DNA of 64,000 nt from Anaeromusa acidaminophila DSM 3853 (GTDB lineage: Bacteria > Bacillota > Negativicutes > Anaeromusales > Anaeromusaceae), in the NCBI RefSeq assembly GCF_000374545.1, contig NZ_KB894582.1, positions 186,001 through 250,000 of the forward strand, written 5' to 3'. Shown one piece after another: positions 1-64,000 of this stretch. Positions within the stretch are counted from its first letter, which is position 1; the number at the start of each line of letters is the position of its first letter. Below the pieces are notes generated by a model that was not told the DNA's origin, did no database searches, and saw nothing but the letters and a program-made list of their open reading frames with translations. The translations under genes were made by a program, and so were the position numbers.

Positions 1-612
1 CCTTCAAGGAGATTTGAGAAGAATTTGGAACGTGTAGGAGATAACCAGTTACTTCTTGAGTGTGCCGCGATGCAAGTGAAAAACATTAATAAAACCGCCG
101 AGTTCTTATCGGATGAAGCTTTGGAAAAGACGGTTTCTTTCTTGCTTGCAGCAAAAAACATCTATGTCATCGGTGTGCGTGGCAGCTTTCCCATGGCGCA
201 TTATCTAAGTGACGGCTTAACTCGCTTAGGTACGGAATGCGAACTGATTTACCCTGAGTCGGTGCGGACGCAGTCCATTATGTCTAAATTGAACTCTGAG
301 GATGTTGTGGTTGCCATTAGTCTGCCGCGCTATGCTAAACGGACCAATGAAATTAGTCGTATCGCCAGAGAAAAAGGCGCTAAAATCATCGCCATTACAG
401 ATGGCTATTCTTCGCCGCTGGTGAGTCTGGCGGATGTCTTTTTGCCTTGCTCTTTCGAAAGTTTATCGTTTCAAAACTCACATATGGGTATTATGTTTGT
501 CGTAGAATATTTAATTACGCGCTTGGGTATTCAACGCGGGGCCGCTGCTAAACGCGGCTTGGAAGAGATTGAAAAAATTATGCCTGAACTAGATTCGAAT
601 GTATATAAATAA
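1..612 (+). CDS. MurR/RpiR-family sugar-phosphate regulator, 3' part only
   Basis: The frame is open from the first base, so the start lies outside the window; about 203 residues are visible. They form a linker helix and a SIS (sugar isomerase) domain: the first strand and loop are in NIYVIGVRGSF and the second in VVVAISLPRYAKRT, the form RpiR regulators usually show. By family knowledge the missing N-terminus would carry a helix-turn-helix, and the SIS domain would sense a phosphosugar. The TTG at base 25 is an internal codon rather than a convincing start, because the frame continues upstream with linker-like sequence. The target is unknown. The next gene is 225 bases away behind its own promoter-like sequence, so co-transcription is doubtful. 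Confidence 0.8.
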   Translation, partial: PSRRFEKNLERVGDNQLLLECAAMQVKNINKTAEFLSDEALEKTVSFLLAAKNIYVIGVRGSFPMAHYLSDGLTRLGTECELIYPESVRTQSIMSKLNSEDVVVAISLPRYAKRTNEISRIAREKGAKIIAITDGYSSPLVSLADVFLPCSFESLSFQNSHMGIMFVVEYLITRLGIQRGAAAKRGLEEIEKIMPELDSNVYK

Positions 613-677
613 GCCGTTGTTGCCCAAGCCTAATCGATATTTGTGAATGATTCCCCTCAACACGAGCATGCCTGGGC

Positions 678-706
678 TTGGCTAGGGTATTCTATGTGTT
701 TATGAT
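678..706 (+). promoter_or_regulatory. Candidate sigma-A promoter of the DUF6282-like gene
   Basis: TTGGCT (678-683) and TATGAT (701-706) are separated by 17 bases. Transcription from here would give a leader of about 120 bases that contains the hairpin at 758-788 before the start codon at 837. The -35 box is imperfect. Confidence 0.4.
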
Positions 707-757
707 AGTGCAGTGTTTGCTGGTATCTTTTGGAAGGGAACTGGCATTTGGATTGAT

Positions 758-788
758 ACACCCATGGCAACATGGGTGTCCTTTTTTT
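758..788 (+). terminator. Intrinsic terminator or attenuator in the leader of the DUF6282-like gene
   Basis: ACACCCATG pairs perfectly with CATGGGTGT around a GCAA tetraloop and is followed by CC and seven T. It sits 49 bases before the start codon at 837, so it either ends the upstream regulator transcript or attenuates the downstream gene. Confidence 0.75.
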
Positions 789-836
789 ATATATGTTTTA
801 AGAATAAATGGTGCGGTAGGTGAAGGGGATGATTTT

Positions 837-1571
837 ATGCATAGATACTTAGACATGATCGAGGAAGTTGCCACTAGTGGCGAATTTGAAAAAAAATCAG
901 ATATTGAAATGCTGACGCAAGTTGTGGAGCACGCTAAAAAAATAGGCTTTGCGGGAATTGTTTTGCGAGATGAAACCGCTTCAACCGCATTCATGTTGGA
1001 GTTTTTACATCATAAAAATGCTCTTCTTCATGATGTAAAAGGAATCACGATAAATCAAAACCTAAGTGTAGAGTTTGTTAGAAAAGCTATTCTCAAGGGA
1101 GCTCAATGTGTTTGGATGGCGCCCTGCAGTGATGAGTTTCAGATTACCAATGAGATGGGAACGGTACTCCCTGAAATATATCAGCTTTTAGAGTTTATGG
1201 CCAATGCTGGCTGCATGTTGGGAATTGATTATCTTGACCCTGTAGAGGCGGAACAAATGGTGAGCTTCAGCAAAGCTAGAGGGGTGAAGCAAATCATTGT
1301 TAATGCGCATCCGCAATGTGCAGTCAAGATGCCTCTTGCTATGCAAAATCGGCTGGCTGAAGAAGGTGTGTATTTTGAACGAGATTGTTATTTTTGTGGC
1401 GATGCTGCGGAGAATGAGATCGTGGAAGAGATAATGGCTACAGGATTAGCCAACAATTTACTGCGCATAGAAGTCCGTCGAAGCCTTGACAAGGAGTTTA
1501 ACAATAGCGCAGTTCTAAGTGCAATAGAAGCAATGAATAAAAGAATATCAGGCGAAAGCTGGAGGAGATGA
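837..1571 (+). CDS. DUF6282-like TIM-barrel protein, divergent
   Basis: 244 residues from ATG 837, chosen because AGGTGAAGGGG precedes it and because a longer frame from 678 would run through the hairpin at 758-788. The body follows the DUF6282 (amidohydrolase-related) pattern: KGAQCVWMAPCSDEF near residue 93, then GVKQIIVNAHPQ near residue 150. The N-terminal D-x-H-x-H metal motif of that family is not visible, and positions that are usually TGHL and THP read GIDYL and AHP, so metal binding and catalysis are doubtful. The stop almost touches the start of the winged-helix gene at 1573, so the two are probably one transcript and may work together. Family placement is by pattern only; the substrate is unknown. 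Confidence 0.55.
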   Translation: MHRYLDMIEEVATSGEFEKKSDIEMLTQVVEHAKKIGFAGIVLRDETASTAFMLEFLHHKNALLHDVKGITINQNLSVEFVRKAILKGAQCVWMAPCSDEFQITNEMGTVLPEIYQLLEFMANAGCMLGIDYLDPVEAEQMVSFSKARGVKQIIVNAHPQCAVKMPLAMQNRLAEEGVYFERDCYFCGDAAENEIVEEIMATGLANNLLRIEVRRSLDKEFNNSAVLSAIEAMNKRISGESWRR

Positions 1572-1572
1572 A

Positions 1573-1920
1573 ATGAAAAAAGCACAAGAAAAAATAGCGA
1601 TGATTGATAATCTTATAGGATGCTATCAGCAGTTTCAGTTTCCTAAAGGCATTAATAAAGACACGGTTGTTGTCATTTTGCGCACTCTTGCACAATACCC
1701 TGAGAACGAGAGCGGGTCAGCAAAAGATATTAGTGATGCTTTGGGAATATCACAATCAACATTACGTAAATACTTTTCTTTTTTGGTATATGAAAAGTTT
1801 CTTGATTATGAATTGCACTATGTGAAAGTGGGACCGCCAATCAAAAAATATAGCTTGAATCTTACTTGCAATCTTTTTCTGGAGAGGCAGTCTAAGACAG
1901 TAGATAGAGCCTATTACTAA
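1573..1920 (+). CDS. Stand-alone winged-helix DNA-binding protein
   Basis: 115 residues, one base after the previous stop, with GGAGGAGATGA as ribosome site. A helix-turn-helix is readable at about residues 48-80 (AKDISDALGISQSTLRKYFSFL) followed by a wing with V-G-x-P-I-K-K-Y. This resembles the C-terminal output domain of CitT/DcuR-type response regulators, which end in a V-G-R-P-x-x-x-Y wing. No receiver or ligand domain is present. It probably regulates its own operon or partners the DUF6282-like protein; that is inference. Confidence 0.6.
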   Translation: MKKAQEKIAMIDNLIGCYQQFQFPKGINKDTVVVILRTLAQYPENESGSAKDISDALGISQSTLRKYFSFLVYEKFLDYELHYVKVGPPIKKYSLNLTCNLFLERQSKTVDRAYY

Positions 1921-1983
1921 TGGCCCGAAGTGCTTAGCGGAGATAGGGCGCTGTTTGTTCTCTTGTAAATCAGGGGGTATTTT

Positions 1984-2043
1984 AGTGTTCGACACTCCAA
2001 GGGGCGATGGTACCATCTGGACGAAGGTAGCCAAAGTCTTCGT
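1984..2043 (+). ncRNA. Possible structured RNA with three hairpins before a terminator
   Basis: Three short hairpins lie in series: AGTGT/ACACT (1984-1996), the perfect palindrome GATGGTACCATC (2006-2017) and ACGAAG/CTTCGT (2021-2043). They are followed at 2058-2096 by a terminator. This could be a 3' UTR of the winged-helix gene, a small RNA, or an attenuated leader. No known class was recognised. Confidence 0.25.
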
Positions 2044-2057
2044 TTTGGTTAAAAAAA

Positions 2058-2096
2058 TACGCTGCCAAAAGATTAAACTTTTGCAGCGTGTTTTTT
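2058..2096 (+). terminator. Intrinsic terminator upstream of the nucleotidase gene
   Basis: ACGCTGC(C)AAAAG pairs with CTTTTGCAGCGT around ATTAAA, followed by G and a T-run. One C is bulged. Confidence 0.7.
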
Positions 2097-2105
2097 GTTG
2101 TCTGC

Positions 2106-2132
2106 AAAGGAATTGTTCAGTAGTATCTAGAA
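2106..2132 (+). repeat. Bipartite intergenic motif, copy 1
   Basis: AAAGGAATTG, seven bases, GTATCTAGAA. Both ten-base halves and the spacer length are identical in the copy at 5245-5271. It starts 69 bases before the start codon at 2175. Confidence 0.5.
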
Positions 2133-2174
2133 AAGCAAAGCATAGTTTTTAATAAAGAAATACGGAGGCGGAAG

Positions 2175-3083
2175 ATGGCCGTTTCATTAGAAGGAAAATT
2201 AGTTATTGCTATATCTTCACGGGCGCTCTTTGATTTGGATGAGAGCAACCTGGTTTTTGAGAACGAGGGCGAAGCCGCTTATACGGAGTATCAAATTCAG
2301 CATGAGAACGAAGCCCTTGCTGAAGGGGTAGCTTTTCCCTTAATCAAGCGTCTATTGGATCTGCGGCATCCGAAAACAAACGAGGCGCTGGTAGAAATTA
2401 TTCTGATCTCTAAAAACGATCCTAATACAGGGTTGCGCGTATTCAATGCGATTGAGACGTACGGCATGGGGATTACGCGCGCCGCCTTTACACGCGGCAG
2501 AACGCCTTATAAATACTTGCAATCCTTTGGAGCTGACTTGTTCTTATCCGCCAACGCAGAGGATGTAAAGCTGGCTCTTGAAAACGGTCATGCCAGTGCG
2601 GCGATTTACAAAGGTTCCTACCTCGAACAGCTGGATGACGCAGGGGAAATCCGGATTGCCTTTGACGGGGATGCGGTGCTCTTCAGCGATGAAGCGGAGC
2701 GGGTATTTCAAGCGGACGGTCTAGCGGCTTTTAAGCGGCACGAAACGGAAAAAAGCGAAGAGCCTTTAGGGGCGGGGCCGTTTAAGTCCTTTTTGGCGGC
2801 GTTGAACAATTTGCAAAAAATATTTGCGGACCAGAGAGAAAAACCCATTCGGACGGCTTTGGTGACGGCGAGGGACGCCCCGGCGCATAAGCGGGCCATT
2901 AAAACATTGCGCGCCTGGGGCGTCAGCGTCGATGAGGCGTTCTTTTTAGGCGGGCTGGATAAGGCGGCTGTCTTGGAAAGCTTTCGACCGCACATCTTTT
3001 TTGATGATCAACAAACGTATTGTCTCAGCGCCTCGAAGGTAGTGCCTACAGGACATGTGCCAAGCGGCGTGAAAAACGGATGA
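2175..3083 (+). CDS. Cytosolic 5'-nucleotidase family protein
   Basis: 302 residues from ATG with GGAGGCGG before it. The start LVIAISSRALFDLDES and the late ALVTARDAPAHKRAIKTLR and HIFFDDQ segments match the NT5C1-type 5'-nucleotidase family (Pfam 5_nucleotid), HAD-fold enzymes that remove phosphate from nucleoside monophosphates. A middle acidic segment (IAFDGDAVLFSDEAERV, near residue 160) carries the conserved F-D-G-D-A. No signal peptide, so cytoplasmic. The gene stands alone, with a terminator and the bipartite motif upstream and a reverse-strand gene downstream. Preferred nucleotide cannot be read from sequence. Confidence 0.75.
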   Translation: MAVSLEGKLVIAISSRALFDLDESNLVFENEGEAAYTEYQIQHENEALAEGVAFPLIKRLLDLRHPKTNEALVEIILISKNDPNTGLRVFNAIETYGMGITRAAFTRGRTPYKYLQSFGADLFLSANAEDVKLALENGHASAAIYKGSYLEQLDDAGEIRIAFDGDAVLFSDEAERVFQADGLAAFKRHETEKSEEPLGAGPFKSFLAALNNLQKIFADQREKPIRTALVTARDAPAHKRAIKTLRAWGVSVDEAFFLGGLDKAAVLESFRPHIFFDDQQTYCLSASKVVPTGHVPSGVKNG

Positions 3084-3120
3084 AATCTGTTTTCAAAGAT
3101 AGGAATAAGGTATTGAGCCT

Positions 3121-5124
3121 TTATTGAGGGGCCTTGCAAACCCGGTTGCGACCATTGCTTTTAGCGACGTATAAAGCGGCGTCGGCCCGAGACAGCAGTG
3201 CTTCAAAAGTGTCGTCCGTGTCGAGCTTTTGTGCGGCTCCAATGCTGCAGGTGATGGTTGTTGTTGCATCTGAGGATACGGCGAATTGAGCGTGCTCCAA
3301 TGATTTTCTGATGCGTTCTCCTAAAATCCAAGCTTGCTCTAGCGTTGTTTCCGGAAGAAGCAGGGCAAATTCTTCTCCCCCTAAGCGGCTCAAGCAATCT
3401 TGAGGACGAATGAGAGATAAGCAGTGCTGCGCAAATTTTTGCAGCAGCAAATCGCCGGCCGCATGTCCGGCAGTATCGTTTACCTGTTTGAAATAATCGA
3501 TGTCAAGCATTAAAACGGAAATGGGCTTGGTGTAGCGAGCGGCGCGAGCCAATTCTTTTTTTGCAATTTCAAAAAAGTGACGGCGATTAGTAAGCCCGGT
3601 TAGCTCATCTGTTGTAGCAAGTGCGTGCAGTTTTTCTTGCAATGATTTTCTCTCGGTTATATCTTCCATGACAACAATAAAAAAACGGTTGGTATGCTTG
3701 CTGGTAACCGGAGAAATTAATATGCTTGCCCAATAAAGAGTTCCGTCTTTTTTGCGGTTTAGCAGTTCGTTTCTCCAACTTTCACCCGCTAAAACCGTGC
3801 TCCATAAATGGCGGTAGGTTGTTTGCGGCGTTTGTCCTGACTTTAAAAGGCTGATTTTTTTACCTGCAACCTCTTGAGAAGAATACCCTGTCATGGTGGT
3901 AAAACTGTCATTTGCATATTGAATTCGGCTTTGTATATCGGTAATGATGATTGCGGCTATGCTGCTGTCTACAGCGGCTTTAAACATAAGCAAATTTTGA
4001 GATAAACGATAGCGTTGGTCTACTCCGCCTAAGACTGTTAATAACAGGAAAAGCGCGAGCGCTTCAACCCACATGCTGGAAAGCGTTTGCCACCAGAGGC
4101 TGCTTAGATCTACTATGAAAATAAGGCGCCACGGCGTATCTTCAATGTCCATCGCAAAAACTTTCCAACCGGCTATATCATGGTATTGATTAGCAGGCAG
4201 TGTTAGAAGCGTACTTGCACTTGCCTGCAATGGAGGCGGCAGCAAATCTTGCAATTGAGGAACTTTCGTTTCTGCTAACCTGTCCTGAACTGGATCAGCC
4301 AAAACATTTCCGTGATTATCAACTAATAAGGGAGTGCCTATTTCTAAGCCTGGGCCGCTCAAATATTGGCGTAAGCTGCCAAGGGTGAAGTCAATGCCAA
4401 CCATAGCCCTAAAGTGATCCTGTTTATCAAACACAGGGGCGACAAGGGAGGTCATCAATCCTTTGCCGGCTTCGTCTACATAAACTTCATGCCAACGCAG
4501 CAAGCGCTGGGGGTTTTTATCTGGTTTGGTTTCGGTAAACAGCGGGTGGGTCATCCAAACGTCAGACCACAAGAGAGCTTGAGGTTCAAAGGGGTACATA
4601 TTAATAAAATAATTTGCGGAATAGTAGTAGATCCAAGTGGCGCTTGGCACTTGTTGCTTAATATCCTTTAATAAGGGATTAAGCCGCAAGGCAAGCTCTA
4701 TTTCGTTTGCTTTGGAGCTTGCCGCCTCGGGAAGCGTACCGCCGCCAACCAAATAGCTGCAGTCTTCTTTTTTTAGTTGCGCAGGGAGCGTTTGTAGGGA
4801 GTAGCTTTTTTTATCTGGATTTTCTTTTAAAGCCAAGAATAAGGGATGCAGGGAAGAAGGTCGGTTTTCAGAAAAATTTTCCTGAGCTACATGTTGTAAA
4901 ATGCGCAGATGATTGGCGGCATTCGTAGAAGCGTCGCCAATGGACGTTTGCACCGTCAGCAGGTTTCTTTCCGCAATATCCAAAGAGGAATTTATACGGA
5001 AGGCTAATAGATTATCAAAGCTAGCCACTGCTATCAAAAATAGAAGGAGGTAGACAAACAGTAACAGGCGGCGGGATATGAGCATGTACAAATCGTCTGC
5101 CATTTTCGTTGCTTTCATAGCCAT
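3121..5124 (-). CDS. Membrane diguanylate cyclase (Cache-like sensor, PAS, GGDEF)
   Basis: 667 residues; ATG follows AGGAGGAGT. Order: membrane helix at about 18-38, a large extracytoplasmic domain to about 345 that fits a double-Cache sensor, a second membrane helix at about 348-368, a PAS domain at about 375-495 (ITDIQSRIQYANDSF, then a PAC-like MEDITERK) and a GGDEF domain. The active-site motif is GGEEF at residues 582-586, and an inhibitory-site RPQD lies exactly five residues before it, so it should make cyclic-di-GMP with product inhibition. The external signal is unknown. Transcribed alone. Confidence 0.88.
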   Translation of the reverse strand: MAMKATKMADDLYMLISRRLLLFVYLLLFLIAVASFDNLLAFRINSSLDIAERNLLTVQTSIGDASTNAANHLRILQHVAQENFSENRPSSLHPLFLALKENPDKKSYSLQTLPAQLKKEDCSYLVGGGTLPEAASSKANEIELALRLNPLLKDIKQQVPSATWIYYYSANYFINMYPFEPQALLWSDVWMTHPLFTETKPDKNPQRLLRWHEVYVDEAGKGLMTSLVAPVFDKQDHFRAMVGIDFTLGSLRQYLSGPGLEIGTPLLVDNHGNVLADPVQDRLAETKVPQLQDLLPPPLQASASTLLTLPANQYHDIAGWKVFAMDIEDTPWRLIFIVDLSSLWWQTLSSMWVEALALFLLLTVLGGVDQRYRLSQNLLMFKAAVDSSIAAIIITDIQSRIQYANDSFTTMTGYSSQEVAGKKISLLKSGQTPQTTYRHLWSTVLAGESWRNELLNRKKDGTLYWASILISPVTSKHTNRFFIVVMEDITERKSLQEKLHALATTDELTGLTNRRHFFEIAKKELARAARYTKPISVLMLDIDYFKQVNDTAGHAAGDLLLQKFAQHCLSLIRPQDCLSRLGGEEFALLLPETTLEQAWILGERIRKSLEHAQFAVSSDATTTITCSIGAAQKLDTDDTFEALLSRADAALYVAKSNGRNRVCKAPQ

Positions 5125-5244
5125 ACTCCTCCTGATGGTCTTTTTGCTAATGTAATACCTAGTTCGAGCCGATGCGGGGATTTTCCTTGCATAGACAATA
5201 CTTATCTTTATAAAGTTACAAACACCTAAAACAGAAAGCTTGCG

Positions 5245-5271
5245 AAAGGAATTGCCTGGTTGTATCTAGAA
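5245..5271 (+). repeat. Bipartite intergenic motif, copy 2
   Basis: AAAGGAATTG, seven bases, GTATCTAGAA; 20 of 20 half-site bases match copy 1. It begins 68 bases before the start codon at 5313, almost the same distance as copy 1 from its gene. Confidence 0.5.
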
Positions 5272-5312
5272 GATCAATTTCCTAGACTAATGCGTGAAAG
5301 GAGCGCTGGAGC

Positions 5313-5783
5313 GTGGATTTATATACTATAGCTGTTCATGAAGCAGGGCATGCAGTGGCGTCAATACTATGGGGGAGGCAGGTTGAATATGTGACAATCG
5401 CGCCGAGGGGCGACCTTCTCAGTGAGTGTAATAACGGCGGGCTGCTTTTTTCTTTAGAGGATTCTCAAGAGGTAAACGGGCAGCGTTTGTTTCGGGAAGG
5501 CGTAATCTTGTTAGCTGGCCTAGCGGCGGAAAACTTGATTTTGGGGATTCAGCCAGAAGAGTCGCGCGCCCTGGAGGATATGAAGAAGTTCGAACGCCTT
5601 CTGGGTCGAATGAGCGAGCGGCAAAAAGATGAAATGCATGACAGTGTCTGTCGCATGGCTTTTAGCACGATTGGCGCGCCCATGACGCAGCGGCATATTA
5701 TAGCCGTTGCGGAGGAATTGTTGAAGGTGAAAACACTTTCGGAGGAACAAATAAAAAACGTCATGGAAACCGCTTCTTGGTAA
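5313..5783 (+). CDS. Stand-alone M41-like (FtsH-type) zinc protease domain
   Basis: 156 residues from GTG with GAAAGGAG upstream. HEAGH at residues 9-13 is the zinc motif. LLAGLAAENLILG near 66-78 mirrors the LLGGRAAEE segment of FtsH proteases, and D89 in ALEDMKKFERL sits where FtsH has its third zinc ligand. The AAA+ ATPase and membrane segments of FtsH are absent, so only the peptidase part remains. Such short proteins are seen elsewhere but their substrates are not known to me. No signal peptide or membrane helix, so it should be cytosolic. Stop and terminator overlap. Confidence 0.7.
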   Translation: MDLYTIAVHEAGHAVASILWGRQVEYVTIAPRGDLLSECNNGGLLFSLEDSQEVNGQRLFREGVILLAGLAAENLILGIQPEESRALEDMKKFERLLGRMSERQKDEMHDSVCRMAFSTIGAPMTQRHIIAVAEELLKVKTLSEEQIKNVMETASW

Positions 5784-5794
5784 AGCGGTTTTTT
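5767..5794. terminator. Bidirectional terminator between M41-like and porin genes
   Basis: AAACCGCTT pairs with AAGCGGTTT, followed by T on the forward strand. The stop codon of the protease gene is in the loop. Porin transcripts on the reverse strand would also meet it. Confidence 0.65.
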
Positions 5795-5814
5795 CATGAC
5801 GCATAGGGAGGTCT

Positions 5815-6795
5815 TTAAAAGGTATGGCTAAGGGTGGCGACAAGTTTGCGCTTTTTTTGTCCGGTGCTTAAATACGTTTGATTGGCATACAAAATATCCA
5901 GGGAATCGCGGTTTGTAATTTTGCGGGTGAGGGCATAGTATACGCCGCGGCAGTCGTTGTCGAATCCGGTCTGTTTGCCCATATCACCGTTTTGTTCCAC
6001 GTGAAAAGTAGTAAGACAGAGTGTGTTTTTGTCATCAAGGTCATAGGCCCAGCTAGCCGCTAAGGCTTTGTTATCAGAAGCGGCATTGGACTGGGTATGC
6101 TCGGCGGAAAAGGTGCTTTTGCCAAGCTGCCAAGCGGCGTCAATCGCCCAGTGGCGGGTGCGCTCACCACTGCTGTACTGGTATTGCGCTAGGGTGCAGC
6201 CGTAGTTCAAGCCGGTGGCGGGGTGGTAGCCTGTGCGCAGGGCGTATAGTTTATTGGTTTGTCTGCCGGGGTTGTCTTCCCGCGCCGCTATGAAGTCGAA
6301 TTCCCACTTTCCCGCAGAAGCGGCGGCCGTGACGCCATCGACAAAATAAGTGCGTCCGATATAGGTGGCGGGACGGCTGTAGAGTAATTCGGTCTTGCCG
6401 ATGCTGGCTTCTTGACGGCCAATTTTACAGGTGAGATTCGGTGTTTTATAAAGAAGACCGAATTGATCCAACGTTGTCACGGCCTGACGGTCCGGGCCGT
6501 AGGCGTCATTGGCGGTATTGAAGTCAGCCAGGGCGGGCTGCGACGTGTACTCCCAGCCAAGACGCGTATACGCTGACCAATTTGACGACAGGTCTTTTTC
6601 GAACATAAGCCGCAAGGTATGCGTGATGCCGGAGATTGTTGGCTGGTCGCTATAGGAGTCTTTTTCATAGGTAGTGGAAACGTCCCCCGTAACTCGGAGC
6701 GGCGAAGCTTCTGCCGAGGCCAGAAGCAGGAAGCTGGCTGCCAATATTGGCAGCCAGGCTGTTTTTTTGTAGCGGTGTTTGTCGAAATATATCAT
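5815..6795 (-). CDS. Putative outer-membrane beta-barrel porin
   Basis: 326 residues. A signal peptide with hydrophobic core LPILAASFLLLASAEAS is followed by alternating, aromatic-rich strand segments (WSAYTRLGWEYTS, FDFIAAREDN, YGCTLAQYQYSS) and the chain ends in SHTF; a final Phe is typical of outer-membrane barrels. This fits a diderm envelope. The start codon lies 12 bases after the dipeptidase stop and has no visible Shine-Dalgarno sequence, so translation is probably coupled to the upstream gene. It is last in a three-gene reverse-strand operon with two exported peptidases, which suggests peptide uptake; that role is inference. Confidence 0.72.
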   Translation of the reverse strand: MIYFDKHRYKKTAWLPILAASFLLLASAEASPLRVTGDVSTTYEKDSYSDQPTISGITHTLRLMFEKDLSSNWSAYTRLGWEYTSQPALADFNTANDAYGPDRQAVTTLDQFGLLYKTPNLTCKIGRQEASIGKTELLYSRPATYIGRTYFVDGVTAAASAGKWEFDFIAAREDNPGRQTNKLYALRTGYHPATGLNYGCTLAQYQYSSGERTRHWAIDAAWQLGKSTFSAEHTQSNAASDNKALAASWAYDLDDKNTLCLTTFHVEQNGDMGKQTGFDNDCRGVYYALTRKITNRDSLDILYANQTYLSTGQKKRKLVATLSHTF

Positions 6796-6807
6796 AGAGT
6801 ATCGCGG

Positions 6808-8256
6808 TTATTGACGCCGCATCGCATCGCCCAACTGTACGGACTGCGTGGCTAAGTTGTTGGTAGTTTCTGCGAGGAAGCGAATGGCTTGCTGTTTATC
6901 TTTTCCATAGAGGCGCAGGGCTTCTTGTTCCCATTGGGGCTGGGCGGCAAATTCTTTTTGCTCAAAGAGCGCTATGCGCTTATGAATGGCGCTGCTCACG
7001 CTTTGGTAACGCACATCGGCGTAACGGGAAAGATCGCGGAAAGTCCAGTAGGCGGAGTTTTCGGTATAGAGATTGGTGCCGTTTTTAAATGCTTCCGGAA
7101 TGGTTGGATTTCCGTAATACCAGGGTGTAAAGACGCTGGTGCAAGGCGTGGCCATGGCTCGCCAGGTGATAGCGCCGATTTCCGCCGGCAGCCAGGAGCG
7201 TGTTTGGCAAACGACGCTGACTTCGGTGTTGGCGCTGCAAAGGGTTCGCTCGTCGGTTTGATGGGGGGATCCTTTTTTGTAGCCGTTGGTCAAGTCGTAA
7301 GGGGTTCCTTCGTAATGATCGCGCAAGACGGCGATGATCGAGGCGGGGGTCAGCTGTCTCGGCTGCTGCGCCAGCATTTCTTCCGCCCTCCATTGACGTC
7401 GGGTATTGTAGGGGTCGTTCAGTTTTTCCGGTGCGGCATAGGTTTTGGCAAAATGAAACGGCTCTCCTTCTTTGTACCAGCCCATGCTTTGGGCATAACT
7501 TACGACATCGGAGGAATACTTGAAGTTTTCGGAGTCTGCAAAATCAATTTCGCCGATGCGGAAGATGTTGGCTCTGACGCCAAAGGAATTATCCGGCACT
7601 CGCTGGGCGGCCCATTGTCCTTCCAAGGTTACTTCCACCCACCAGCCCTCATTGACGTCGGTGACGGCAAACATGGCGCCTGAATCTCCCCCTAGCTTAT
7701 AGGTATGTACCAGGTCGCCGATGATTTCCACCGCTTCCCGGGCGGTTTTAGCCCGTTCCAGGGCCAACTGCGTCAACTCCGTCCAGATGATACGGCCTTC
7801 TATTGGCAATACAACTGGAGCGTCGCGGCGATAGGACATATTGTTGGCGATGGCTACTTGATGCTCGTTGACGCCGCTAGTAATATCTCCAGGAGAATAG
7901 GCTTTGTCGAAAATTTTGGTGGCGGAGTAGCCGTAGGTTTCGGCAGGCTGGGGGATGATGGTTCCGCCAAAGAGAGTTACGGTTTCGCCGGGCAGGTGTT
8001 TGGAGTGAGGCGCATACACGTAGTGGTGCGCGCAATAGTTTGCCAGGTCTTCGTTGTGGGCTAGGAGTACGGAGCCGTCCTTGGTGGCTTCTTTGCCGAC
8101 GATGATAGAAGAACAACGTTCTACGACAGCCGATGGACGATCTGTTTTATCGGCTGTCGCCGCCGGATTGGCTAACACATCGGCAGGTGCAAGAAACAGG
8201 GCCAAGAGAATGGCGAACCAAAGCGCTTGGACCTGAGATAGTTTAAACTTTGGCAT
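6808..8256 (-). CDS. Exported C69-family dipeptidase
   Basis: 482 residues; AAAGGAG precedes ATG. An N-terminal signal (LWFAILLALFLAPADVLA) is followed by the C69 start ERCSSIIVGKEATKDGSVLLAHNED, with candidate nucleophile Cys48. C69 (PepD-type) enzymes are N-terminal-nucleophile hydrolases of dipeptides; most are cytoplasmic, so the signal peptide here marks an exported version that would need cleavage just before Cys48 to be active. Segments such as PLIEGRIIWTELTQLALERAKTA-like helices and GDSGAMFAVTDVNEGWWVEV support the family. It lies 22 bases after the C39-like gene and 12 before the porin gene. Confidence 0.82.
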   Translation of the reverse strand: MPKFKLSQVQALWFAILLALFLAPADVLANPAATADKTDRPSAVVERCSSIIVGKEATKDGSVLLAHNEDLANYCAHHYVYAPHSKHLPGETVTLFGGTIIPQPAETYGYSATKIFDKAYSPGDITSGVNEHQVAIANNMSYRRDAPVVLPIEGRIIWTELTQLALERAKTAREAVEIIGDLVHTYKLGGDSGAMFAVTDVNEGWWVEVTLEGQWAAQRVPDNSFGVRANIFRIGEIDFADSENFKYSSDVVSYAQSMGWYKEGEPFHFAKTYAAPEKLNDPYNTRRQWRAEEMLAQQPRQLTPASIIAVLRDHYEGTPYDLTNGYKKGSPHQTDERTLCSANTEVSVVCQTRSWLPAEIGAITWRAMATPCTSVFTPWYYGNPTIPEAFKNGTNLYTENSAYWTFRDLSRYADVRYQSVSSAIHKRIALFEQKEFAAQPQWEQEALRLYGKDKQQAIRFLAETTNNLATQSVQLGDAMRRQ

Positions 8257-8278
8257 GGGTGGTCAGCTCCTTTTGAAA

Positions 8279-8929
8279 TTAATCAAGCGGTGTAATTATT
8301 TCGGGATTATAGGGGGCTGTCTGCGGTTTGGTCAAAATCAGGCCGAAGCGATTGATAGGTGTATGTTCGAAGGAATCGTAATCATGCCAACGGGTGATGA
8401 ATTCCGCTATAGGAATATAGGTGTAATGCCCTAGGGTAGAAGGGTCCATAAAATAGACGTTGTTTTCGTCATAGCCAACGGCGACAACATAATGACCGTC
8501 TTCACTCTGGTAAGAACCATAGCTGCCTTTGGTGTCGGACCAAGCTTGAATGGCCAGCAGTACCGGTTCTTTTTGGTCAATATGTTTTTTGAGTTCTTCT
8601 AAGGTCATTCCTGTACGCATGGAAACTTTCAAGCCCAAAGAGGCGGCATAGTTAGCCATATTTAGGTAACTTGTGCCATCTTGGGAAGTCGGTTTAATTT
8701 CCGCAGCCAGCATATCCAAACGTTTGTCAATTTGGTAGTAACCAAGAACGGATTGTAAGGCGGTGATGCCGCAGGTATAGTCGGTGTCTTGGCGCGTCAG
8801 CGGAACGCGAATCAGGTTTTTAACATTCGATAGGGATGGGGCGGAACTTGCATAAGCTAGATTGCTTGCTAAAGGTACTAGACTTAGAGATAGCAGCAGA
8901 AAAATAGTAAAAAGATAGCGTTTTTTCAT
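8279..8929 (-). CDS. Exported C39-like cysteine protease
   Basis: 216 residues from the ATG preceded by AGGAGGCCCCC; a longer frame upstream lacks this site and looks non-coding. A signal peptide (residues 1-28, ending LAYASS) is followed by DYTCGITALQSVLGYY with Cys53, DGHYVVAVGYD with His146 and MDPSTL with Asp162: the Cys-His-Asp arrangement of peptidase C39-like domains (Peptidase_C39_2). There is no transporter domain, so it is a free exported enzyme rather than a bacteriocin exporter. First gene of the operon with the C69 dipeptidase and porin; divergent from the amidase at 9050. Confidence 0.75.
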   Translation of the reverse strand: MKKRYLFTIFLLLSLSLVPLASNLAYASSAPSLSNVKNLIRVPLTRQDTDYTCGITALQSVLGYYQIDKRLDMLAAEIKPTSQDGTSYLNMANYAASLGLKVSMRTGMTLEELKKHIDQKEPVLLAIQAWSDTKGSYGSYQSEDGHYVVAVGYDENNVYFMDPSTLGHYTYIPIAEFITRWHDYDSFEHTPINRFGLILTKPQTAPYNPEIITPLD

Positions 8930-9049
8930 GGGGGCCTCCTTTGTCGAATGAAGAATCCTTGTTTTTCCAAATATAATACATATTCTCTGGTTTCCAATAA
9001 ATACCTCCAAGAAGAATTTTTTTATGATAAACTGTATGAGGAAATAGCA

Positions 9050-10186
9050 ATGGATACTAGAGAACACGAACGGCATAGTTATAAGGAAAGGTTGGCGAGG
9101 GCAGTGATACAGGGGCTGATTCGGGGCAAAAAAATATTAGGGGTCGTGCTGATGCTCTGGACATTAATTGTTGCAGGGGTGAACAGCGCAGAAGCGGCCG
9201 CGCTGCCGCACCTTGGAGATGCTAAGGCGGCAGTAGAGGCGCAGTATGGCGCAGCCTATGTGGTGCAAGAAGATACACTCCATTTTCGGAGCGGCGAAGA
9301 GTGGCGAGAAAGCCTAAAAACCAAGCCTTCTCAGGCTAAAGCCTATGGGTATGCTATCTTGGCGCAAGATAAAAAGGGAACTCTGTGGGTGGAGTATAAT
9401 GCAGATGAGCGCGTAAAAAAAGAGACGTTGCTGTTGGAAGAGAATTTGAAGATTCGCCATTTGGGAAAATATTTTCAGGAGCTGCAGGCGGCTCTCACTG
9501 TAAAAGACAGCCTGGCGGCTCTTCTTGAGAGCTATCCGCGGCCGCAGTTGGCCGTTCGGATTGGTAAAACCGCGGAGGCGGAGAGGTGGGTTCGCTTTTT
9601 TGTCGCTGGCGATGGGAAAACGCATATTAATATGCACACGGAAGTGAAAGGTTTTGAAATTACTGATATTCCTTGCGAACCGGGCGAAGTGAAAGCGCCG
9701 ACCGAAGGAGCGTGGGTTAAAAGCGACAATTACTTTTTGCCGCAGCTCTATTTTTCGGAGCCTCTGGCGCCGCGCAAGAAAACGGAGTTGATTGTCATAC
9801 ATCATGCGGCGATGCCGCTCACGACTACGCGTGAGGATATTCAAGATTTGCATTTGACCAACGGCTGGGCTGGCATTGGCTATCATAAGCTGGTCTTTGG
9901 CGATGGGAAAATAGCCGAGGGGCGGCCAGAGAATGTAGTCGGCGCGCATGCTCTCGGCGTAAACCAGCGCAGTCTGGGCATTGTGTTGGTGGGGGATTTC
10001 AGCAAAGAACGTCCGCCCATGGCGCAGCTCCAGGGCGCGGCGGCTTTGACCCGGGAGTTGATGAAAAAGTATCATATTTCCCTGGAAAACGTGAAGCCCC
10101 ATCGGGCGGTGACGGAAGGAACAGACTGCCCAGGGGCGGCGTTTCCCTGGCAGGAATTTAGAGAGCGAGTTGCCGCCGACGTATGA
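9050..10186 (+). CDS. N-acetylmuramoyl-L-alanine amidase, PGRP/Amidase_2 type
   Basis: 378 residues from ATG with GAGGAAA before it; the frame is open further upstream but overlaps the divergent promoter region. A hydrophobic segment at about 28-48 is a signal or anchor. Residues 50-235 form an unrecognised N-terminal region. The catalytic domain at about 240-375 shows IVIHHAAMP (first zinc His), GIGYHKLVFGDG, GVNQRSLGIVLVGDF and HRAVTEGTDCPG (second His and zinc Cys), the pattern of zinc amidases that cut the bond between muramic acid and L-alanine in peptidoglycan. Likely envelope remodelling or recycling. Ends in a terminator shared with the reverse-strand gene. Confidence 0.85.
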   Translation: MDTREHERHSYKERLARAVIQGLIRGKKILGVVLMLWTLIVAGVNSAEAAALPHLGDAKAAVEAQYGAAYVVQEDTLHFRSGEEWRESLKTKPSQAKAYGYAILAQDKKGTLWVEYNADERVKKETLLLEENLKIRHLGKYFQELQAALTVKDSLAALLESYPRPQLAVRIGKTAEAERWVRFFVAGDGKTHINMHTEVKGFEITDIPCEPGEVKAPTEGAWVKSDNYFLPQLYFSEPLAPRKKTELIVIHHAAMPLTTTREDIQDLHLTNGWAGIGYHKLVFGDGKIAEGRPENVVGAHALGVNQRSLGIVLVGDFSKERPPMAQLQGAAALTRELMKKYHISLENVKPHRAVTEGTDCPGAAFPWQEFRERVAADV

Positions 10187-10199
10187 TGCGGGTAACGAT

Positions 10200-10231
10200 A
10201 AAAGGAGCCGCTAAAGTGCGGCTCCTTTTGC
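10200..10231. terminator. Bidirectional terminator
   Basis: AAAAGGAGCCGC pairs with GCGGCTCCTTTT around TAAAGT. It serves the amidase gene and, on the other strand, the Met/His-rich gene. Confidence 0.88.
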
Positions 10232-10241
10232 TTAGAAGAGG

Positions 10242-10667
10242 CTATTGGTGTTGAGAATGATCTTCTTGTGCTTGATGCTGAGAATGATCTTCTTGTGCTT
10301 GATGCTGAGAATGATCTTCTTGCACTACAGAGGCTTGCTGGGGCGGTGCTTCATGCATCATGGCCCGCATCATTTCTTTCATTTCCGGCTTGCTCATCAT
10401 TTCTTTCATCATATCCATCATAAGGGGCTTCATTTCCGGCGAGGTCATCATTTCCTTCATCATCGTCATCATCATGGTTTTCATTTCCGGCGAACTCATC
10501 ATTTCATGCATCATATGGGTGCGGTGTTCGGCTGTCATCATAGGACAGGCGGGAGGAGTTTCTTTAGCAGTAGTAGCAGGTGCTGCAGAAGCAGACATTG
10601 TAAATCCGATCAATAATCCAGAAATAATCAGGGAACGGGTTAGCGAAGTCCATTTTTTTCTCATCAT
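10242..10667 (-). CDS. Exported Met- and His-rich repeat protein, probable metal binder
   Basis: 141 residues, ATG ATG after GGAGGCGT. A signal peptide ends near SASA. The mature part has repeats of the type (S)SPEMKxxMMxMMKEMM, four or so in a row, then three copies of a nine-residue unit EDHSQHQAQ at the C-terminus. Such Met and His clusters are known from periplasmic copper or silver binding proteins, so metal buffering is a reasonable guess, not shown. The gene lies 52 bases after the universal stress gene on the same strand. The nine-residue repeats come from a 27-base tandem DNA repeat, so copy number probably varies between strains. Confidence 0.75.
   Translation of the reverse strand: MMRKKWTSLTRSLIISGLLIGFTMSASAAPATTAKETPPACPMMTAEHRTHMMHEMMSSPEMKTMMMTMMKEMMTSPEMKPLMMDMMKEMMSKPEMKEMMRAMMHEAPPQQASVVQEDHSQHQAQEDHSQHQAQEDHSQHQ
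10250..10328 (-). repeat. 27-base tandem repeat, about three copies
   Basis: The sequence GAGAATGATCTTCTTG begins at 10253, 10280 and 10307 on the forward strand, an exact 27-base period that keeps frame and encodes the EDHSQHQAQ units. The copies are adjoining and nearly identical, so this is not a CRISPR array. Confidence 0.92.
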
Positions 10668-10719
10668 ACGCCTCCTATCATATAGTTGCTGTCTATCGAA
10701 ACAGCAGAAAAACCAATGG

Positions 10720-11154
10720 CTACTTAACTACAACTACAGGCATTTTGGCATGGGTCACAAGCTCATGCGCTACGCTGCCCAAAAGCAGGCCTTTAAAGCC
10801 TCCGGCGCCGCGCGTGCCAGTAACCAGCAAGTCGGCCTTGCTTTCCATACTGTAATCAAGCAGGGTTTCGACGATATTGCCATTGAGAACATGAGTGGTA
10901 AATTCCTTGCCGCAGGCCGCCCACTCTTGGCGCAGCTCTTTCAATTTTTCCTCCCTCATGGCTTGCTGGTCTTGGTGAAAGGCGGTTACTTCCAACGGGA
11001 ATGCTTCAGGAATCGAATAGTTTGCAATAGGTTCCACCACGGTAACAACTTCAATGGAGGCAGTTCCGGCTTCGTAGGAATATAACGCCCACTCCAGAGC
11101 TTTGCGGCTATGCTTGGAACCGTCAAAAGCAACCAGGATTTTTTTTACCGGCAT
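10720..11154 (-). CDS. Universal stress protein (UspA family)
   Basis: 144 residues. It begins KKILVAFDGSKHSRKALEWA, with the acidic residue that contacts ATP in this family, and ends with GTRGAGGFKGLLLGSVA followed by a VPVVVV-like strand: the G-2x-G-9x-G-S ATP-binding loop is intact, so this is the nucleotide-binding class. Single domain, cytosolic. AAGGAGGG is upstream of ATG. It is probably co-transcribed with the Met/His-rich gene downstream. Confidence 0.9.
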   Translation of the reverse strand: MPVKKILVAFDGSKHSRKALEWALYSYEAGTASIEVVTVVEPIANYSIPEAFPLEVTAFHQDQQAMREEKLKELRQEWAACGKEFTTHVLNGNIVETLLDYSMESKADLLVTGTRGAGGFKGLLLGSVAHELVTHAKMPVVVVK

Positions 11155-11350
11155 AGTTAGACCCTCCTTGTAAATTATTTCCTATATTATAAATTATATG
11201 ACATTTTTCAGAGTAAGAAAAGGTGAAAAGAGCTAACTTGCTGCAAACAAGGCTATGGAGAAAACTTCTTGTATTTTCCAAGGAGAAGGAGTTATTGTAC
11301 TGTCGCTGAAAACGGTGCGCATGGACAGTTTATATAGGCCTTTGAATGAA

Positions 11351-11387
11351 AAAAGAAGTCTCAACAATAGTTGAGACTTCTTTTTTT
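11351..11387. terminator. Bidirectional terminator after the DUF2680-like gene
   Basis: GAAGTCTCAAC pairs perfectly with GTTGAGACTTC around AATA; A-run on one side and T-run on the other. Confidence 0.88.
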
Positions 11388-11397
11388 GCCTTGTATA

Positions 11398-11802
11398 TTA
11401 ACGGCCTTGTTCCGGCGGCGCTTCGCGCGGTCCGTCCGGGATCATGCCGCGATGTTGAAAACCAGGATGCTCGCCGGGATGGGCTTTTTGCCAGTCCATG
11501 CGCTCTTGCATCCGCTTGAGATGTTGGTCCGCCCAGTCTTGGGAGATGAGGCCTTTGGCCACTTCTTCTTTAATGAATTCTTTTTGCAGTTCCATCATTT
11601 TTTCATGGTGTTTTTGCATATCTTGCTGAAACTGTGCACGCTGTTCGGCGGTCCAGTTGACGCTGTCCATCATGCAGGGGCGTTCCATGCGGGGGCCTGG
11701 GCCGGCACCTGGAACCGGTTCTGCGGGGGAAGCCGAAACCAAAGCGGCTGAGGCTAAAATGGCTCCCGTGGCCAAAGTGGCAATTAAACGTTTCTTGATC
11801 AT
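11398..11802 (-). CDS. Small exported protein, DUF2680/YckD-like
   Basis: 134 residues from the ATG with CAGGAGGG before it; a longer upstream frame lacks a ribosome site. A signal peptide (KKRLIATLATGAILASAALVSASP) leads to a helical middle, HHEKMMELQKEFIKEEVAKGLISQDWADQHLKRMQERM, which resembles the short two-helix DUF2680 proteins (repeated K-x-E/I-G-x-I/L-S/T-x-E/D-x-A-D). A single Cys, in ERPCMMD, lies near the mature N-terminus. The C-terminus is Pro/Gly/His-rich. Function unknown. Its neighbours (Met/His-rich protein, stress protein) hint at an envelope stress theme, which is inference. Confidence 0.6.
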   Translation of the reverse strand: MIKKRLIATLATGAILASAALVSASPAEPVPGAGPGPRMERPCMMDSVNWTAEQRAQFQQDMQKHHEKMMELQKEFIKEEVAKGLISQDWADQHLKRMQERMDWQKAHPGEHPGFQHRGMIPDGPREAPPEQGR

Positions 11803-11895
11803 CTGAATCCCTCCTGTTTGCTTGATGTCTTTAGTATAAGCGGCGAACATGACAGGAGATTGGCGGTTTTGTGTACGAATGGTTAAAGAAATGTG

Positions 11896-11939
11896 AAAAA
11901 TCCGTGACAACCTTCTAGAAGAAGGAGTCACGGATTTTT
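11896..11939. terminator. Terminator after the RMF-like gene
   Basis: AAAAATCCGTGAC pairs with GTCACGGATTTTT; the loop holds a second small hairpin (CTTCT/AGAAG). Ends the reverse-strand gene at 11974. Confidence 0.8.
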
Positions 11940-11973
11940 ATTAGGAAACGAGCTTTTTATAAGCATTCTCAGA

Positions 11974-12309
11974 TTAATGTACAACCTCATCTGGGAACAA
12001 CTGTTGTACGTCGTCGGCCAGCAGATCAAAGAAGACCAGCATAAATTTACCTTCACGGTCCTTGACTTGTTTGCCATGGGTAAAGAGCTCAAAATCTTCT
12101 ACTTGGATCAAATCAGGCTCAAAAGTTTCCTCGATGAAGGAAAGAACGGCTTCTTCTCTGGCTACCGCTTGGGCTCTGTCGGCTGCGCCCTCATCATAGC
12201 CGCAGTGAAAGCTGTAGCTGTCGTAGGCGCCCTCTACAGGAGGTTTGCCTTGAGCGCCGGCATTGTATCCGGCTGCCCAGGCTTGCAGGTCCATTTCCAA
12301 ACGAGTCAT
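11974..12309 (-). CDS. Unknown protein with an RMF-like N-terminus
   Basis: 111 residues; ATG preceded by AAGGGAGG. Residues 8-45 (AWAAGYNAGAQGKP and SYSFHCGYDEGAADR) resemble ribosome modulation factor, the small protein that packs idle ribosomes, which has the spacing G-Y-x-A-G-x-x-G-K then W/F-x-x-G-W/Y-x-x-G. The rest (50-111) is acidic, with FFDLLADDVQQLFPDE, and is not recognised. RMF itself is about 55 residues and known mainly from gamma-proteobacteria, so this is at most a distant relative or a convergent motif. Monocistronic. Confidence 0.5.
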   Translation of the reverse strand: MTRLEMDLQAWAAGYNAGAQGKPPVEGAYDSYSFHCGYDEGAADRAQAVAREEAVLSFIEETFEPDLIQVEDFELFTHGKQVKDREGKFMLVFFDLLADDVQQLFPDEVVH

Positions 12310-12450
12310 AGTGTCAGCCTCCCTTCTAAGTACTTATATTGTGCATGAGGGGAACTACTACCTGGCTCATTGGGCTTTTGTTTTTACATCGTTGTAATTC
12401 GACAAAAAGATAAGCACATCCTTTCAAGGAGAACGGAAAATTTACAGGAG

Positions 12451-12480
12451 AAAGGAATAAAAAAACGAGAAGCGAATTTT
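12451..12480 (+). repeat. Bipartite intergenic motif, looser copy
   Basis: AAAGGAATA, then 13 bases, then CGAATTTT. Shares the AAAGGAAT head and a GAA tail at similar spacing with the copies at 2106 and 5245, but is less conserved. A TATAAT box follows at 12517-12522. Confidence 0.3.
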
Positions 12481-12567
12481 CAGTAAATTAAAGGTGTAAA
12501 ACGAGGTTTTCTATTTTATAATGAAGAGTAGGGAAGGGAGGCAGGCTGTGATTGCAAGGAAATAGAA

Positions 12568-12804
12568 ATGCTGTCGTTACAATCGCAGATACAGCGAATG
12601 AAGCGAGAATTCGGTTTGCCGGAATATAGCTGTATGGGCATTCTACTGGCCTGGATGATTACCTATGACCCAATGGATGTTACATGGCATTCGCTTTTTG
12701 CGTTTGCGGCGGCGTTGGCCTATGCGGCCTATAAAGTGGGGCAACGGTTGTGGCGAGTCATTCGAAGACCGCAGGAGGATGCTAAGAAGCGAAATGGAAA
12801 ATAA
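12568..12804 (+). CDS. Small membrane protein of unknown function
   Basis: 78 residues from ATG with AAGGAAA before it; TATAAT at 12517 could be its promoter. One or two hydrophobic stretches (CMGILLAWMITYDPMD and LFAFAAALAYAAYKVG) are followed by a basic tail, so an inner-membrane protein with a cytosolic C-terminus is likely. Not recognised. It precedes moaA by 122 bases on the same strand and may be the first gene of the pterin cofactor transcript, but nothing in it shows a link to metal cofactors. Confidence 0.45.
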   Translation: MLSLQSQIQRMKREFGLPEYSCMGILLAWMITYDPMDVTWHSLFAFAAALAYAAYKVGQRLWRVIRRPQEDAKKRNGK

Positions 12805-12926
12805 CAGATTTCATTTCTGGCTTTTTGGGAGAGCGGAGATGTTTGTTGCAAGGCAACTTTGGAGAAGGAATCTACCGCGGTGGCCGCGAAATAGGCAGCA
12901 ACAGAGTATAAAAGAGAAGAAGAGAG

Positions 12927-13916
12927 GTGAGGAGCCTGCTTGATCCATATGGAAGAAACATTCACTACTTGCGTATTTCTGTCACGGACCGCTGCAATTT
13001 GCGCTGCCAATATTGCATGCCTGCCAGCGGCGTTCCTGACCTCGGTCATGCTAATATTTTGACGCTGGAAGAAATGCACCAGGTCGTGCAGGCGGCGGCA
13101 ACAGTAGGTGTTGACAGTGTGCGCCTGACCGGAGGGGAACCGCTGGTACGCAAAAACGTGGTGCAGCTGATCCGGCAGATAGCGGCTACGCCCCATATTG
13201 AAGACGTGGCTCTTACCACAAATGGCATGCTATTTGCCGAACTGGCGCGAGAACTCAAACAAGCAGGCTTGCGGCGGGTTAACTTCAGTTTGGATACGTT
13301 GAACGCAGCTGTTTTTAAAGAACTTACCGGCACGGATGGCTTGCAGCGTATTTTGCAAGCTATTTCTGCGGCGCTGGATGTGGGCTTTGGACCGGTGAAA
13401 ATCAACACCGTTGTCTTAAGGGGCATTAACGACCAGGAAGTGACGGAGCTGGCGTATTTGGCGAAAACCATGCCGGTCCATGTGCGCTTTATTGAATGCA
13501 TGCCTGTGGGAAATTTGGAATTTTATCGGGAAGAACGTTTCGTGCCTATGCAGGAAGTAAAAGAAAGACTGGAGACTCGTTATAAGCTGGTTGCAGGGGA
13601 GGCTCCTAGGGGGAACGGTCCGGCGAAGAGTTATCAACTGCAGGGCGGCATGGGGACGATTGGTTTTATCAGCGCCATGAGCGAGCATTTTTGCGGGACG
13701 TGCAATCGCCTGCGCTTGACGGCGGACGGCAGACTGCGGAGCTGTTTGTTTGGCAAGGAAGAAGTGAACTTGAAACCGGCCCTTTCCCGCCAGGCAGGGG
13801 GCGACGAAATAGCGGCGATCTTTCGCCAGGCGATTTTGGTCAAACAGGAGAAACACTATATGCAGCAGGGATGGGGGGCGGATAATGCGCGAAAAATGTA
13901 TCAAATTGGCGGTTGA
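12927..13916 (+). CDS. moaA: GTP 3',8-cyclase MoaA
   Basis: 329 residues. A radical-SAM enzyme that starts molybdopterin synthesis by rearranging GTP, together with MoaC. The SAM cluster motif is CNLRCQYC (near residues 22-29) after DPYGRNIHYLRISVTDR; the second cluster is in CGTCNRLRLTADGRLRSC, and the chain ends in the Gly-Gly pair needed for activity. Start is taken as GTG 12927; CTG at 12936, right after AGGTGAGGAG, is an alternative that would remove three residues. First recognised gene of the tungsten/molybdenum block; moaC and moaE are not in the window. Confidence 0.95.
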   Translation: MRSLLDPYGRNIHYLRISVTDRCNLRCQYCMPASGVPDLGHANILTLEEMHQVVQAAATVGVDSVRLTGGEPLVRKNVVQLIRQIAATPHIEDVALTTNGMLFAELARELKQAGLRRVNFSLDTLNAAVFKELTGTDGLQRILQAISAALDVGFGPVKINTVVLRGINDQEVTELAYLAKTMPVHVRFIECMPVGNLEFYREERFVPMQEVKERLETRYKLVAGEAPRGNGPAKSYQLQGGMGTIGFISAMSEHFCGTCNRLRLTADGRLRSCLFGKEEVNLKPALSRQAGGDEIAAIFRQAILVKQEKHYMQQGWGADNARKMYQIGG

Positions 13917-14020
13917 GGGTTAGCCGCTAAGAGGGACGTTGTTAAGGGAAAGAAACAACTGCGAAGAAATGCGGAACTGTTGTAGGCGTAGGTGTAATAA
14001 GGAAAGAAGGCGGTGTAAGG

Positions 14021-15742
14021 ATGTTTTATCGAATTAACATGAGTGACTTGTCGGTTAAGGAAGACGCAGGGGAGCAGTATGCGGGGCTGGGCGGGCGCGC
14101 CTTGAGTTCGCGCCTGGTGGAAACGGAAGTGGAACCGACGGCGCATCCTTTGGGTGAGAAGAACAAGCTGGTTTTTGTCAGCAGTCTGCTTTCCGGCACG
14201 GGCGCTCCTAATGGCGGCCGCATGTCCCTTGGCGGCAAGAGCCCTTTGACCGGCGGTATCAAGGAGAGCAATGTCGGCGGCGCCATGGGCACGAAGTTGG
14301 GGCGCTTGGGCGTGAGAGGCATTATTGTGGAAGGCCTGCCGGCTCAGGAAGGAACCTATGTGATTCAAGTTTCCGCCGCCGGCGTGTCTTTGGTGGAGAT
14401 GCCGGAGCTCAAAGGCTTGAATATTTATGATACCGTGGCGAAGCTGCAAGGTAAGTATGGCCCGAAAACGGCTATCGGCTGTATCGGGACAGCGGGAGAA
14501 AAACGGATGGCCGCAGCTTGCGTAGGCTTTACGGATATGGAAGGGGCTCCCACCCGGCAGGCAGGGCGGGGAGGTTTGGGCGCGGTTATGGGCAGCAAAG
14601 GCATTAAAGCCATTGTGGCCGATGACAGCGGCGCCGGGAAAATGGCTTATGTTGATGAAGCGGCTTACCGGGCGGGCGCCAAAAAACTGGCTAACGCCTT
14701 GCTGACCCATCCTGTCACCAGCCAGGCCCTGCCGGCGTACGGTACTGATGTGCTTGTCAATATTTTGAGCGAAGCCGGGGGCTTGCCTACGCGCAATTTC
14801 AGCGAAGGACGCTTTGAAGGCGCCAATGATCTCGGCGGCGAGACCATGGCGGAAACCATTAAGACACGAGGCGGCAAGGTGGGGCATGGCTGTTCCCCTG
14901 GCTGCGTCATTCGCTGTTCCCAGATTTATCATGATAAAGAGGGCAAGGTGCTCACAGGCGGTTTTGAGTATGAGAGCGTCTGGTCCATGGGCGCTAATTT
15001 GGGGATCAATAATTTGGACGATGTGGCTTTGATGAACCGTTTGTGCGATGATTACGGCCTGGATACCATTGATACCGGCGTAGCCTTAGGCGTGCTGATG
15101 GAGGCTGGCCTTTTCACGCCAGGAGACAGCAAAGCGGCGATTTCCCTGATTCACGAAGTGGGGCAGGCGACGCCGTTGGGACGGATTATTGGCGCTGGAG
15201 CGGCGGTAACCGGCAAGGTGTTCGGCATGCGCCGCGTGCCTGTGGTTAAGGGGCAGGCTATTCCCGCCTACGATCCGCGCGCGGTAAAAGGCCAAGGGGT
15301 AACGTACGCCACGACGCCTATGGGCGCCGACCACACGGCTGGCTATGCGGTAGCTACGAATATCCTGAATGTCGGCGGCAAGCTGGACCCGTTGGCGGCG
15401 GAGGGGCAAGTGGATCTGTCGCGGAATTTGCAGATCGCCACGGCCTTTGTAGACAGCACCGGACTGTGTTTGTTTGTGGCCTTTGCCATTTTGGATATTC
15501 CTGCCGGTTTGGAAGGCATTGTAGAAATGTGCAACGCCCGCTACGGCTGGAACAAGAGCGTAGAGGACTATCTGGAAATGGGCAAGCAGGTGTTACGGGA
15601 TGAACGGCATTTCAATAAGCAAGCCGGGATTGCCGAAGGATCCGATGATTTGCCGGATTTCTTCCGTACGGAAAAACTGCCGCCTCATGAGGTGGTTTTT
15701 GATGTGCCCAAGGATGAGTTGAACAAGGTTTTTGATTTTTAA
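14021..15742 (+). CDS. Aldehyde:ferredoxin oxidoreductase family, tungsten enzyme
   Basis: 573 residues. These enzymes oxidise aldehydes to acids with ferredoxin, using a tungsten bis-pterin and one [4Fe-4S] cluster. Seen here: the N-terminal pterin-binding fold (GGRALSS, SGTGAPNGGRMSLGGKSPLTG), the hallmark TRQAGRGGLGAVMGSKGIKAI, three cluster cysteines in CSPGCVIRC and the fourth in DSTGLC. Somewhat shorter than the roughly 605-residue archaeal AOR. Cytosolic. Placement directly among pterin-synthesis and tungstate-transport genes makes tungsten the likely metal. The exact aldehyde substrate is open. A terminator follows the gene. Confidence 0.92.
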   Translation: MFYRINMSDLSVKEDAGEQYAGLGGRALSSRLVETEVEPTAHPLGEKNKLVFVSSLLSGTGAPNGGRMSLGGKSPLTGGIKESNVGGAMGTKLGRLGVRGIIVEGLPAQEGTYVIQVSAAGVSLVEMPELKGLNIYDTVAKLQGKYGPKTAIGCIGTAGEKRMAAACVGFTDMEGAPTRQAGRGGLGAVMGSKGIKAIVADDSGAGKMAYVDEAAYRAGAKKLANALLTHPVTSQALPAYGTDVLVNILSEAGGLPTRNFSEGRFEGANDLGGETMAETIKTRGGKVGHGCSPGCVIRCSQIYHDKEGKVLTGGFEYESVWSMGANLGINNLDDVALMNRLCDDYGLDTIDTGVALGVLMEAGLFTPGDSKAAISLIHEVGQATPLGRIIGAGAAVTGKVFGMRRVPVVKGQAIPAYDPRAVKGQGVTYATTPMGADHTAGYAVATNILNVGGKLDPLAAEGQVDLSRNLQIATAFVDSTGLCLFVAFAILDIPAGLEGIVEMCNARYGWNKSVEDYLEMGKQVLRDERHFNKQAGIAEGSDDLPDFFRTEKLPPHEVVFDVPKDELNKVFDF

Positions 15743-15751
15743 ATAAAACGA

Positions 15752-15793
15752 AAAACAGCCTGGCCGGATGGGTTCCGGCCAGGCCTGTTTTCA
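15752..15793 (+). terminator. Terminator inside the tungsten block, after the oxidoreductase
   Basis: AAAACAG and CCTGGCCGGA pair with TCCGGCCAGG and CTGTTTT; the stem has one extra C. It separates the oxidoreductase from the moeA genes and could lower downstream expression. Confidence 0.82.
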
Positions 15794-15825
15794 AGTTTGT
15801 CTTGGCAAGGGAAATGAGGGATACG

Positions 15826-17079
15826 ATGGAGTTTTTAGCATGCATGGACTGGCAAAAGGCGCAGGAAATGATTGTCCGAGCGGTGACAACCGTGGCGGAA
15901 GAGGAAGGCGTGGAGCTTCTGGCGGCGACAGGGCGCGTTACGGCGGCGGCTATCCTGGCGCAAGAAGATTTGCCTCCCTTTGCCCGTTCTACCGTTGACG
16001 GCTATGCCGTGCGCAGCGCCGACACCTTTGGCGCTAGCGAGGCAGCGGCTGCGCTCTTGGAAGTAGTGGGAGACATACATATGGGCCGAGAGGCGGGCTT
16101 TTCTCTAGAACCGGGACAAGCGGCGGTCATTCCCACCGGCGGCATGCTGCCGATGGGGGCGGATGCCGTAGTGATGCTGGAATATGCCGAACAGCCCGAC
16201 GGGCGGACGCTGCTTGTGCAAAAAAAAGCGGCCCCTAATGAGAATGTGCTGACCAAGGGGGAGGACGTGGCTTGCGGCGCGGTGCTTGTGGAAAAAGGCG
16301 TTCGTCTTGACGCACGGCATATCGGCCTTTTGGCGGCGTGCGGCTGCCAGGAAGTACTGGTGCGCAAACGTCTTAAGGTGGGGCTGATTTCCAGCGGCGA
16401 CGAGTTGGTGGAGATGGGGGTGCAACCAACCGGCGGCCAGGTGCGCGATGTGAATTCCTACGCTCTTAGCGCGCTTTTAAGCGGCTGGGGTTGTGAAGTA
16501 GAGCGTTTTGGCATTATCAAGGATAGCTATGAACAGTTTTGCGAATGCCTGAATCGGGCGGCGGCAACATGCCAATTGGTGCTCATTTCCGGCGGCAGTT
16601 CGGTAGGGGCCAGGGATTTTACCGTGCCTGCTTTACAGGCTGTGGCCAAACCGGGAATTTTATTTCACGGTCTGGCCATTAAGCCGGGGAAGCCGACGAT
16701 CTTTGCCATGGCCCAGGATGTGCCTGTTTTTGGCCTGCCTGGGCATCCGGTGGCCGCCTTTATGGTATGCGGGCAATTAGTAGCGCCCGCCGTGCGGCGT
16801 TTGGGCGGCGAACGCCAAGCCCCCGCTGTCCGCGGCGTGCCGGCGGTGTTATCGCGCAATCTGGCTTCCGCGCCGGGGAGGGATGATTTTATCAGCGTAC
16901 GACTTCTAGCGCAAGACGGAGGCTATGTGGCGGAGCCCATTTTGGGCAAGTCCGGCCTTATCGGCGTCTTGGCTCAGGCTGACGGGGTGTTGCATATTCC
17001 CGCGGCGAAGAGCGGTTTGTATCAAGGAGACCCTGTAATGATCCAGCCGGTAACGGCCGGGACGGAAGGGGGCGCATGA
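15826..17079 (+). CDS. moeA: Molybdopterin molybdenumtransferase MoeA
   Basis: 417 residues from ATG 15826 with GAGGG just upstream; in-frame TTG 15802 and ATG 15814 are less likely starts. MoeA inserts the metal into adenylated pterin. Visible motifs in order: STVDGYAVRSADTF, PTGGMLPMGADAVVM, LISSGDEL, LISGGSSVGARDF, KPGKPTIFA and GLPGHPVAAF, then the C-terminal domain IV. No PBP-like extension, unlike the next gene, so the cell carries two MoeA types side by side. One may serve tungsten and the other molybdenum, as proposed for MoeA pairs in tungsten users; the sequence does not say which. Confidence 0.93.
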   Translation: MEFLACMDWQKAQEMIVRAVTTVAEEEGVELLAATGRVTAAAILAQEDLPPFARSTVDGYAVRSADTFGASEAAAALLEVVGDIHMGREAGFSLEPGQAAVIPTGGMLPMGADAVVMLEYAEQPDGRTLLVQKKAAPNENVLTKGEDVACGAVLVEKGVRLDARHIGLLAACGCQEVLVRKRLKVGLISSGDELVEMGVQPTGGQVRDVNSYALSALLSGWGCEVERFGIIKDSYEQFCECLNRAAATCQLVLISGGSSVGARDFTVPALQAVAKPGILFHGLAIKPGKPTIFAMAQDVPVFGLPGHPVAAFMVCGQLVAPAVRRLGGERQAPAVRGVPAVLSRNLASAPGRDDFISVRLLAQDGGYVAEPILGKSGLIGVLAQADGVLHIPAAKSGLYQGDPVMIQPVTAGTEGGA

Positions 17080-17082
17080 GGC

Positions 17083-19029
17083 GTGGGGAAAAATAAGGCC
17101 TATTTGGACTGCCGTACAAGAGAGCAGGCCCAAGCCTTGTGGCGGGAGCGTCTGAGCGCCTGCGGCTTTTTTGACCAGCTGCCGGCGGAAGAGGTGGCTT
17201 TAGACGAGGCCCTGGGGAGAGTGTCGGCGGTTTCGGTATACGCTGCGCAGTCGGTACCGCATTATAACAGCGCCGCGATGGATGGCATTGCCGTGCGGGC
17301 GGCGGACACCTTTCGCGCGCAGGAAACGGCGCCGGTAACGCTGACCTTGCTTTCCAAGGAGCAGCCTTTTAGCGAAGGCGGCTGTTATGTGGTTGATACC
17401 GGGGATGTGCTGCCGGAAGGAACCAATGCCGTCATTATGGTGGAAGAGGTGCATTTTACCGCAGGGGAAGCGGAAATTATCGCTGCTGCTTCGCCATGGC
17501 AGCATGTGCGCATTATCGGGGAGGACATTGTAGCCAATGAGCTTGTTGTAACAGAACAACAGGTTATCTCACCAGTGGACATAGCGGCTTTATGGGCGGC
17601 GGGACTGGAAACGGCAACTGTGCTTGCAAAGCCGAAAGTGGCGATTTTACCTACCGGGGATGAACTGGTCGCCAGCCGCCAGGAACTGAAGCCTGGCAAT
17701 ATTTTGGACGTTAATTCTCATATGCTGGCTGCGGCGGTGCGGCAATGGGGCGGCGATCCTAGGCGCTACGACATTATCAAAGATCAGCAGGAGGCGCTGG
17801 AGACGGCGGTCCAAGAAGCGCTGCAGGGACACGATATGGTTCTTGTTAATGCAGGCACTTCCGCCGGTACGGAGGATTTTACCTTTGACGTGCTCAGTCG
17901 TCTGGGCGAAGTTTTGGTGCATGGAGTGGCCATCAAGCCAGGCAAGCCCGTGGTGCTGGCAATTTGCGCAGGCAAGCCGGTGGTCGGACTGCCTGGCTAT
18001 CCGGTTTCCGCCATGCTGACGGCGGAGATGTTTGTTAAAGAGGCCCTGCTGGAGCGGCAAAAGCTTCCCTGCGCTGAGACGCCGGAAGAAGAGGCGGTGG
18101 TGGTGCGTCCCTTGGCGTCTACGGTGGGGGTGGAAGAATATGTTCGCGTATCCCTGGGGCAGGTGCAAAGCCGCATCGTGGCAGCGCCTCTCGGCAGGGG
18201 GGCGGGTTTGATTTCTTCGCTGACGCGGGCGCAGGGGCTGATTCGCGTTCCTGAAGGCAGCGCCGGTCTAAATGCCGGTTCGACGGCGGCAGTGCGCAGG
18301 CTGCGGGGCGGCAATGCAGCCCATAGTTTGCTGGCTGTGGGCAGTCATGATTTGTCCCTGGAGCTGCTGGGCATTCACTTGCGGCGGCGCAAAAAAGAGA
18401 TTCATTTGTCTTGCGCCAATGTAGGCAGCACGGGCGGCTTGCTGGCCATTCGCAACAACGAAGCGCATTTGGCGGGCATTCATTTATTGAGCGAGGCTAC
18501 CGGACAATACAATCTGGAGCAGGTACGGGCATATTTGTCGGCTCGCCCCTGGATGCTGGTGCATTTGGCTATGCGCCAGCAGGGGCTGATGGTGGCACCG
18601 GGAAATCCCAAGGCGATCCAGGACCTCCGCTGTTTGACACGGCCGGGAATTACCTTTGTTAATCGTCAGCGCGGGTCCGGCACGCGCATGCTCCTTGATT
18701 ATGAATTGAAGAAGCTGGGCCTTTCCGGGACGGATATCGAGGGCTATGAAAAGGAAGTAGGCACTCATATGACGGTGGCCGCTTCGGTGGCCTCCGGCAC
18801 GGTGGATGTTGGTTTGGGGGTCTTGGCGGCGGCCAAGGCGCTGGGCCTGGAATTTTTGCCGGTGGCGGCGGAGCAATACGACTTGCTGCTCAATTTTGAA
18901 CCGCACGACGAACGCCTGGCCCTGCTGCTGGAGGTGCTGCGTTCGCAGGATTTCCGGGCGGATGTGGAGGCCTTGGGAGGCTATGACCTGAACGGCTCCG
19001 GCGAGATTCTTGGTCAGGGAAACGGTTGA
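17083..19029 (+). CDS. MoeA fused to a periplasmic-binding-protein-like domain
   Basis: 648 residues from GTG, three bases after the first moeA stop. Residues 1-405 are a complete MoeA (AAMDGIAVRAADTF, LPTGDELV, NAGTSAGTEDFTF, KPGKPVVLA, GLPGYPVSAM). Residues about 420-640 are a PBP-like domain of the molybdate-binding type found fused to MoeA or to ModE-like regulators (VGSHDLSLELLG, CANVGSTGGLLAIRNNEAHLAG, NRQRGSGTRMLLDYEL, ASGTVDVGLGV). The domain has no signal peptide, so it works in the cytosol and may bind the oxyanion or deliver metal. Such fusions are known in Clostridia and Archaea. Confidence 0.9.
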   Translation: MGKNKAYLDCRTREQAQALWRERLSACGFFDQLPAEEVALDEALGRVSAVSVYAAQSVPHYNSAAMDGIAVRAADTFRAQETAPVTLTLLSKEQPFSEGGCYVVDTGDVLPEGTNAVIMVEEVHFTAGEAEIIAAASPWQHVRIIGEDIVANELVVTEQQVISPVDIAALWAAGLETATVLAKPKVAILPTGDELVASRQELKPGNILDVNSHMLAAAVRQWGGDPRRYDIIKDQQEALETAVQEALQGHDMVLVNAGTSAGTEDFTFDVLSRLGEVLVHGVAIKPGKPVVLAICAGKPVVGLPGYPVSAMLTAEMFVKEALLERQKLPCAETPEEEAVVVRPLASTVGVEEYVRVSLGQVQSRIVAAPLGRGAGLISSLTRAQGLIRVPEGSAGLNAGSTAAVRRLRGGNAAHSLLAVGSHDLSLELLGIHLRRRKKEIHLSCANVGSTGGLLAIRNNEAHLAGIHLLSEATGQYNLEQVRAYLSARPWMLVHLAMRQQGLMVAPGNPKAIQDLRCLTRPGITFVNRQRGSGTRMLLDYELKKLGLSGTDIEGYEKEVGTHMTVAASVASGTVDVGLGVLAAAKALGLEFLPVAAEQYDLLLNFEPHDERLALLLEVLRSQDFRADVEALGGYDLNGSGEILGQGNG

Positions 19030-19074
19030 GCAGAGAGCAGTAAGCACGTTGGCTGCGTCGAAGGAGGGAAGCGT

Positions 19075-19389
19075 ATGGAAGGATTGATTGAAGTCCGCTT
19101 TTTCATGACGCTGTCCGAATTGGTCAAGAAGCGGCAGTGGGATAATCCGCTGCGCTTGGCCTTGGCGGAGGAGACTACCGGCGTTGCGCTTTTAGCGAAA
19201 TTGGAAATTGAGGCGGCGCAGGTAGAAGCCTTCATGATTAATGGCAAGGCGGTTTCTCCCGGGGAGGCCCGAATTCGGCCGGGGGATCGGGTGGCCTTGC
19301 TGCCGCCGGGGACGCCTGGACCGTATCGGGTGATGCTGGGACTGCGGAAAATGGATAAAGGGGCAAAGGAGGAGGGGCGGTGCAACTAG
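19075..19389 (+). CDS. MoaD/ThiS-like ubiquitin-fold protein without C-terminal Gly-Gly
   Basis: 104 residues; GGAGGGAAGC before ATG. The beta-grasp pattern is clear: FMINGKAVSPGEARIRPGDRVALLPPGTPGP corresponds to the last two strands of MoaD. In sulfur carriers the chain ends in Gly-Gly right after this strand; here it reads GTPGPYRVMLGLRKMDKG and continues with a charged tail, so it cannot be thiocarboxylated as it stands. It overlaps the canonical MoaD gene by 10 bases. Possibly a structural partner or a pterin-chaperone variant for the oxidoreductase; inference. Confidence 0.75.
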   Translation: MEGLIEVRFFMTLSELVKKRQWDNPLRLALAEETTGVALLAKLEIEAAQVEAFMINGKAVSPGEARIRPGDRVALLPPGTPGPYRVMLGLRKMDKGAKEEGRCN

Positions 19390-19619
19390 AAGTTCGGCTG
19401 TTTGCCACTTTGCGGGCGTTTGCGCCGGCAGATGCGGTGGCGGGCGTATTTAGCGCCGACTGTCCAGAGGGTGCGACGGTGGACGATTTGGCGGAGCGTC
19501 TGGGCATCGAAGCCGCAAAGGTGCATATGCGCATGGTCAACGGCGTCGGCGTAGAGGGAACGCACGTCTTGAAGGAACGGGACCGGGTAGGTTTGTTTCC
19601 GCCGGTAGGAGGCGGTTAA
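19380..19619 (+). CDS. moaD: MoaD sulfur carrier
   Basis: 79 residues from GTG with AAGGAGGAGGGG upstream, starting inside the previous gene. Beta-grasp fold (EVRLFATLRAFAP, VHMRMVNGVGVEGTHVLKERDRVGLFPP) with the C-terminus VGGG, giving the Gly-Gly that is adenylated and thiocarboxylated to feed sulfur to molybdopterin synthase. Its stop is directly followed by the start of the E1-like gene, the usual partner. Confidence 0.9.
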   Translation: MQLEVRLFATLRAFAPADAVAGVFSADCPEGATVDDLAERLGIEAAKVHMRMVNGVGVEGTHVLKERDRVGLFPPVGGG

Positions 19620-20363
19620 ATGACGCAAGAGAGAGCGTTGGAGGAACTCAAAGCAGGGCGCATGCCGGAACGGTACTGGCGCAATTTCGGAACCATCGGT
19701 CTCGCGGGGCAGCTTCGTCTGTTGCAGGCGAAGGTGGTTGTTGTGGGCGCTGGCGGTCTGGGGGGCTATGTTTTGGAATGTCTGGCTCGACAGGGTGTGG
19801 GCCAGTTGGTGGTGATTGACGGCGATCATTTTGCGGCGCACAATTTGAATCGGCAGATTTTATGTACTACTGAAAACTTGGGGTGCAGCAAGGCCCAAGA
19901 AGCGGCGCGGCGCCTTGCTGCGGTCAATCCGGAAGTGGAAGTGACGGCAGTGGCGCAGATGCTGACGGCGGACACGGCTCCAGCTTTGTTGGCGGGAGCG
20001 GATGTTGTCGTAGACGCCTTAGATAGTCTGCGGGATCGAAGCATGCTCTTTCAGGCGGCTGCTGCGCTGGGCATTCCCGTGGTGCATGGGGCGATTGCCG
20101 GTTTTACCGGTCAGGTAGCGGCCCTCTTTCCGGAAGATACGTACTTGGCGTCCTTTCTAACGCAAAAAGCGCCGGAGAAAGGAGTGGAAGCGGAACTGGG
20201 CAATCCGGCGGCGACGCCAGCGATGGCGGCGTCCTTGCAAGCCCAAGAGACGGTAAAAATGTTAACAGGTACGGGGAAATGCCTAAGGAATGAAATTCTT
20301 TATTTTGATATGGAGCAAATGGAGTTTATAAAAATTCGTATGCCTCAAGGAGGAACGGTGTGA
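19620..20363 (+). CDS. MoeB/ThiF/HesA-family adenylyltransferase
   Basis: 247 residues. An E1-like enzyme that adenylates the MoaD C-terminus. Nucleotide loop VVVGAGGLGGYVLE near residue 42, arginine in NLNRQIL, and DALDS for the conserved acidic residue. The two CxxC zinc pairs of Escherichia coli MoeB are absent, so HesA/ThiF-like is a safer label than MoeB. ATG directly abuts the moaD stop, and the end overlaps tupA by four bases; the whole run 17083-23010 is almost gap-free and surely one transcript. Confidence 0.88.
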   Translation: MTQERALEELKAGRMPERYWRNFGTIGLAGQLRLLQAKVVVVGAGGLGGYVLECLARQGVGQLVVIDGDHFAAHNLNRQILCTTENLGCSKAQEAARRLAAVNPEVEVTAVAQMLTADTAPALLAGADVVVDALDSLRDRSMLFQAAAALGIPVVHGAIAGFTGQVAALFPEDTYLASFLTQKAPEKGVEAELGNPAATPAMAASLQAQETVKMLTGTGKCLRNEILYFDMEQMEFIKIRMPQGGTV

Positions 20364-21235
20364 TGCGGAAACGTTTATTTTTACTTATGGGATTATTTAT
20401 GTTGGTACTAGCAGTGGTCGGCTGCAGTGGTAAAGAAGCGGCCAAGTCGCAGGAACCGCCAAAACCGGCGAATCCCAATATCATTTTGGCCACCACTACC
20501 AGCACCCAAGACAGCGGCTTGCTGGATGTGCTGCTGCCGGCGTTTGAAAAGAAAACCGGCTACAAAGTAAAAACCGTAGCCGTAGGCACAGGGCAAGCCT
20601 TAGCCCTAGGGGAAAAAGGCGAAGCCGATGTATTGCTGGTACATGCTCCGGCTGCTGAAAAAAAGGTAGTGGCCAGCGGCGCGGCGGTGAATCGCCAGTT
20701 AGTTATGCACAATGATTTTGTCTTGGTTGGGCCTGCTGCAGATGTTGCTAAGATTAAAGCCAAGACAACCCAAGAGGCGCTGCAGGCGATTGCGGAGGCG
20801 AAAGCCGTCTTTGTTTCGCGAGGCGATGATTCGGGAACGCACAAAATGGAAGTGGCGCTTTGGAAAAATGCCGCTCTAAAACCTGTTGCTCCTTGGTATC
20901 AAGAAGCTGGCGCCGGAATGGGGCAGACTCTGAAAATTGCCGATGAAAAAGCCGGTTATACCCTTACGGACCGGGCTACGTATCTGGCGCAAAAGAAAAA
21001 TCTCAAGCTGGAAATCTTGGTGGAAGGCGATGCCAAGCTGCTAAACATTTATCATGTTATGGAAGTCAACAGCGAAAAATTTGCTAAAGCCAACCAGGCT
21101 GGCGCGAAAGCTTTCCGCGAATTCTTACTGTCCACGGAAGGCCAGGCTCTAATTGCTGCGTTCGGCAAAGATAAATACGGTCAGCCCCTGTTCTTTGCCG
21201 ATGGCGGGAAAACCGAAAAAGACTTTGGACTGTAG
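20360..21235 (+). CDS. tupA: Tungstate ABC transporter, substrate-binding lipoprotein TupA
   Basis: 291 residues. Lipobox ending LAVVGC (Cys at about 22) after a signal peptide, so a lipoprotein anchored outside the inner membrane. ATTTSTQDSGLLDVLLPAFEKKTG is the TupA oxyanion-binding signature; DDSGTHKMEVALWKNA and ADEKAGYTLTDRATYL are also typical. TupA binds tungstate with very high selectivity over molybdate. Start is GTG 20360 or ATG 20363; AAGGAGG at 20347 suits both. Follows the E1-like gene with overlap. Confidence 0.93.
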   Translation: MMRKRLFLLMGLFMLVLAVVGCSGKEAAKSQEPPKPANPNIILATTTSTQDSGLLDVLLPAFEKKTGYKVKTVAVGTGQALALGEKGEADVLLVHAPAAEKKVVASGAAVNRQLVMHNDFVLVGPAADVAKIKAKTTQEALQAIAEAKAVFVSRGDDSGTHKMEVALWKNAALKPVAPWYQEAGAGMGQTLKIADEKAGYTLTDRATYLAQKKNLKLEILVEGDAKLLNIYHVMEVNSEKFAKANQAGAKAFREFLLSTEGQALIAAFGKDKYGQPLFFADGGKTEKDFGL

Positions 21236-21244
21236 GCCGGCAGT

Positions 21245-21943
21245 ATGGTTGGCGAGGGAATAACACAGGCGCTTTCCTGGCTGTTGGCGGGGGACCGCGA
21301 AGTGGCGGCGGTGGCGGCTATGACCATCCAAGTGTCCGGCGTCGCCACTTTATGTAGCGTGCTTTTAGGCATTCCCCTAGGGGTGTGGATGGCCTTAAAG
21401 GATTTTCGCGGCAAGCAGATGTGCAGTGCGCTGGTGAATTTCGGCATGGGGTTGCCGCCAGTGGCGGTGGGCCTGTTTGTCAGTCTCTGTTTATGGCGTT
21501 ACGGGCCGCTGGGGGAATGGGAGCTGATGTATACGCCGGCGGCGATGATGATTGCCCAGACCATTATTGCTACGCCCATTGTGGGCGGTCTTAGTTTTGC
21601 CGCCGTTTTGAGCGTGAATCCCAAGCTGCGGCTGCAACTGCTTTCGTTGGGAGCTACTTCCTGGCAAGCCAGCCGACTGCTCATTAAAGAAGCCCGATTG
21701 GGACTCTTGGCGGCGGTAATGGCCGGCTTTGGCCGGGTTATCTCGGAAGTGGGCGCCTCCATGATGGTGGGGGGGAATATCAAGGGGCAAACCCGGGTGT
21801 TGACCACGGCTACGGTGATGGAAGTAGGCAAGGGTAACTATGACACGGCAATCGCTTTTAGCTTGATTTTACTGCTGGGAGCGTTTGGGGTGGTTTTCCT
21901 ATTGACCTGGCTGCAGCATAAGAGGAAGAGTGAGCGGAAATGA
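21245..21943 (+). CDS. tupB: Tungstate ABC transporter permease TupB
   Basis: 232 residues with about five or six membrane helices (for example ATLCSVLLGIPLGVWMAL, LLGAFGVVFLLTWLQ). The cytoplasmic coupling loop is LLSLGATSWQASRLLIKEARLGLLAAVMAGFGRVISEVGAS-like, i.e. the E-A-A-x3-G segment of ABC permeases, with ISEVGASMMVGGNIKG at its end as in TupB. Nine bases after tupA; last four bases overlap tupC. Confidence 0.92.
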   Translation: MVGEGITQALSWLLAGDREVAAVAAMTIQVSGVATLCSVLLGIPLGVWMALKDFRGKQMCSALVNFGMGLPPVAVGLFVSLCLWRYGPLGEWELMYTPAAMMIAQTIIATPIVGGLSFAAVLSVNPKLRLQLLSLGATSWQASRLLIKEARLGLLAAVMAGFGRVISEVGASMMVGGNIKGQTRVLTTATVMEVGKGNYDTAIAFSLILLLGAFGVVFLLTWLQHKRKSERK

Positions 21944-23010
21944 CGGAAATCTTGGCTTTAAATGAGGTCGCGGTGTATCGAGGAGGCAAGGAACCCGCCC
22001 TGCAGATTGACTCCTTTGCTATGAAGCGGGGGGAAATGGCGGCGCTGGTCGGTCCTAATGGCGCCGGAAAAAGCACGCTGCTGCAGGCGATTAATCTCTT
22101 GCAGCCTTATAAGGGAGAAATCCGCTTGTTTGGTGAAAAAGCCGAAGCTGACAAGGCTCGTGCGCTGCGGCGGCGCACAGCCATGGTCTTTCAAGAAACG
22201 CTGCTGCTGGAGGGCAGTGTTTTTGCGAATGTGGCCATGCCCTTGCGGTTTCGCGGCATGGCGGCCGGAGAAGTAAAAGAAAGAGTAGCGCAGGCTCTGG
22301 CTGTATTTGGCTGCGCTCATTTGTCGGAACGGCAGGCCAAACGCCTTTCTGGCGGTGAAGGGCAGCGGGTCTGCTTGGCCCGGGCGCTGGTGTCGGAGCC
22401 GGAGCTGCTGCTGCTGGACGAGCCTTTTGCGGCTTTGGATGTGGCGACGCGCAGCGCCTTGTTGGAGGAACTGCGGCAGTTGGCAAAGCAAAAAAACATG
22501 GCTGTGCTTTTGGTAAGCCACCATTTTAGTGATGTTTTGTATTTTGCCGAACGTGCGGTGGCTCTATTTGCAGGCCGCATTTTGCAAGACGACGAGCCGG
22601 AAAATTTGCTGCGGCGGCCGGTGAACGAGAAGGTGGCCCGCCTGGTCGGTATGGATAATTTGTTTTCCTGTACCTTGGAAACAATTGACGATCGGCAGTT
22701 TCTGCGGCTTTCAGAATCCCTTGCCATTCCCTATGAAGGGTTTGCAGGCAAGGTACCGTCTTTTTGCTGTTTGCCCGGAGACGGGCTGTCTCTCGCAGTG
22801 GAAGACGAAGCACTGTTGGAGGAAGGCTGGTTTTTGCTTGAAGGAAAGGTGGAACGGGTACTGCCGGGCATTGGCGTCTACTGTGTTCTAGTGCGGGCCG
22901 GGGGCTTGCTTTGGAAGGCTCGCCTGCCGCTGGCGCATGGCGGGGCGACTTTTGTGCCAGGAGATACTCTTTGCTTGCGCTTTCGTCCGGAGGAGATGCA
23001 TCGATTTTAA
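21940..23010 (+). CDS. tupC: Tungstate ABC transporter ATPase TupC
   Basis: 356 residues. Walker A GPNGAGKST, signature LSGGEGQRVCLARAL, Walker B LLLLDEPFAALD and the switch His in LLVSHHF are intact. After about residue 230 there is an extra C-terminal domain (FSCTLETIDDRQFLRL to the end) of the TOBE-like type that in molybdate and tungstate importers can bind the oxyanion and inhibit transport. ATGA overlap with tupB. Last gene of the tungsten block. Confidence 0.93.
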   Translation: MTEILALNEVAVYRGGKEPALQIDSFAMKRGEMAALVGPNGAGKSTLLQAINLLQPYKGEIRLFGEKAEADKARALRRRTAMVFQETLLLEGSVFANVAMPLRFRGMAAGEVKERVAQALAVFGCAHLSERQAKRLSGGEGQRVCLARALVSEPELLLLDEPFAALDVATRSALLEELRQLAKQKNMAVLLVSHHFSDVLYFAERAVALFAGRILQDDEPENLLRRPVNEKVARLVGMDNLFSCTLETIDDRQFLRLSESLAIPYEGFAGKVPSFCCLPGDGLSLAVEDEALLEEGWFLLEGKVERVLPGIGVYCVLVRAGGLLWKARLPLAHGGATFVPGDTLCLRFRPEEMHRF

Positions 23011-23225
23011 ATTTTCCCTAGGGACAGTAAGTCGTTTCCTTTATGGACTATTTGTTGTTATTGCAACTTTATATTGACGAAACCAATTTTAAAGTACTAT
23101 CCTAAGCAAAGGCGCTAATTGCTGATAACGTAGTAAGTTTTTCCTAGGAAGGAACTAATTATGGAAATAAATAAACGAGAAGGATTTTCACGGCTTTCCA
23201 GGCTTTCTAAAAAAAGAAGAGAAGC

Positions 23226-24338
23226 ATGAGCAAGTTGTGGATTGTTATAGTGGCGGTGTTGTTTTTGGTAGTTTCGGCTGGGGCGGCTTGCTTTGCGTTG
23301 TTCAGTGAAAATGATCAACCCGTGGCTAAAGCGCTGCTCCCGTTGAAAGGAAAAGTGAATATTTTGGTCCTGGGCGTTGACGAACGGGAAGACGATGTGG
23401 GACGTTCGGATACAAGTTTTGTGGTGACCATTGATAATGATGCTAAAAAAGTGACCATGCTTTCGATTCCCAGGGATTCACGGGTAAAAATTGCCGGACA
23501 TGGTTGGGATAAGATAAATAATGCCTTTGCCTTTGGCGGAGCGCCTTTATCCAAGAAAACCATAGAAAATTTATTGGGAATTCCAATTGATTACACGGTG
23601 AGCGTTAATTTTCGCGGCTTTATGCGTATGGTGGACGCTGTGGGCGGCATTACGGTCGACGTAGATAAGCGGATGCGCTATTCCGATCCCTATGATGACG
23701 ACGGCGGCCTTGAGATTGATTTATATTCCGGCGTACAGAAATTGAACGGGCGTACAGCAATAGAATATGTGCGCTATCGGGATGAGGAAGGCGATATTGG
23801 AAGGGTGGCACGGCAGCAGAAATTTTTGAAGGCGCTTTTCCAAGAGATAGCTACTCCGCAAATGCTCAGCAAGCTGCCTGAATTGGTCAAGGAATTTTCT
23901 ACTACCGTAAAAACGGATATGCCCACAAGTAAAATGCTGCAGCTACTCCCTACTCTCAATGATGCCGTAAAGGCGGGCTTGGAGACAGAGTGGGTGACGG
24001 GTACGCCCATTTGGATACAGGATGTAAGCTATTGGCTGCCTGATATAACGGAATTGCGGGCTAAGGTGGCGCGCATTCAAGGGATTTCTATGGATGAACG
24101 ATACCGCTGGGAGACGGAAAGTTTGGCGAATGAGTATAAACAATCCGTTCCCAGGGAAATTCGGGTTGCCGATCCCCCTAAAGTAGTGCAACGTGCGCCG
24201 GCCTCAGAACGGCGGGCTGCTGTTGAATGCAAGCAAAGCGTTAGTACTGGGAAAGCCAAGAACGGCAGTGGCGAAAAAACGAAAAATGGAGCTAAGAACA
24301 CGTCGGACGCAAACGCCGTCAAGACGGAATCTAGGTAA
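23226..24338 (+). CDS. LytR-CpsA-Psr (LCP) family protein
   Basis: 370 residues; one N-terminal membrane helix (LWIVIVAVLFLVVSAGAACFALF), then the LCP domain outside: NILVLGVDEREDDVGRSDTSFVVTID, LSIPRDSRVKI with the pyrophosphate-binding arginine, INNAFAFGG, VGGITVDV and YVRYRDEEGDIGR. LCP enzymes attach lipid-linked glycopolymers to peptidoglycan; in a diderm the acceptor and polymer are uncertain. A TTGACG box at 23074 with a weak -10 lies upstream. The C-terminal 60 residues are basic and low in complexity. Confidence 0.88.
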   Translation: MSKLWIVIVAVLFLVVSAGAACFALFSENDQPVAKALLPLKGKVNILVLGVDEREDDVGRSDTSFVVTIDNDAKKVTMLSIPRDSRVKIAGHGWDKINNAFAFGGAPLSKKTIENLLGIPIDYTVSVNFRGFMRMVDAVGGITVDVDKRMRYSDPYDDDGGLEIDLYSGVQKLNGRTAIEYVRYRDEEGDIGRVARQQKFLKALFQEIATPQMLSKLPELVKEFSTTVKTDMPTSKMLQLLPTLNDAVKAGLETEWVTGTPIWIQDVSYWLPDITELRAKVARIQGISMDERYRWETESLANEYKQSVPREIRVADPPKVVQRAPASERRAAVECKQSVSTGKAKNGSGEKTKNGAKNTSDANAVKTESR

Positions 24339-24382
24339 AGAAAGAGCCGGCAGCAGTTGCTGCAGGCTCTTTCTTTACCTAG
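24331..24382. terminator. Long hairpin at the end of the LCP gene
   Basis: An 18-base perfect stem (CTAGGTAAAGAAAGAGCC with its complement at 24365-24382) encloses a second small stem CAGCA/TGCTG. The stop codon is inside the left arm. T-rich right arm and downstream sequence fit termination. Confidence 0.75.
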
Positions 24383-24493
24383 CGGCGCGACTTTTCTTTT
24401 TTAGTTAAGAGGAAACTGGGGAAATATGTAGAAAATAATATTAGAATTTTCTGTCTTGTGCTTCTCGTGGGTTTGCTCAGAGGAGGCGTGGAA

Positions 24494-25588
24494 ATGAAAC
24501 AAAGCAAGCTGGTTGTAATGGTTGTGGATGATGCGGCGGAATGGCGGCTGCAACTGGCGAAGCATCTTGAAGCGCAGTATTTTGTTGTGGCGGCGGCCAA
24601 TGGGACGGAAGCGCTGGAATATGCAAAGCTAAAGCGCCCCGATTTGATTTTTTTGGATGTGACTATGCCGGGCCTAAATGGGTACGAAGCTTGTACTTTG
24701 TTGAAGAAAGAAGCGGTTTTGCAGAGCGTTCCCGTAGTCTTCCTGCTGGAAGCCGGCGAATTGCCGGACGGAACGGAGGGGTTGGCGCGAGGGGGTTGTG
24801 ATTTTATTGATAAGAGCAGCCCTGCGTCTTTGCTGCTGGCCCGCAGCGAGATGTATATGGCCTTGAAGCTGGCGCAGAAGGAGCTGCGTGAGCGCAATTT
24901 GTATTTGGAGACGCAAGTGGAAGAACGCGTTCAGGGGGTGGGCCTGTTACAGGATGTATCCATGATGGCGATGGCGTTGTTGTCGGAAAGCAGGGATTAT
25001 GAAACAGGCGCGCATTTGCAGCGCACAAGCCGATATGTGAGAGCGTTAGCTATCAATTTATACGCCAAAGCGATTTTTGCTAAAGAGCTTACATTAGACA
25101 GTATTTTTTTGCTGTCTAAATCGGCATTGCTCCACGACATTGGCAAGCTAACCATTCCGGAGACGGTTTTAGGAAAACGGGGAAAATTAACTTCCGCTGA
25201 ATTTTCTCTGGTTAAACGGCATGCGCAAGCAGGACGAAAAAGCATTGAAGAAGCAGGGGAGTTTTTAGGAGTTCCTGAGCCGTTTTTGCGTTTTGCCAAG
25301 GAAATGGCTTGTTATCACCATGAACGTTGGGATGGCAATGGTTATCCGCAGGGGCTGGCGGGAGAACGAATTCCCGTTTCGGCGCGGTTGATGGCGTTGG
25401 CGGATGTATATGATGCCATTGTTAGTCGCCGCGTGTATAAAGAGCCAGCATTGCATGAGGACGCGGTGCGCATTATTAAAGCGGCTGCAGGAACGCAATT
25501 TGACCCGGTGATAGTAGAGGCCTTTTTAGAGACGTCCGATAGTTTTGCCGCTATTGCGATGCAATTTCCTGATGTCGTATTGCAGTGA
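24494..25588 (+). CDS. Response regulator with HD-GYP output, cyclic-di-GMP phosphodiesterase
   Basis: 364 residues from the ATG preceded by AGGAGG. Receiver domain at 1-120 with acidic pair DD at 12-13 and phosphoryl-acceptor Asp55 (LIFLDVTMPG); the usual Thr/Ser after strand 4 reads Leu (VVFLLEAGE) and the Lys is in DFIDK, so switching may be unusual. HD-GYP domain at about 150-350: HDIGKLTIPE, HHERWDGNGYP and ADVYDAI carry the metal ligands and the GYP motif, so hydrolysis of cyclic-di-GMP is expected. No histidine kinase adjoins it. Confidence 0.9.
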   Translation: MKQSKLVVMVVDDAAEWRLQLAKHLEAQYFVVAAANGTEALEYAKLKRPDLIFLDVTMPGLNGYEACTLLKKEAVLQSVPVVFLLEAGELPDGTEGLARGGCDFIDKSSPASLLLARSEMYMALKLAQKELRERNLYLETQVEERVQGVGLLQDVSMMAMALLSESRDYETGAHLQRTSRYVRALAINLYAKAIFAKELTLDSIFLLSKSALLHDIGKLTIPETVLGKRGKLTSAEFSLVKRHAQAGRKSIEEAGEFLGVPEPFLRFAKEMACYHHERWDGNGYPQGLAGERIPVSARLMALADVYDAIVSRRVYKEPALHEDAVRIIKAAAGTQFDPVIVEAFLETSDSFAAIAMQFPDVVLQ

Positions 25589-25636
25589 CCGGGCGAAGTT
25601 TTGTAGCGAAAAACGGTGCGGAGGCGAGGTGGGAGC

Positions 25637-26632
25637 GTGTTTAACGAAGCCTCTTTGTTGATTACCGGCGGTACGGGAACTTTTGGCCGACAATTAGTGC
25701 GGACGATTTTGAGTCGCTATCAGCCTCGGCGGATCATTGTCTTTTCCCGGGACGAACTGAAACAATCAGAAATGCAGCTGGAATTTTCGCAAAGCTGTAT
25801 GCGTTATTTTATCGGTGATGTGAGGGATGCGGGGCGTTTGCATCAGGCGCTGCAAGGGGTGGATTATGTGGTGCATGCGGCGGCCCTCAAGCAAGTGCCG
25901 ACCGCTGAGCGCCATCCTTCGGAATTTTTAAAAACCAATATTTTAGGGGCTCAGAACATCATTGCCGCAGCCCTCGCTAATCGAGTAAAGAAAGTGATCG
26001 ATATTTCTTCCGATAAGGCGGCGAATCCCACTAGCTTTTACGGAGCGACAAAGTTAGTTTCGGATAAACTCTTTGTGGCGGCTAATGAGAGCGTAGAGGG
26101 GCAGGTAACACAGTTTTCCGTAGTGCGTTACGGTAATATGGCGGCCTCCAGGGGATCCGTGGTCCCTTTATTCCGGAGACTTCTTGCAGCGGGCTGTACT
26201 CGTCTGCCTGTTACGCATTCGGAAATGACGCGCTTTTGGCTAACGCCGGCAGAGGGGGTGGAAGCTATGTTGGCGGCATTTTCTCACATGAAAGGCGGAG
26301 AAATGTTTATCCCCAAAGTTTCTTCCTGCCGCATCGTGCAATTGGTGGAGGCTTTTTTACCAGGAAGGGAGCCGGAAATCATCGGTCTGCGTCCGGGAGA
26401 AAAGCTGCATGAAGCTATGTGGTCGGAGGACGAGGCGCATTTGGTGTTGGAATTTCCAGGCTATTATTTGCTCCGACCTCCGTTTGCGCCCCCGGCATCT
26501 TCTCTTTACGCTGTGAATTCTAAGGGGGAGATCGGCAGAACGGTGCCCGCTGGCTTTGTTTATAATTCCGCTGCCAATTCGCAATTTCTCAGCGTAGCAG
26601 ATTTGCGGCGCATGCTGGAGGAGAGTCATTAA
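25637..26632 (+). CDS. pseB: PseB-like UDP-N-acetylglucosamine 4,6-dehydratase
   Basis: 331 residues from GTG 25637 with a purine-rich site GGAGGCGAGGTGGGAG; GTG 25616 is possible but weaker. Extended SDR fold: LLITGGTGTFGRQL for NADP, DYVVHAAALKQVP, SSDKAANPTSFYGATKLVSDK with the Tyr-Lys pair, and SVVRYGNMAASRGSVVPLF. These match the inverting dehydratases that start pseudaminic acid synthesis for flagellin or surface glycans. No other pse gene is in the window, so the pathway is presumed elsewhere. Confidence 0.85.
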   Translation: MFNEASLLITGGTGTFGRQLVRTILSRYQPRRIIVFSRDELKQSEMQLEFSQSCMRYFIGDVRDAGRLHQALQGVDYVVHAAALKQVPTAERHPSEFLKTNILGAQNIIAAALANRVKKVIDISSDKAANPTSFYGATKLVSDKLFVAANESVEGQVTQFSVVRYGNMAASRGSVVPLFRRLLAAGCTRLPVTHSEMTRFWLTPAEGVEAMLAAFSHMKGGEMFIPKVSSCRIVQLVEAFLPGREPEIIGLRPGEKLHEAMWSEDEAHLVLEFPGYYLLRPPFAPPASSLYAVNSKGEIGRTVPAGFVYNSAANSQFLSVADLRRMLEESH

Positions 26633-26633
26633 A

Positions 26634-26690
26634 AACAAAACAGCCCCGGCGTAATCAGAACTATTTCTGGTTGCGCCGGGGCTGTTTTTT
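26634..26690. terminator. Bidirectional terminator after pseB
   Basis: AAAACAGCCCCGGCG pairs perfectly with CGCCGGGGCTGTTTT around a 22-base loop; convergent genes on both sides. Confidence 0.9.
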
Positions 26691-26702
26691 GTTCAAAATT
26701 CA

Positions 26703-27236
26703 TTAAACAGAGACGTTGAGTAAACTGCGAGCTAACGCTTGACCGATGGCTTGCTGCCAAGACGGAGCGCACAAGACTTGTCGGTCCTGGTATTGCGTGA
26801 TAAAGCCGCACTCTACAAGTACTGCGGGCATGGAAGTTGCGGCGAGCACAGTGAAGAAGGCGTCTTTGACGCCGCGATCTAAAGAGTAGCGGAGTCCATT
26901 TAGTTCGTTTTGCACCGAACCGGCCAAGAGGCGTCCAGGGGCGGAGCCGGGGTAATAATAACTTTCGATGCCGCGGGCGGTTTCGTCCTCGGCGGCGTTA
27001 CAATGGATGGAAAGAAAGGCGTCGCAACCGGCTGCGTTGGCGAACTCCGCACGCCAGGTCAGACCATCGTCGACAATATTTTCCGCCCGAGTGAGGCAGA
27101 CGGAAGCTCCGCTTTGACGCAACGCGTTGGCGGTCTGCAAGGCAATCGCCAAGTTGATATCTGCTTCGTGCAGATTGTGGAAACAAGCGCCTGGTTCGGC
27201 GGGGCCGCTATGGCCGGGATCTAAGCAAATGAACAT
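26703..27236 (-). CDS. N-acetylmuramoyl-L-alanine amidase, Amidase_3 (CwlD-like)
   Basis: 177 residues from the ATG with AAAAGGAG upstream; the longer frame to 27284 has no site. Zinc and catalytic residues are visible: LDPGHSG (His), LHEADIN (Glu), FLSIHCNAAED (His) and AVLVECGFI (catalytic Glu). No signal peptide is seen, unlike most such amidases, so export by another route or a cytoplasmic recycling role is possible. It is a minimal catalytic domain. Transcribed alone toward pseB. Confidence 0.85.
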   Translation of the reverse strand: MFICLDPGHSGPAEPGACFHNLHEADINLAIALQTANALRQSGASVCLTRAENIVDDGLTWRAEFANAAGCDAFLSIHCNAAEDETARGIESYYYPGSAPGRLLAGSVQNELNGLRYSLDRGVKDAFFTVLAATSMPAVLVECGFITQYQDRQVLCAPSWQQAIGQALARSLLNVSV

Positions 27237-27296
27237 AAAAATCAACTCCTTTTCGTTTAACCCATAGCCTTGAACCCGTGACAAAGCGGCAACCTT

Positions 27297-27326
27297 TTGC
27301 GCAAAATAGAATGTTTGTGCTATACT
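27297..27326 (+). promoter_or_regulatory. Promoter of the nuclease lipoprotein gene
   Basis: TTGCGC (27297-27302) and TATACT (27321-27326) with an 18-base spacer; start codon 31 bases further on. Confidence 0.5.
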
Positions 27327-27356
27327 AAGCGAAAGTAAGTTCGGGGAGGCATCTGG

Positions 27357-27848
27357 ATGCGAAAAGGATGGATTTGGCTGTTGTTATTACCGGTTTGCTT
27401 GTTTTTAACGGCTTGCGGCGGAAATGGAGCAACTACAGGAGGCTTTGATGCTTCTAAATATGAAAAGGCGGTCGTGAAGCGAGTCGTTGACGGCGACACG
27501 CTGCTTTTAGCCAACGACAAGCGGGTGCGTTTGATTGGCGTTAATACGCCGGAGACGGTGAAACCTAATTCGCCGGTGGAAGCCTATGGTAAGGAAGCCA
27601 GCGAGTATACGAAGAAGATGCTTACAGGCAAAACCGTGTATTTAGAGAAGGATGCAGGCGATACGGATAAATATGGGCGCTTGCTGCGTTATGTGTATAT
27701 GGACGACGGCAAGATGTTTAACGAGGTGCTGGTGCAAGAAGGCTATGCACAGGTAATGACCATCCAGCCGAATGTAAAATATCAGGAACGCTTCGTGGAA
27801 GCGCAGCGTCAAGCGCGTGAGAGTAAAAAAGGACTTTGGAAACAGTAA
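27357..27848 (+). CDS. Staphylococcal-nuclease-like lipoprotein
   Basis: 163 residues; lipobox FLTAC with Cys20, so exported and lipid-anchored. SNase domain: VVDGDTLLL, KRVRLIGVNTPET and DKYGRLLRYVY supply the calcium-binding Asp and the two catalytic Arg of thermonuclease. It should cut DNA and RNA at the cell surface, perhaps for phosphate or nucleotide salvage. GGGGAGGC precedes ATG; a small terminator follows. Confidence 0.88.
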   Translation: MRKGWIWLLLLPVCLFLTACGGNGATTGGFDASKYEKAVVKRVVDGDTLLLANDKRVRLIGVNTPETVKPNSPVEAYGKEASEYTKKMLTGKTVYLEKDAGDTDKYGRLLRYVYMDDGKMFNEVLVQEGYAQVMTIQPNVKYQERFVEAQRQARESKKGLWKQ

Positions 27849-27854
27849 GGGAAT

Positions 27855-27878
27855 GAACCGCTTAGGCGGTTCGTTTTA
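27855..27878 (+). terminator. Small terminator after the nuclease gene
   Basis: GAACCGC pairs with GCGGTTC around TTAG, then GTTTTAGTTTT. Confidence 0.65.
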
Positions 27879-27902
27879 GTTTTAGCGGGCGTTGAAAATG
27901 TC

Positions 27903-27931
27903 TTTCAGGTGAGGATGATTTTTGTTATAAT
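27903..27931 (+). promoter_or_regulatory. Candidate promoter of the PLP decarboxylase gene
   Basis: TATAAT at 27926-27931 with TTTCAG 17 bases upstream. The -10 box is perfect and the -35 weak. The 68-base leader is too short for a lysine riboswitch. Confidence 0.45.
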
Positions 27932-27999
27932 GAAAGTTAACTGATATGAAAAAATAAGAAAACATGGTGTTACGACCAGGTTCAGGAGGTTATATAGTA

Positions 28000-29250
28000 A
28001 TGGCAGAGAAAAAACTACCATTTTCCCAGGCGCAGTTGGACGAAATGCTGCAAAAATATCCTACTCCCTTTCATTTATATGACGAAGCGGCCATTCGCGC
28101 GAATGTAAAGCGTTTGCTAGCGGCTTTTTCTTGGGCTCCTGCTTTTAAAGAATATTTTGCCGTCAAGGCGACGCCAAATCCGTTTTTACTGAAGATCTTG
28201 AAAGAAGAAGGGCTGGGTGCAGATTGCAGCTCTGCCGCTGAATTAGTGTTGGCGGAAAAAGTAGGAATTACTGGCGAAAATATTATGTTTTCGTCAAATG
28301 ATACGCCGGCGGAAGAATATGCAAAAGCTGTCGAGCTGGGCGCGATCATCAATTTGGATGACATCAGCCATATCGAGTATTTGGAAAGGCATGTCGGCTT
28401 GCCGGAATTGCTGTCCTTCCGTTACAACCCAGGCAGCGCCCGAGCAGGAAATACGATTATCGGCAAACCGGAAGACGCTAAGTACGGTCTCACGAAAGAG
28501 CAGTTATTTGAAGCCTACCGTATTGTGCGCGACAAAGGCGTTAAACGCTTCGGTATTCACACGATGGTCATTTCCAATGAGCTAAATCCGGACTATTTCA
28601 TTGAGACCGCCCGGATGATGATGACCTTGGCCAAGGAAATCTATGAAACGCTGGGCATTCGTATTGAGATGATCAATTTTGGCGGCGGTATTGGTATTCC
28701 ATACCGTCCGGAAGACAGCCAAGTGGATTTGGAATATGTCGGCGCCGGCATCCGCAAGCTGTATGAGGAAATTATTGTGCCCGCCGGCCTTGCGCCGCTG
28801 AAGCTGGCTTTGGAATGCGGCCGCATGATTGCCGGACCTTACGGTTATTTGGTGTCGAAGGTGCTGCATAAGAAGGAAACTTACAAAAACTATGTGGGCT
28901 TGGATGCTTGCATGGCTAACTTAATGCGTCCGGCCTTGTACGGTTCTTATCATCATATTACGGTGGTAGGCAAAGAGAAGCAACCGCTGGACCATGTGTA
29001 TGACGTAACCGGCTCGCTGTGCGAAAACAATGATAAGTTTGCTATTGACCGGGCATTGCCGCAGGTAGATATAGGCGATGTTGTTGTGATTCACGATGCC
29101 GGGGCGCATGGGCATGCTATGGGCTTCAACTATAATGGCAAACTGCGTTCCGCAGAAATTCTTCTGAAGGCGGACGGTACAACCGAACTGATCCGTCGGG
29201 CGGAAACCTTAGAGGATTATTTTGCTACCTTGGATTTTTCAAAACTATAA
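28000..29250 (+). CDS. lysA: Fold-III PLP decarboxylase, diaminopimelate decarboxylase-like
   Basis: 416 residues from the ATG preceded by AGGAGG (an upstream frame to 27964 is leader). EYFAVKATPNP carries the PLP lysine, NFGGGIGIPY binds phosphate, and SLCENNDKFA carries the Cys and Asp of the second active-site half. The specificity segment reads LECGRMIAGPYGYL, where classical LysA has E-P-G-R, and VGLDACMANLMRPALYG, so it belongs to a variant subgroup usually annotated as LysA. It would turn meso-diaminopimelate into lysine, but other basic amino acids cannot be excluded. Monocistronic. Confidence 0.78.
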   Translation: MAEKKLPFSQAQLDEMLQKYPTPFHLYDEAAIRANVKRLLAAFSWAPAFKEYFAVKATPNPFLLKILKEEGLGADCSSAAELVLAEKVGITGENIMFSSNDTPAEEYAKAVELGAIINLDDISHIEYLERHVGLPELLSFRYNPGSARAGNTIIGKPEDAKYGLTKEQLFEAYRIVRDKGVKRFGIHTMVISNELNPDYFIETARMMMTLAKEIYETLGIRIEMINFGGGIGIPYRPEDSQVDLEYVGAGIRKLYEEIIVPAGLAPLKLALECGRMIAGPYGYLVSKVLHKKETYKNYVGLDACMANLMRPALYGSYHHITVVGKEKQPLDHVYDVTGSLCENNDKFAIDRALPQVDIGDVVVIHDAGAHGHAMGFNYNGKLRSAEILLKADGTTELIRRAETLEDYFATLDFSKL

Positions 29251-29267
29251 GGTGATTATGGTAAGAA

Positions 29268-29301
29268 AGGGCAAAGCCGGTTTAGGCTTTGCCCTTTTTT
29301 G
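29268..29301 (+). terminator. Terminator after the PLP decarboxylase gene
   Basis: GGGCAAAGCC pairs with GGCTTTGCCC around GGTTTA, then six T. Confidence 0.92.
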
Positions 29302-29365
29302 TACGATATAGTTCATGAATAGTTTGCATGGTTTGCAGCAGGTCGTAGGAAAGAGAGAGATTTCC

Positions 29366-31645
29366 ATGGAAATTCGCAATTTACAAGGACTGATGCAGCA
29401 TTGGCTGCCCCAGGTCAAAGGAAATACGGAAGCTACGCCTCCCAAGGCCGCTGCGGCACTGCAAGGGAGCGGTGTTAAAGTAGGCGCTGATGGTGTGGAT
29501 ATGCAGGCGGATGGAGAAATGAAGGCGGCTTTACAGCGGCTGCAAGGCGTTATGCAGGAACAGTTGAAAGATGTCTCGGAGTTGCCTGCGGAAGTGCGTA
29601 AAGTAGTGGAAGCCATCCTGGAGCAGTATACGCAGGCGCAAAAAGTCGTTCCTGAAGGAATTAACGCCATGCTGACATCCCCCCGGCAGGCGGCGGATTT
29701 ATTGTCGCGTTTGGCGGAGGCGTTAAGTGAAGGCGCGACGCTTAAAGAAGAAGGCGGCGAAGCCGTTAAGCAATTGGTGGATCGATTGGTGAGCGCATTT
29801 AAGGATACCTTGCCTGCCTCACCGGGAGATCTGGCGGCGAAGCTGGCGTCGTTGGTTCAAGACATTAATGGACGGCAGGGGCCGTTGGATAAAGAATTAA
29901 CGCAGTTGTTGCAGCAACTGACTGCTAAAATGCTTAGGGGAAATGGAACTGCAGGAAATGCTCCGGAAATAGGAGCGCCCATTACATCGGCTGCAGCGGC
30001 AACGGACGCGCTAAAGCAAATGGCGCAAAGCAACGAAGCGTTGCTGGCAGTGATGAAAGCGCTGACGCAAGAAGAAGGTATTGGAGCCGCCCTGCAGGAG
30101 GCTGGGAAAAATTCTCCGATGGCGCTGGCTAATGGGATGGATGCCGCTATGGCCAACGGAACGGCGGGGAGGACGGTGAGTCGTTCAGGTGTTGGTGAAG
30201 GACCTAGAGCGGTGTTGCAGCAGTTGGTTCAAGCGTTTCAGAGTCAACTGCCGGAAGAATTGCAAAGTCCCGGAATGCAAGGGCAGGTGTTGGAAGGAAC
30301 CCGTTTATGGGCTTTGTTGAAGACCGTTGAAAGCGGTGCGACAGCAGGCTTGAACCGGCAGGAGTTCAAGGCGTCCGGCGAAACTTTTCGCCAACTGGCC
30401 GCCTGGTTAAACGGGGGGGCGCAAGGGGAAACGCCTGATTTGGGAGAGCTTTTTGGCTTGGTGCAGTTTTTGCCGGAAAGTTCCCAACAAAGTATATGGT
30501 CTTTGGCGAGGCAGCAAGGGTTGCCGGAGGTGTTGCGGCAGTGGGCGGCTTCGCTGGGAGATGGCGGCGGGAATCAGACGGATGTTCCGAAGGAACTGTC
30601 TTCTTTGCAGCAACGTATGGGCAACAGCAGTGATGCAGTTCGCATGGCTAACCTACTAAACGAGGCGGCGGATTGGCTGGAGGGGAATAGCAATCGTTCT
30701 TTAGCGGCTATGGGCCGTATGGTCAAACTCTTGCCGCCGGAAGTAGCTCGTTTGGTGCAACAGGTTTTGGCGCAGGATGGAGCGGCGGAGCAACTGCGCA
30801 ATATGGGGAATTTGTTTACGCAGTTGTCTGAAGAAGCGCCTCAAAGTCAAACTCTTTTGTTTTTGCGTCAAGCCGGAGCGCAGGCGCCGGCCGGCGGCGC
30901 AGACGGTGCGGCGCAGACGGCGCAACGGCTTTTGGCTTTGATTAGTCAATTGGCCAGCCGTCAAGGACAAGCGGAAGGCGAGTTAACGCAGATACTTCAG
31001 CAATGGCAGGCTAAGGTTCAGGGAGATCCGGCGCAAACTTTGCTCTTGGAACGGGCTGTGCGTCAATTTGGCGCACAGGTGCCGCCGGATGTGGCCCAGA
31101 CGGCGCTGAAAAGCAATATGCCGGATCTGCCGAGATTTTGGGTGCTCTTAAAAACTATGGAAGCAGGAGAATGGAACGAGCTTCCCGTGCAGGTACAGCG
31201 AAAGTCAGCCGAGGTGGTCCGTGAATTGGCTTCCTCCTTGCAACGGCCTGCTGTATGGGAGGCGGATGTCAAAACAGAGCACAGTTTGTTGACTTTTACG
31301 AACACCCTGCTCTTTAATCCTCAAGGAACGCCGTATCCCATGTATTGGCATGTATATCACCAGCAGAAACAAGACGCTCAAGGTCGCGATACGGGTGAGT
31401 TCGAAACCTGGCTGCGAGTATGCTTGGAAACGGAAAACATGGGAACTGTCGACGTGGTCTTTCGCTATTACGATGAGAAGGCGCTGGACGTGCGGCTGCG
31501 TTTCGAAGGCGAAGATAGCGCGGAGGCATTCCGGGAAGTGCTGCCGGAAGTGCGACAAGCTGTGGGAGAATTGCCTTTTGAGCTGGGAGATATATGGGTG
31601 AGCCGAGGCGGCAAAAAAGAAAATAAAGGAGCGGAAACGACGTAA
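29366..31645 (+). CDS. Large helical protein with a FliK-like C-terminus
   Basis: 759 residues from ATG 29366 (purine-rich AGGAAAGAGAGAG upstream). Residues 1-640 are Gln/Ala/Leu-rich helices with loosely repeated segments of the type L-L-Q-Q-L-x-A (for example AVLQQLVQAFQSQLPEEL, LTQILQQWQAKVQGDPAQTLLLERAVRQFG). The last 110 residues (WLRVCLETENMGTVDVVFRYY, RLRFEGEDSAEAFREVLPEVRQAV) resemble the C-terminal domain of flagellar hook-length control protein FliK. No other flagellar gene is nearby, so it may be an orphan FliK relative rather than the ruler itself. No signal peptide. Confidence 0.5.
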   Translation: MEIRNLQGLMQHWLPQVKGNTEATPPKAAAALQGSGVKVGADGVDMQADGEMKAALQRLQGVMQEQLKDVSELPAEVRKVVEAILEQYTQAQKVVPEGINAMLTSPRQAADLLSRLAEALSEGATLKEEGGEAVKQLVDRLVSAFKDTLPASPGDLAAKLASLVQDINGRQGPLDKELTQLLQQLTAKMLRGNGTAGNAPEIGAPITSAAAATDALKQMAQSNEALLAVMKALTQEEGIGAALQEAGKNSPMALANGMDAAMANGTAGRTVSRSGVGEGPRAVLQQLVQAFQSQLPEELQSPGMQGQVLEGTRLWALLKTVESGATAGLNRQEFKASGETFRQLAAWLNGGAQGETPDLGELFGLVQFLPESSQQSIWSLARQQGLPEVLRQWAASLGDGGGNQTDVPKELSSLQQRMGNSSDAVRMANLLNEAADWLEGNSNRSLAAMGRMVKLLPPEVARLVQQVLAQDGAAEQLRNMGNLFTQLSEEAPQSQTLLFLRQAGAQAPAGGADGAAQTAQRLLALISQLASRQGQAEGELTQILQQWQAKVQGDPAQTLLLERAVRQFGAQVPPDVAQTALKSNMPDLPRFWVLLKTMEAGEWNELPVQVQRKSAEVVRELASSLQRPAVWEADVKTEHSLLTFTNTLLFNPQGTPYPMYWHVYHQQKQDAQGRDTGEFETWLRVCLETENMGTVDVVFRYYDEKALDVRLRFEGEDSAEAFREVLPEVRQAVGELPFELGDIWVSRGGKKENKGAETT

Positions 31646-31663
31646 GTCGTTTTCGCTCCTTTT
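31625..31663 (+). terminator. Terminator overlapping the FliK-like stop codon
   Basis: AAAGGAGCG and AAACGAC pair with GTCGTTT and CGCTCCTTT around GTAA, with one mismatch. Confidence 0.82.
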
Positions 31664-31770
31664 GTTTAACATGCCAGAATGTATAAGCTTTTACGGATAG
31701 AGACACTAGGGGGATTAAGAGTTAGATGGCTCTGGGAAAATGGCGGCATGATTGTATTGGAGACAAGATT

Positions 31771-31800
31771 TACTCCGTTACTCTGAGTTCTGTTCCTACG
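31771..31800 (-). repeat. Low-complexity dispersed repeat, short copy
   Basis: On the reverse strand it reads GGAACAGAACTCAGAGTAAC followed by GGAGTAA, related to the copy at 52295-52345. It touches the 3' end of the siroheme protein gene. Confidence 0.35.
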
Positions 31801-32458
31801 ACTTAGAAGCTAACGGTACAGCCTCAAAGAAAGCGTCCCAACCGACGCGCTCAATGGTTTGGCGCAGGCGTTCTTTTTCTTGGCCGTGCTGTTCGAAAAA
31901 ATCAAGAATAGCGGCAGTTACTTGCAGACATTCATTAGCGGAAAGATTTTTGGCGGTTTCGCGGCCTACGATGGCTTGACGCCCTCCGTTACCGCCGAGC
32001 ACGAGATGGAAGCCCTGGGCGTCAGCGTAAAAGCCGATGTCTTTAACGAAAACTTCTGCGCAGCAATTCGGGCAGCCGCTCAGACCGATGCGCACCTTGC
32101 CCGGCAAGGGACGGCCAAAGTGGAGCTTGTCCATCTCTAACCCCAGGGAAGTACTATCTTGACGAGCCATGGGACAATGAGGCTTGCCGGGACAGATGGT
32201 GACGCCGCGTACGGCTTTGGCGATGAAACTTTCTCCGTCTACCTCTAAAGCAGCAATGACTTTTTCGCCGTCAGCGATTTTGACGCCCAAGAGAGTAATG
32301 CTGTTGCCGACAATTTTAAGATCGGCTTGGTGGGTTTCGGCTGCGTCGGCGATAGCGCGCAACTGTGTCGGGGTTGTCAAACCGCCAGGGATATGGGGCG
32401 TTACAGGAAATTTTACGCGATTTTTGAGAAAAGGAAGCTGGCTGAGTAATTTGGACAT
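31796..32458 (-). CDS. Small siroheme/[4Fe-4S] nitrite-sulfite reductase-like protein
   Basis: 220 residues from the ATG with GGGAGGTTT before it. An N-terminal ferredoxin-like half domain (PGGLTTPTQLRAIADAAE) leads to the cluster and siroheme site TICPGKPHCPMARQ and LSGCPNCCAEV, with four cysteines in the C-x5-C ... C-x3-C order. Full assimilatory reductases have two such halves and over 500 residues; this one has a single half, as in small group-I type dissimilatory sulfite reductase-like proteins of anaerobes. Substrate unknown; no sulfate or nitrite genes adjoin. Confidence 0.75.
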   Translation of the reverse strand: MSKLLSQLPFLKNRVKFPVTPHIPGGLTTPTQLRAIADAAETHQADLKIVGNSITLLGVKIADGEKVIAALEVDGESFIAKAVRGVTICPGKPHCPMARQDSTSLGLEMDKLHFGRPLPGKVRIGLSGCPNCCAEVFVKDIGFYADAQGFHLVLGGNGGRQAIVGRETAKNLSANECLQVTAAILDFFEQHGQEKERLRQTIERVGWDAFFEAVPLASKS

Positions 32459-32603
32459 AGTAAACCTCCCTCGTATGGTTGAAAATAACTGTAGCATATC
32501 ATGTCCTGCCAAAGCTTGCTGTGAGATCAATCACAAAAAAGGTGTTTTAGGGGAAAAGGCGAAATAGTGGGTAAGTACATGCGGCAAAAGGGGGAGTGGC
32601 AAA

Positions 32604-34004
32604 ATGAAGTATCAAATAGGCTTGATTGGCTTAGCGGTAATGGGGCAAAATCTGGCGCTGAATTTAGCGGGCAAAGGAGTACCGGTAGCCGTGTACAATC
32701 GGACGGCGGATAAGGTAGCGGCTCTTTTGGAGAAAGGAGCGGAGCTTCCTTTAGGCGGTGCGCCTTCCTTAGAAGAACTGGTCGGCATGTTGGAGCGTCC
32801 TCGACGCATTTTGCTGATGGTTAAAGCCGGCGAAGCGGTCGACTCCATGCTGAATCAACTGGCCCCTCTTTTGGATGAGGGCGATATCTTGATTGACGGG
32901 GGAAATTCGCATTATCGAGATACCCAGCGCCGGGAAGAGCAAATGGCTGATGTCGGAATTCGCTATTTGGGTTTGGGTGTTTCCGGCGGGGAAGAAGGAG
33001 CTCTGCGAGGCCCCAGTTTAATGGCTGGCGGAGATGCGTTGGCTTATGCGGCGGTAGCGCCTCTGTTAAAGCGCATGGCGGCGCAAGCGGATGACGGCAC
33101 GCCTTGTTGTGCGTATTTTGGCGGCGGCGGCGCAGGTCATTTTGTAAAAATGGTTCATAACGGCATTGAATATGCAGATATGCAGTTGATTGCGGAAAGT
33201 TATTTTTATATGAAAGAAGCTTTGCATTTAGGGGAAGCGGAGCAGGCGGCGCTATTTGAAAAGTGGAACAAGGGCATTCTGAGTTCCTATCTTATTGAAA
33301 TCACGGCGGCAGTGCTGCGGCGCAAGGATAAAGACACCGGCAAAGCGCTGGTGAATTTGATTTTGGACAAAGCGGCGCAAAAGGGGACAGGCCAGTGGAC
33401 GAGTCAAGCGGCCTTGGAGCTGGGCGTACCGGTGCCAGCCATTACTGAAGCGGTTTTTGCCAGGTATTTATCTCAGTTGAAGGAAGAAAGAGTAATTGCG
33501 GCGCAGGAGCTTCCCGGTACGGGGACCTGGGCCATTGGGGACGGCGAAAATGCTGGACGACGTTTAAAAGAAGCATTGTTTTTGTCTAAACTTTGCTGTT
33601 ATGCACAAGGTTTTGCTCTGCTGCAAGCCGCACGTCAAGCGTATGGCTGGGAAATGGACCTGTCGAAAGTGGCGTTGGTTTGGCGGGCTGGCTGCATTGT
33701 GCGGGCGCGTATTTTAGAAGATATCGCGGCTGTTTATCGGGAGCAGCCGGATTTGAAAAATTTGCTCTTGGCGCCTCGCTTTGTGACGGCTTTTGGCAGA
33801 GGCCAGCATGAATGGCGGCTGCTGGTAAGCGATGCCGTGGAGAGAGGGTTGGCGGTTCCGGTTATGGGGGCCTCATTGGCTTACTATGACGGATACCGGC
33901 GAGCGTTTTCACCGGCGAATCTGCTGCAGGCGCAACGTGATTATTTCGGTGCGCACACGTATGAACGCGTGGATCGTCCAGGATTTTTCCATACGGAATG
34001 GTAG
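32604..34004 (+). CDS. gnd: 6-phosphogluconate dehydrogenase, decarboxylating
   Basis: 466 residues, ATG after GGGGGAG. GLIGLAVMGQNLALN is the NADP loop with the MGxNLALN signature; YLGLGVSGGEEGALRGPSLMAGG and GAGHFVKMVHNGIEY hold the substrate and catalytic Lys/Asn; the tail contains DRPGFFHTEW in place of the usual G-x-F-H-T-x-W. Oxidative pentose phosphate step from 6-phosphogluconate to ribulose 5-phosphate. Full-length form. Alone, with no zwf nearby. Confidence 0.93.
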   Translation: MKYQIGLIGLAVMGQNLALNLAGKGVPVAVYNRTADKVAALLEKGAELPLGGAPSLEELVGMLERPRRILLMVKAGEAVDSMLNQLAPLLDEGDILIDGGNSHYRDTQRREEQMADVGIRYLGLGVSGGEEGALRGPSLMAGGDALAYAAVAPLLKRMAAQADDGTPCCAYFGGGGAGHFVKMVHNGIEYADMQLIAESYFYMKEALHLGEAEQAALFEKWNKGILSSYLIEITAAVLRRKDKDTGKALVNLILDKAAQKGTGQWTSQAALELGVPVPAITEAVFARYLSQLKEERVIAAQELPGTGTWAIGDGENAGRRLKEALFLSKLCCYAQGFALLQAARQAYGWEMDLSKVALVWRAGCIVRARILEDIAAVYREQPDLKNLLLAPRFVTAFGRGQHEWRLLVSDAVERGLAVPVMGASLAYYDGYRRAFSPANLLQAQRDYFGAHTYERVDRPGFFHTEW

Positions 34005-34084
34005 CCGCTTTCCAGCTCCATAGCCTCGAAGGGTGTACTCTGGTATAATAGTTCCGGAAGGCACCAAAAGAGAGGAAGGCCGAA

Positions 34085-34900
34085 ATGGGAATTAATGTTC
34101 TAACAAGTACGCTTCAGTGGCGGCGGCATCGGCAGCAGCGGGTAGCTGTGCTGTTTGACGCAGAAAATATACATTTGGACTTAGCGCGTTTTGCTTTAAC
34201 CAAAGCGGCGGAGCTGGGCGAGGTTATTCTTTGTCGCGCGTATGCGGACTGGTCGCACCTGGATTTGACTCGCAGCGAATGGCGGAATTTTACCATGGAA
34301 AACGGCGTGTCAGTTGTGCATACGCCTGCCGGAACCAGCGGCAAAAATACGGCGGATATTGCTCTGGCGATTGAAGCGATGGAACTAGTATATCTAGGCA
34401 ATGTGCATGCGCTTGTTATCGTTTCGAATGACTCTGATTTTCGGTTTCTGGCGTTGCGGGTGAGGGAAAAAGGGGTGCCGATCTACGGCGCCGGGCATAT
34501 GCAGGTTAAAGAGAGTCTGCGTAGTGCCTATACCGCTTTTTTTGAAGCGCCGGATAAAAAAACTAAATCCGTGGCAACGCGGACGGTGCCGGAACTGGCC
34601 GGCCGCAGCAAAGAACGGCGAGAGCTTCGCACGGCGGTAGGAGAGCTTGCCGAGGAAGTACAGCGGCCTATGGCGCAGATTATTGATATGTATCTGCGAC
34701 TCAAGGAAGAGACGAAGCAGGATTGGGTGGGCGGCTCCGTGCTAGGGCAGCGCCTTAAGGAAGAACTGGATGATTTTGCTTTGCCTGCTGGTCAAGGAAA
34801 ACAGCTGTCCAAGTTTTTAAAGAAATATCCGCGGCTTTTTCGGCTGGAACGGCAGGGTACCTGTTTTTTGGTGAAAGTAGAATTAGCGAAAGAAAATTAA
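34085..34900 (+). CDS. NYN-domain RNase with OST-HTH-like C-terminus
   Basis: 271 residues. The NYN (PIN-like, LabA/DUF88) domain shows acidic residues in VAVLFDAENIHLDLARF, NTADIALAIEAME and LVIVSNDSDFRFLALRVREKGVPIYGAG, the metal-dependent nuclease triad. Residues about 195-268 (MAQIIDMYLRLKEE, GSVLGQRLKEELDDF, FLKKYPRLFRLERQG) fit an OST-HTH/LOTUS RNA-binding domain, often paired with NYN. Likely acts on RNA in the cytosol. A TATAAT box lies at 34044-34049 and AGAGAGGAAGG precedes ATG. Confidence 0.82.
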   Translation: MGINVLTSTLQWRRHRQQRVAVLFDAENIHLDLARFALTKAAELGEVILCRAYADWSHLDLTRSEWRNFTMENGVSVVHTPAGTSGKNTADIALAIEAMELVYLGNVHALVIVSNDSDFRFLALRVREKGVPIYGAGHMQVKESLRSAYTAFFEAPDKKTKSVATRTVPELAGRSKERRELRTAVGELAEEVQRPMAQIIDMYLRLKEETKQDWVGGSVLGQRLKEELDDFALPAGQGKQLSKFLKKYPRLFRLERQGTCFLVKVELAKEN

Positions 34901-34909
34901 ATCATACTA

Positions 34910-34940
34910 CAGCCTGCGCTGCTAAGCGCAGGCTGCTCTT
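34910..34940 (+). terminator. Hairpin after the NYN gene
   Basis: CAGCCTGCGCT pairs with AGCGCAGGCTG around GCTA; the following T-tract is short (CTCTTATG), so termination may be weak. Confidence 0.6.
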
Positions 34941-34988
34941 ATGTATCTTTTCTTCTAAAATGTATAGTTTGTGGGGAAAAAACTGTAG

Positions 34989-35010
34989 GGATTTTTCCGG
35001 AAGTTACGAA
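34989..35010 (+). repeat. Bipartite intergenic motif, variant copy
   Basis: GGATTT, 12 bases, CGAA: the same spacing as the copy at 56582-56603. It lies just upstream of the promoter at 35027. Confidence 0.3.
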
Positions 35011-35026
35011 CTGACCTCTAATACGC

Positions 35027-35055
35027 TTGTATTTTTACAAAAAGTGCTGTACAAT
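35027..35055 (+). promoter_or_regulatory. Promoter of the AcoR-like regulator gene
   Basis: TTGTAT (35027-35032), 17 bases, TACAAT (35050-35055). Leader of about 85 bases before ATG 35146. Confidence 0.5.
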
Positions 35056-35145
35056 GTAAATTGTTAGATTTTTCCGCCATAAAAAAGCGGCTGTTTGTAA
35101 AGTAAGCAGTGCGCTTCGAGGAAGGCGTGAAATGGAGGAAAAGCC

Positions 35146-37062
35146 ATGATCCGTGAAAAACGGAGTAAAGAAAAATTAGAAACCTATTACCGTAAATTTA
35201 TGGAAGAAGGTATTATGGATGCCAATGTGCATCCCTATGTGGCGGAATCCTGGCAGAAAAGCCGTGATTGGAAAGTGGGCTCAGCTCGTTTAGAGGGGCT
35301 GCCTCGCCTTGGTAAAGAGGAGTTTCGTTTGCGCCAGGGGCGTCATCAGGCGGCCATTCAGTATGTAGACGAGTATTATCAAACGGTGCGGGAATTTTTT
35401 ACGAATCACAATCTAAGCTTGCTTCTTTTGGATGAAGAATGCTATGTGCTGCGCAGCTATGCCATGCCTTTCTATCAAATTTCTACGATTGATACTCCAG
35501 GTACAAGACTGTCTCCCAAGGATATCGGCACCTCCAGCATTAGCATCGCTTATGAGCACCAAGTGCCGTTTTTGCTTTTTGGACCGGAAATGTGGATTCG
35601 AGAATGCCAAAACAGCGATGCTTGTTCCGCGCCGGTTATGGCGGGCGGGCGGATGCAGTACATTTTGGCGGTGGTCGCGGCGGACCGCGAGCCTTTGCCG
35701 TATGACGCACTAGTGTCTACCGTACTGGGCTTGAAATACGCTCTGGAAAGCTATTTGCAGGTGCAATATCGCTTGGCTTCGAAAAATGCGATTTTGGATG
35801 CGGCTTCTTTTGCAGTGTATCAGATTCAAGCCGGCGGGGAAGTGACCTATGCCAACCGGTTGGGTCAAAGCCGTCTGGGCGAGTTGGGCATTCAGGCCAG
35901 AGAAGACGAGCCGCCGAATTTGGAAAATGTCTTGTTAAACTACAAACATACGCCAATCTATAAAGGATTTCAGGGGATTCCGTCTTATAACAAGGCGGTT
36001 ACCTGGATTACTAACAGCAAAACCTATGAAGATATTACCACCATTGTGCCGATGGAACGAGGGGAAGAGCAAGATGTCGGCAGCGTGGTTGCGTTGTCTT
36101 TGCCGATTGAAGACTTACGGACTCTAGTAGCCCATGCAGTAGGCTTTAGCGCCAGATATAATTTGTCCAGTATGGTGGGGCAGACGGTGAACTTTACGGC
36201 CATGAAAGACCGGGCGGCGCGATTGGCGCGCAATACGTACCATGTGATGCTGCAAGGCGAGCCTGGTTCCGGTAAGGAACGTTTGGCTCATGGCATGCAC
36301 CAAGCCAGCCCGCGTGCGGCAGGACCGCTTATTTCCGTAAAATGCGGCGATTTGCCTTCGGAAGTGTTGGAAAACGAGCTTTTTGGTTTTGGCTCGCCTG
36401 AAGGAGACGGTCGTCCGGGCAAATTGGAATTAGCTAACGGCGGCACGCTGTTTTTGGACGAAATCGAAAAAATGCCGATGCAGGTGGCGCAACGGTTGTT
36501 TGCCGCCATGCAAACAGGAGTCTTCCATCGCAATGGAGAAACGATTTCCCGTTCCTTTGACGTGCGTTTGATTGCTTCTTGCGACAGCGATCTTAAGCGC
36601 TTAAGCGAACGAGGAGCTTTCTTGTACGAACTGTACGAAGTGTTGGCGAAGCATACCATCCGTATTCCGCCTCTGCGTTTGCGGCGGGAGGATATTCCGC
36701 TTATCGCCAGCCATATTATTCAAGAATTGGCGGAGCAGCATCATTTGCCGGAAAAAACATTCCGCGAAGATGCGATCGAAGCGCTCCTTAATTACGAATG
36801 GCCTGGCAATATCAAGCAATTGCAGGTGGCGGTGGAGCATGCGTTCTTCCATACGGAGAGCAATGAAATTCAGCCTGGCGACATTAAGATGGTGACCGAG
36901 CCGGCTTTTGGCAACGAGTGGAAAGAGGATCGGGCGGTCTTCGTCAAGGCTTGGCAGACGGCAGGCGGCAATATCAGCCGTTTGGCGAACATGCTGGATG
37001 TTAGCCGAGTGACGTTGTATCGATACTTGAAAAAGTACGGCTTGACCAAGAGCGGCAACTAA
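35146..37062 (+). CDS. AcoR/DhaR-like regulator with AAA+ domain lacking GAFTGA
   Basis: 638 residues. Order: N-terminal GAF-type sensor (SWQKSRDWKVGSAR, TRLSPKDIGTSSI), a PAS-like segment near 220-300, an AAA+ domain from about 340 and a Fis-type helix-turn-helix at the end (GNISRLANMLDVSRVTLYRYLKKYG). Walker A is GEPGSGKE and Walker B GGTLFLDEIEKM. Where sigma-54 activators have ELFGHxxGAFTGA, this has ELFGFGSPEGDGRPG, so the loop that contacts sigma-54 is missing. It probably regulates sigma-70 promoters or represses, as TyrR-type proteins do. No obvious target operon adjoins it. Confidence 0.8.
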   Translation: MIREKRSKEKLETYYRKFMEEGIMDANVHPYVAESWQKSRDWKVGSARLEGLPRLGKEEFRLRQGRHQAAIQYVDEYYQTVREFFTNHNLSLLLLDEECYVLRSYAMPFYQISTIDTPGTRLSPKDIGTSSISIAYEHQVPFLLFGPEMWIRECQNSDACSAPVMAGGRMQYILAVVAADREPLPYDALVSTVLGLKYALESYLQVQYRLASKNAILDAASFAVYQIQAGGEVTYANRLGQSRLGELGIQAREDEPPNLENVLLNYKHTPIYKGFQGIPSYNKAVTWITNSKTYEDITTIVPMERGEEQDVGSVVALSLPIEDLRTLVAHAVGFSARYNLSSMVGQTVNFTAMKDRAARLARNTYHVMLQGEPGSGKERLAHGMHQASPRAAGPLISVKCGDLPSEVLENELFGFGSPEGDGRPGKLELANGGTLFLDEIEKMPMQVAQRLFAAMQTGVFHRNGETISRSFDVRLIASCDSDLKRLSERGAFLYELYEVLAKHTIRIPPLRLRREDIPLIASHIIQELAEQHHLPEKTFREDAIEALLNYEWPGNIKQLQVAVEHAFFHTESNEIQPGDIKMVTEPAFGNEWKEDRAVFVKAWQTAGGNISRLANMLDVSRVTLYRYLKKYGLTKSGN

Positions 37063-37085
37063 GCGCGCTTTTAGGGCAGATCAGG

Positions 37086-37133
37086 GTTGACAGGAGGAGT
37101 GGGCCATGGTATCCTCCTGTCAGCTCTCTTTTA
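37086..37133 (+). terminator. Terminator after the AcoR-like gene
   Basis: TGACAGGAGGA pairs with TCCTCCTGTCA around a 13-base loop, then CTCTCTTTTATTT. Confidence 0.78.
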
Positions 37134-37157
37134 TTTATAAGCAATGGAGGAACGACG

Positions 37158-37802
37158 TTGAGACTGCGCAGAAAATCATGGATACCGGCGGCGTTGGATA
37201 ATTTTAGCGATTGGCTGGTGCGCTTTGAAACCGGAGCGACCTATAAGGGGCGATGGACGGAGGCCTTTGGCAGGACTGCGCCATTGCATGTGGAAGTGGG
37301 AACAGGCAAAGGGCGTTTTGTCAGTCAAATGGCTTTGCGCGACAGCCATGTGAATTATCTGGGAATCGAGCGGGAGCTGGAGGTAATTTACTATGCTCTC
37401 GAAAAGGCCAAAGCGGCGGAGATTGGCAACTTACGTCTGATGGAAGCCGATGTAGCCCGTTTAGAAGAACTATTTGCGCCGGGGGAAATTGATCGTTTGT
37501 TTATTAATTTTTGCGATCCTTGGCCGAAAAAACGTCATGCCAAACGGCGGTTGACCCATGTCGATTTTTTGGCGTTGTACCGTCGCGTGGTTAAAAAGGG
37601 CGGGGAAATTCATTTTAAGACGGACAATCGGGGACTCTTTGATTTTTCCCTGGAGCAATTTGCTGAAGCTGGCTTGCCGGTGAAAGAAGTTACCTTTGAT
37701 TTAGGGGCCGATGCAAGGCCGGATAATATCATGACGGAATACGAAGAAAAGTTTTCCGGCAAAGGCACGCCGATTTGTCGGTGTGTGGTGGTGCTGGAAT
37801 AG
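37158..37802 (+). CDS. trmB: tRNA (guanine-N7)-methyltransferase TrmB
   Basis: 214 residues from TTG with ATGGAGG at ideal spacing. SAM-binding HVEVGTGKGRFV, YLGIERELE, and the family signature FINFCDPWPKKRHAKRRL followed by FHFKTDN-like sequence (IHFKTDNRGLFDFSLE). It methylates G46 of tRNA. Complete, cytosolic, ends at a terminator. Confidence 0.95.
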   Translation: MRLRRKSWIPAALDNFSDWLVRFETGATYKGRWTEAFGRTAPLHVEVGTGKGRFVSQMALRDSHVNYLGIERELEVIYYALEKAKAAEIGNLRLMEADVARLEELFAPGEIDRLFINFCDPWPKKRHAKRRLTHVDFLALYRRVVKKGGEIHFKTDNRGLFDFSLEQFAEAGLPVKEVTFDLGADARPDNIMTEYEEKFSGKGTPICRCVVVLE

Positions 37803-37804
37803 CA

Positions 37805-37838
37805 AAAAAGCGGACGCTGCGGCGGCCGCTTTTTTTTA
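37805..37838 (+). terminator. Terminator after trmB
   Basis: AAAAAGCGG pairs with CCGCTTTTT, followed by further T. Confidence 0.75.
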
Positions 37839-37881
37839 TCCTGCAATTTAGCTGCGACAGGAGGGCTGGCGGGGGCATGGA

Positions 37882-37990
37882 TAACGAACCGCGAAAGACG
37901 CGAAAAACGCGAAAAGGGGTTTCAATATTATGTGATAACCTCTTCGTACCCTCACTCTACTCCCTCTACTCCTGTTCAATTTCTCTTTTG
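37882..37990. repeat. Dispersed low-complexity repeat, copy between trmB and ftsW-like gene
   Basis: Begins AACGAACCGCGAAAGACGCG and continues with further CGCGAAAA units, then after about 30 bases TACCCTCACTCTACTCCCTC and ACTCCTGTTCAAT. Both blocks recur in the same order at 52411-52516; the second block alone recurs at 44311-44393. No open frame or transposase is associated. Confidence 0.65.
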
Positions 37991-38083
37991 TTTATAAATG
38001 TAGGCCTTAGGGCCGGAAGACGCGGAGCATTGTCTCTGTTATAATAAAAAGAGTATTTTTGGCTTCTTTGAAGGGGGTTGGGC

Positions 38084-39289
38084 ATGAATATAATAGCTCG
38101 CCTTTGGCGTAATCATAATGAGGCGCTGTTGGTAATTTTACTAATGCTCCTTACCTTGGGGACGCTGAACGTATTCAGCGCCAGCTTTGTAACAGCCGGG
38201 CAGGAAATGAAAGACAGCTACTTCTTTTTTAAACGGCACTTGCTGTCACTGGCGGTTGGTATTTTTATTTTTTTTATGATGGCCAAGGTGAAATATCAAG
38301 GTAAGATGCGCCTTGGCGCAACCTTGTTTTGGATTGTCTGTATGGTGCTTTTGTTCTTAGTGCATGTTTCCGGCGTGACGGTTAACGGTTCGCGTCGCTG
38401 GCTGCGCTTGGCCTCGTTTACATTGCAGCCTTCCGAGCTGGCTAAGCTCGCGGCTGTCTTTTTGGCAGCGGCTTCTTTAGGGATTCAAACCAGACGAGGG
38501 CGGCTGACAAGTATTTTTTCTCCCGCTTTAGTGGCGGCAGCGGCATTGGCGCTTCCGGTTTATTTCCAACCGGACATGGGGACGGCGGCTCTAATTATCG
38601 CCTTGCCTTTAGTAATGCATTTGGTGGCTGGCGTCGCTGGTTGGCAATGGCTTGTGTTGCTTTTCCTTGGCGGTGTTGGTGTTACTAAGCTTGTTATGGC
38701 TGAAGGCTATCGGGCGGAGCGGATTGCCTCGTGGCTCAATCCGTGGCAGTACGCACAAGACCAGGGCTATCAGGCTGTGCAGGCTCTTTTGGCGATTGGG
38801 TCCGGAGGCATTACCGGTACTGGTCCTGGTCAAGGCATGGGCAAATTTTTCTATTTGCCTGAAGCGCATACCGATTTTGCTTTTGCCGTTTTTGCGCAGG
38901 AATGGGGCTTGGGCGGCGCTTGGTTTTTGATTTTTCTCTTTGTTCTGCTCTTGGTTTATGGAGGGCAGATTGTACGTAAGGCGCCGGATTCCTTGAGCCA
39001 GATGTTGGCGCTGGGCTGTCTGCTATTGATTGTGGGCCAAGCGGCAGGGAACCTGTTGATGGTATTGGGGGTGCTGCCGGTTATTGGCGTGCCATTGCCT
39101 TTTATCAGCTATGGGGGGACTTCGCTGATTGTGAATATGGCGGCGATGGGCTTGCTGTTGAATATCGGGCGTCAAATCGTGGCTGCCGAACATGCAGAGG
39201 AAAGAGAAACGGAGCAGCTCGAGATAGAAGGACAAGGCTTGAAGGAAAAACTGGAGCGCAAGCGACATTTGCGATTAGTGCGGCATTGA
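38084..39289 (+). CDS. FtsW/RodA/SpoVE-family peptidoglycan polymerase
   Basis: 401 residues from ATG 38084 (AAGGGGG six bases before; TTG 38078 is the alternative). About ten membrane helices. SEDS features: GSRRWLRLASFTLQPSELAKLA, the FQPDMGTA segment with the catalytic-type Asp, GQGMGKFFYLPEAHTDFAFAV, and VIGVPLPFISYGGTSLIVNMAAMGLLLNI near the end. These proteins polymerise lipid II with a partner PBP. No PBP or mur cluster adjoins, so which of FtsW, RodA or SpoVE is open. TATAAT at 38040. First of four tightly spaced genes. Confidence 0.88.
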   Translation: MNIIARLWRNHNEALLVILLMLLTLGTLNVFSASFVTAGQEMKDSYFFFKRHLLSLAVGIFIFFMMAKVKYQGKMRLGATLFWIVCMVLLFLVHVSGVTVNGSRRWLRLASFTLQPSELAKLAAVFLAAASLGIQTRRGRLTSIFSPALVAAAALALPVYFQPDMGTAALIIALPLVMHLVAGVAGWQWLVLLFLGGVGVTKLVMAEGYRAERIASWLNPWQYAQDQGYQAVQALLAIGSGGITGTGPGQGMGKFFYLPEAHTDFAFAVFAQEWGLGGAWFLIFLFVLLLVYGGQIVRKAPDSLSQMLALGCLLLIVGQAAGNLLMVLGVLPVIGVPLPFISYGGTSLIVNMAAMGLLLNIGRQIVAAEHAEERETEQLEIEGQGLKEKLERKRHLRLVRH

Positions 39290-39316
39290 AGATACAGTAT
39301 GCGAGGAGGCGGCAGT

Positions 39317-40660
39317 ATGTCAAAATTAGCAGTCTTAAAAAAAGCTAAGCAAGAGATATTTCATGTAGCGCATCCCTTGGCGGCGGAGGCCCTTGAGGTT
39401 CGTAAAGCGTATTTACAGGGGCTGGCAGTAGCTGGCTTGGTAGATAAGGCTTTGACTCCGCAGGAAAGTTCTTTTTTGGAGTTGTCCGCTTTAGCGTTGG
39501 GGTTGGAAAGCTCTGATCTTGTAGCTGCGCAAGAAGCGGCAGAAGCGATCGAAGGGGAAGCGCTAGCCAAGTTGTTGGGTATGCTTAGCGGTGAAGATTT
39601 GAGTACCGCTTTTTTGATTGAAGCGCATCTTTTGGCGTTTGTCGATGGAGAGCCGGTCAATGAAGAAAAGGAAGGCTTGGATTTGCTGAGCGATATGCTG
39701 CGAGTGCCCTTGCCGGTATTTCGATTTGTACAGGAATTTGCGCTAGCGGTTCAGCGTAAGCAAGGGAAACAGGCCCAGACTGCCCTGGAGAATGCGTATA
39801 AGAATGGGATGGATCCGTCTTTCTTGCTGTTGCGGTATTTTTGGCCGGAACTGGCGTACCAGGAAGAGATGGGCGGCTTTGTGGTGCCGGCAGGCGTGGT
39901 GCGACGTATTATGCGGCCTACTAAGCTGACTGGGCCGGTGCGAGTGGAAGCTGGCGGTGAACTGGTCATTGGCGCAGTACCTATTGTTCTTGATGGTCCA
40001 GGAGCGGGCTTGACCGTTCAAGGCGGCAGCCTTTCCATGAAAGGGACAACCCTGGAAGCTGGCGGCGTTTGCGAATCCAGCATGCTGGTCTTGCGTCAAT
40101 GCTTGCGCATTAAGCTGGAAGGCGTTACCTTTGAAGCTAGAGGCAGAGCGCGGGCCATTTATCAGGAAGGCGGGCTATTGCATTTGTTTTCTTGCCGCAT
40201 TTTGGATGGGCGAGGCGGAGACGGGGGCGCGATTCATGCGGCGCTGCAAGCGTCGGTGCGACTGAAGGATTGTCAAGTTCGTCGCTGTCGGGCCAAGGAA
40301 ACGGGCGGAGCCTTATATATGCTGCGCGGTGCGCAGATGTTGCTGCAACATACGGAATTTGAAGATTGTGAAGGCCCGGAAGGCGGCGGAGCGATTGCGG
40401 TGCAAGGGTCTATGCAGCTTACGCTGGAGCATTGCCGATTCCTTGATTGTCGTACAGCGCAGCGAGGCGGCGCTGTTTGGAAGGATAATACGGAGCCTAT
40501 GGAGCAGACTTTTGTGCGGCACTGTTATTTCGAGGATTGCGCTTCGGTGCAAGTGGAAAACGCTGGGGGAGCCTTGGACTTATATTATCTGGGGGCGCCT
40601 CCTGTGCTGGATTCCTTGAATTTTGTCAATTGCTGGCCGGAAACCGTGCGGCAGCGGTAA
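39317..40660 (+). CDS. TerB-like domain joined to a right-handed beta-helix
   Basis: 447 residues from ATG 39317 with AGGAGG. The first 190 residues are helical with segments AYLQGLAVAGLVDKALTPQESSFLELSALALG and FLIEAHLLAFVDGEPVNEEKEGLDLLSDML, which look like the paired helices of TerB/DjlA-like domains (A-D/V-G-x-V/L-x-x-x-E-x-x-x-L). The remainder has about ten turns of a parallel beta-helix, each with a C-R/x-F/I-x-D/E-C pattern (LFSCRILDGRGGDGGAI, LKDCQVRRCRAKETGGAL, LEHCRFLDCRTAQRGGAV). No signal peptide, so it is probably cytoplasmic, unusual for a beta-helix. Function unknown. Confidence 0.6.
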   Translation: MSKLAVLKKAKQEIFHVAHPLAAEALEVRKAYLQGLAVAGLVDKALTPQESSFLELSALALGLESSDLVAAQEAAEAIEGEALAKLLGMLSGEDLSTAFLIEAHLLAFVDGEPVNEEKEGLDLLSDMLRVPLPVFRFVQEFALAVQRKQGKQAQTALENAYKNGMDPSFLLLRYFWPELAYQEEMGGFVVPAGVVRRIMRPTKLTGPVRVEAGGELVIGAVPIVLDGPGAGLTVQGGSLSMKGTTLEAGGVCESSMLVLRQCLRIKLEGVTFEARGRARAIYQEGGLLHLFSCRILDGRGGDGGAIHAALQASVRLKDCQVRRCRAKETGGALYMLRGAQMLLQHTEFEDCEGPEGGGAIAVQGSMQLTLEHCRFLDCRTAQRGGAVWKDNTEPMEQTFVRHCYFEDCASVQVENAGGALDLYYLGAPPVLDSLNFVNCWPETVRQR

Positions 40661-40670
40661 GGAGAGCGCC

Positions 40671-41060
40671 ATGTATCAATACAGTCTGGATACGCCCCAA
40701 GAAGGCTTTGTGGATATTACCGGGCAGGTGCAAAAAGCAGTGCGTGAAAGCGGCGTAAGCGAAGGAACGGCGATGATCTTTGTGCCTCATACGACGGCGG
40801 CGGTAACCGTTAATGAAAACGCTGATCCTGATGTACTGCACGATCTGCGCTTGGCGCTAGCGGCATTGGTCCCCAAGCTGCCCTATCGTCACGGCGAAGG
40901 GAATTCTCCGGCGCATCTGAAAAGCAGTCTTTTTGGCTGCAGCCAGCTAGTGCCTATTTTTAACGGCAAGTTGGCGCTAGGTACTTGGCAGGGGATCTAC
41001 TTTTGCGAATTTGACGGACCGCGGCGGCGCAACTTCCAGGTCGTCGTACAAGGGAGCTAA
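40671..41060 (+). CDS. YjbQ/UPF0047 family protein
   Basis: 129 residues from ATG after TAAGGAGA, 11 bases past the previous stop. FVPHTTAAVTVNENADPDVLHDL and YRHGEGNSPAHLKSSLFG are the family signatures, followed by LGTWQGIYFCEFDGPRRR. YjbQ proteins have thiamine-phosphate synthase side activity in Escherichia coli, but their true role is unsettled. Cytosolic, trimer by family knowledge. Confidence 0.9.
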   Translation: MYQYSLDTPQEGFVDITGQVQKAVRESGVSEGTAMIFVPHTTAAVTVNENADPDVLHDLRLALAALVPKLPYRHGEGNSPAHLKSSLFGCSQLVPIFNGKLALGTWQGIYFCEFDGPRRRNFQVVVQGS

Positions 41061-41062
41061 CG

Positions 41063-41344
41063 ATGTATGTGGCTGTATGCAGTTTGGAATTGTTCATTCC
41101 TCAAGCCGCTTCCCGCAAAGATCGTCGCCAGGCGGTAAAAAGCTTGGTGGAACGAATCCGGGCGCGCACAGGCGCTTCCGTGGCCGAAGTAGACGGCCAA
41201 GAAACCTGGCAGCGGGCAACCTTGGGCGTGGCTATGGTTAGCGGCGAAAAGGCATTTTTGGATAAGCAGGTTCAGCAGGTGCGCCGTTTGGCGGAAGATC
41301 AGCTTGAAGCGGAATTAGCTTGGTTTAGCGTAGAGTATTATTGA
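41063..41344 (+). CDS. DUF503 (YlxP-like) protein
   Basis: 93 residues, two bases after the YjbQ stop. CSLELFIPQAASRKDRRQAVKSLVERIRARTGASVAEVD and ATLGVAMVSGEKAFLDKQVQQV are typical. In Bacillus the YlxP gene lies beside rbfA and infB and a ribosome-related role is suspected; here it is away from that locus. Last of the four-gene run. Confidence 0.88.
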   Translation: MYVAVCSLELFIPQAASRKDRRQAVKSLVERIRARTGASVAEVDGQETWQRATLGVAMVSGEKAFLDKQVQQVRRLAEDQLEAELAWFSVEYY

Positions 41345-41365
41345 AACCGGATACAGTGAGCGGAA

Positions 41366-41413
41366 AAGGGCTGTGGAAATCGTAGCAATGCGATTTCCAC
41401 AGCCCTTTTGTTT
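41366..41413. terminator. Bidirectional terminator after DUF503
   Basis: GGGCTGTGGAAATCG pairs perfectly with CGATTTCCACAGCCC around TAGCAATG; A and T runs outside. Confidence 0.9.
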
Positions 41414-41436
41414 TGCAGACTAGTCTGATTCGGTCT

Positions 41437-42087
41437 TTATTCCTTGGTTTCAAAGGCTCGTTTGCCTAGGGCAAAGGCTTTTTTGCAGTCTCCCGGAAAA
41501 ACCTCGTCGCGCTGTTTGGCTTTTGCAGTTTCGTCCCAGGCCGTAGAGACATAATTAGCATAGTCGGGAAACTGGTACGTATCATAGACATAAAGCGATT
41601 CTGTAGCGCCGAAGATTCTGGCAAAGTATTTTTCCATGGTTCCTAAGGTTTTCGAATAGCCCCATTCGGCGGCTCGTTCTTCTGTTACGTTCATCGTGTA
41701 AATAAAACTGACTTTTTTCTTCTTAGCCGCTAGGGAAGAATAGTCTTTGTCATATACTAGATACTGGAAAAGAGTGCGTTCCATGAAGGAGCGTACTTCG
41801 CCAGAGACATTGCCAAAATAAATAGGCGAGCCAAGGATGAGAGCGTCCGCCTTTTCGATTTTTTCTAAAACGGAACTTAAATCATCTTGATAAGCGCATT
41901 TGCCATAGCTCTTACCGTCTTTTCGCTTGCAGGCGAAACAGCTTATACAGCCTTTGAAGTTGAGGTCGTATAAATGGATGAGCTCGGTTTGCGCCCCCTG
42001 CGCAGCGGCTCCTTCTAAGGCGTTGTTGAGCAAGGTGGCGGTATTCCAATTTTTCCGCGGACTACCATTGATCGCCAGTACGTACAT
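41437..42087 (-). CDS. NADPH-dependent FMN reductase / iron-sulfur flavoprotein
   Basis: 216 residues. Flavodoxin-like fold beginning YVLAINGSPRKNWNTATLLNNAL, then GCISCFACKRKDGKSYGKC with a C-x2-C-x2-C and a further Cys near residue 64 that could hold an Fe-S cluster, and LILGSPIYFGNVSGEVRSFMER for FMN. Such proteins reduce quinones, nitro compounds or serve as electron carriers. Divergent from the HxlR regulator; on the reverse strand TTGTTC (42153-42158) and TATAGT (42131-42136) form a promoter, so HxlR control is likely. Confidence 0.82.
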   Translation of the reverse strand: MYVLAINGSPRKNWNTATLLNNALEGAAAQGAQTELIHLYDLNFKGCISCFACKRKDGKSYGKCAYQDDLSSVLEKIEKADALILGSPIYFGNVSGEVRSFMERTLFQYLVYDKDYSSLAAKKKKVSFIYTMNVTEERAAEWGYSKTLGTMEKYFARIFGATESLYVYDTYQFPDYANYVSTAWDETAKAKQRDEVFPGDCKKAFALGKRAFETKE

Positions 42088-42178
42088 AGTTAATTCCTTC
42101 TTTCTTCTTCTTGCTTCTCTTGTTACAATTACTATAGCATAAAGGCAAAAATGAACAAGTATGCAGTTTTTTCTGTTC

Positions 42179-42197
42179 TAGTATAAAAAAGATACTA
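42179..42197. promoter_or_regulatory. Candidate HxlR operator
   Basis: TAGTAT and ATACTA form a perfect inverted repeat with a seven-base A-rich spacer, 13 bases before the HxlR start and on top of a TATAAA -10-like box. Similar A-rich dyads are bound by HxlR proteins. Confidence 0.45.
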
Positions 42198-42209
42198 AAA
42201 GGAGAAAGT

Positions 42210-42620
42210 ATGAAGAATCAGCAAGACTATGATGTGAAGCTTCCAGCCTCGAACATCTATGAAACAAAGTGTCCGATTATCTATGCGCTGGACTTAATCG
42301 GGCAGAAATGGAAGCTGCCCATTCTTTGGTATTTGTTTCAAAAGGATGTTACAAGATACAATGAGCTGAAGCGCAGTGTTAAAGGAATTACAAACATGAT
42401 GCTTACCAAATCCTTGCAAGAATTGGAAGGTCATGGTCTGGTAAAGCGAGTTCAGTATGCGACCATTCCTCCGAAGGTGGAATATTCCTTAACTGAGCGG
42501 GGGCGGGCTTTGATCCCCGCGTTGGACGCCCTATACGCTTGGGGCCAAGAGCAGCTTGAACTGAACAGGCAAGATGCGGGTTTTAACGAACCAGAGAACC
42601 GGAGTGCCTGGGGGAGATGA
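42210..42620 (+). CDS. HxlR-family redox/aldehyde-type regulator
   Basis: 136 residues with AAAAGGAG before ATG. CPIIYALDLIGQKWKLPILWYLFQKDVTRYNELKR, ITNMMLTKSLQELEGHGLVKR and PPKVEYSLTERGRALIPALDALYAWG are the complete HxlR winged helix, with the sensor Cys19 just before the first helix. It likely controls the divergent flavoprotein in response to electrophiles or oxidants. The last dozen or so codons (after LNRQDAG) run into sequence like the dispersed repeat at 52295, so the C-terminal tail was probably acquired by repeat insertion. Confidence 0.88.
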   Translation: MKNQQDYDVKLPASNIYETKCPIIYALDLIGQKWKLPILWYLFQKDVTRYNELKRSVKGITNMMLTKSLQELEGHGLVKRVQYATIPPKVEYSLTERGRALIPALDALYAWGQEQLELNRQDAGFNEPENRSAWGR

Positions 42621-42642
42621 CTGAGGCTAGGGTAGATATGGA

Positions 42643-42682
42643 AAAAGATGCTTCCAGGTGTGGCCTGGAGGCATCTTTTTAT
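42643..42682. terminator. Bidirectional terminator between HxlR and sdaAA
   Basis: AAAAAGATGCTTCCAGG pairs with CCTGGAGGCATCTTTTT, near perfect, loop TGTGG. Confidence 0.9.
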
Positions 42683-42696
42683 TGTTTTATTAGTCT

Positions 42697-43569
42697 TCAG
42701 CGTTTTTTGCCCAAAATGGCTTCCGCCCAGGCTAGACCGCTGGGCGTAGTAGCTAAGCCGCCTTGGGCGGTTTCGCGCAGAGAACAGGGCAGCTGTGCGC
42801 CGATGCGTCCCATGGTGTCAATGACCTCGTCCGGGGGGATGACGCTGGCGATGTCCGCTAAAGCTAGCTCTGCCGCCGCTAAGGCATTGGCAGCCGCTCC
42901 GGCGTTGCGTTTGACGCAAGGTACTTCCACCAGACCGGCAACTGGATCGCAAACAAGGCCCAGCATGTTTTTTAAAGCAATGGCTACGGCGTGGCCGACT
43001 TGACGCGGAGACCCGCCGAGGGCGTCAACCGCCGCGCCTGCCGCCATGGCCGCCGCGCTGCCGCATTCGGCCTGACAGCCTCCGGTGGCTCCGGCCAAAG
43101 TGGCCCGTGAGGCGATGACCAAACCAATGCTGCCGGCTGTAATTAAGGCTTTGGCTAGCTGAGTCCTGGTAACGCCATGTTCTTCATGGAGGGTGAAAAG
43201 CAAAGCGGGAAGTACGCCGCTGGCGCCGGCGGTCGGTGCGGCGACAATGCGTCCCATGGCGGCATTAGCTTCTCCTACGGCCAAAGCGTACATCAAAGCC
43301 TTGCGTAAAGGGGCGCCAGCACAAGAAGGCGTTGGCTGCTCTAAGCGGCAGCTATCGCCGCCGACAAGCCCGCCGACGGAGCGGATACCGCTGAGACCGG
43401 TATCAATGGAGGCGCGCATGACATCCAGCAGTTCACTGCTGCGTAATAGCAAGTCTGCTTCGCTGCAGTCCAACTGCCGGCTTTGCCGGCTCAAGCACCA
43501 ATCTCCAAAAGAAAGCGCGTTTTCCTCGGCTTCCATGAGCCAGGTTGTTAACGAAAGTTTTCTTGGCAT
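42697..43569 (-). CDS. sdaAA: L-serine dehydratase, alpha subunit
   Basis: 290 residues from ATG with TTAGGAGGA. Iron-sulfur enzyme turning serine into pyruvate and ammonia. ASGVLPALLFTL, GCQAECGSAAAMAAGA and GLVCDPVAGLVEVPCVKRN contain the cysteines that hold the [4Fe-4S] cluster. Oxygen-sensitive by family knowledge. Ten bases after the beta subunit gene, same operon. Confidence 0.95.
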   Translation of the reverse strand: MPRKLSLTTWLMEAEENALSFGDWCLSRQSRQLDCSEADLLLRSSELLDVMRASIDTGLSGIRSVGGLVGGDSCRLEQPTPSCAGAPLRKALMYALAVGEANAAMGRIVAAPTAGASGVLPALLFTLHEEHGVTRTQLAKALITAGSIGLVIASRATLAGATGGCQAECGSAAAMAAGAAVDALGGSPRQVGHAVAIALKNMLGLVCDPVAGLVEVPCVKRNAGAAANALAAAELALADIASVIPPDEVIDTMGRIGAQLPCSLRETAQGGLATTPSGLAWAEAILGKKR

Positions 43570-43579
43570 AGTTATCCTC

Positions 43580-44245
43580 CTAAGATAAGGGATCGATGCG
43601 GCGTACGGCATCCACTAACGATAAAGCGCTTAATGCGTGAAGTACGTTGTCATTGATGGGTTGATCGGTCTCCAATACCATAAGGGCGGTAGAGCCTTTT
43701 TGCTGGCGGGAAACGCGCATGGCCGCGATATTGACATTTTGTTCAAAAAGCACCGTGGTAACCTGTGAAATAGCCCCGGGACGATCCGGATGTATGACAA
43801 GCAAAGTCGGCAATTCGCCGCCCATTTCCAGAGCGAAACCGTCGATATCGGTGATTTGCACGCGGCCGCCGCCGATAGAACAGCCGGTAACGCAAGAATG
43901 CTGGCCGGAAAGGCCGGTTAATTCCAAGCGGGCCGTATTTGGATGCGCCTGCTCGCCTAAATCAATGAGCTGAAAAGAAAAATCCAGGCCAGCTTCGCCG
44001 GCATAGCGAAAAGAATCGGGAATGCGGGCGTCATCGGGAGGCCAGTCTAACAGTCCGGCTACAAGGGCTACATCGGTGCCATGCCCCTTATGGGTCTGGG
44101 CAAAAGATCCATGCAAGCCGATCACTGCATGAGTGGCCTGCTCTCCCAATACAAGGCGGGCCAGGCGGCCCAAGCGTACGGCTCCGGCTGTATGAGAGCT
44201 GGAAGGCCCGATCATGACGGGTCCTAAAACATCAAATAAATTCAT
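43580..44245 (-). CDS. sdaAB: L-serine dehydratase, beta subunit
   Basis: 221 residues. Begins FDVLGPVMIGPSSSHTAGAVRLGR, the substrate-loop signature of the beta chain, and ends with an ACT domain (LLVIHPDRPGAISQVTTVLFEQNVNIAAMRVSRQ-type, about 145-221) that may bind serine as an effector. AAGGAGG precedes ATG. Separate alpha and beta chains are the Firmicute arrangement, unlike the fused enteric SdaA. Confidence 0.95.
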   Translation of the reverse strand: MNLFDVLGPVMIGPSSSHTAGAVRLGRLARLVLGEQATHAVIGLHGSFAQTHKGHGTDVALVAGLLDWPPDDARIPDSFRYAGEAGLDFSFQLIDLGEQAHPNTARLELTGLSGQHSCVTGCSIGGGRVQITDIDGFALEMGGELPTLLVIHPDRPGAISQVTTVLFEQNVNIAAMRVSRQQKGSTALMVLETDQPINDNVLHALSALSLVDAVRRIDPLS

Positions 44246-44310
44246 GAGGCAACCTCCTTGAAAGTCTCAAATGTAATCATTACCGCTGTAATCCTTAGTC
44301 TTGTCCTCCG

Positions 44311-44393
44311 ATTCTCACCGCGACTCTTGTTAAAGTCAGCTTCTTCGTACCCTCCATTTACTGCCTCTACTCCTGTTCAAAATCCCGTTATTT
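44311..44393. repeat. Dispersed low-complexity repeat, copy near sdaAB
   Basis: Contains TTCTTCGTACCCTCCATTTA then CTGCCTCTACTCCTGTTCAA, matching the second block of the copy at 37882-37990 with few changes, preceded by CTCACCGCGACTCTTGTTAA. Confidence 0.55.
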
Positions 44394-45053
44394 ATGCAAG
44401 AGCGTGAGCAAAGCTACCAGCAGCGGCTGATGGAGCAGATAAATTGCCAGCGTATGCCGTCCAAACCACAAAAAACGAGAGGCGCCTGGCGGCTGCGGCA
44501 GCAAGGAACGCCGTTCGATATATACTATCCGCCCGGCTACGTGGCCTGCCGCAAACAAACCATACCAGGGAAACAGCGGATAATAATCAAGAGTTGTGAA
44601 TACAGGCGGCGTGATGCCGAACGGCAAAAGCCAAGACGTGGAGGCGAAAGCAGGTAAGAAGGAGGGCAATGCCGCAGCGCTCGCAGCAAGAGCTGCCGCG
44701 TAAGCGAGCGGCAACCGGCGCAGGCCGGGCGTGGTCAGTATCGAGACGCCTAAAAGGTGTAAAATGCCGAAGCGGACATAGGTGTCTGGATCCCACCACC
44801 AAGTGCCTGCGGATACGGCGGCTGCGGCTAATAAAATGCGCAGACCGTGGCGCAGAGACGAGCGGCTGAGAGTGGAAGAAACGCCTGCCAGTAAAATAAA
44901 GCTTACTGCGGCAAAAACGCCTGTAAAACGCCAAAAGCCTTGATGATAATCAATAGGGTATGAGAAAAGATCCCGCAGATCTACTGAAATATGGAAGAAA
45001 ATCATGAAGCAAAGCGCGGTGGAGCGCCAAGCGTCAATTTCCCAGATGCGCAT
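44388..45053 (-). CDS. DUF1624-type multi-pass membrane protein
   Basis: 221 residues from the ATG with AAGGAAGG. It starts RIWEIDAWRSTALCFMIFFHISVDL, the DUF1624/heparan-alpha-glucosaminide acetyltransferase start (E-I-D-x-x-R), and has about six or seven membrane helices, with FGILHLLGVSIL and FGRHTLAIYLLHQPLL near the end. Such proteins may transfer acetyl groups to glycans across the membrane. The conserved His is in FFHISVDL. Role here unknown. Confidence 0.8.
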   Translation of the reverse strand: MRIWEIDAWRSTALCFMIFFHISVDLRDLFSYPIDYHQGFWRFTGVFAAVSFILLAGVSSTLSRSSLRHGLRILLAAAAVSAGTWWWDPDTYVRFGILHLLGVSILTTPGLRRLPLAYAAALAASAAALPSFLPAFASTSWLLPFGITPPVFTTLDYYPLFPWYGLFAAGHVAGRIVYIERRSLLPQPPGASRFLWFGRHTLAIYLLHQPLLVALLTLLHK

Positions 45054-45119
45054 AGACACCTTCCTTGCAAAATACGACAAAAACAGACAACATGTATACA
45101 GAATAACATATAGAAATAG

Positions 45120-45148
45120 TTGATTTTTAGTTGAATGAATCTTATAAT
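45120..45148 (+). promoter_or_regulatory. Promoter of the small membrane protein gene
   Basis: TTGATT (45120-45125), 17 bases, TATAAT (45143-45148). The large palindrome at 45162-45189 starts 13 bases after the -10 box. Confidence 0.55.
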
Positions 45149-45161
45149 AAAACTAAGAAAA

Positions 45162-45189
45162 GTGAAACGCTTCACGTGAAGCCTTTCAC
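45162..45189. promoter_or_regulatory. 28-base near-perfect palindrome at a transcription start
   Basis: GTGAAACGCTTCAC followed directly by GTGAAGCCTTTCAC; the two 14-base arms are complementary apart from one pair. It lies just downstream of a good promoter and between divergent genes, so it fits an operator or a 5' mRNA hairpin. Confidence 0.6.
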
Positions 45190-45225
45190 TATAAGGAGCG
45201 GTAACAAGAGGAAGGAGTGTTCGGT

Positions 45226-45399
45226 ATGAAACTACTGTTGAGAGTGTTCGCAACGTTGTTTTTCGCCATTATTAGCCCTCTTTACGTTCTCTATCTGTTC
45301 GTTAGTTTCCTGCTTTCGCCGGTCATGTATGTTCTTTCCGGGCTAGGACACCTGCTGCGCGGGCATCATGGTCCTAAGCACAGCGTTAAAGAATGCTGA
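45226..45399 (+). CDS. Small two-helix membrane protein
   Basis: 57 residues from ATG with GAAGGAG eight bases upstream. Two hydrophobic stretches (LLLRVFATLFFAIISPLYVL and SFLLSPVMYVLSGLGHLL) then a basic tail RGHHGPKHSVKEC with a terminal Cys. Promoter, palindrome, ribosome site and terminator all frame it, which supports a real gene. No family recognised. Confidence 0.6.
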   Translation: MKLLLRVFATLFFAIISPLYVLYLFVSFLLSPVMYVLSGLGHLLRGHHGPKHSVKEC

Positions 45400-45439
45400 G
45401 GAACGGGGCGCGGCTGAAAAAGCGCTCAGACGAAGGCTG

Positions 45440-45473
45440 AACGGAGTCTCAGAGAAAATGAGGCTCCGTTTTG
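45440..45473 (+). terminator. Terminator after the small membrane protein gene
   Basis: AACGGAG and CTCA pair with TGAG and CTCCGTT with one mismatch, then TTTGC. Confidence 0.7.
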
Positions 45474-45558
45474 CATTTGCAGAGAGCCATTGCGCCGCAA
45501 GGGGAAGCAGTGGTAAAATAAAAGGAAACTATGATTTCAAAATAAAGAGGTGTCCCGC

Positions 45559-46320
45559 ATGCTTTCACGCCGCCGCTTTTTGCAGATGTGTGGTGTATCA
45601 TTAGCCGCCATGGCGGTAGGAGTTCCTGTTGTTGCCGCCGCAGGCTCCATACCGGTGCTTTTGTATCATCGGATTGGAGATTCGGACGATAAGATTACGG
45701 CGAAGACGCAACGCTTTGTTGAAGATCTTGATTTTCTGCAAAAACAGGGATTTAACACCATTAGTTTAAAACAATTTGATCAGGCGGTTTCCGGCAAACG
45801 AGATCAATTGCCGGATAATCCTGTGCTGATTACCTTTGACGACGGCTATGCAGATAATTACGAGCATGCGTTTCCAGAATTGCAAAAGAGGGGTATGACA
45901 GCTGCCTTCTTTATTATCAGCGATTTTGTCGGGCAAACGGAACGTGTTACTTGGCCGCAAATTCAGGAAATGAAAAAGTATGGTATGGGTATTGGCTCGC
46001 ATACCTTAAGTCATCGTTTCCTCAATGAACTTCCAGAAAAAGAAGCTATTTTGGAAGTGGAAAAGTCCAAATTCCATATTGAAAATTGGCTGGGCTCTCC
46101 CGTGCGTTTCATCGCCTTTCCTGGAGGCTTTTATACGTCGCCTATTTTGGATGCGGTAAAACGCGCTGGTTACTGCGGCGCCTTTTCCGTGCATTACGGG
46201 CTTTATCAAGAAGGGGATGTTCCCTATACGATTAAACGCATACCGGTCTTTGCCAAGGATCAGCCGTTATGGTACATTTTGGCGAAACGAGGTCTGCTGC
46301 CGCAGATTCTGCCGGTTTAA
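45559..46320 (+). CDS. Exported polysaccharide deacetylase
   Basis: 253 residues from ATG 45559 (AGAGGTG upstream; GTG 45550 also possible). The N-terminus SRRRFLQMCGVSLAAMAVG looks like a twin-arginine signal. NodB domain: VLLYHRIG, VLITFDDGYADN with the catalytic Asp and metal Asp, GSHTLSHRFL with both metal His, and FIAFPGGFYT. It would deacetylate N-acetyl sugars of peptidoglycan or an exopolysaccharide. Alone in its transcript. Confidence 0.9.
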   Translation: MLSRRRFLQMCGVSLAAMAVGVPVVAAAGSIPVLLYHRIGDSDDKITAKTQRFVEDLDFLQKQGFNTISLKQFDQAVSGKRDQLPDNPVLITFDDGYADNYEHAFPELQKRGMTAAFFIISDFVGQTERVTWPQIQEMKKYGMGIGSHTLSHRFLNELPEKEAILEVEKSKFHIENWLGSPVRFIAFPGGFYTSPILDAVKRAGYCGAFSVHYGLYQEGDVPYTIKRIPVFAKDQPLWYILAKRGLLPQILPV

Positions 46321-46330
46321 TGTTGAGTTT

Positions 46331-46367
46331 TCCACCCGCGGGCTTTTGGTCTCGGGTGGTTTTTTTA
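46331..46367 (+). terminator. Terminator after the deacetylase gene
   Basis: CCACCCG pairs with CGGGTGG, followed by seven T. Confidence 0.85.
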
Positions 46368-46379
46368 TAAGGAGGGTAT

Positions 46380-48110
46380 ATGGACGAAAAAAATATGCAG
46401 CGGCTGCTGGCGGCGGCATCTGGACGAGAAGACGCGGATGTCGTTTTAAAGAGTGCGCAAGTTTTCAATGTATTTACCGGTGAGTTTGAAGCTGGCGACG
46501 TAGCTCTTTGCGGTGCGTATATTGCCGGTGTTGGAAAGTATAAGGGCAAACGGGAGATCGACTTGGCTGGAAGGTATGTTACCCCTGGTTTTATTGACGG
46601 GCATATGCACTTGGAAAGCTCGATGGTGACACCAGGCGAGTTTGCCAGGGCGGTAGTGCCTCAAGGGACGACGGCAGTTGTTGCGGATCCTCACGAAATC
46701 GCCAATGTGAGCGGCTTGGCGGGTATTGAATACTTACTGGCGGCTTCAGAGGGATTGCCTTGCAGTGTTTATGTAATGCTACCGTCTTGCGTGCCGGCGA
46801 CGCACTTGGAGACAGCGGGGGCGAGGCTGGAAGCGGAGGACCTGGCCACGTTGGCCAAGCATCCGCGGGTACTGGGGCTGGGGGAAGTGATGAACTATCC
46901 GGCAGTGGTGCAAGGCGAAGAGTCTATGCTGCGCAAACTGCGGCTTTTCGAAGGCAGACCCGTGGACGGACATGCGCCCGGCTTAAGCGGTTTGGCGCTC
47001 AATGCCTATGCGGCGGCAGGCATCCATTCGGATCATGAGTGCGCTACAGCGGAGGAAGGCAAAGCTCGTTTGGCTCGTGGGCTGCATTTAATGTTGCGTG
47101 AAGGCTCGGCAGCGCATAATTTACTGGATTTATTGCCGGCAGTGAACGCGCAGACGCTATCGCGCTGTCTTTTTGTTACGGATGATCGGCATCCGGCGGA
47201 TTTGCTCCAGCAGGGTCATGTCAATCATTTGGTGCGCCTAGCGGTGGAGGCGGGAATTAAACCTGCCTGGGCTTTGCAAATGGCGTCGTGGAATGTGGCG
47301 CAATATTTTCGTCTGCCCCGCCTTGGGGCGGTGGCTCCAGGGTACCAGGCGGATTTGCTGGTTTTCGAAGATCTCGTTTCCTGGCGGCCTGCGCAGGTGT
47401 GGAAACAAGGGCGGATGGCGGCGGAAAAAGGAAAGCCTTTGTTTACCGCAGTTCAGACAGAGGCTGCGGCGGTGCGGCAAACAGTGCGGTTGGCGTCGCT
47501 GGAGTCGGCAAATTTGCAGGTGCCAGCGTACGGGAAAAAAGCTCGGGTCATTGACTTAGTGCCGGGGCAAATTGTAACCGGAGGCAGTGAAGTGGCTCTT
47601 CCGGTAAAAGAGGGCTGTTTTACGGCCGATACTGCGCAAGATGTGGTGAGGCTTTCTGTATGGGAACGGCATCAGGGCAGTGGTCGTATTGGCTCGGGCT
47701 TTCTGCGCGGTTTAGGGCTTCGCAAGGGGGCGCTGGCATCGACGGTGGCTCATGATTCGCACAACTTGATTGTGACGGGCGTTAGCGAAAGGGATATGCT
47801 GGTCGCAGCTCGGGAAGTGCAGCGCTTGGGCGGCGGCTTAGCGGCTGTAGCGGACGGAGAGGTAGTGGCCTCTTTGGCTTTGCCCTTGGGGGGCTTGCTG
47901 TCGGAGCAGCCGTTAGAGGAAGTACAACGGCAGTTGGAGACGCTGCACGAGGCGGCTCGTTCGCTAGGAGTAAAGCAGGAGCATGATCCCTTTATGACCC
48001 TCGCGTTCTTGAGCCTGCCTGTGATTCCCCGTTGGAAGTTAACTGATCTAGGATTGGTTGATGTAGATCGTTTTCAAATTGTGCCTGTTTCTCTTACGGC
48101 TGCGGAGTAA
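46380..48110 (+). CDS. ade: Adenine deaminase (Ade/YerA type)
   Basis: 576 residues; GGAGGG before ATG. Amidohydrolase that turns adenine into hypoxanthine. TPGFIDGHMHLESSMVTPGEFARAVVPQGTT is the D-G-H-x-H metal site of this subfamily, VVADPHEIANV carries a further ligand, DGHAPG and SDHEC follow, and LFVTDDRHP provides the catalytic Asp. Full length. It serves purine salvage together, perhaps, with the 5'-nucleotidase at 2175, though far apart. Confidence 0.94.
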   Translation: MDEKNMQRLLAAASGREDADVVLKSAQVFNVFTGEFEAGDVALCGAYIAGVGKYKGKREIDLAGRYVTPGFIDGHMHLESSMVTPGEFARAVVPQGTTAVVADPHEIANVSGLAGIEYLLAASEGLPCSVYVMLPSCVPATHLETAGARLEAEDLATLAKHPRVLGLGEVMNYPAVVQGEESMLRKLRLFEGRPVDGHAPGLSGLALNAYAAAGIHSDHECATAEEGKARLARGLHLMLREGSAAHNLLDLLPAVNAQTLSRCLFVTDDRHPADLLQQGHVNHLVRLAVEAGIKPAWALQMASWNVAQYFRLPRLGAVAPGYQADLLVFEDLVSWRPAQVWKQGRMAAEKGKPLFTAVQTEAAAVRQTVRLASLESANLQVPAYGKKARVIDLVPGQIVTGGSEVALPVKEGCFTADTAQDVVRLSVWERHQGSGRIGSGFLRGLGLRKGALASTVAHDSHNLIVTGVSERDMLVAAREVQRLGGGLAAVADGEVVASLALPLGGLLSEQPLEEVQRQLETLHEAARSLGVKQEHDPFMTLAFLSLPVIPRWKLTDLGLVDVDRFQIVPVSLTAAE

Positions 48111-48128
48111 GTATTCCATATTCTTTTT

Positions 48129-48171
48129 GAGCTCCTGCTTTATTTGTAAAAATAAAGCAGGAGCTTTTTTG
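48129..48171 (+). terminator. Terminator after ade
   Basis: AGCTCCTGCTTTATTT pairs with AAATAAAGCAGGAGCT (overlapping loop GTAA), then six T. Confidence 0.92.
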
Positions 48172-48267
48172 TTATAACTGGAATAGTATGAAGAAATTAT
48201 AGTATGAGAAAATCGATGAGAAACAAGCACAACGGTCCAGCATTTTGCGGCGGGAGTTGATGGTGTT

Positions 48268-51200
48268 ATGTGGAATCGAATTTCGTATCGTAATAAATTG
48301 TTGCTATGGGTCATGCCGGTGCTGCTTCTGGGTTTAGTCGGCTTGGCCTCTGGCGCCTATTGGTACAATCACAAAGTGGTGGAAGAAAAACTGACTCAAA
48401 GTATGCTGGCGACAGCGGAAAAAGCGGCCGCTGGTCTTGAGTTGTGGTGTCGCACGTTGGTCGTGGAACCGGAGACCATTGCAGCGACGCCTGCAGCGAA
48501 AGCAATTAATGAAAGTTTTGCACGAATTGATGCGCAGAACTTGAATCGAAAGAAATTTTTACAAGCCCACTACCCAGATTTGTTTTTGGATATTTACGCG
48601 GCGAATCGGGAAGGCATATACCACTCCTTGTATTTAGAAGGGACTGAAGGGCGTATCTATGTCGGCAATGTTTGGAGTCGAGAGTATTTTCAGTCCATTA
48701 TGGCAGGCGGCGGGACGCAGTTAACACCGCCGCTGCTTTCAAGGACGACAGGGAAACCAACTATCTTTGCGGTTGCGCCTATTTTGGATGAGAATGACAA
48801 GCCCCAAGGCTTGGTGGGAGCCGGAATCTCATTGGATTATGTAGAAAAAATGGCGCAAAGCATGCGCGTTGGTGAAACCGGCTATGGAATTATTGTCGCG
48901 AAAGACGGCACCTTTCTTTATCATCCGCGCCGTGATTTTATCATGGCTAAGCGTATTAGCGAATTCCCTGATGAAACGATTCAAGAGCTGGGACGGCGGA
49001 TGCTAAGCGGCGGTTCCGGCGTATATCGTTATGAGTTTGAAGGACAGAAAAAGGTCGCTTTTTACGCGGCTGTACCCTTTGCCGGCTGGTCGGTGGCGAC
49101 TACTATTGAAGAAGCGGAGCTGCTGGCGCCGCTACGGCAGATGCTGCAATTTTTATTGGGCATTACGACGTTGCTATTGGGCGTTGTGGCTCTTATTTTG
49201 TGGCTGGCAGCTGGGCGCTTGACGCAGCCGTTGCGGCAGTTGGACCAACAGGCTCGGCGTATTGGCGAAGGAGATTTGGAGACGCCTTTGCTGCGACTGG
49301 ATTCGGAAGATGAAGTGGGGCGTTTAGCTGCAGCTTTTCGTTATATGGTGGATATGCTGCGGCAGATGATGCGGGAATTAGAGCTAAAAAATCAAGACCT
49401 AGCAGAGGCGCGCAATCGTTTAGAGCAGAAGGTTGCGGAAAAGACGCAGGACCTCATGGCTTCCAATGAAGAATTGACGGCCATGAATGAGGCGCAGGAA
49501 GATGCTAATAGCCGCTTGGAAGAGGAAGTGGAAATGCGGCGTCAGACCAGCGAACGACTGCAATTGCGAGAACGGCAATATTTGGCGGCGATGGATTTAG
49601 TGACGCGTCCTGTCAGCGAAAGCAGTCAGTGTTTGGAGATCATTTTGCGCAATGCCTTAGAATTGGTTGAAGCGCCAAGCGGTTATATCGGCCTTTATGA
49701 CGCCAATGCGCAGGAATTTGTGCTGCATCATGCCAAAGGCCTGCATGCTCAGCGAATTCAAAAAGCCTTTCCCATGGGAATTGGCATGCAAGGACAGGTC
49801 TATGCGAGCGGGGAGCTTTTATATGTAGAGGATTACCGGGTGTACCCAAAGCGCATCAGCGATATGTATTTGTCCAATATGACGAATATTATCATGCTGC
49901 CCCTAAAAAACGGTTCTGGCGTCTGCGGCGTATTTGCCGCCAGTTGGGAAGATGAAGTGCACCATATTCAAGAGGAAGATGTGGAAACGCTTCGGCAATT
50001 TGCCGACTTGGCCTCGGTGCTGTTGGAACGGGTGCAAGCGCAGGAAGTCATTCGGCATATGGCTTTTCATGATTCGCTTACAGGCTTGCCGAATCGGGCC
50101 GGGCTGCAGGAAAAATTGAGAGAGGAGCTTATCCTTAACAATGAAGGAAAGAAAGGAGCGCTTTTCTTTATTGACATGGATGATCTAAAAGCAATTAATG
50201 ATAATTTTGGACATTCCAGCGGGGATCATGTAATTATTACTGCCGGGAACATTCTGTGTCGGGTTTTGGGCAAGGAAGCTTTTGTTTCGCGATTGGGCGG
50301 GGATGAGTTTATCGCTTTGGTTCCTGGCTTGGGACGAAGCGAAGCTGGCTCTGTAGCGGAGCAGGTTATTCGTGAATTAGGTTGTGAGTATGCAGTGGCG
50401 GGAAGAAAGGTGCATTTGTCGGCTAGTTTGGGTGTTGTTTTATATCCGGAAGACGGAGAAACCGCGGAAGAACTTCTTAAACGGTCGGACAGCGCCATGT
50501 ACGCCGCTAAACGGGCTGGAAGAAACTGCTGGCGCTTTTACGAAACCGCCCTGTCGGATGAGGCGTATGAGCGGATGGCCCTGACCAACAGCTTGCGACG
50601 GGCTCTGGAAAACAAAGAGCTGTTTTTGCAGTACCAGCCGCAGCTTGATTTGGTTTCAGGCCGTGTGAGCGGTTTTGAAGCGCTGCTGCGTTGGCGAAGT
50701 GAAGAGCATGGATTTGTTTCACCAGCTAAATTTATACCTATTGCTGAAGAATGCGGTTTGATTTTGCCGATAGGCGCATGGGTATTGGGAGAAGCGGCTC
50801 GTTTTGCGAAACGTTTGGAGGCGAGAGGCTTTGGGGCGGTTCATGTTGCGGTCAATATATCGCCAAAGCAATTGCTGGCTGCGGATTTTGTCGAACAAGT
50901 ACAGGAGGCCTTGGCGCGTGAAGAGGTTGCTATGGAGCAAATCGTTTTAGAAGTAACCGAGGGGATTATGATTGAATCTATGGAAGAAAGTATCGGCAAG
51001 CTGTGGGAATTGCGGAAAATGGGATTGCTGTTAGCCTTGGACGATTTTGGTACAGGTTACTCTTCCTTGACCTATCTGAAACATCTGCCGATCAACATTC
51101 TAAAGATGGATAAATCGTTTATTAATGTCGAAGAAATGGAAGGAACCCAGGAAGAAATGATTGCTTCCATTATCTCTTTAGGCCATACGTTAGGCATGGT

Positions 51201-51330
51201 TTTAGTGGCGGAGGGCGTGGAAACCGAGGTGCAGAAAGAGGTATTAAAGCGGCGCGGCTGCGACTGTTTGCAAGGGTATATTTTCAGCCGCCCTGTAGAT
51301 GCCGAAGAAGCTTTAAAATTTTTAATGTAA
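48268..51330 (+). CDS. Cache-HAMP-GAF-GGDEF-EAL cyclic-di-GMP protein
   Basis: 1020 residues. Membrane helix at about 11-31, extracytoplasmic Cache domain to about 290, membrane helix 293-315, HAMP, coiled coil (360-435), GAF at about 450-585, then GGDEF and EAL domains. GGDEF is intact (SRLGGDEFIAL) but no R-x-x-D inhibitory site precedes it at the right distance. The EAL part has GFEALLRW, NISPKQL, LEVTEGI, LDDFGTGYSS, ILKMDKSF and VAEGVETE, all catalytic groups present. Both synthesis and hydrolysis are possible; which one dominates cannot be read. Confidence 0.92.
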   Translation: MWNRISYRNKLLLWVMPVLLLGLVGLASGAYWYNHKVVEEKLTQSMLATAEKAAAGLELWCRTLVVEPETIAATPAAKAINESFARIDAQNLNRKKFLQAHYPDLFLDIYAANREGIYHSLYLEGTEGRIYVGNVWSREYFQSIMAGGGTQLTPPLLSRTTGKPTIFAVAPILDENDKPQGLVGAGISLDYVEKMAQSMRVGETGYGIIVAKDGTFLYHPRRDFIMAKRISEFPDETIQELGRRMLSGGSGVYRYEFEGQKKVAFYAAVPFAGWSVATTIEEAELLAPLRQMLQFLLGITTLLLGVVALILWLAAGRLTQPLRQLDQQARRIGEGDLETPLLRLDSEDEVGRLAAAFRYMVDMLRQMMRELELKNQDLAEARNRLEQKVAEKTQDLMASNEELTAMNEAQEDANSRLEEEVEMRRQTSERLQLRERQYLAAMDLVTRPVSESSQCLEIILRNALELVEAPSGYIGLYDANAQEFVLHHAKGLHAQRIQKAFPMGIGMQGQVYASGELLYVEDYRVYPKRISDMYLSNMTNIIMLPLKNGSGVCGVFAASWEDEVHHIQEEDVETLRQFADLASVLLERVQAQEVIRHMAFHDSLTGLPNRAGLQEKLREELILNNEGKKGALFFIDMDDLKAINDNFGHSSGDHVIITAGNILCRVLGKEAFVSRLGGDEFIALVPGLGRSEAGSVAEQVIRELGCEYAVAGRKVHLSASLGVVLYPEDGETAEELLKRSDSAMYAAKRAGRNCWRFYETALSDEAYERMALTNSLRRALENKELFLQYQPQLDLVSGRVSGFEALLRWRSEEHGFVSPAKFIPIAEECGLILPIGAWVLGEAARFAKRLEARGFGAVHVAVNISPKQLLAADFVEQVQEALAREEVAMEQIVLEVTEGIMIESMEESIGKLWELRKMGLLLALDDFGTGYSSLTYLKHLPINILKMDKSFINVEEMEGTQEEMIASIISLGHTLGMVLVAEGVETEVQKEVLKRRGCDCLQGYIFSRPVDAEEALKFLM

Positions 51331-51428
51331 AATATTGCCATGGAAGTTGTTTTCAAAGAAGAAATAAAGGTACATCGCCGATAATAGTCAATAAGGATTT
51401 CTATATTGACGCATAAGGAGGCGAAACC

Positions 51429-52277
51429 ATGAATGTTTCTTCAGTAACAAGCAATTGGTGGCAATATCTGCAACGGTTGCAGAATAGCGCTACTGCCGAT
51501 CAAGAGACCGCTACGCAAACCGCAACTACCACTACAGAAACAAAATCTCGGTATGAAGGTCAGGACAGTGAGACGGCTGCGGCATTCTTCAGCGGACTCA
51601 TGAGTCAAGGGTTAGTGCCGGTAGCGAACACCACCAGTTCAGACACAACTGGAACCAGCAGCGATAGCAGTTCTTCAGCTACTGTGTCGGCGGTGACATC
51701 GGCTTCTAGCACAGGAAGTTCTTCTGATCTGGATTCAATTTTGTCCTCTTTTCTGGATAAGGTTAAATCGGGAACTGTGACGGAGGATGACTTGACTGCG
51801 CTGCAGAGCGCGCTAAATGCATCCGGCGACGCCAGTGCGGTAGCTGTACAGCCGCCGCCACCGCCGCAACGTGATAATAGTGATGAATTGGAAGCACTAC
51901 AAAACCTTCTGGCAAGTTTGAGCGAGTCAAACGAAGAAAGTGATTCTACAGCAGCGGTATCTGGTACAACGGCATCGTCAACTGATTCGACGACGTCTTC
52001 TTCTGACTCAACGACATCGACCGATTCGACCAGCAGTACGAGCAGTAACACGTTCAGCTTGGCTTCGTTTTTGCAAAAAGTGGAAGACGGCACCGTCACG
52101 GATGATGATTTGAGTGAATTGGCGGACCTTCTTAAAGAGATTGAAGCCGAGAGCCAAGCGGCTTTTATGCCTCCGCCGCCTCCGCCGCCGATGCAAGTGG
52201 CGGCCAGCGCCTATGACACCAATCAAAGCTACAGCGTAGCTAGCACGGATAGTACTACTGCTGCGCAGAGCGTATAG
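51429..52277 (+). CDS. Ser/Thr-rich protein with two EF-hand-like repeats
   Basis: 282 residues; AAGGAGG precedes ATG. Long Ser/Thr/Asp tracts alternate with two copies of one unit: FLDKVKSGTVTEDDLTAL (near residue 113) and FLQKVEDGTVTDDDLSEL (near residue 214), each followed some 25-35 residues later by a poly-proline run (PPPPP, PPPPPPP). The unit resembles an EF-hand loop (compare D-G-T-I-T-x-x-E), though several calcium ligands are replaced. No signal peptide is visible. No family recognised; export by a flagellar-type or other route is conceivable but unsupported. It follows the GGDEF-EAL gene by 98 bases. Confidence 0.65.
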   Translation: MNVSSVTSNWWQYLQRLQNSATADQETATQTATTTTETKSRYEGQDSETAAAFFSGLMSQGLVPVANTTSSDTTGTSSDSSSSATVSAVTSASSTGSSSDLDSILSSFLDKVKSGTVTEDDLTALQSALNASGDASAVAVQPPPPPQRDNSDELEALQNLLASLSESNEESDSTAAVSGTTASSTDSTTSSSDSTTSTDSTSSTSSNTFSLASFLQKVEDGTVTDDDLSELADLLKEIEAESQAAFMPPPPPPPMQVAASAYDTNQSYSVASTDSTTAAQSV

Positions 52278-52294
52278 CCTTTCGGGGAACGCAG

Positions 52295-52345
52295 AACGAA
52301 CAAGAGAACCAGAGTGACCGGAGGGTACGCAAGAGGAATACGAAA
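52295..52345 (+). repeat. Dispersed low-complexity repeat, inverted copy
   Basis: AACGAACAAGAGAACCAGAG and TGACCGGAGGGTACGCAAGA; the reverse complement matches the TACCCTC...CTCTTGTT type block of the other copies. It sits on the other side of the terminator from the copy at 52411. Confidence 0.5.
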
Positions 52346-52353
52346 CAAAGTAG

Positions 52354-52393
52354 GCATAATAAAAAGCCGCCTTCTGGCGGCTTTTTATTATGC
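52354..52393. terminator. Perfect 18-base-stem terminator
   Basis: GCATAATAAAAAGCCGCC pairs fully with its complement around TTCT, giving an A-run and T-run inside the stem. Confidence 0.9.
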
Positions 52394-52410
52394 TTTTTTG
52401 CTATACCAGG

Positions 52411-52516
52411 ATTTATAAACGAACCGCGAAATACACGAAATACGCGAAATGGTTTAATAGTGTATACTCACAAATCCTCACTCTACTCACTTTACTCCTG
52501 TTAAAATTTCCGTACT
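52411..52516. repeat. Dispersed low-complexity repeat, full copy
   Basis: AACGAACCGCGAAATACACG with further CGAAA units, then TCCTCACTCTACTCACTTTA and CTCCTGTTAAAATTTC. Same two blocks and order as 37882-37990. Further similar text (CCCTCTGTGACTCCTGTGCG) follows to 52555. Confidence 0.65.
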
Positions 52517-52562
52517 CCGCAACCCTCAGTCGAACCCTCTGTGACTCCTGTGCGATTTTTCG

Positions 52563-54179
52563 TTACTTCACTCCCATGCGCAGCAAGATGGTTGCCAGGC
52601 GACGCCCCAGAAAGGGAACCTGCTCGGCGTCGGCCAAAGTAAGGCCGCCGCAGGCCAGCAGAATAACGGCATATAAGACTGTCGCTAGGAGAATCAAGGG
52701 GAGCAGAAGCCAAGCAAGGGGGATATTATAGGACAGTAAAAAGACGAGAACTTCATAGATTGCAGCAGACATAAGCAGCGTAGCTAGTATGGTTTTTCCC
52801 AATTCCGCCCAATCCGTGCGAAACCCGGTGTGACGGGAAATCCAATAGTAGTTGAGCAGGGCGGCAACGCCGAAATCTGCATTCGTAGCCCAGGCGGCGC
52901 CGCAGATGCCCAGCGAAGGTATGGCAGTGAGCACATAGTTAAGGACGACCTTTACTACGGCGGCTAGGCCCATGTTGATAACAGGCAGTGTCGGGCGGCC
53001 CAGTCCCTGCAGGACGCCGGTAGTGACCTGGTGTACGCCCAAAAGGTAAACGCCAAAGGCCAGCACTTGAATGACGTCTCCGGCTTGTGGCGCGCCATAG
53101 ACAACCGTGGCTACCGGTACTGCTAAAACGTACAGAGCGCCGGAGGCGGGGAATATAACGAGATTGGTCATGCGTATGGCCGTGGTAATGCGGTTCTGCA
53201 CTTCCTGCCGTTGCCCCAAGGCAGCGACGGCAGAGACGGAAGGTACAATACTAGTAGCCAGAGCGGCGGTCATCATGGTAGCTAGATTTACCAAAGGGAC
53301 GCCCATGCCCGTAAGATAGCCAAACAGTTCGGTAGCTTGAGTGATGCTGTAACCGGCCGCTTCCAGACGAACCGGTACGATGAGCAAATCCAAGTTGGCA
53401 ACGACAGGCAACATTAAGCTGGCTAAGGATACTGGCAAAGCTAATTTGAAAAGACGTTTAAACAATCGCCCCAGGGATTCAGCGGGTGTTGTTGTAGACG
53501 AAATAGCTGTCGAGATGGTTTTTTCTTGGCGGCGTAAGCGGGCGTAATAGTAGAGCAATACCGCCAACCCGGCAGCGGCGCCGGCGGCAGCGCCCAAGCT
53601 GGCCCCGCCAGCGGCAAAGGCAAGGCCTTGGGGCAACAGCAGGCTGGCAAAAAAAAGCATGGCTAAAACTCGGAAAAGCTGCTCGACGATTTGCGAAACC
53701 GCAGTAGGCGTCATGTGTTGCCAGCCTTGCAGATAGCCGCGCAAGCCGGCAATGAGAGTGACCAGAAAGACGGCTGGGGATAAGGCTAGTAGAGAATAAT
53801 AAGCGCGTCCGTCGCGGATAAAGCCGGCGTCAATGAGCCAGGCGGCCCCCCAGTACATCGCCAAACTCAAAATAAGACCAGTGGCGGTGAGAAAACAAAA
53901 AGAAGCTCGGAAAAGCTGCCGTCGTCCCAGAACGTCATTTTTAGCGATTTTTTCGGCGGTGAGGATGGAAATGGCAACAGGGATGCCTGCCGTGGAAAGG
54001 CTCAGGGCCAGCAGGTAAAGGGGAAAAGCCATTTGATAGAGGCCGATTCCTTCGCCGCCGAGGACCCGAGAAAGAATAATCCAGTTGAGAGAACCGATGA
54101 CCTTAACAACCATACCTGCTGCAGTAAGGATCAAAGTACCCTTAAGAAGTCGGTTGCTGGTACTTTTTTCTTGTGTCAT
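52563..54179 (-). CDS. SpoVB/Wzx-type lipid flippase
   Basis: 538 residues from ATG 54179; TTG 54188 is an alternative nearer to AAAGGATG. About 14 membrane helices of the MOP superfamily: GTLILTAAGMVVKVIGSLNWIILSRVLGGEGIGLYQMA at the start, SIVPSVSAVAALGQRQEV in the middle and LGICGAAWATNADFGVAALLNYYW. This is the polysaccharide/SpoVB branch that flips lipid-linked sugars or cell-wall precursors. Whether it serves spore cortex, lipid II or a glycan is open; no spore gene adjoins it. Confidence 0.87.
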   Translation of the reverse strand: MTQEKSTSNRLLKGTLILTAAGMVVKVIGSLNWIILSRVLGGEGIGLYQMAFPLYLLALSLSTAGIPVAISILTAEKIAKNDVLGRRQLFRASFCFLTATGLILSLAMYWGAAWLIDAGFIRDGRAYYSLLALSPAVFLVTLIAGLRGYLQGWQHMTPTAVSQIVEQLFRVLAMLFFASLLLPQGLAFAAGGASLGAAAGAAAGLAVLLYYYARLRRQEKTISTAISSTTTPAESLGRLFKRLFKLALPVSLASLMLPVVANLDLLIVPVRLEAAGYSITQATELFGYLTGMGVPLVNLATMMTAALATSIVPSVSAVAALGQRQEVQNRITTAIRMTNLVIFPASGALYVLAVPVATVVYGAPQAGDVIQVLAFGVYLLGVHQVTTGVLQGLGRPTLPVINMGLAAVVKVVLNYVLTAIPSLGICGAAWATNADFGVAALLNYYWISRHTGFRTDWAELGKTILATLLMSAAIYEVLVFLLSYNIPLAWLLLPLILLATVLYAVILLACGGLTLADAEQVPFLGRRLATILLRMGVK

Positions 54180-54319
54180 GAAGTGCAATCATCCTTTTTG
54201 GAAGTCGTTTGAACGCGATTTTTTTGTATAGGTAACATACAGAAAGCAGTATCTGCCGATGCTATATATATAAAACCATGTTTTGGGCGCAATAGGAAGT
54301 CTTTTTTTTATTTTCGAGG

Positions 54320-54348
54320 TTGACTCGATCAAAAGGATGAAGTAATAT
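54320..54348 (+). promoter_or_regulatory. Promoter of the DUF2325 operon
   Basis: TTGACT (54320-54325), 17 bases, TAATAT (54343-54348). The Fur-like box starts ten bases further on. Confidence 0.6.
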
Positions 54349-54357
54349 AAAAACAAC

Positions 54358-54376
54358 GACAATGATAATCAATCTC
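54358..54376. promoter_or_regulatory. Fur box
   Basis: GACAATGATAATCAATCTC matches the 19-base Fur consensus GATAATGATAATCATTATC at 16 positions. It covers the expected transcription start of the promoter at 54320, so iron-loaded Fur should block it. Confidence 0.7.
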
Positions 54377-54445
54377 AAATATGAAATTAAATTATAAACT
54401 ATGCAGTACTTCGAACAAGAAAAACGAGTAGAAGGAGGAAACAAG

Positions 54446-54751
54446 ATGTCGGTAATGGTGGTTGGAGGCGATTATTTAGGGGTAATTGAAAAAAATCTTT
54501 ATTCTTTGGGAGTCACTAAGCTAGTTCATATCGATGGGCGCAAACCTATGAAAAGAAACCGCTTAAACATTCCCAAACAAATTTCCTGTGTTTTGGTGTT
54601 TACTGATTATGTGAATCATAATATCGTGAAAATTGTTAAAGATGCAGCTAAAACACAAGGAATCCCTTCTTTCTTTACAAAACGCTCTTGGGGAGCGATG
54701 GAGGCGGCTTCTATGCACGATGAATTGCTAAAGCTGCAAGAGGCGAATTAA
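54446..54751 (+). CDS. DUF2325 protein
   Basis: 101 residues from ATG after AAGGAGG. MVVGGDYLGVIEKNLYSLGVTKLVHIDGRK starts a small Rossmann-like fold, with LNIPKQISCVLVFTDYVNHNIVKIVKDAA and GIPSFFTKRSWG typical of DUF2325. Function not established. It heads an operon with a small protein and a flavodoxin and lies just behind a Fur box, so it is probably made when iron is scarce. Confidence 0.85.
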   Translation: MSVMVVGGDYLGVIEKNLYSLGVTKLVHIDGRKPMKRNRLNIPKQISCVLVFTDYVNHNIVKIVKDAAKTQGIPSFFTKRSWGAMEAASMHDELLKLQEAN

Positions 54752-54771
54752 ATTACGAAGGAGGCTTTGAC

Positions 54772-55023
54772 ATGTCCTTATGGATTCATACGGATTGGCG
54801 TGAAGCGGTGGTTCAGATTCACGGCTTAGTGAAGCCTGAGCATGTGGAGGAATTTCGGCAGCGCTTGCTGGCCTGCGTGGCCCAAGGCTATCGCCGCATT
54901 GTGTTGCATGCAGAGCAGACCGTATCCAGGGAATGCGAAAAAATGTTAGATGAAGTAGATCATCAATTGATTTGGCTTGGCGGCGCTTTGATTCGAACCT
55001 GGGAGGAGCCGGATTTTGCATAA
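54772..55023 (+). CDS. Small protein of unknown function, possibly STAS-like
   Basis: 83 residues, GAAGGAGG before ATG, 20 bases after DUF2325. The pattern of a strand pair (WREAVVQIHGLVKPEHVEEFRQRLLACVAQGYRRIVLH) followed by helix and strand resembles the start of a STAS domain, but the end is too short to be sure. Cytosolic. Its place between DUF2325 and flavodoxin suggests an iron-limitation role. Confidence 0.55.
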   Translation: MSLWIHTDWREAVVQIHGLVKPEHVEEFRQRLLACVAQGYRRIVLHAEQTVSRECEKMLDEVDHQLIWLGGALIRTWEEPDFA

Positions 55024-55125
55024 GCCGGAAAAAGATAATGATGAGAACTGCTAGAGAAAGTCTTTGAACTTCGTTTCATGAGTGCATGATACGGAGTTTA
55101 TTTTATTTGCAGAGGAGTAAAACAT

Positions 55126-55548
55126 ATGAAAAAAATTGCAGTAATTTATTGGAGCGGTACCGGGAATACGCAAGCGATGGCGCAGGCTGTAGCAGATGGG
55201 GCCAAGCACGACGGAGCGGACGTAGTTCTTTTAGAAGCGTCGGCCGCATCTGCGGCCGACGTTGCTACTGCCGATGCGGTGGCGTTCGGGTGCCCGTCTA
55301 TGGGGGCGGAAGAATTAGAAGAAACGATAATGGAGCCCTTGGTAGCCGAATGTGAATCGGCGCTTTCCGGCAAATCATTGGCATTGTTTGGCTCTTATGG
55401 TTGGGGAAATGGAGAATGGATGCAAGAATGGGAAAGCCGTATGCAAAAAGCAGGTGCGCAAATCGTAGCGGAAGGATTGATTGTTAATGGCGCCCCGGAT
55501 GCAACTTCTTTAGCACAATGTGAGGCGTTGGGAAGGCAATTGCGCTAA
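55126..55548 (+). CDS. Flavodoxin
   Basis: 140 residues; AGAGGAG before ATG. IAVIYWSGTGNTQAMAQAVADGA is the FMN phosphate loop (S-G-T-G-N-T), VAFGCPSMGAEELEE holds the first flavin loop, and LFGSYGWGNGEWMQEWESRM the second. It replaces ferredoxin in electron transfer when iron is low, in keeping with the upstream Fur box. About 100 bases lie between it and the previous gene; no terminator is seen there. Confidence 0.93.
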   Translation: MKKIAVIYWSGTGNTQAMAQAVADGAKHDGADVVLLEASAASAADVATADAVAFGCPSMGAEELEETIMEPLVAECESALSGKSLALFGSYGWGNGEWMQEWESRMQKAGAQIVAEGLIVNGAPDATSLAQCEALGRQLR

Positions 55549-55567
55549 CGCCAGATATAGTTATTGG

Positions 55568-55602
55568 AAGCGTTATTCCTATCAAGGAATAACGCTTTTT
55601 TC
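55568..55602. terminator. Terminator after flavodoxin
   Basis: AAGCGTTATTCCT pairs perfectly with AGGAATAACGCTT around ATCA, then T-run. Confidence 0.92.
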
Positions 55603-55655
55603 TTTGCTTCTATGCTACAATAAAAAAACAGTGTATAAAGGCGGAGGAAAAGACA

Positions 55656-56498
55656 GTGAGTAGTGTAACGCGCTTGCAGGGGTTGGCTTTGTTATTTGCG
55701 ACAGCGGTGTTGTGGAGCACCAGCGGTATAGGAATAAAATGGGTGGATTGGCATCCCTTGGCGATTGCCGGAGCGCGTAGCGGTATTGCGGCTATCGTAG
55801 TTTGGGCGGCGTTTCGCAAAACGGAGCTATATTGGAACCGGTCGTTAGTTATCGGCGGTATTGCCAATGCGCTTACGGTTCTTCTTTTTGTGTCCGCTAC
55901 CAAGATGACAACGGCAGCTAACGCTATTTTGTTGCAGTATACCTATCCCGTATTTGTCGCCGTGCTGGGAATGATGTTTTTGCAGGAGAAGCCGCGCCGG
56001 GCGGATTGGCTGACTATGGGAACTATCTGCGCCGGTATGGTGCTGTTTTTTCAGGAGCAAATGTCCCCGGGACGCTTAGAGGGAAATGTACTGGCTATTG
56101 GCAGCGGCGTGACTATGGCCGTAATGGTGGTAGCGCTGCGCAGGCAGAAGGAAGGATCTCCCTGGGGGTCGGTGGTGTTGGGGAACGTGCTGGCTGCGTT
56201 ATGCGGCTTGCCTTTTTTCTTTGACGGCGGGCCTGGGAAGGAAGGCTGGCTGGTGCTAATCGCCTTAGGCGTGGTACAGCTTGGCTTGTCCCATGTGTTG
56301 TATTCTATCGCGATTAAGCAGGTAACCGCCTTAGAGGCGTCCATTGTTACCATGATAGAACCTTTGCTCAATCCCATCTGGGTATTTTTACTCTTAGGAG
56401 AGCAGCCTGGCATGTGGTCATTAGGAGGCGGCGGCATTATATTGACGGCAGTGGCGGTGCGATACGCGCTGCCGGAGTTGAGACGAAAGCTGCGCTAA
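55656..56498 (+). CDS. EamA/DMT-family transporter
   Basis: 280 residues from GTG with GGCGGAGGA. Ten membrane helices in two EamA halves: GLALLFATAVLWSTSGIGIKWVDWHPLAIAGARSGIAA and ILLQYTYPVFVAVLGMMFLQEKPRRADW; in the second half LGVVQLGLSHVLYSIAIKQVTALEASIVTMIEPLLNPIWVFLLLGEQPG. Exports or imports small metabolites; substrate unknown. Confidence 0.9.
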   Translation: MSSVTRLQGLALLFATAVLWSTSGIGIKWVDWHPLAIAGARSGIAAIVVWAAFRKTELYWNRSLVIGGIANALTVLLFVSATKMTTAANAILLQYTYPVFVAVLGMMFLQEKPRRADWLTMGTICAGMVLFFQEQMSPGRLEGNVLAIGSGVTMAVMVVALRRQKEGSPWGSVVLGNVLAALCGLPFFFDGGPGKEGWLVLIALGVVQLGLSHVLYSIAIKQVTALEASIVTMIEPLLNPIWVFLLLGEQPGMWSLGGGGIILTAVAVRYALPELRRKLR

Positions 56499-56578
56499 AA
56501 TTGAGCGTATTCTTAGTGGTTTTTTGGTTTTTGTTTTGCAAAAATGTGCTTGAAAAATCAGAATAAATCCCTTGAAAG

Positions 56579-56610
56579 AAAGGATTTGTAAAAATAAAGC
56601 GAATTAGTAT
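56579..56610 (+). repeat. Bipartite intergenic motif, variant copy
   Basis: AAAGGATTTG, 12 bases, GAATTAGTAT. GGATTT and CGAA have the same 12-base spacing as at 34989. 85 bases before the GTG at 56664. Confidence 0.35.
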
Positions 56611-56663
56611 ATAGATATACACTTTGCCTGAAAATAGCTTTTGCCAGCCAGGAGGATACTTGT

Positions 56664-58358
56664 GTGAGCAAAAAGTGGCGGCGCCTGCCAAGCCGGGTTT
56701 GGCAGGGTCTGAGTATGCGGAAAAAATTAGGCTTGGTCTTTGCTGTTTTGACGGTAGCGCCCTTGCTGTTGACCACTTTTTTGACATGGCAATCGTATGG
56801 GAAAGCTATGCAGGAAACGGTAGTGGAACGGAATCGCCAGTTAGCGGAGCAGATAGGTTCTGATCTGGAGTGGGTTTTTGCGGAAAAAATGCGCTTACTG
56901 CGGATGATGGCAAAAACCGCTGCGGTTCGCTCCATGGATGCGGAGCGGCAAAATGAAGCGCTGCGTCAAATGGTGCTGCAGTATCCGGATATACAGCTGG
57001 CTGTGGTGGCGGATGCCCAGGGCCATCAGATCGCACGTTGGGATGGACGGATGGAAGAAGCGCAGACCATTTCCTATTGGGATCGGCCTTATTACACAGA
57101 AGTTTTGAATACGGGAAATACAGCCATTTCCGATGTGCTGCTGGCGAAAAGTACGCAGAAAATGGGAATTGTTGTAGCAGAGCCTATCATGGTAAATGGT
57201 CGTATTGAGGGAGTATTGATCGTTAATATCGAGCTTCGCTCGCTGCTGAACCGTATTGGAGCGACAACGGTAGGAGATTCAGGCTACGCCTATGTGGTAA
57301 ACCGCCACGGGCGTATGATCATGCATCCCGATTTGGGCCTGATAGCCGAAGGGGTGGACGCATCGGCTTTGCGGCCCGTGCAAGAAGTGTTGGCGGAGCA
57401 TAATGGTTCCCTTGAATATGAGGATGCAAAAGGCACTGTGTTGTTGGCCAGCTATCGATTTGCACCGACGACCCGCATGGGAGTTGTGGTGCAGCAACCG
57501 TTGCAGGAGGCGATGGAGCCGGTTGCCGTCTTGAAATGGGTAGTCTTGGTCATTGCCTTGCTTTCATCCGCATTGGCAGCGGCAGGAGCGCTTGAGTTGG
57601 CGCGCACCATGGCTAAGCCGCTGGTGCGTATTTCCGAGGCTACGCGCCGTTTGGCAGCTGGCGATTTGAGCTTTCGCTTGCCGGTAACAAGCAAGGATGA
57701 AATCGGGCAATTGGCGGCTAATTTTAACGACATGACCGAGCAGCTATTGCATCGTGACGAGGCTTTAAGTCATATTCAAGGAGAATTGGAGCGGAAGGTA
57801 GCGCTGCGTACACGAGAATTGCAAGCGTTAAATGAAGAGTTACGGCGCATTTCCCGGGCTGACGGCTTGACGGGCTTGGCTAATCGACGCTATTTTGATG
57901 AGTTTCTACAGCGTGAATGGCTGCGGGCCAGACGAAGCCAAGAATGCATGGCGTTAATCATGATCGATGTGGATGAGTTCAAAAGCTATAATGATTATTA
58001 TGGACATTTGCGCGGTGATGACTGCTTGCGTTGCATCGGGGCGGCGTTGGTGCAAACCGTCAAACGCAGCAGTGACTTGGTAGCGCGTTATGGCGGCGAG
58101 GAGTTTGCCGTGGTTTTACCAGAAACGACAGAAGAGGGGGCCTTGGAGGTGGCGGTGCAGATTCAACAGGCTGTGGCCGCTGCCTGCATTCGCCACGAAC
58201 GTTCCCATAGCGGCGATTTCATTACCGTTAGTATGGGCATCGCCACGTTTACGCCGCAAGGAGATACAACGCATCAAGAGCTTGTTGCTGTGGCGGACCA
58301 GGCCCTGTACCAGGCTAAGCGGCAGGGGCGAAATTGTATTTGCATCGGGAGCCACTAG
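56664..58358 (+). CDS. Membrane diguanylate cyclase (Cache-HAMP-GGDEF)
   Basis: 564 residues from GTG with AGGAGGA. Membrane helix at about 27-47, Cache sensor domain to about 285 (SYWDRPYYTEVL, GYAYVVNRHGRMIMHP), membrane helix near 290-312, HAMP (ARTMAKPLVRISEATRRLAAGDLSFRLP), short coiled coil and GGDEF domain. The active motif is ARYGGEEFAVVLPE and the inhibitory RSSD lies five residues before it, so an active, product-inhibited cyclase is expected. Signal unknown. Confidence 0.92.
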   Translation: MSKKWRRLPSRVWQGLSMRKKLGLVFAVLTVAPLLLTTFLTWQSYGKAMQETVVERNRQLAEQIGSDLEWVFAEKMRLLRMMAKTAAVRSMDAERQNEALRQMVLQYPDIQLAVVADAQGHQIARWDGRMEEAQTISYWDRPYYTEVLNTGNTAISDVLLAKSTQKMGIVVAEPIMVNGRIEGVLIVNIELRSLLNRIGATTVGDSGYAYVVNRHGRMIMHPDLGLIAEGVDASALRPVQEVLAEHNGSLEYEDAKGTVLLASYRFAPTTRMGVVVQQPLQEAMEPVAVLKWVVLVIALLSSALAAAGALELARTMAKPLVRISEATRRLAAGDLSFRLPVTSKDEIGQLAANFNDMTEQLLHRDEALSHIQGELERKVALRTRELQALNEELRRISRADGLTGLANRRYFDEFLQREWLRARRSQECMALIMIDVDEFKSYNDYYGHLRGDDCLRCIGAALVQTVKRSSDLVARYGGEEFAVVLPETTEEGALEVAVQIQQAVAAACIRHERSHSGDFITVSMGIATFTPQGDTTHQELVAVADQALYQAKRQGRNCICIGSH

Positions 58359-58378
58359 GCAGGAGCCGATAATTTATG

Positions 58379-58408
58379 AGCATCTCGCGGCAGCGGGGTG
58401 CTTTTTCC
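58379..58408 (+). terminator. Terminator after the diguanylate cyclase gene
   Basis: AGCATCTCGC pairs with GCGGGGTGCT (two wobble pairs) around GGCA, then five T. Confidence 0.6.
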
Positions 58409-58564
58409 GCTATACGTCGTCAGAAAGCCTCGGCAGAGCGCCGCTATGCCTGCGTTTTCTTCCTCGTCTGGCGAAAAAATCTCCCCCGATGCCGGAGCGC
58501 TCATTCAATTAGCGGCTTCCTAGAAATGGGGCTTAGTATTTTGGAAAATGATAAGTTAATATGC

Positions 58565-58616
58565 AAAAGCAGGCTGCGATCGTTCTTTATGTGAACGGTT
58601 ACAGCCTGCTTTTTTA
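58565..58616. terminator. Strong hairpin between convergent genes
   Basis: AAAAGCAGGCTG pairs with CAGCCTGCTTTT around a 25-base loop that itself has GTTC/GAAC. Confidence 0.75.
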
Positions 58617-58717
58617 TAAAGACAGTATTTGAAAATTTTATCTCATAACCCTCATGCGTACCCTCTCTTTAAATACCAAAGACGTCGGTTGCCATGCCAT
58701 CCATGGCGCAACCGACC

Positions 58718-61700
58718 CTAGCTGCGTCCGGCGCCGTCGTACTCTTGTTTAATTTCTGTTCCTCGTCTTCCCTTCAGCAGCGATAACACAAATTGCTTGA
58801 ATCTGGCGAATGGGTGATGGGTTTCCAGATGCAAGAAGATGATGGGAATAATGATCAGCGTAAAGACGGTTGAGGATAGCAGGCCGCCGATAAGTACCCA
58901 GGCCATGCTGACGCGGGTTTCCGAACCGGCGGTCATGGCTAGCGCCGTGGGCAGCATGCCGACTACCATAGTCAAGGTGGTCATAAATATGGGCTTGAGT
59001 CTGGTTTTGCCGGCTTCAATGATGGCGTCCTTGGCGGTGAAGCCTCGTTCCATCAAGGTTAAAGTATAGTCTAAGAGTAACGTGCCGTTTTTAGCGACAA
59101 GGCCGTCCATAACCAAAATACCAATCAGCGAATACAGGTTAATGGTATTGCGGGTAAAGGCCAAGAACAGCAGGGAGCCGATCATGCCTAAGGGCAGAGA
59201 AAACATGCGGATAAAAGGCGTAGAAAGCGATTCGTAGAGAACCGCTAATAGCATGTAGACCAGCAGTAGCGAGAGGAAGAGGGCTTGCGCCATTTCGCCA
59301 AAAGTAGTTTTCATATTATCAGCCTGGCCGGTAAAACGGTAGGTGACGCCGTTGCCCAGTTCATTAGGCGTCAGTTGACGACTGATGTCGTTGAGCACTT
59401 CTTGAAGGGCCCGATCAGTGATGTTGGCGGCGATGTTGATAGATTCTTGCTTATCAACGCGGCGCAACATAACCGGGCCAACGCCGTCTTCGATACGGGC
59501 TACGTCACTGAGGCGGATAAGCCCTTTGCCTCCTTGGACGGGGATAGAACGGATGTCAGAGGCTCGGAAGCCGTCGCTGCCAGCCAAACGGACGTAGATT
59601 TTAGTGTCTTGGCCGTTGTTGTTGGGATCATTGACAAAATACCCGGCTTGAATGCCGGAAATGGCCCCGCTAAAGACGGAGTTGACGTCATTAACCGTCG
59701 TATTATAGAAACGCAAGCGTTCTCGGTCGGGAAGAATGCGCAGTTCCGGCGCTCCTTCGCTGTAGGAACTGCGGACATCCTTGATTCCGTTAACTTGGCC
59801 TAGCAATTCTTGGACGCGGTAAGAGGCTTTGACTAGGTTATCCAGGTTGCTGCCGCGCAATTCGATTTGGACCGGAGAGCTATTGCCGCCCCCGCCGCCG
59901 GTGCCTGTGCCGCCGGAAACGCCAGCGATGGATGATTGAGTCTCACTGACTTGAACGATGGCTTCCGGGTATTTGCTGCGCAGCTCTTTGCGTACCTGGT
60001 CCGTGATTTGCCAGACGGTACGGCTGCGATTCTGGCGATCGGAAAGTTGTACGCTGACACTGCCGTAATTGCCGGCGGGAGAGCCGACATTGGAAAGGTA
60101 ATGAGTGATTTCAGGGATGGTATTTAGGTAGGCTTCGACCACAGCCAGGCGTTGGTTGGTCTGATCGATGTTCTGACCAGTGGGAAACTGCATGTTGACG
60201 CGAAAGCTGCCTTCATCGGTTTTAGGCATGTATTCCGCGCCGATGACTCCTAAGGGGATAAGGGAGACGGTAAAGATAAATAAAACTAGGATGGCGGTCA
60301 ATAGGGTTTTAGGGCGTTCCAGGCTGCGACGCAGCGCTTTTTCGTAGAAGTTGATGACTTTGGCCTCCCAGCGGTCCAGCCGTTCCCAAATGCGCCCGGT
60401 AGGCTCTTGCAGGCCGTGGCGGAAGAGGCGAGAGGCCATCATGGGTGTTAATGTGAAGGAGATGAACAGCGAGCAAAGGGTGGCGAAGACGATGGTCAAG
60501 CCAAACTGGCGGAAATATTGTCCAGTCATGCCGTTCATAAAAGCAATAGGCATAAAGACAACGACGTCGCACAAGGTAATGGCGATCGCGGCCATGCCGA
60601 TTTCCGTACGACCGTCCTCAGCGGCTTGAAACGAGTCTTTTTTCATAGCTAAATGCCTATGTATATTTTCAAGGACCACGATGGAATCATCCACAAGGAT
60701 GCCGATGCAAAGCGCCATGCCCATGAGGGACATCATATTGAAGGTAAAGCCGGCGATGTACATGACGAAGAACGTGGAAATGAGCGAAGTAGGAATGGCC
60801 ACCAGTACGGCGACGGTAGAGCGCCAGCCTCGCAAAAAGAAGTACAGCACAAGACTGGTGGTGATCAGGCCTTCGATCAAAGCCTCCAAGGTATTGGTTA
60901 ATGAGTTTTCCACAAAGCGCGATGAGTCGGTAACCATGACGAATCGGTAGTCAGGGTATTCCTTTTCTAGCGACTTTAGCTGCTCCTTAGCGGCTTTGGC
61001 GGTGTCGACTAAATTGGCGTCACTGTTCTTATAAACGGCCATGGAAATGACATCTTGGCCATCCGTGCGGGCGTAGCGCGTAACGCGAGCGTCTTGCTCT
61101 CTAACAGTAGCCAGGCTGCTTAGAGGAATACTGACGCCGGCGTTATTGCTAACATGAATGCGGGAGAGTTCTTCGGGCGTTGCGTATTGCGCCATCAAAC
61201 GAACGCTGGTTTCCTGGCGATCATTAAATACGGAGCCTGCAGGAGTGAGAAGATTTTCCTGTTCGATGCGTTTGGCGATCTGCGATAGAGAAATGTTGAA
61301 AAAATTGAGCTTGTCCTTCTGGATTTCTACGGCAACTTCCTTATCGCGGCCGCCAAAAAGTTGTACGTCGGAAACGCCGCCGGCGCGCTGCATACGTTCC
61401 AGAAAGACATCGTTGGCCAGGCTGTAGATATCGGCCAAGGGCTTATCGGCGATGACGGAGATTTCCATGATTGGCGCCGCGTTGACGTCGCGCTTCATGA
61501 CCACTGGCTGGTTAATGCCTGTTGGCAGGCGGTTTAATGCGGAATTGACATATTCTGAAGCGTTAATGGCGGCGGTATCCGTATTGGTCCAAAACTCAAA
61601 TTCTAAGATGATCTGGGCTTTTTCCGGACGGGACACCGAGGTCATGTGCTTGAGATTGGACAAACCGGAAAGAGAGTTTTCCAGAGGCTTAATGACAGTC

Positions 61701-61882
61701 TGCTCAATTTCCTCCGTGCCGGCGCCGGGATAGTTTACCGTTACGGTGACATAAGGAATATTGAGGGCCGGCAGTAACTCCACGCCGATGCGCCAAAAGC
61801 TGAACAGGCCCAGTACGACTAAGAGCATGACGATCATGGAAATGCCGATCGGCTTTTGAATAGAAAAGCGGGTCAGGTTCAT
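58718..61882 (-). CDS. RND efflux pump, inner-membrane subunit (AcrB-like, HAE1 type)
   Basis: 1054 residues, close to the 1049 of AcrB. FSIQKPIGISMIVMLLVVLGLFS starts the first helix; NYPGAGTEEIEQTVIKPLE, GILVDDSIVVLENIHRHL (proton-relay acidic pair near 400) and a second helix bundle with LIGILVMDGLVAKNGTLLLDYT follow. It would pump drugs or lipophilic compounds out with the proton gradient, through the adaptor encoded just before it (4-base overlap). An outer-membrane TolC-type partner is not in the window. Confidence 0.93.
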   Translation of the reverse strand: MNLTRFSIQKPIGISMIVMLLVVLGLFSFWRIGVELLPALNIPYVTVTVNYPGAGTEEIEQTVIKPLENSLSGLSNLKHMTSVSRPEKAQIILEFEFWTNTDTAAINASEYVNSALNRLPTGINQPVVMKRDVNAAPIMEISVIADKPLADIYSLANDVFLERMQRAGGVSDVQLFGGRDKEVAVEIQKDKLNFFNISLSQIAKRIEQENLLTPAGSVFNDRQETSVRLMAQYATPEELSRIHVSNNAGVSIPLSSLATVREQDARVTRYARTDGQDVISMAVYKNSDANLVDTAKAAKEQLKSLEKEYPDYRFVMVTDSSRFVENSLTNTLEALIEGLITTSLVLYFFLRGWRSTVAVLVAIPTSLISTFFVMYIAGFTFNMMSLMGMALCIGILVDDSIVVLENIHRHLAMKKDSFQAAEDGRTEIGMAAIAITLCDVVVFMPIAFMNGMTGQYFRQFGLTIVFATLCSLFISFTLTPMMASRLFRHGLQEPTGRIWERLDRWEAKVINFYEKALRRSLERPKTLLTAILVLFIFTVSLIPLGVIGAEYMPKTDEGSFRVNMQFPTGQNIDQTNQRLAVVEAYLNTIPEITHYLSNVGSPAGNYGSVSVQLSDRQNRSRTVWQITDQVRKELRSKYPEAIVQVSETQSSIAGVSGGTGTGGGGGNSSPVQIELRGSNLDNLVKASYRVQELLGQVNGIKDVRSSYSEGAPELRILPDRERLRFYNTTVNDVNSVFSGAISGIQAGYFVNDPNNNGQDTKIYVRLAGSDGFRASDIRSIPVQGGKGLIRLSDVARIEDGVGPVMLRRVDKQESINIAANITDRALQEVLNDISRQLTPNELGNGVTYRFTGQADNMKTTFGEMAQALFLSLLLVYMLLAVLYESLSTPFIRMFSLPLGMIGSLLFLAFTRNTINLYSLIGILVMDGLVAKNGTLLLDYTLTLMERGFTAKDAIIEAGKTRLKPIFMTTLTMVVGMLPTALAMTAGSETRVSMAWVLIGGLLSSTVFTLIIIPIIFLHLETHHPFARFKQFVLSLLKGRRGTEIKQEYDGAGRS

Positions 61883-63156
61883 GACGCGTCACCTGCCGCG
61901 TTTAGAGTTACCGGATGCGGCGAGATTACCATATCCGGGCGCAGACGGGAAAGGTTGGAAACGGCAATATTGTCTCCTTCTTGTAAGCCCTGAAGGATTT
62001 CTAGCTGCCGGTCGCCGCGGGCGCCTACCTGCACCGTGCGCTGTTCGATTTTGTTATTGCCGTTGATGACAAACACATAGGTTTGGCCGTTCTTTTCTAA
62101 TAGAGCTTCCTTGGGAATGACCAAAGCCTGTTGGCGAAGGGGTAATTGTAAAACTACGCGGGAAAAGAGACCGCCGCGCAGAGTGGCCGGCAAGGGGGGC
62201 AAAAGGGAAATGCGCAAAGAAAACGCCAGTGTCTGGGTATCAATAGACGGGCTGATGTAGGTAATGGTCCCCGGCAGAGATTGGCCCAGCGCTTCTAGCT
62301 GCACTTGTACCGGCATGCCCAGGGAAAGGGCGGCTAAATCGCTTTCAGCTACTTGGCAGTCGACATACATTTGGCTGTTGTCAACAATGCTCAGCAGTTT
62401 TTGGCCTGCAGCTGCCAGATTGCCCACTTCCGCCTGACGATAGCCGATGGTGCCGGAGCGAGGCGCGCGCAGCAGCAGATCAGAACGCTGTTTTTCCATG
62501 GCTTGTACGGTATGTTGCGCTTTTTGAGCTGCCGCCTGGGAGGACTGAATAGAGGCGGCCTGGCCGTTTTGCATTTGGTTAGCAAGGGCGTCTAAGGCGC
62601 CTTTGGCGTCGGCGGTTTGCTGCTGGATAGATTCCAACTGTTCCAGAGAAATGCCGCCTACATTGTAGAGGCGTTGGGAACGTTGTTCTGTTGCTGCCGC
62701 TTTGCGGTAATCCGCCTGGGCCTTTTCGTAGTTGGCATAGAAAGAGGCTTGGGTTGTAATGGCGTCTGCAGAGGCTTGGCTGTAAGCCGCTTGGTTCTGG
62801 GCAATCGAAATATCCGCATCTTGCGTATCTTGAACCAGTAAAATATCTCCTTCCGCGACTTGCTGCCCTAGCTCCACATTAACCGCTAGAATCCGTCCTT
62901 GGTATTTTGCGGCTAAATCGACTTGGGAGAGAGGAACCGTTTGTCCGGTTAAGGAAATGCGCTTGTAAAGATCAGCGCGGCTGATGGTGAGCATGTCAAC
63001 GGTGGTCTGCTGTTTGCCGCTGGTGTCGCGCGGCGCGTCTTTGGCGGTAAGTAGGTAAATTCCTCCGGCCAATACCAGTAACAGCAGAAAAAAGCCAAGG
63101 CCTTTTTGGGCCTGTTTATTTGTATGTAAGATGGTTTTTAGTTTTGCTACGTTCAT
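61879..63156 (-). CDS. RND efflux periplasmic adaptor (membrane fusion protein)
   Basis: 425 residues. One N-terminal membrane anchor (GLGFFLLLLVLAGGIYLLTA), a barrel-sandwich half (VDLAAKYQGRILAVNVELGQQVAEGDILLVQD), an alpha-hairpin of about 100 residues (Gln/Ala-rich coiled coil at 115-215), the second lipoyl half (LLRAPRSGTIGYRQAEVGNLAAAGQKLLSIVD) and beta-barrel domains. GGAGAGGAG precedes ATG. First gene of the pump operon; the promoter and palindrome upstream suggest control by a MarR-type repressor encoded elsewhere. Confidence 0.92.
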   Translation of the reverse strand: MNVAKLKTILHTNKQAQKGLGFFLLLLVLAGGIYLLTAKDAPRDTSGKQQTTVDMLTISRADLYKRISLTGQTVPLSQVDLAAKYQGRILAVNVELGQQVAEGDILLVQDTQDADISIAQNQAAYSQASADAITTQASFYANYEKAQADYRKAAATEQRSQRLYNVGGISLEQLESIQQQTADAKGALDALANQMQNGQAASIQSSQAAAQKAQHTVQAMEKQRSDLLLRAPRSGTIGYRQAEVGNLAAAGQKLLSIVDNSQMYVDCQVAESDLAALSLGMPVQVQLEALGQSLPGTITYISPSIDTQTLAFSLRISLLPPLPATLRGGLFSRVVLQLPLRQQALVIPKEALLEKNGQTYVFVINGNNKIEQRTVQVGARGDRQLEILQGLQEGDNIAVSNLSRLRPDMVISPHPVTLNAAGDAS

Positions 63157-63191
63157 GGGATCATTGCTCCTCTCCGGTGATTTTCATTTTT

Positions 63192-63220
63192 ATCATAGCA
63201 TTGAATAGAGACGCAAACAA
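63192..63220 (-). promoter_or_regulatory. Promoter of the RND efflux operon
   Basis: On the reverse strand TTGTTT (63220-63215) and TATGAT (63197-63192) with a 17-base spacer, about 36 bases before the adaptor start. Confidence 0.55.
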
Positions 63221-63222
63221 TA

Positions 63223-63238
63223 AGTTGCTTAAGCAACT
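63223..63238. promoter_or_regulatory. Perfect 16-base palindrome beside the efflux promoter
   Basis: AGTTGCTTAAGCAACT, two bases from the -35 box. TTGC...GCAA dyads of this size are typical MarR-family operators. Confidence 0.6.
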
Positions 63239-63345
63239 AAAATCAAAAACTAACATAGAACTGGAGATTAATGGTAAATTATTGATTTTACGCTTATCTT
63301 ACCACAAAAACGTGACGGTTTTGTGACAATGCGTAGACAGAAAAA

Positions 63346-63392
63346 CGAAAAACCGATCTTATTACCGGCAAGCGGCAATAAGATCGGTTTCA
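63346..63392 (-). terminator. Terminator of the chemotaxis receptor gene
   Basis: AAACCGATCTTATT pairs perfectly with AATAAGATCGGTTT around a 13-base loop; reverse-strand T-run follows. Confidence 0.88.
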
Positions 63393-63413
63393 TTCTTTAA
63401 AGCAAGCGAGAAG

Positions 63414-64000
63414 TTAGACTTTAAACTCGTGTACTCTGGCGGAAAGCTGCTCCGCCAGTTGGGCTAATTCACGTCCGGCCGAGGCCACTTCATCCATCGA
63501 AGAAGCTTGCTCTTCCATGGCGGAGGATACCTGCTGGATTTCGCTGTTAATATGGTGAGTCGCTTCGTCAATTTGCGCTGCCGAATCGACGATGCTTTGG
63601 GATCCCTTAGCGGTTTCATCGACGGCGCGGCTGATTTCCTGCATTTCTGCAGCTAGGTTTTCAATGGAGGCGACAATTTCGGAGAATTGTCTGCCTGCGG
63701 CGTCAACGCTAGTGGCGCCATCCAACAGAACGGAACTTGCATTATTCGTAGTAGCAAGCGCTTGGGTCATGCTGCGTTCGTTTTCGGCAATCAATTCACC
63801 GATATTACCGGCTGCTTTGGCGCTGTCTTCGGCTAATTTGCGTACTTCTTCGGCAACGACGGCAAAGCCGCGTCCGGCTTCGCCGGCCCGGGCCGCTTCA
63901 ATTGCTGCGTTTAGCGCCAAGAGATTAGTCTGGTCGGCAATGGCGGTAATGACGCCGACAATTTCCGCGATCTTTTTAGAGCCTGCTTCTAGCTGGGTCA
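63414..64000 (-). CDS. Methyl-accepting chemotaxis protein, C-terminal part
   Basis: The frame runs off the window edge, so about 194 C-terminal residues are seen. The hairpin tip of the signalling domain is complete: [20 protein letters not shown] followed by [17 protein letters not shown], which contacts CheA and CheW. The long coiled coil then continues with regular Ala/Ser/Gln/Glu heptads ([20 protein letters not shown]) to the end at HEFKV. No C-terminal CheR-binding pentapeptide is present. Sensor and membrane parts lie outside. Confidence 0.93.

Follow-up and report, generated by a model that had tools for sequence, protein, structure and literature searches.

The locus and its gene order

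The question raised by this locus is what is done by a protein that joins a TerB-like helical head to a right-handed beta-helix, and whether its position next to an SEDS polymerase gene ties it to cell-wall synthesis, as a preliminary description had suggested. Within the window (the whole stretch of DNA analysed, 64,000 nucleotides) the protein is encoded by the second gene of a run of four, all on the plus strand. The first gene encodes an SEDS polymerase, probably the division FtsW (38084..39289; Pfam FTSW_RODA_SPOVE 3.8e-98). It is followed by the focal gene, encoding 447 amino acids (39317..40660), a gene for a YjbQ/UPF0047 protein (40671..41060; Pfam 1.2e-43, TIGR00149 4.2e-45) and a gene for a DUF503 protein (41063..41344; Pfam 2e-25). 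The gaps along the run are 27, 10 and 2 bases, and both the open reading frames and the gaps agree with the original claim. The run is closed after the DUF503 gene by a terminator-like hairpin of 20 pairs (41365..41408, plus strand). Upstream of the SEDS gene lies a gene for a TrmB-type tRNA methyltransferase (37158..37802, plus strand; Pfam). The focal gene is taken to start at the ATG at 39317, which is preceded by GAGGAG, because reading from the other in-frame candidate, ATG 39299, hits a TGA codon in three congeners. The neighbours in the four-gene run include no genes of ter operons.

The best NCBIfam match of the SEDS gene is ftsW, with 319.9 bits, below the cut-off of 337.5. The genome contains three SEDS genes, the one in the window included. 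One of the other two follows minC-minD and the second lies within an FHA-PP2C-SEDS-PBP run, and there is no ftsW gene between murD, murG and murC in this genome. By elimination, the SEDS gene of the window is thus probably the organism's division ftsW, in agreement with its initial identification as an SEDS polymerase gene. The location of the probable ftsW gene outside the murD-murG-murC cluster is common to the genus, and the orthologs across the class also occur in varied contexts.

The full four-gene order was found in all four genomes of the genus. However, these genomes are nearly colinear over the whole region, and therefore the order says little on function. Orthologs of the window SEDS gene occur across the class, with different neighbours; the order sigma54 regulator-TrmB-SEDS was found again in two class loci (L084 and L100). 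The YjbQ-DUF503 pair is present in five of the 26 non-genus YjbQ loci, the upstream genes always being different. The four genes never come together in these loci or in the 26 non-genus FtsW loci of the class. Thus the order is not strictly unique to this genome, but it is unique to the genus in the searched set. A conserved link with cell-wall synthesis is not supported by the 26 FtsW and 26 YjbQ loci, and the preliminary reading as a whole finds partial support.

The focal gene is a real gene under purifying selection as strong as that on ftsW. Across four congeners its dN/dS is 0.045-0.060, compared to 0.051-0.071 for the SEDS gene, and within the focal gene the beta-helix part is more tightly constrained than the head. 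Such values resemble those of a housekeeping gene, neither decaying nor fast-evolving.

One possibility is that the protein serves FtsW and septal wall synthesis specifically, as a scaffold in the cytoplasm, where the beta-helix would play a role like that of bactofilins. In favour of this, the gene forms a tight run with the probable ftsW in each of the four congeners, and selection on the two genes is equally strong. However, we consider it unlikely: the gene order is weak evidence among colinear genomes, and conservation of the ftsW order beyond close relatives, which an FtsW-linked scaffold would imply, was seen in none of the 26 non-genus FtsW loci. Further, bactofilin is not among the Pfam matches of the focal protein, and the relatives of this protein adjoin dynamins, as described below.

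Fold of the focal protein

The AlphaFold model of the whole focal protein (A1; pLDDT 78, pTM 0.63) starts with nine helices at residues 3-162 (39323..39802, plus strand) and continues with a right-handed parallel beta-helix of about ten rungs at residues 183-446 (39863..40654, plus strand), both sets of boundaries being approximate. When the head was modelled separately (pLDDT 68), its top five PDB matches in Foldseek were all TerB-fold proteins (chains of 2ou3 and 2h5n), with probability 1.00 and E-values of 0.05-0.1, while the first non-TerB match had probability 0.12. The structure prediction thus supports the TerB-like head that had been proposed from the sequence. At the sequence level the similarity is below threshold: the E-value of Pfam TerB (PF05099) is 0.04 for the whole protein and 0.0032 for the head alone, and the head scores 18.2 bits against a gathering cut-off of 24.4. 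The Pfam Beta_helix match is above the cut-off (1.8e-7). No solved relatives of the focal protein were found by sequence.

The beta-helix had been described as about ten Cys-bordered turns. The number of rungs holds in the AlphaFold model, but fewer than ten of them are strictly bordered by cysteines; the protein has 11 cysteines in total, all at residue 252 or beyond. No signal peptide or membrane stretch was seen in a hydropathy scan, used here in place of a trained predictor (maximum KD19 1.67, with no such stretch among residues 1-40). The protein is indeed cytoplasmic-looking, with the absence of a hydrophobic stretch as the sole basis of this description.

Relatives and dynamin-like GTPases

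A direct profile search of 380 genomes of the class, 376 of them from outside the genus, identified a full-length relative in one of these 376 genomes, G077 (388 amino acids). A sample of 398 genomes of the phylum yielded, besides the focal gene, only matches to the beta-helix region, and the sole match in a scan of genome contigs was in a MAG corresponding to G001. Beta-helix matches in G098, G142 and G227 were rejected as relatives, since they are longer or unrelated repeat proteins that lack the head.

The gene of the G077 relative overlaps by 14 bases the gene of a GTPase with a Dynamin_N domain. This GTPase has five matches with E <= 1e-54 in the 380 class genomes (G077 itself, G297, G164, G271 and G273), and in all five loci a gene with a TerB-like head and a beta-helix lies directly downstream, with gaps from -41 to +13. 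Each of G164, G271 and G273 has a second gene of this type after another dynamin; the profile matches from A6 include the proteins from which the A6 profile was built. Pfam TerB has no match among the five GTPase-downstream genes, and Pfam Beta_helix gives sub-threshold scores in two of the five proteins.

The focal genus is linked to these proteins through a single bridging protein, that of G077. Its BLAST E-values in a set of 14 proteins are 4.6e-15 with G164, 2.9e-10 with G271 and 4.3e-8 with the focal protein. Comparison by hhalign of the focal alignment with the GTPase-linked proteins gives 97.6% probability (E 4.8e-12) when G077 is included in the alignment and 1.4% when it is not; the reversed and 20 shuffled controls give at most 0.2%. 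The link is carried mainly by the head, the beta-helix alone giving 39%. A small, arbitrarily rooted tree built from the heads groups the focal pair with G077 (support 95/91) on a long branch. The focal protein has the layout of the family, a head followed by a beta-helix with no signal peptide. Judged from these comparisons of sequence, the focal gene belongs to the TerB-head/beta-helix family as a diverged and presumably stranded member.

Unlike its relatives, the focal gene is not directly adjacent to a gene of a dynamin-like GTPase. No GTPase of the G077 type was found in the four genomes of the genus (G000-G003). G000 encodes a 1218-amino-acid protein with two Dynamin_N stretches on contig C19. 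Separation of the focal gene from a dynamin operon would be the presumed direction of the evolutionary move. Alternatively, the position of the focal gene may be incidental, its product having a lineage-specific cytoplasmic role (for example, that of a general protein-binding platform) with no tie to FtsW, YjbQ or dynamins. This reading agrees with the different neighbours of the four genes elsewhere and with a genus devoid of the cognate GTPase, and the focal branch is very long, so the function may have shifted. However, each of the five GTPases in the linked group has a family gene immediately downstream, and we regard the incidental reading as rather improbable.

The only invariant columns over the family are M1, L21, Y32, L36, C319 and C408. 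They hold no acidic catalytic set, and no family member has a signal peptide or a membrane stretch in the hydropathy scan. Both observations count against a carbohydrate-active enzyme of the pectate-lyase or polygalacturonase type. Such enzymes, together with tailspikes, are indeed the best PDB matches of the whole focal model in Foldseek, but these matches are weak (E 1.5e-3 or worse, no TM-score to the query above 0.31 among the matches listed), and an enzymatic role is highly improbable. A TBCC-like GTPase-activating role was set aside, as the family has no invariant arginine. Cargo of mobile elements was also rejected: the focal and G297 proteins have no plasmid match, and no relative of the focal protein (A1) was found in viral contigs.

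Several related observations can be made in the same genomes. In G164 (L127:3969-13998), three dynamin-like GTPase genes and two genes of the TerB-head/beta-helix family form one run, which is followed by a gene for a HerA-like ATPase (850-3957); the same locus encodes two TerB-head proteins of 314 and 340 amino acids with another, lipoyl-like-looking C-terminus. The family is absent from the dynamin operons L131-L134 of the class; the fourth gene of these multi-gene runs encodes 840-855 amino acids and has no Pfam match in L131 and L133. Two proteins of about 390 amino acids with a TerB-like C-terminal half, encoded at L135:8866-10023 (G214) and L136:9121-10290 (G273, contig C81), share the head motif but lack the beta-helix and were not accepted as members. 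The G214 gene adjoins OmpA- and MotA-like genes. The PADLOC model PDC-S48 matches weakly both the G214 protein and the focal head. In G005 (L016:9369-10721), a TerB-like head is fused to TPR repeats in a chemosensory-looking run with, by eye, CheY-, CheX-, ParA-, MCP-, CheW- and CheR-like genes.

Proposed role of the family

Dynamin-like proteins are common in bacteria and usually paired, and the factors that recruit or regulate them are poorly known. Because genes of the TerB-head/beta-helix family adjoin genes of dynamin-like GTPases in other families within the class, its members most likely work, as a rule, as dynamin accessories, although gene adjacency by itself does not demonstrate binding. 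The reading that we prefer, and to which we give an even chance, is that the family members assist dynamin-like membrane remodelling as cytoplasmic adaptors or assembly factors, and that the focal copy has been retained beside ftsW, possibly serving a DynA-type dynamin. The TerB-like head would dock on the GTPase or on the membrane side, and the rigid beta-helix would present a binding surface. In the genus, the gene may have split from a dynamin operon and diverged, and strong selection may then have fixed it in its place after the probable ftsW. Its product could work at the division membrane, perhaps together with the two-GTPase DynA-type dynamin encoded on another contig. A bolder version, in which the members are dedicated dynamin adaptors and the genus copy was captured by the division machinery, joining the FtsW polymerase to septal membrane remodelling, seems distinctly unlikely.

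A recurrent accessory family of defined architecture would provide named candidates for the recruitment or regulation of dynamins, and a genus whose accessory lies away from its operon and beside ftsW would allow a direct test of whether membrane remodelling is linked to the synthesis of the septal wall. The preliminary description did not recognise the architecture. A search for literature combining dynamin, TerB, GTPase and bacteria found none, and TerB and beta-helix occur together in two papers only, most subscription papers lying outside the search; the parts of the architecture, the TerB fold and Beta_helix, are known. Provisionally, the family is small and apparently undescribed.

Comparison with known systems

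The head shares its fold with TerB/COG3793 (PF05099; 2ou3, 2h5n) at Foldseek probability 1.00, but differs in its sub-cut-off sequence match and in the fusion to a beta-helix. The C-terminal part has the fold common to right-handed beta-helix proteins (PF13229), whereas the helical head and the lack of a signal peptide and of a catalytic set set the focal protein apart. TBCC is described as having a cytoplasmic right-handed beta-helix that stimulates a GTPase (PMC4539340), and we consider the resemblance a lead only: TBCC is absent among the Foldseek matches listed, and the family lacks the invariant arginine.

Bacterial dynamin-like genes mostly form operon pairs, with DynA of B. subtilis representing a fused pair, and Streptomyces DynA and DynB are parts of the divisome (PMC6104087). 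DynA is also described as shielding B. subtilis populations from phage (PMC8844932). In the portions consulted of the reports on paired dynamin-like operons (Cj-DLP1/2, LeoABC, DynA; PMC6104087, PMC4159319), an accessory with a TerB-like head and a beta-helix is not mentioned, and the focal gene, unlike the genes of these operons, has no dynamin neighbour. Its relatives, as in these systems, lie within runs of dynamin-like GTPase genes, and some of the adjacent GTPases match LeoA/LeoBC of PADLOC.
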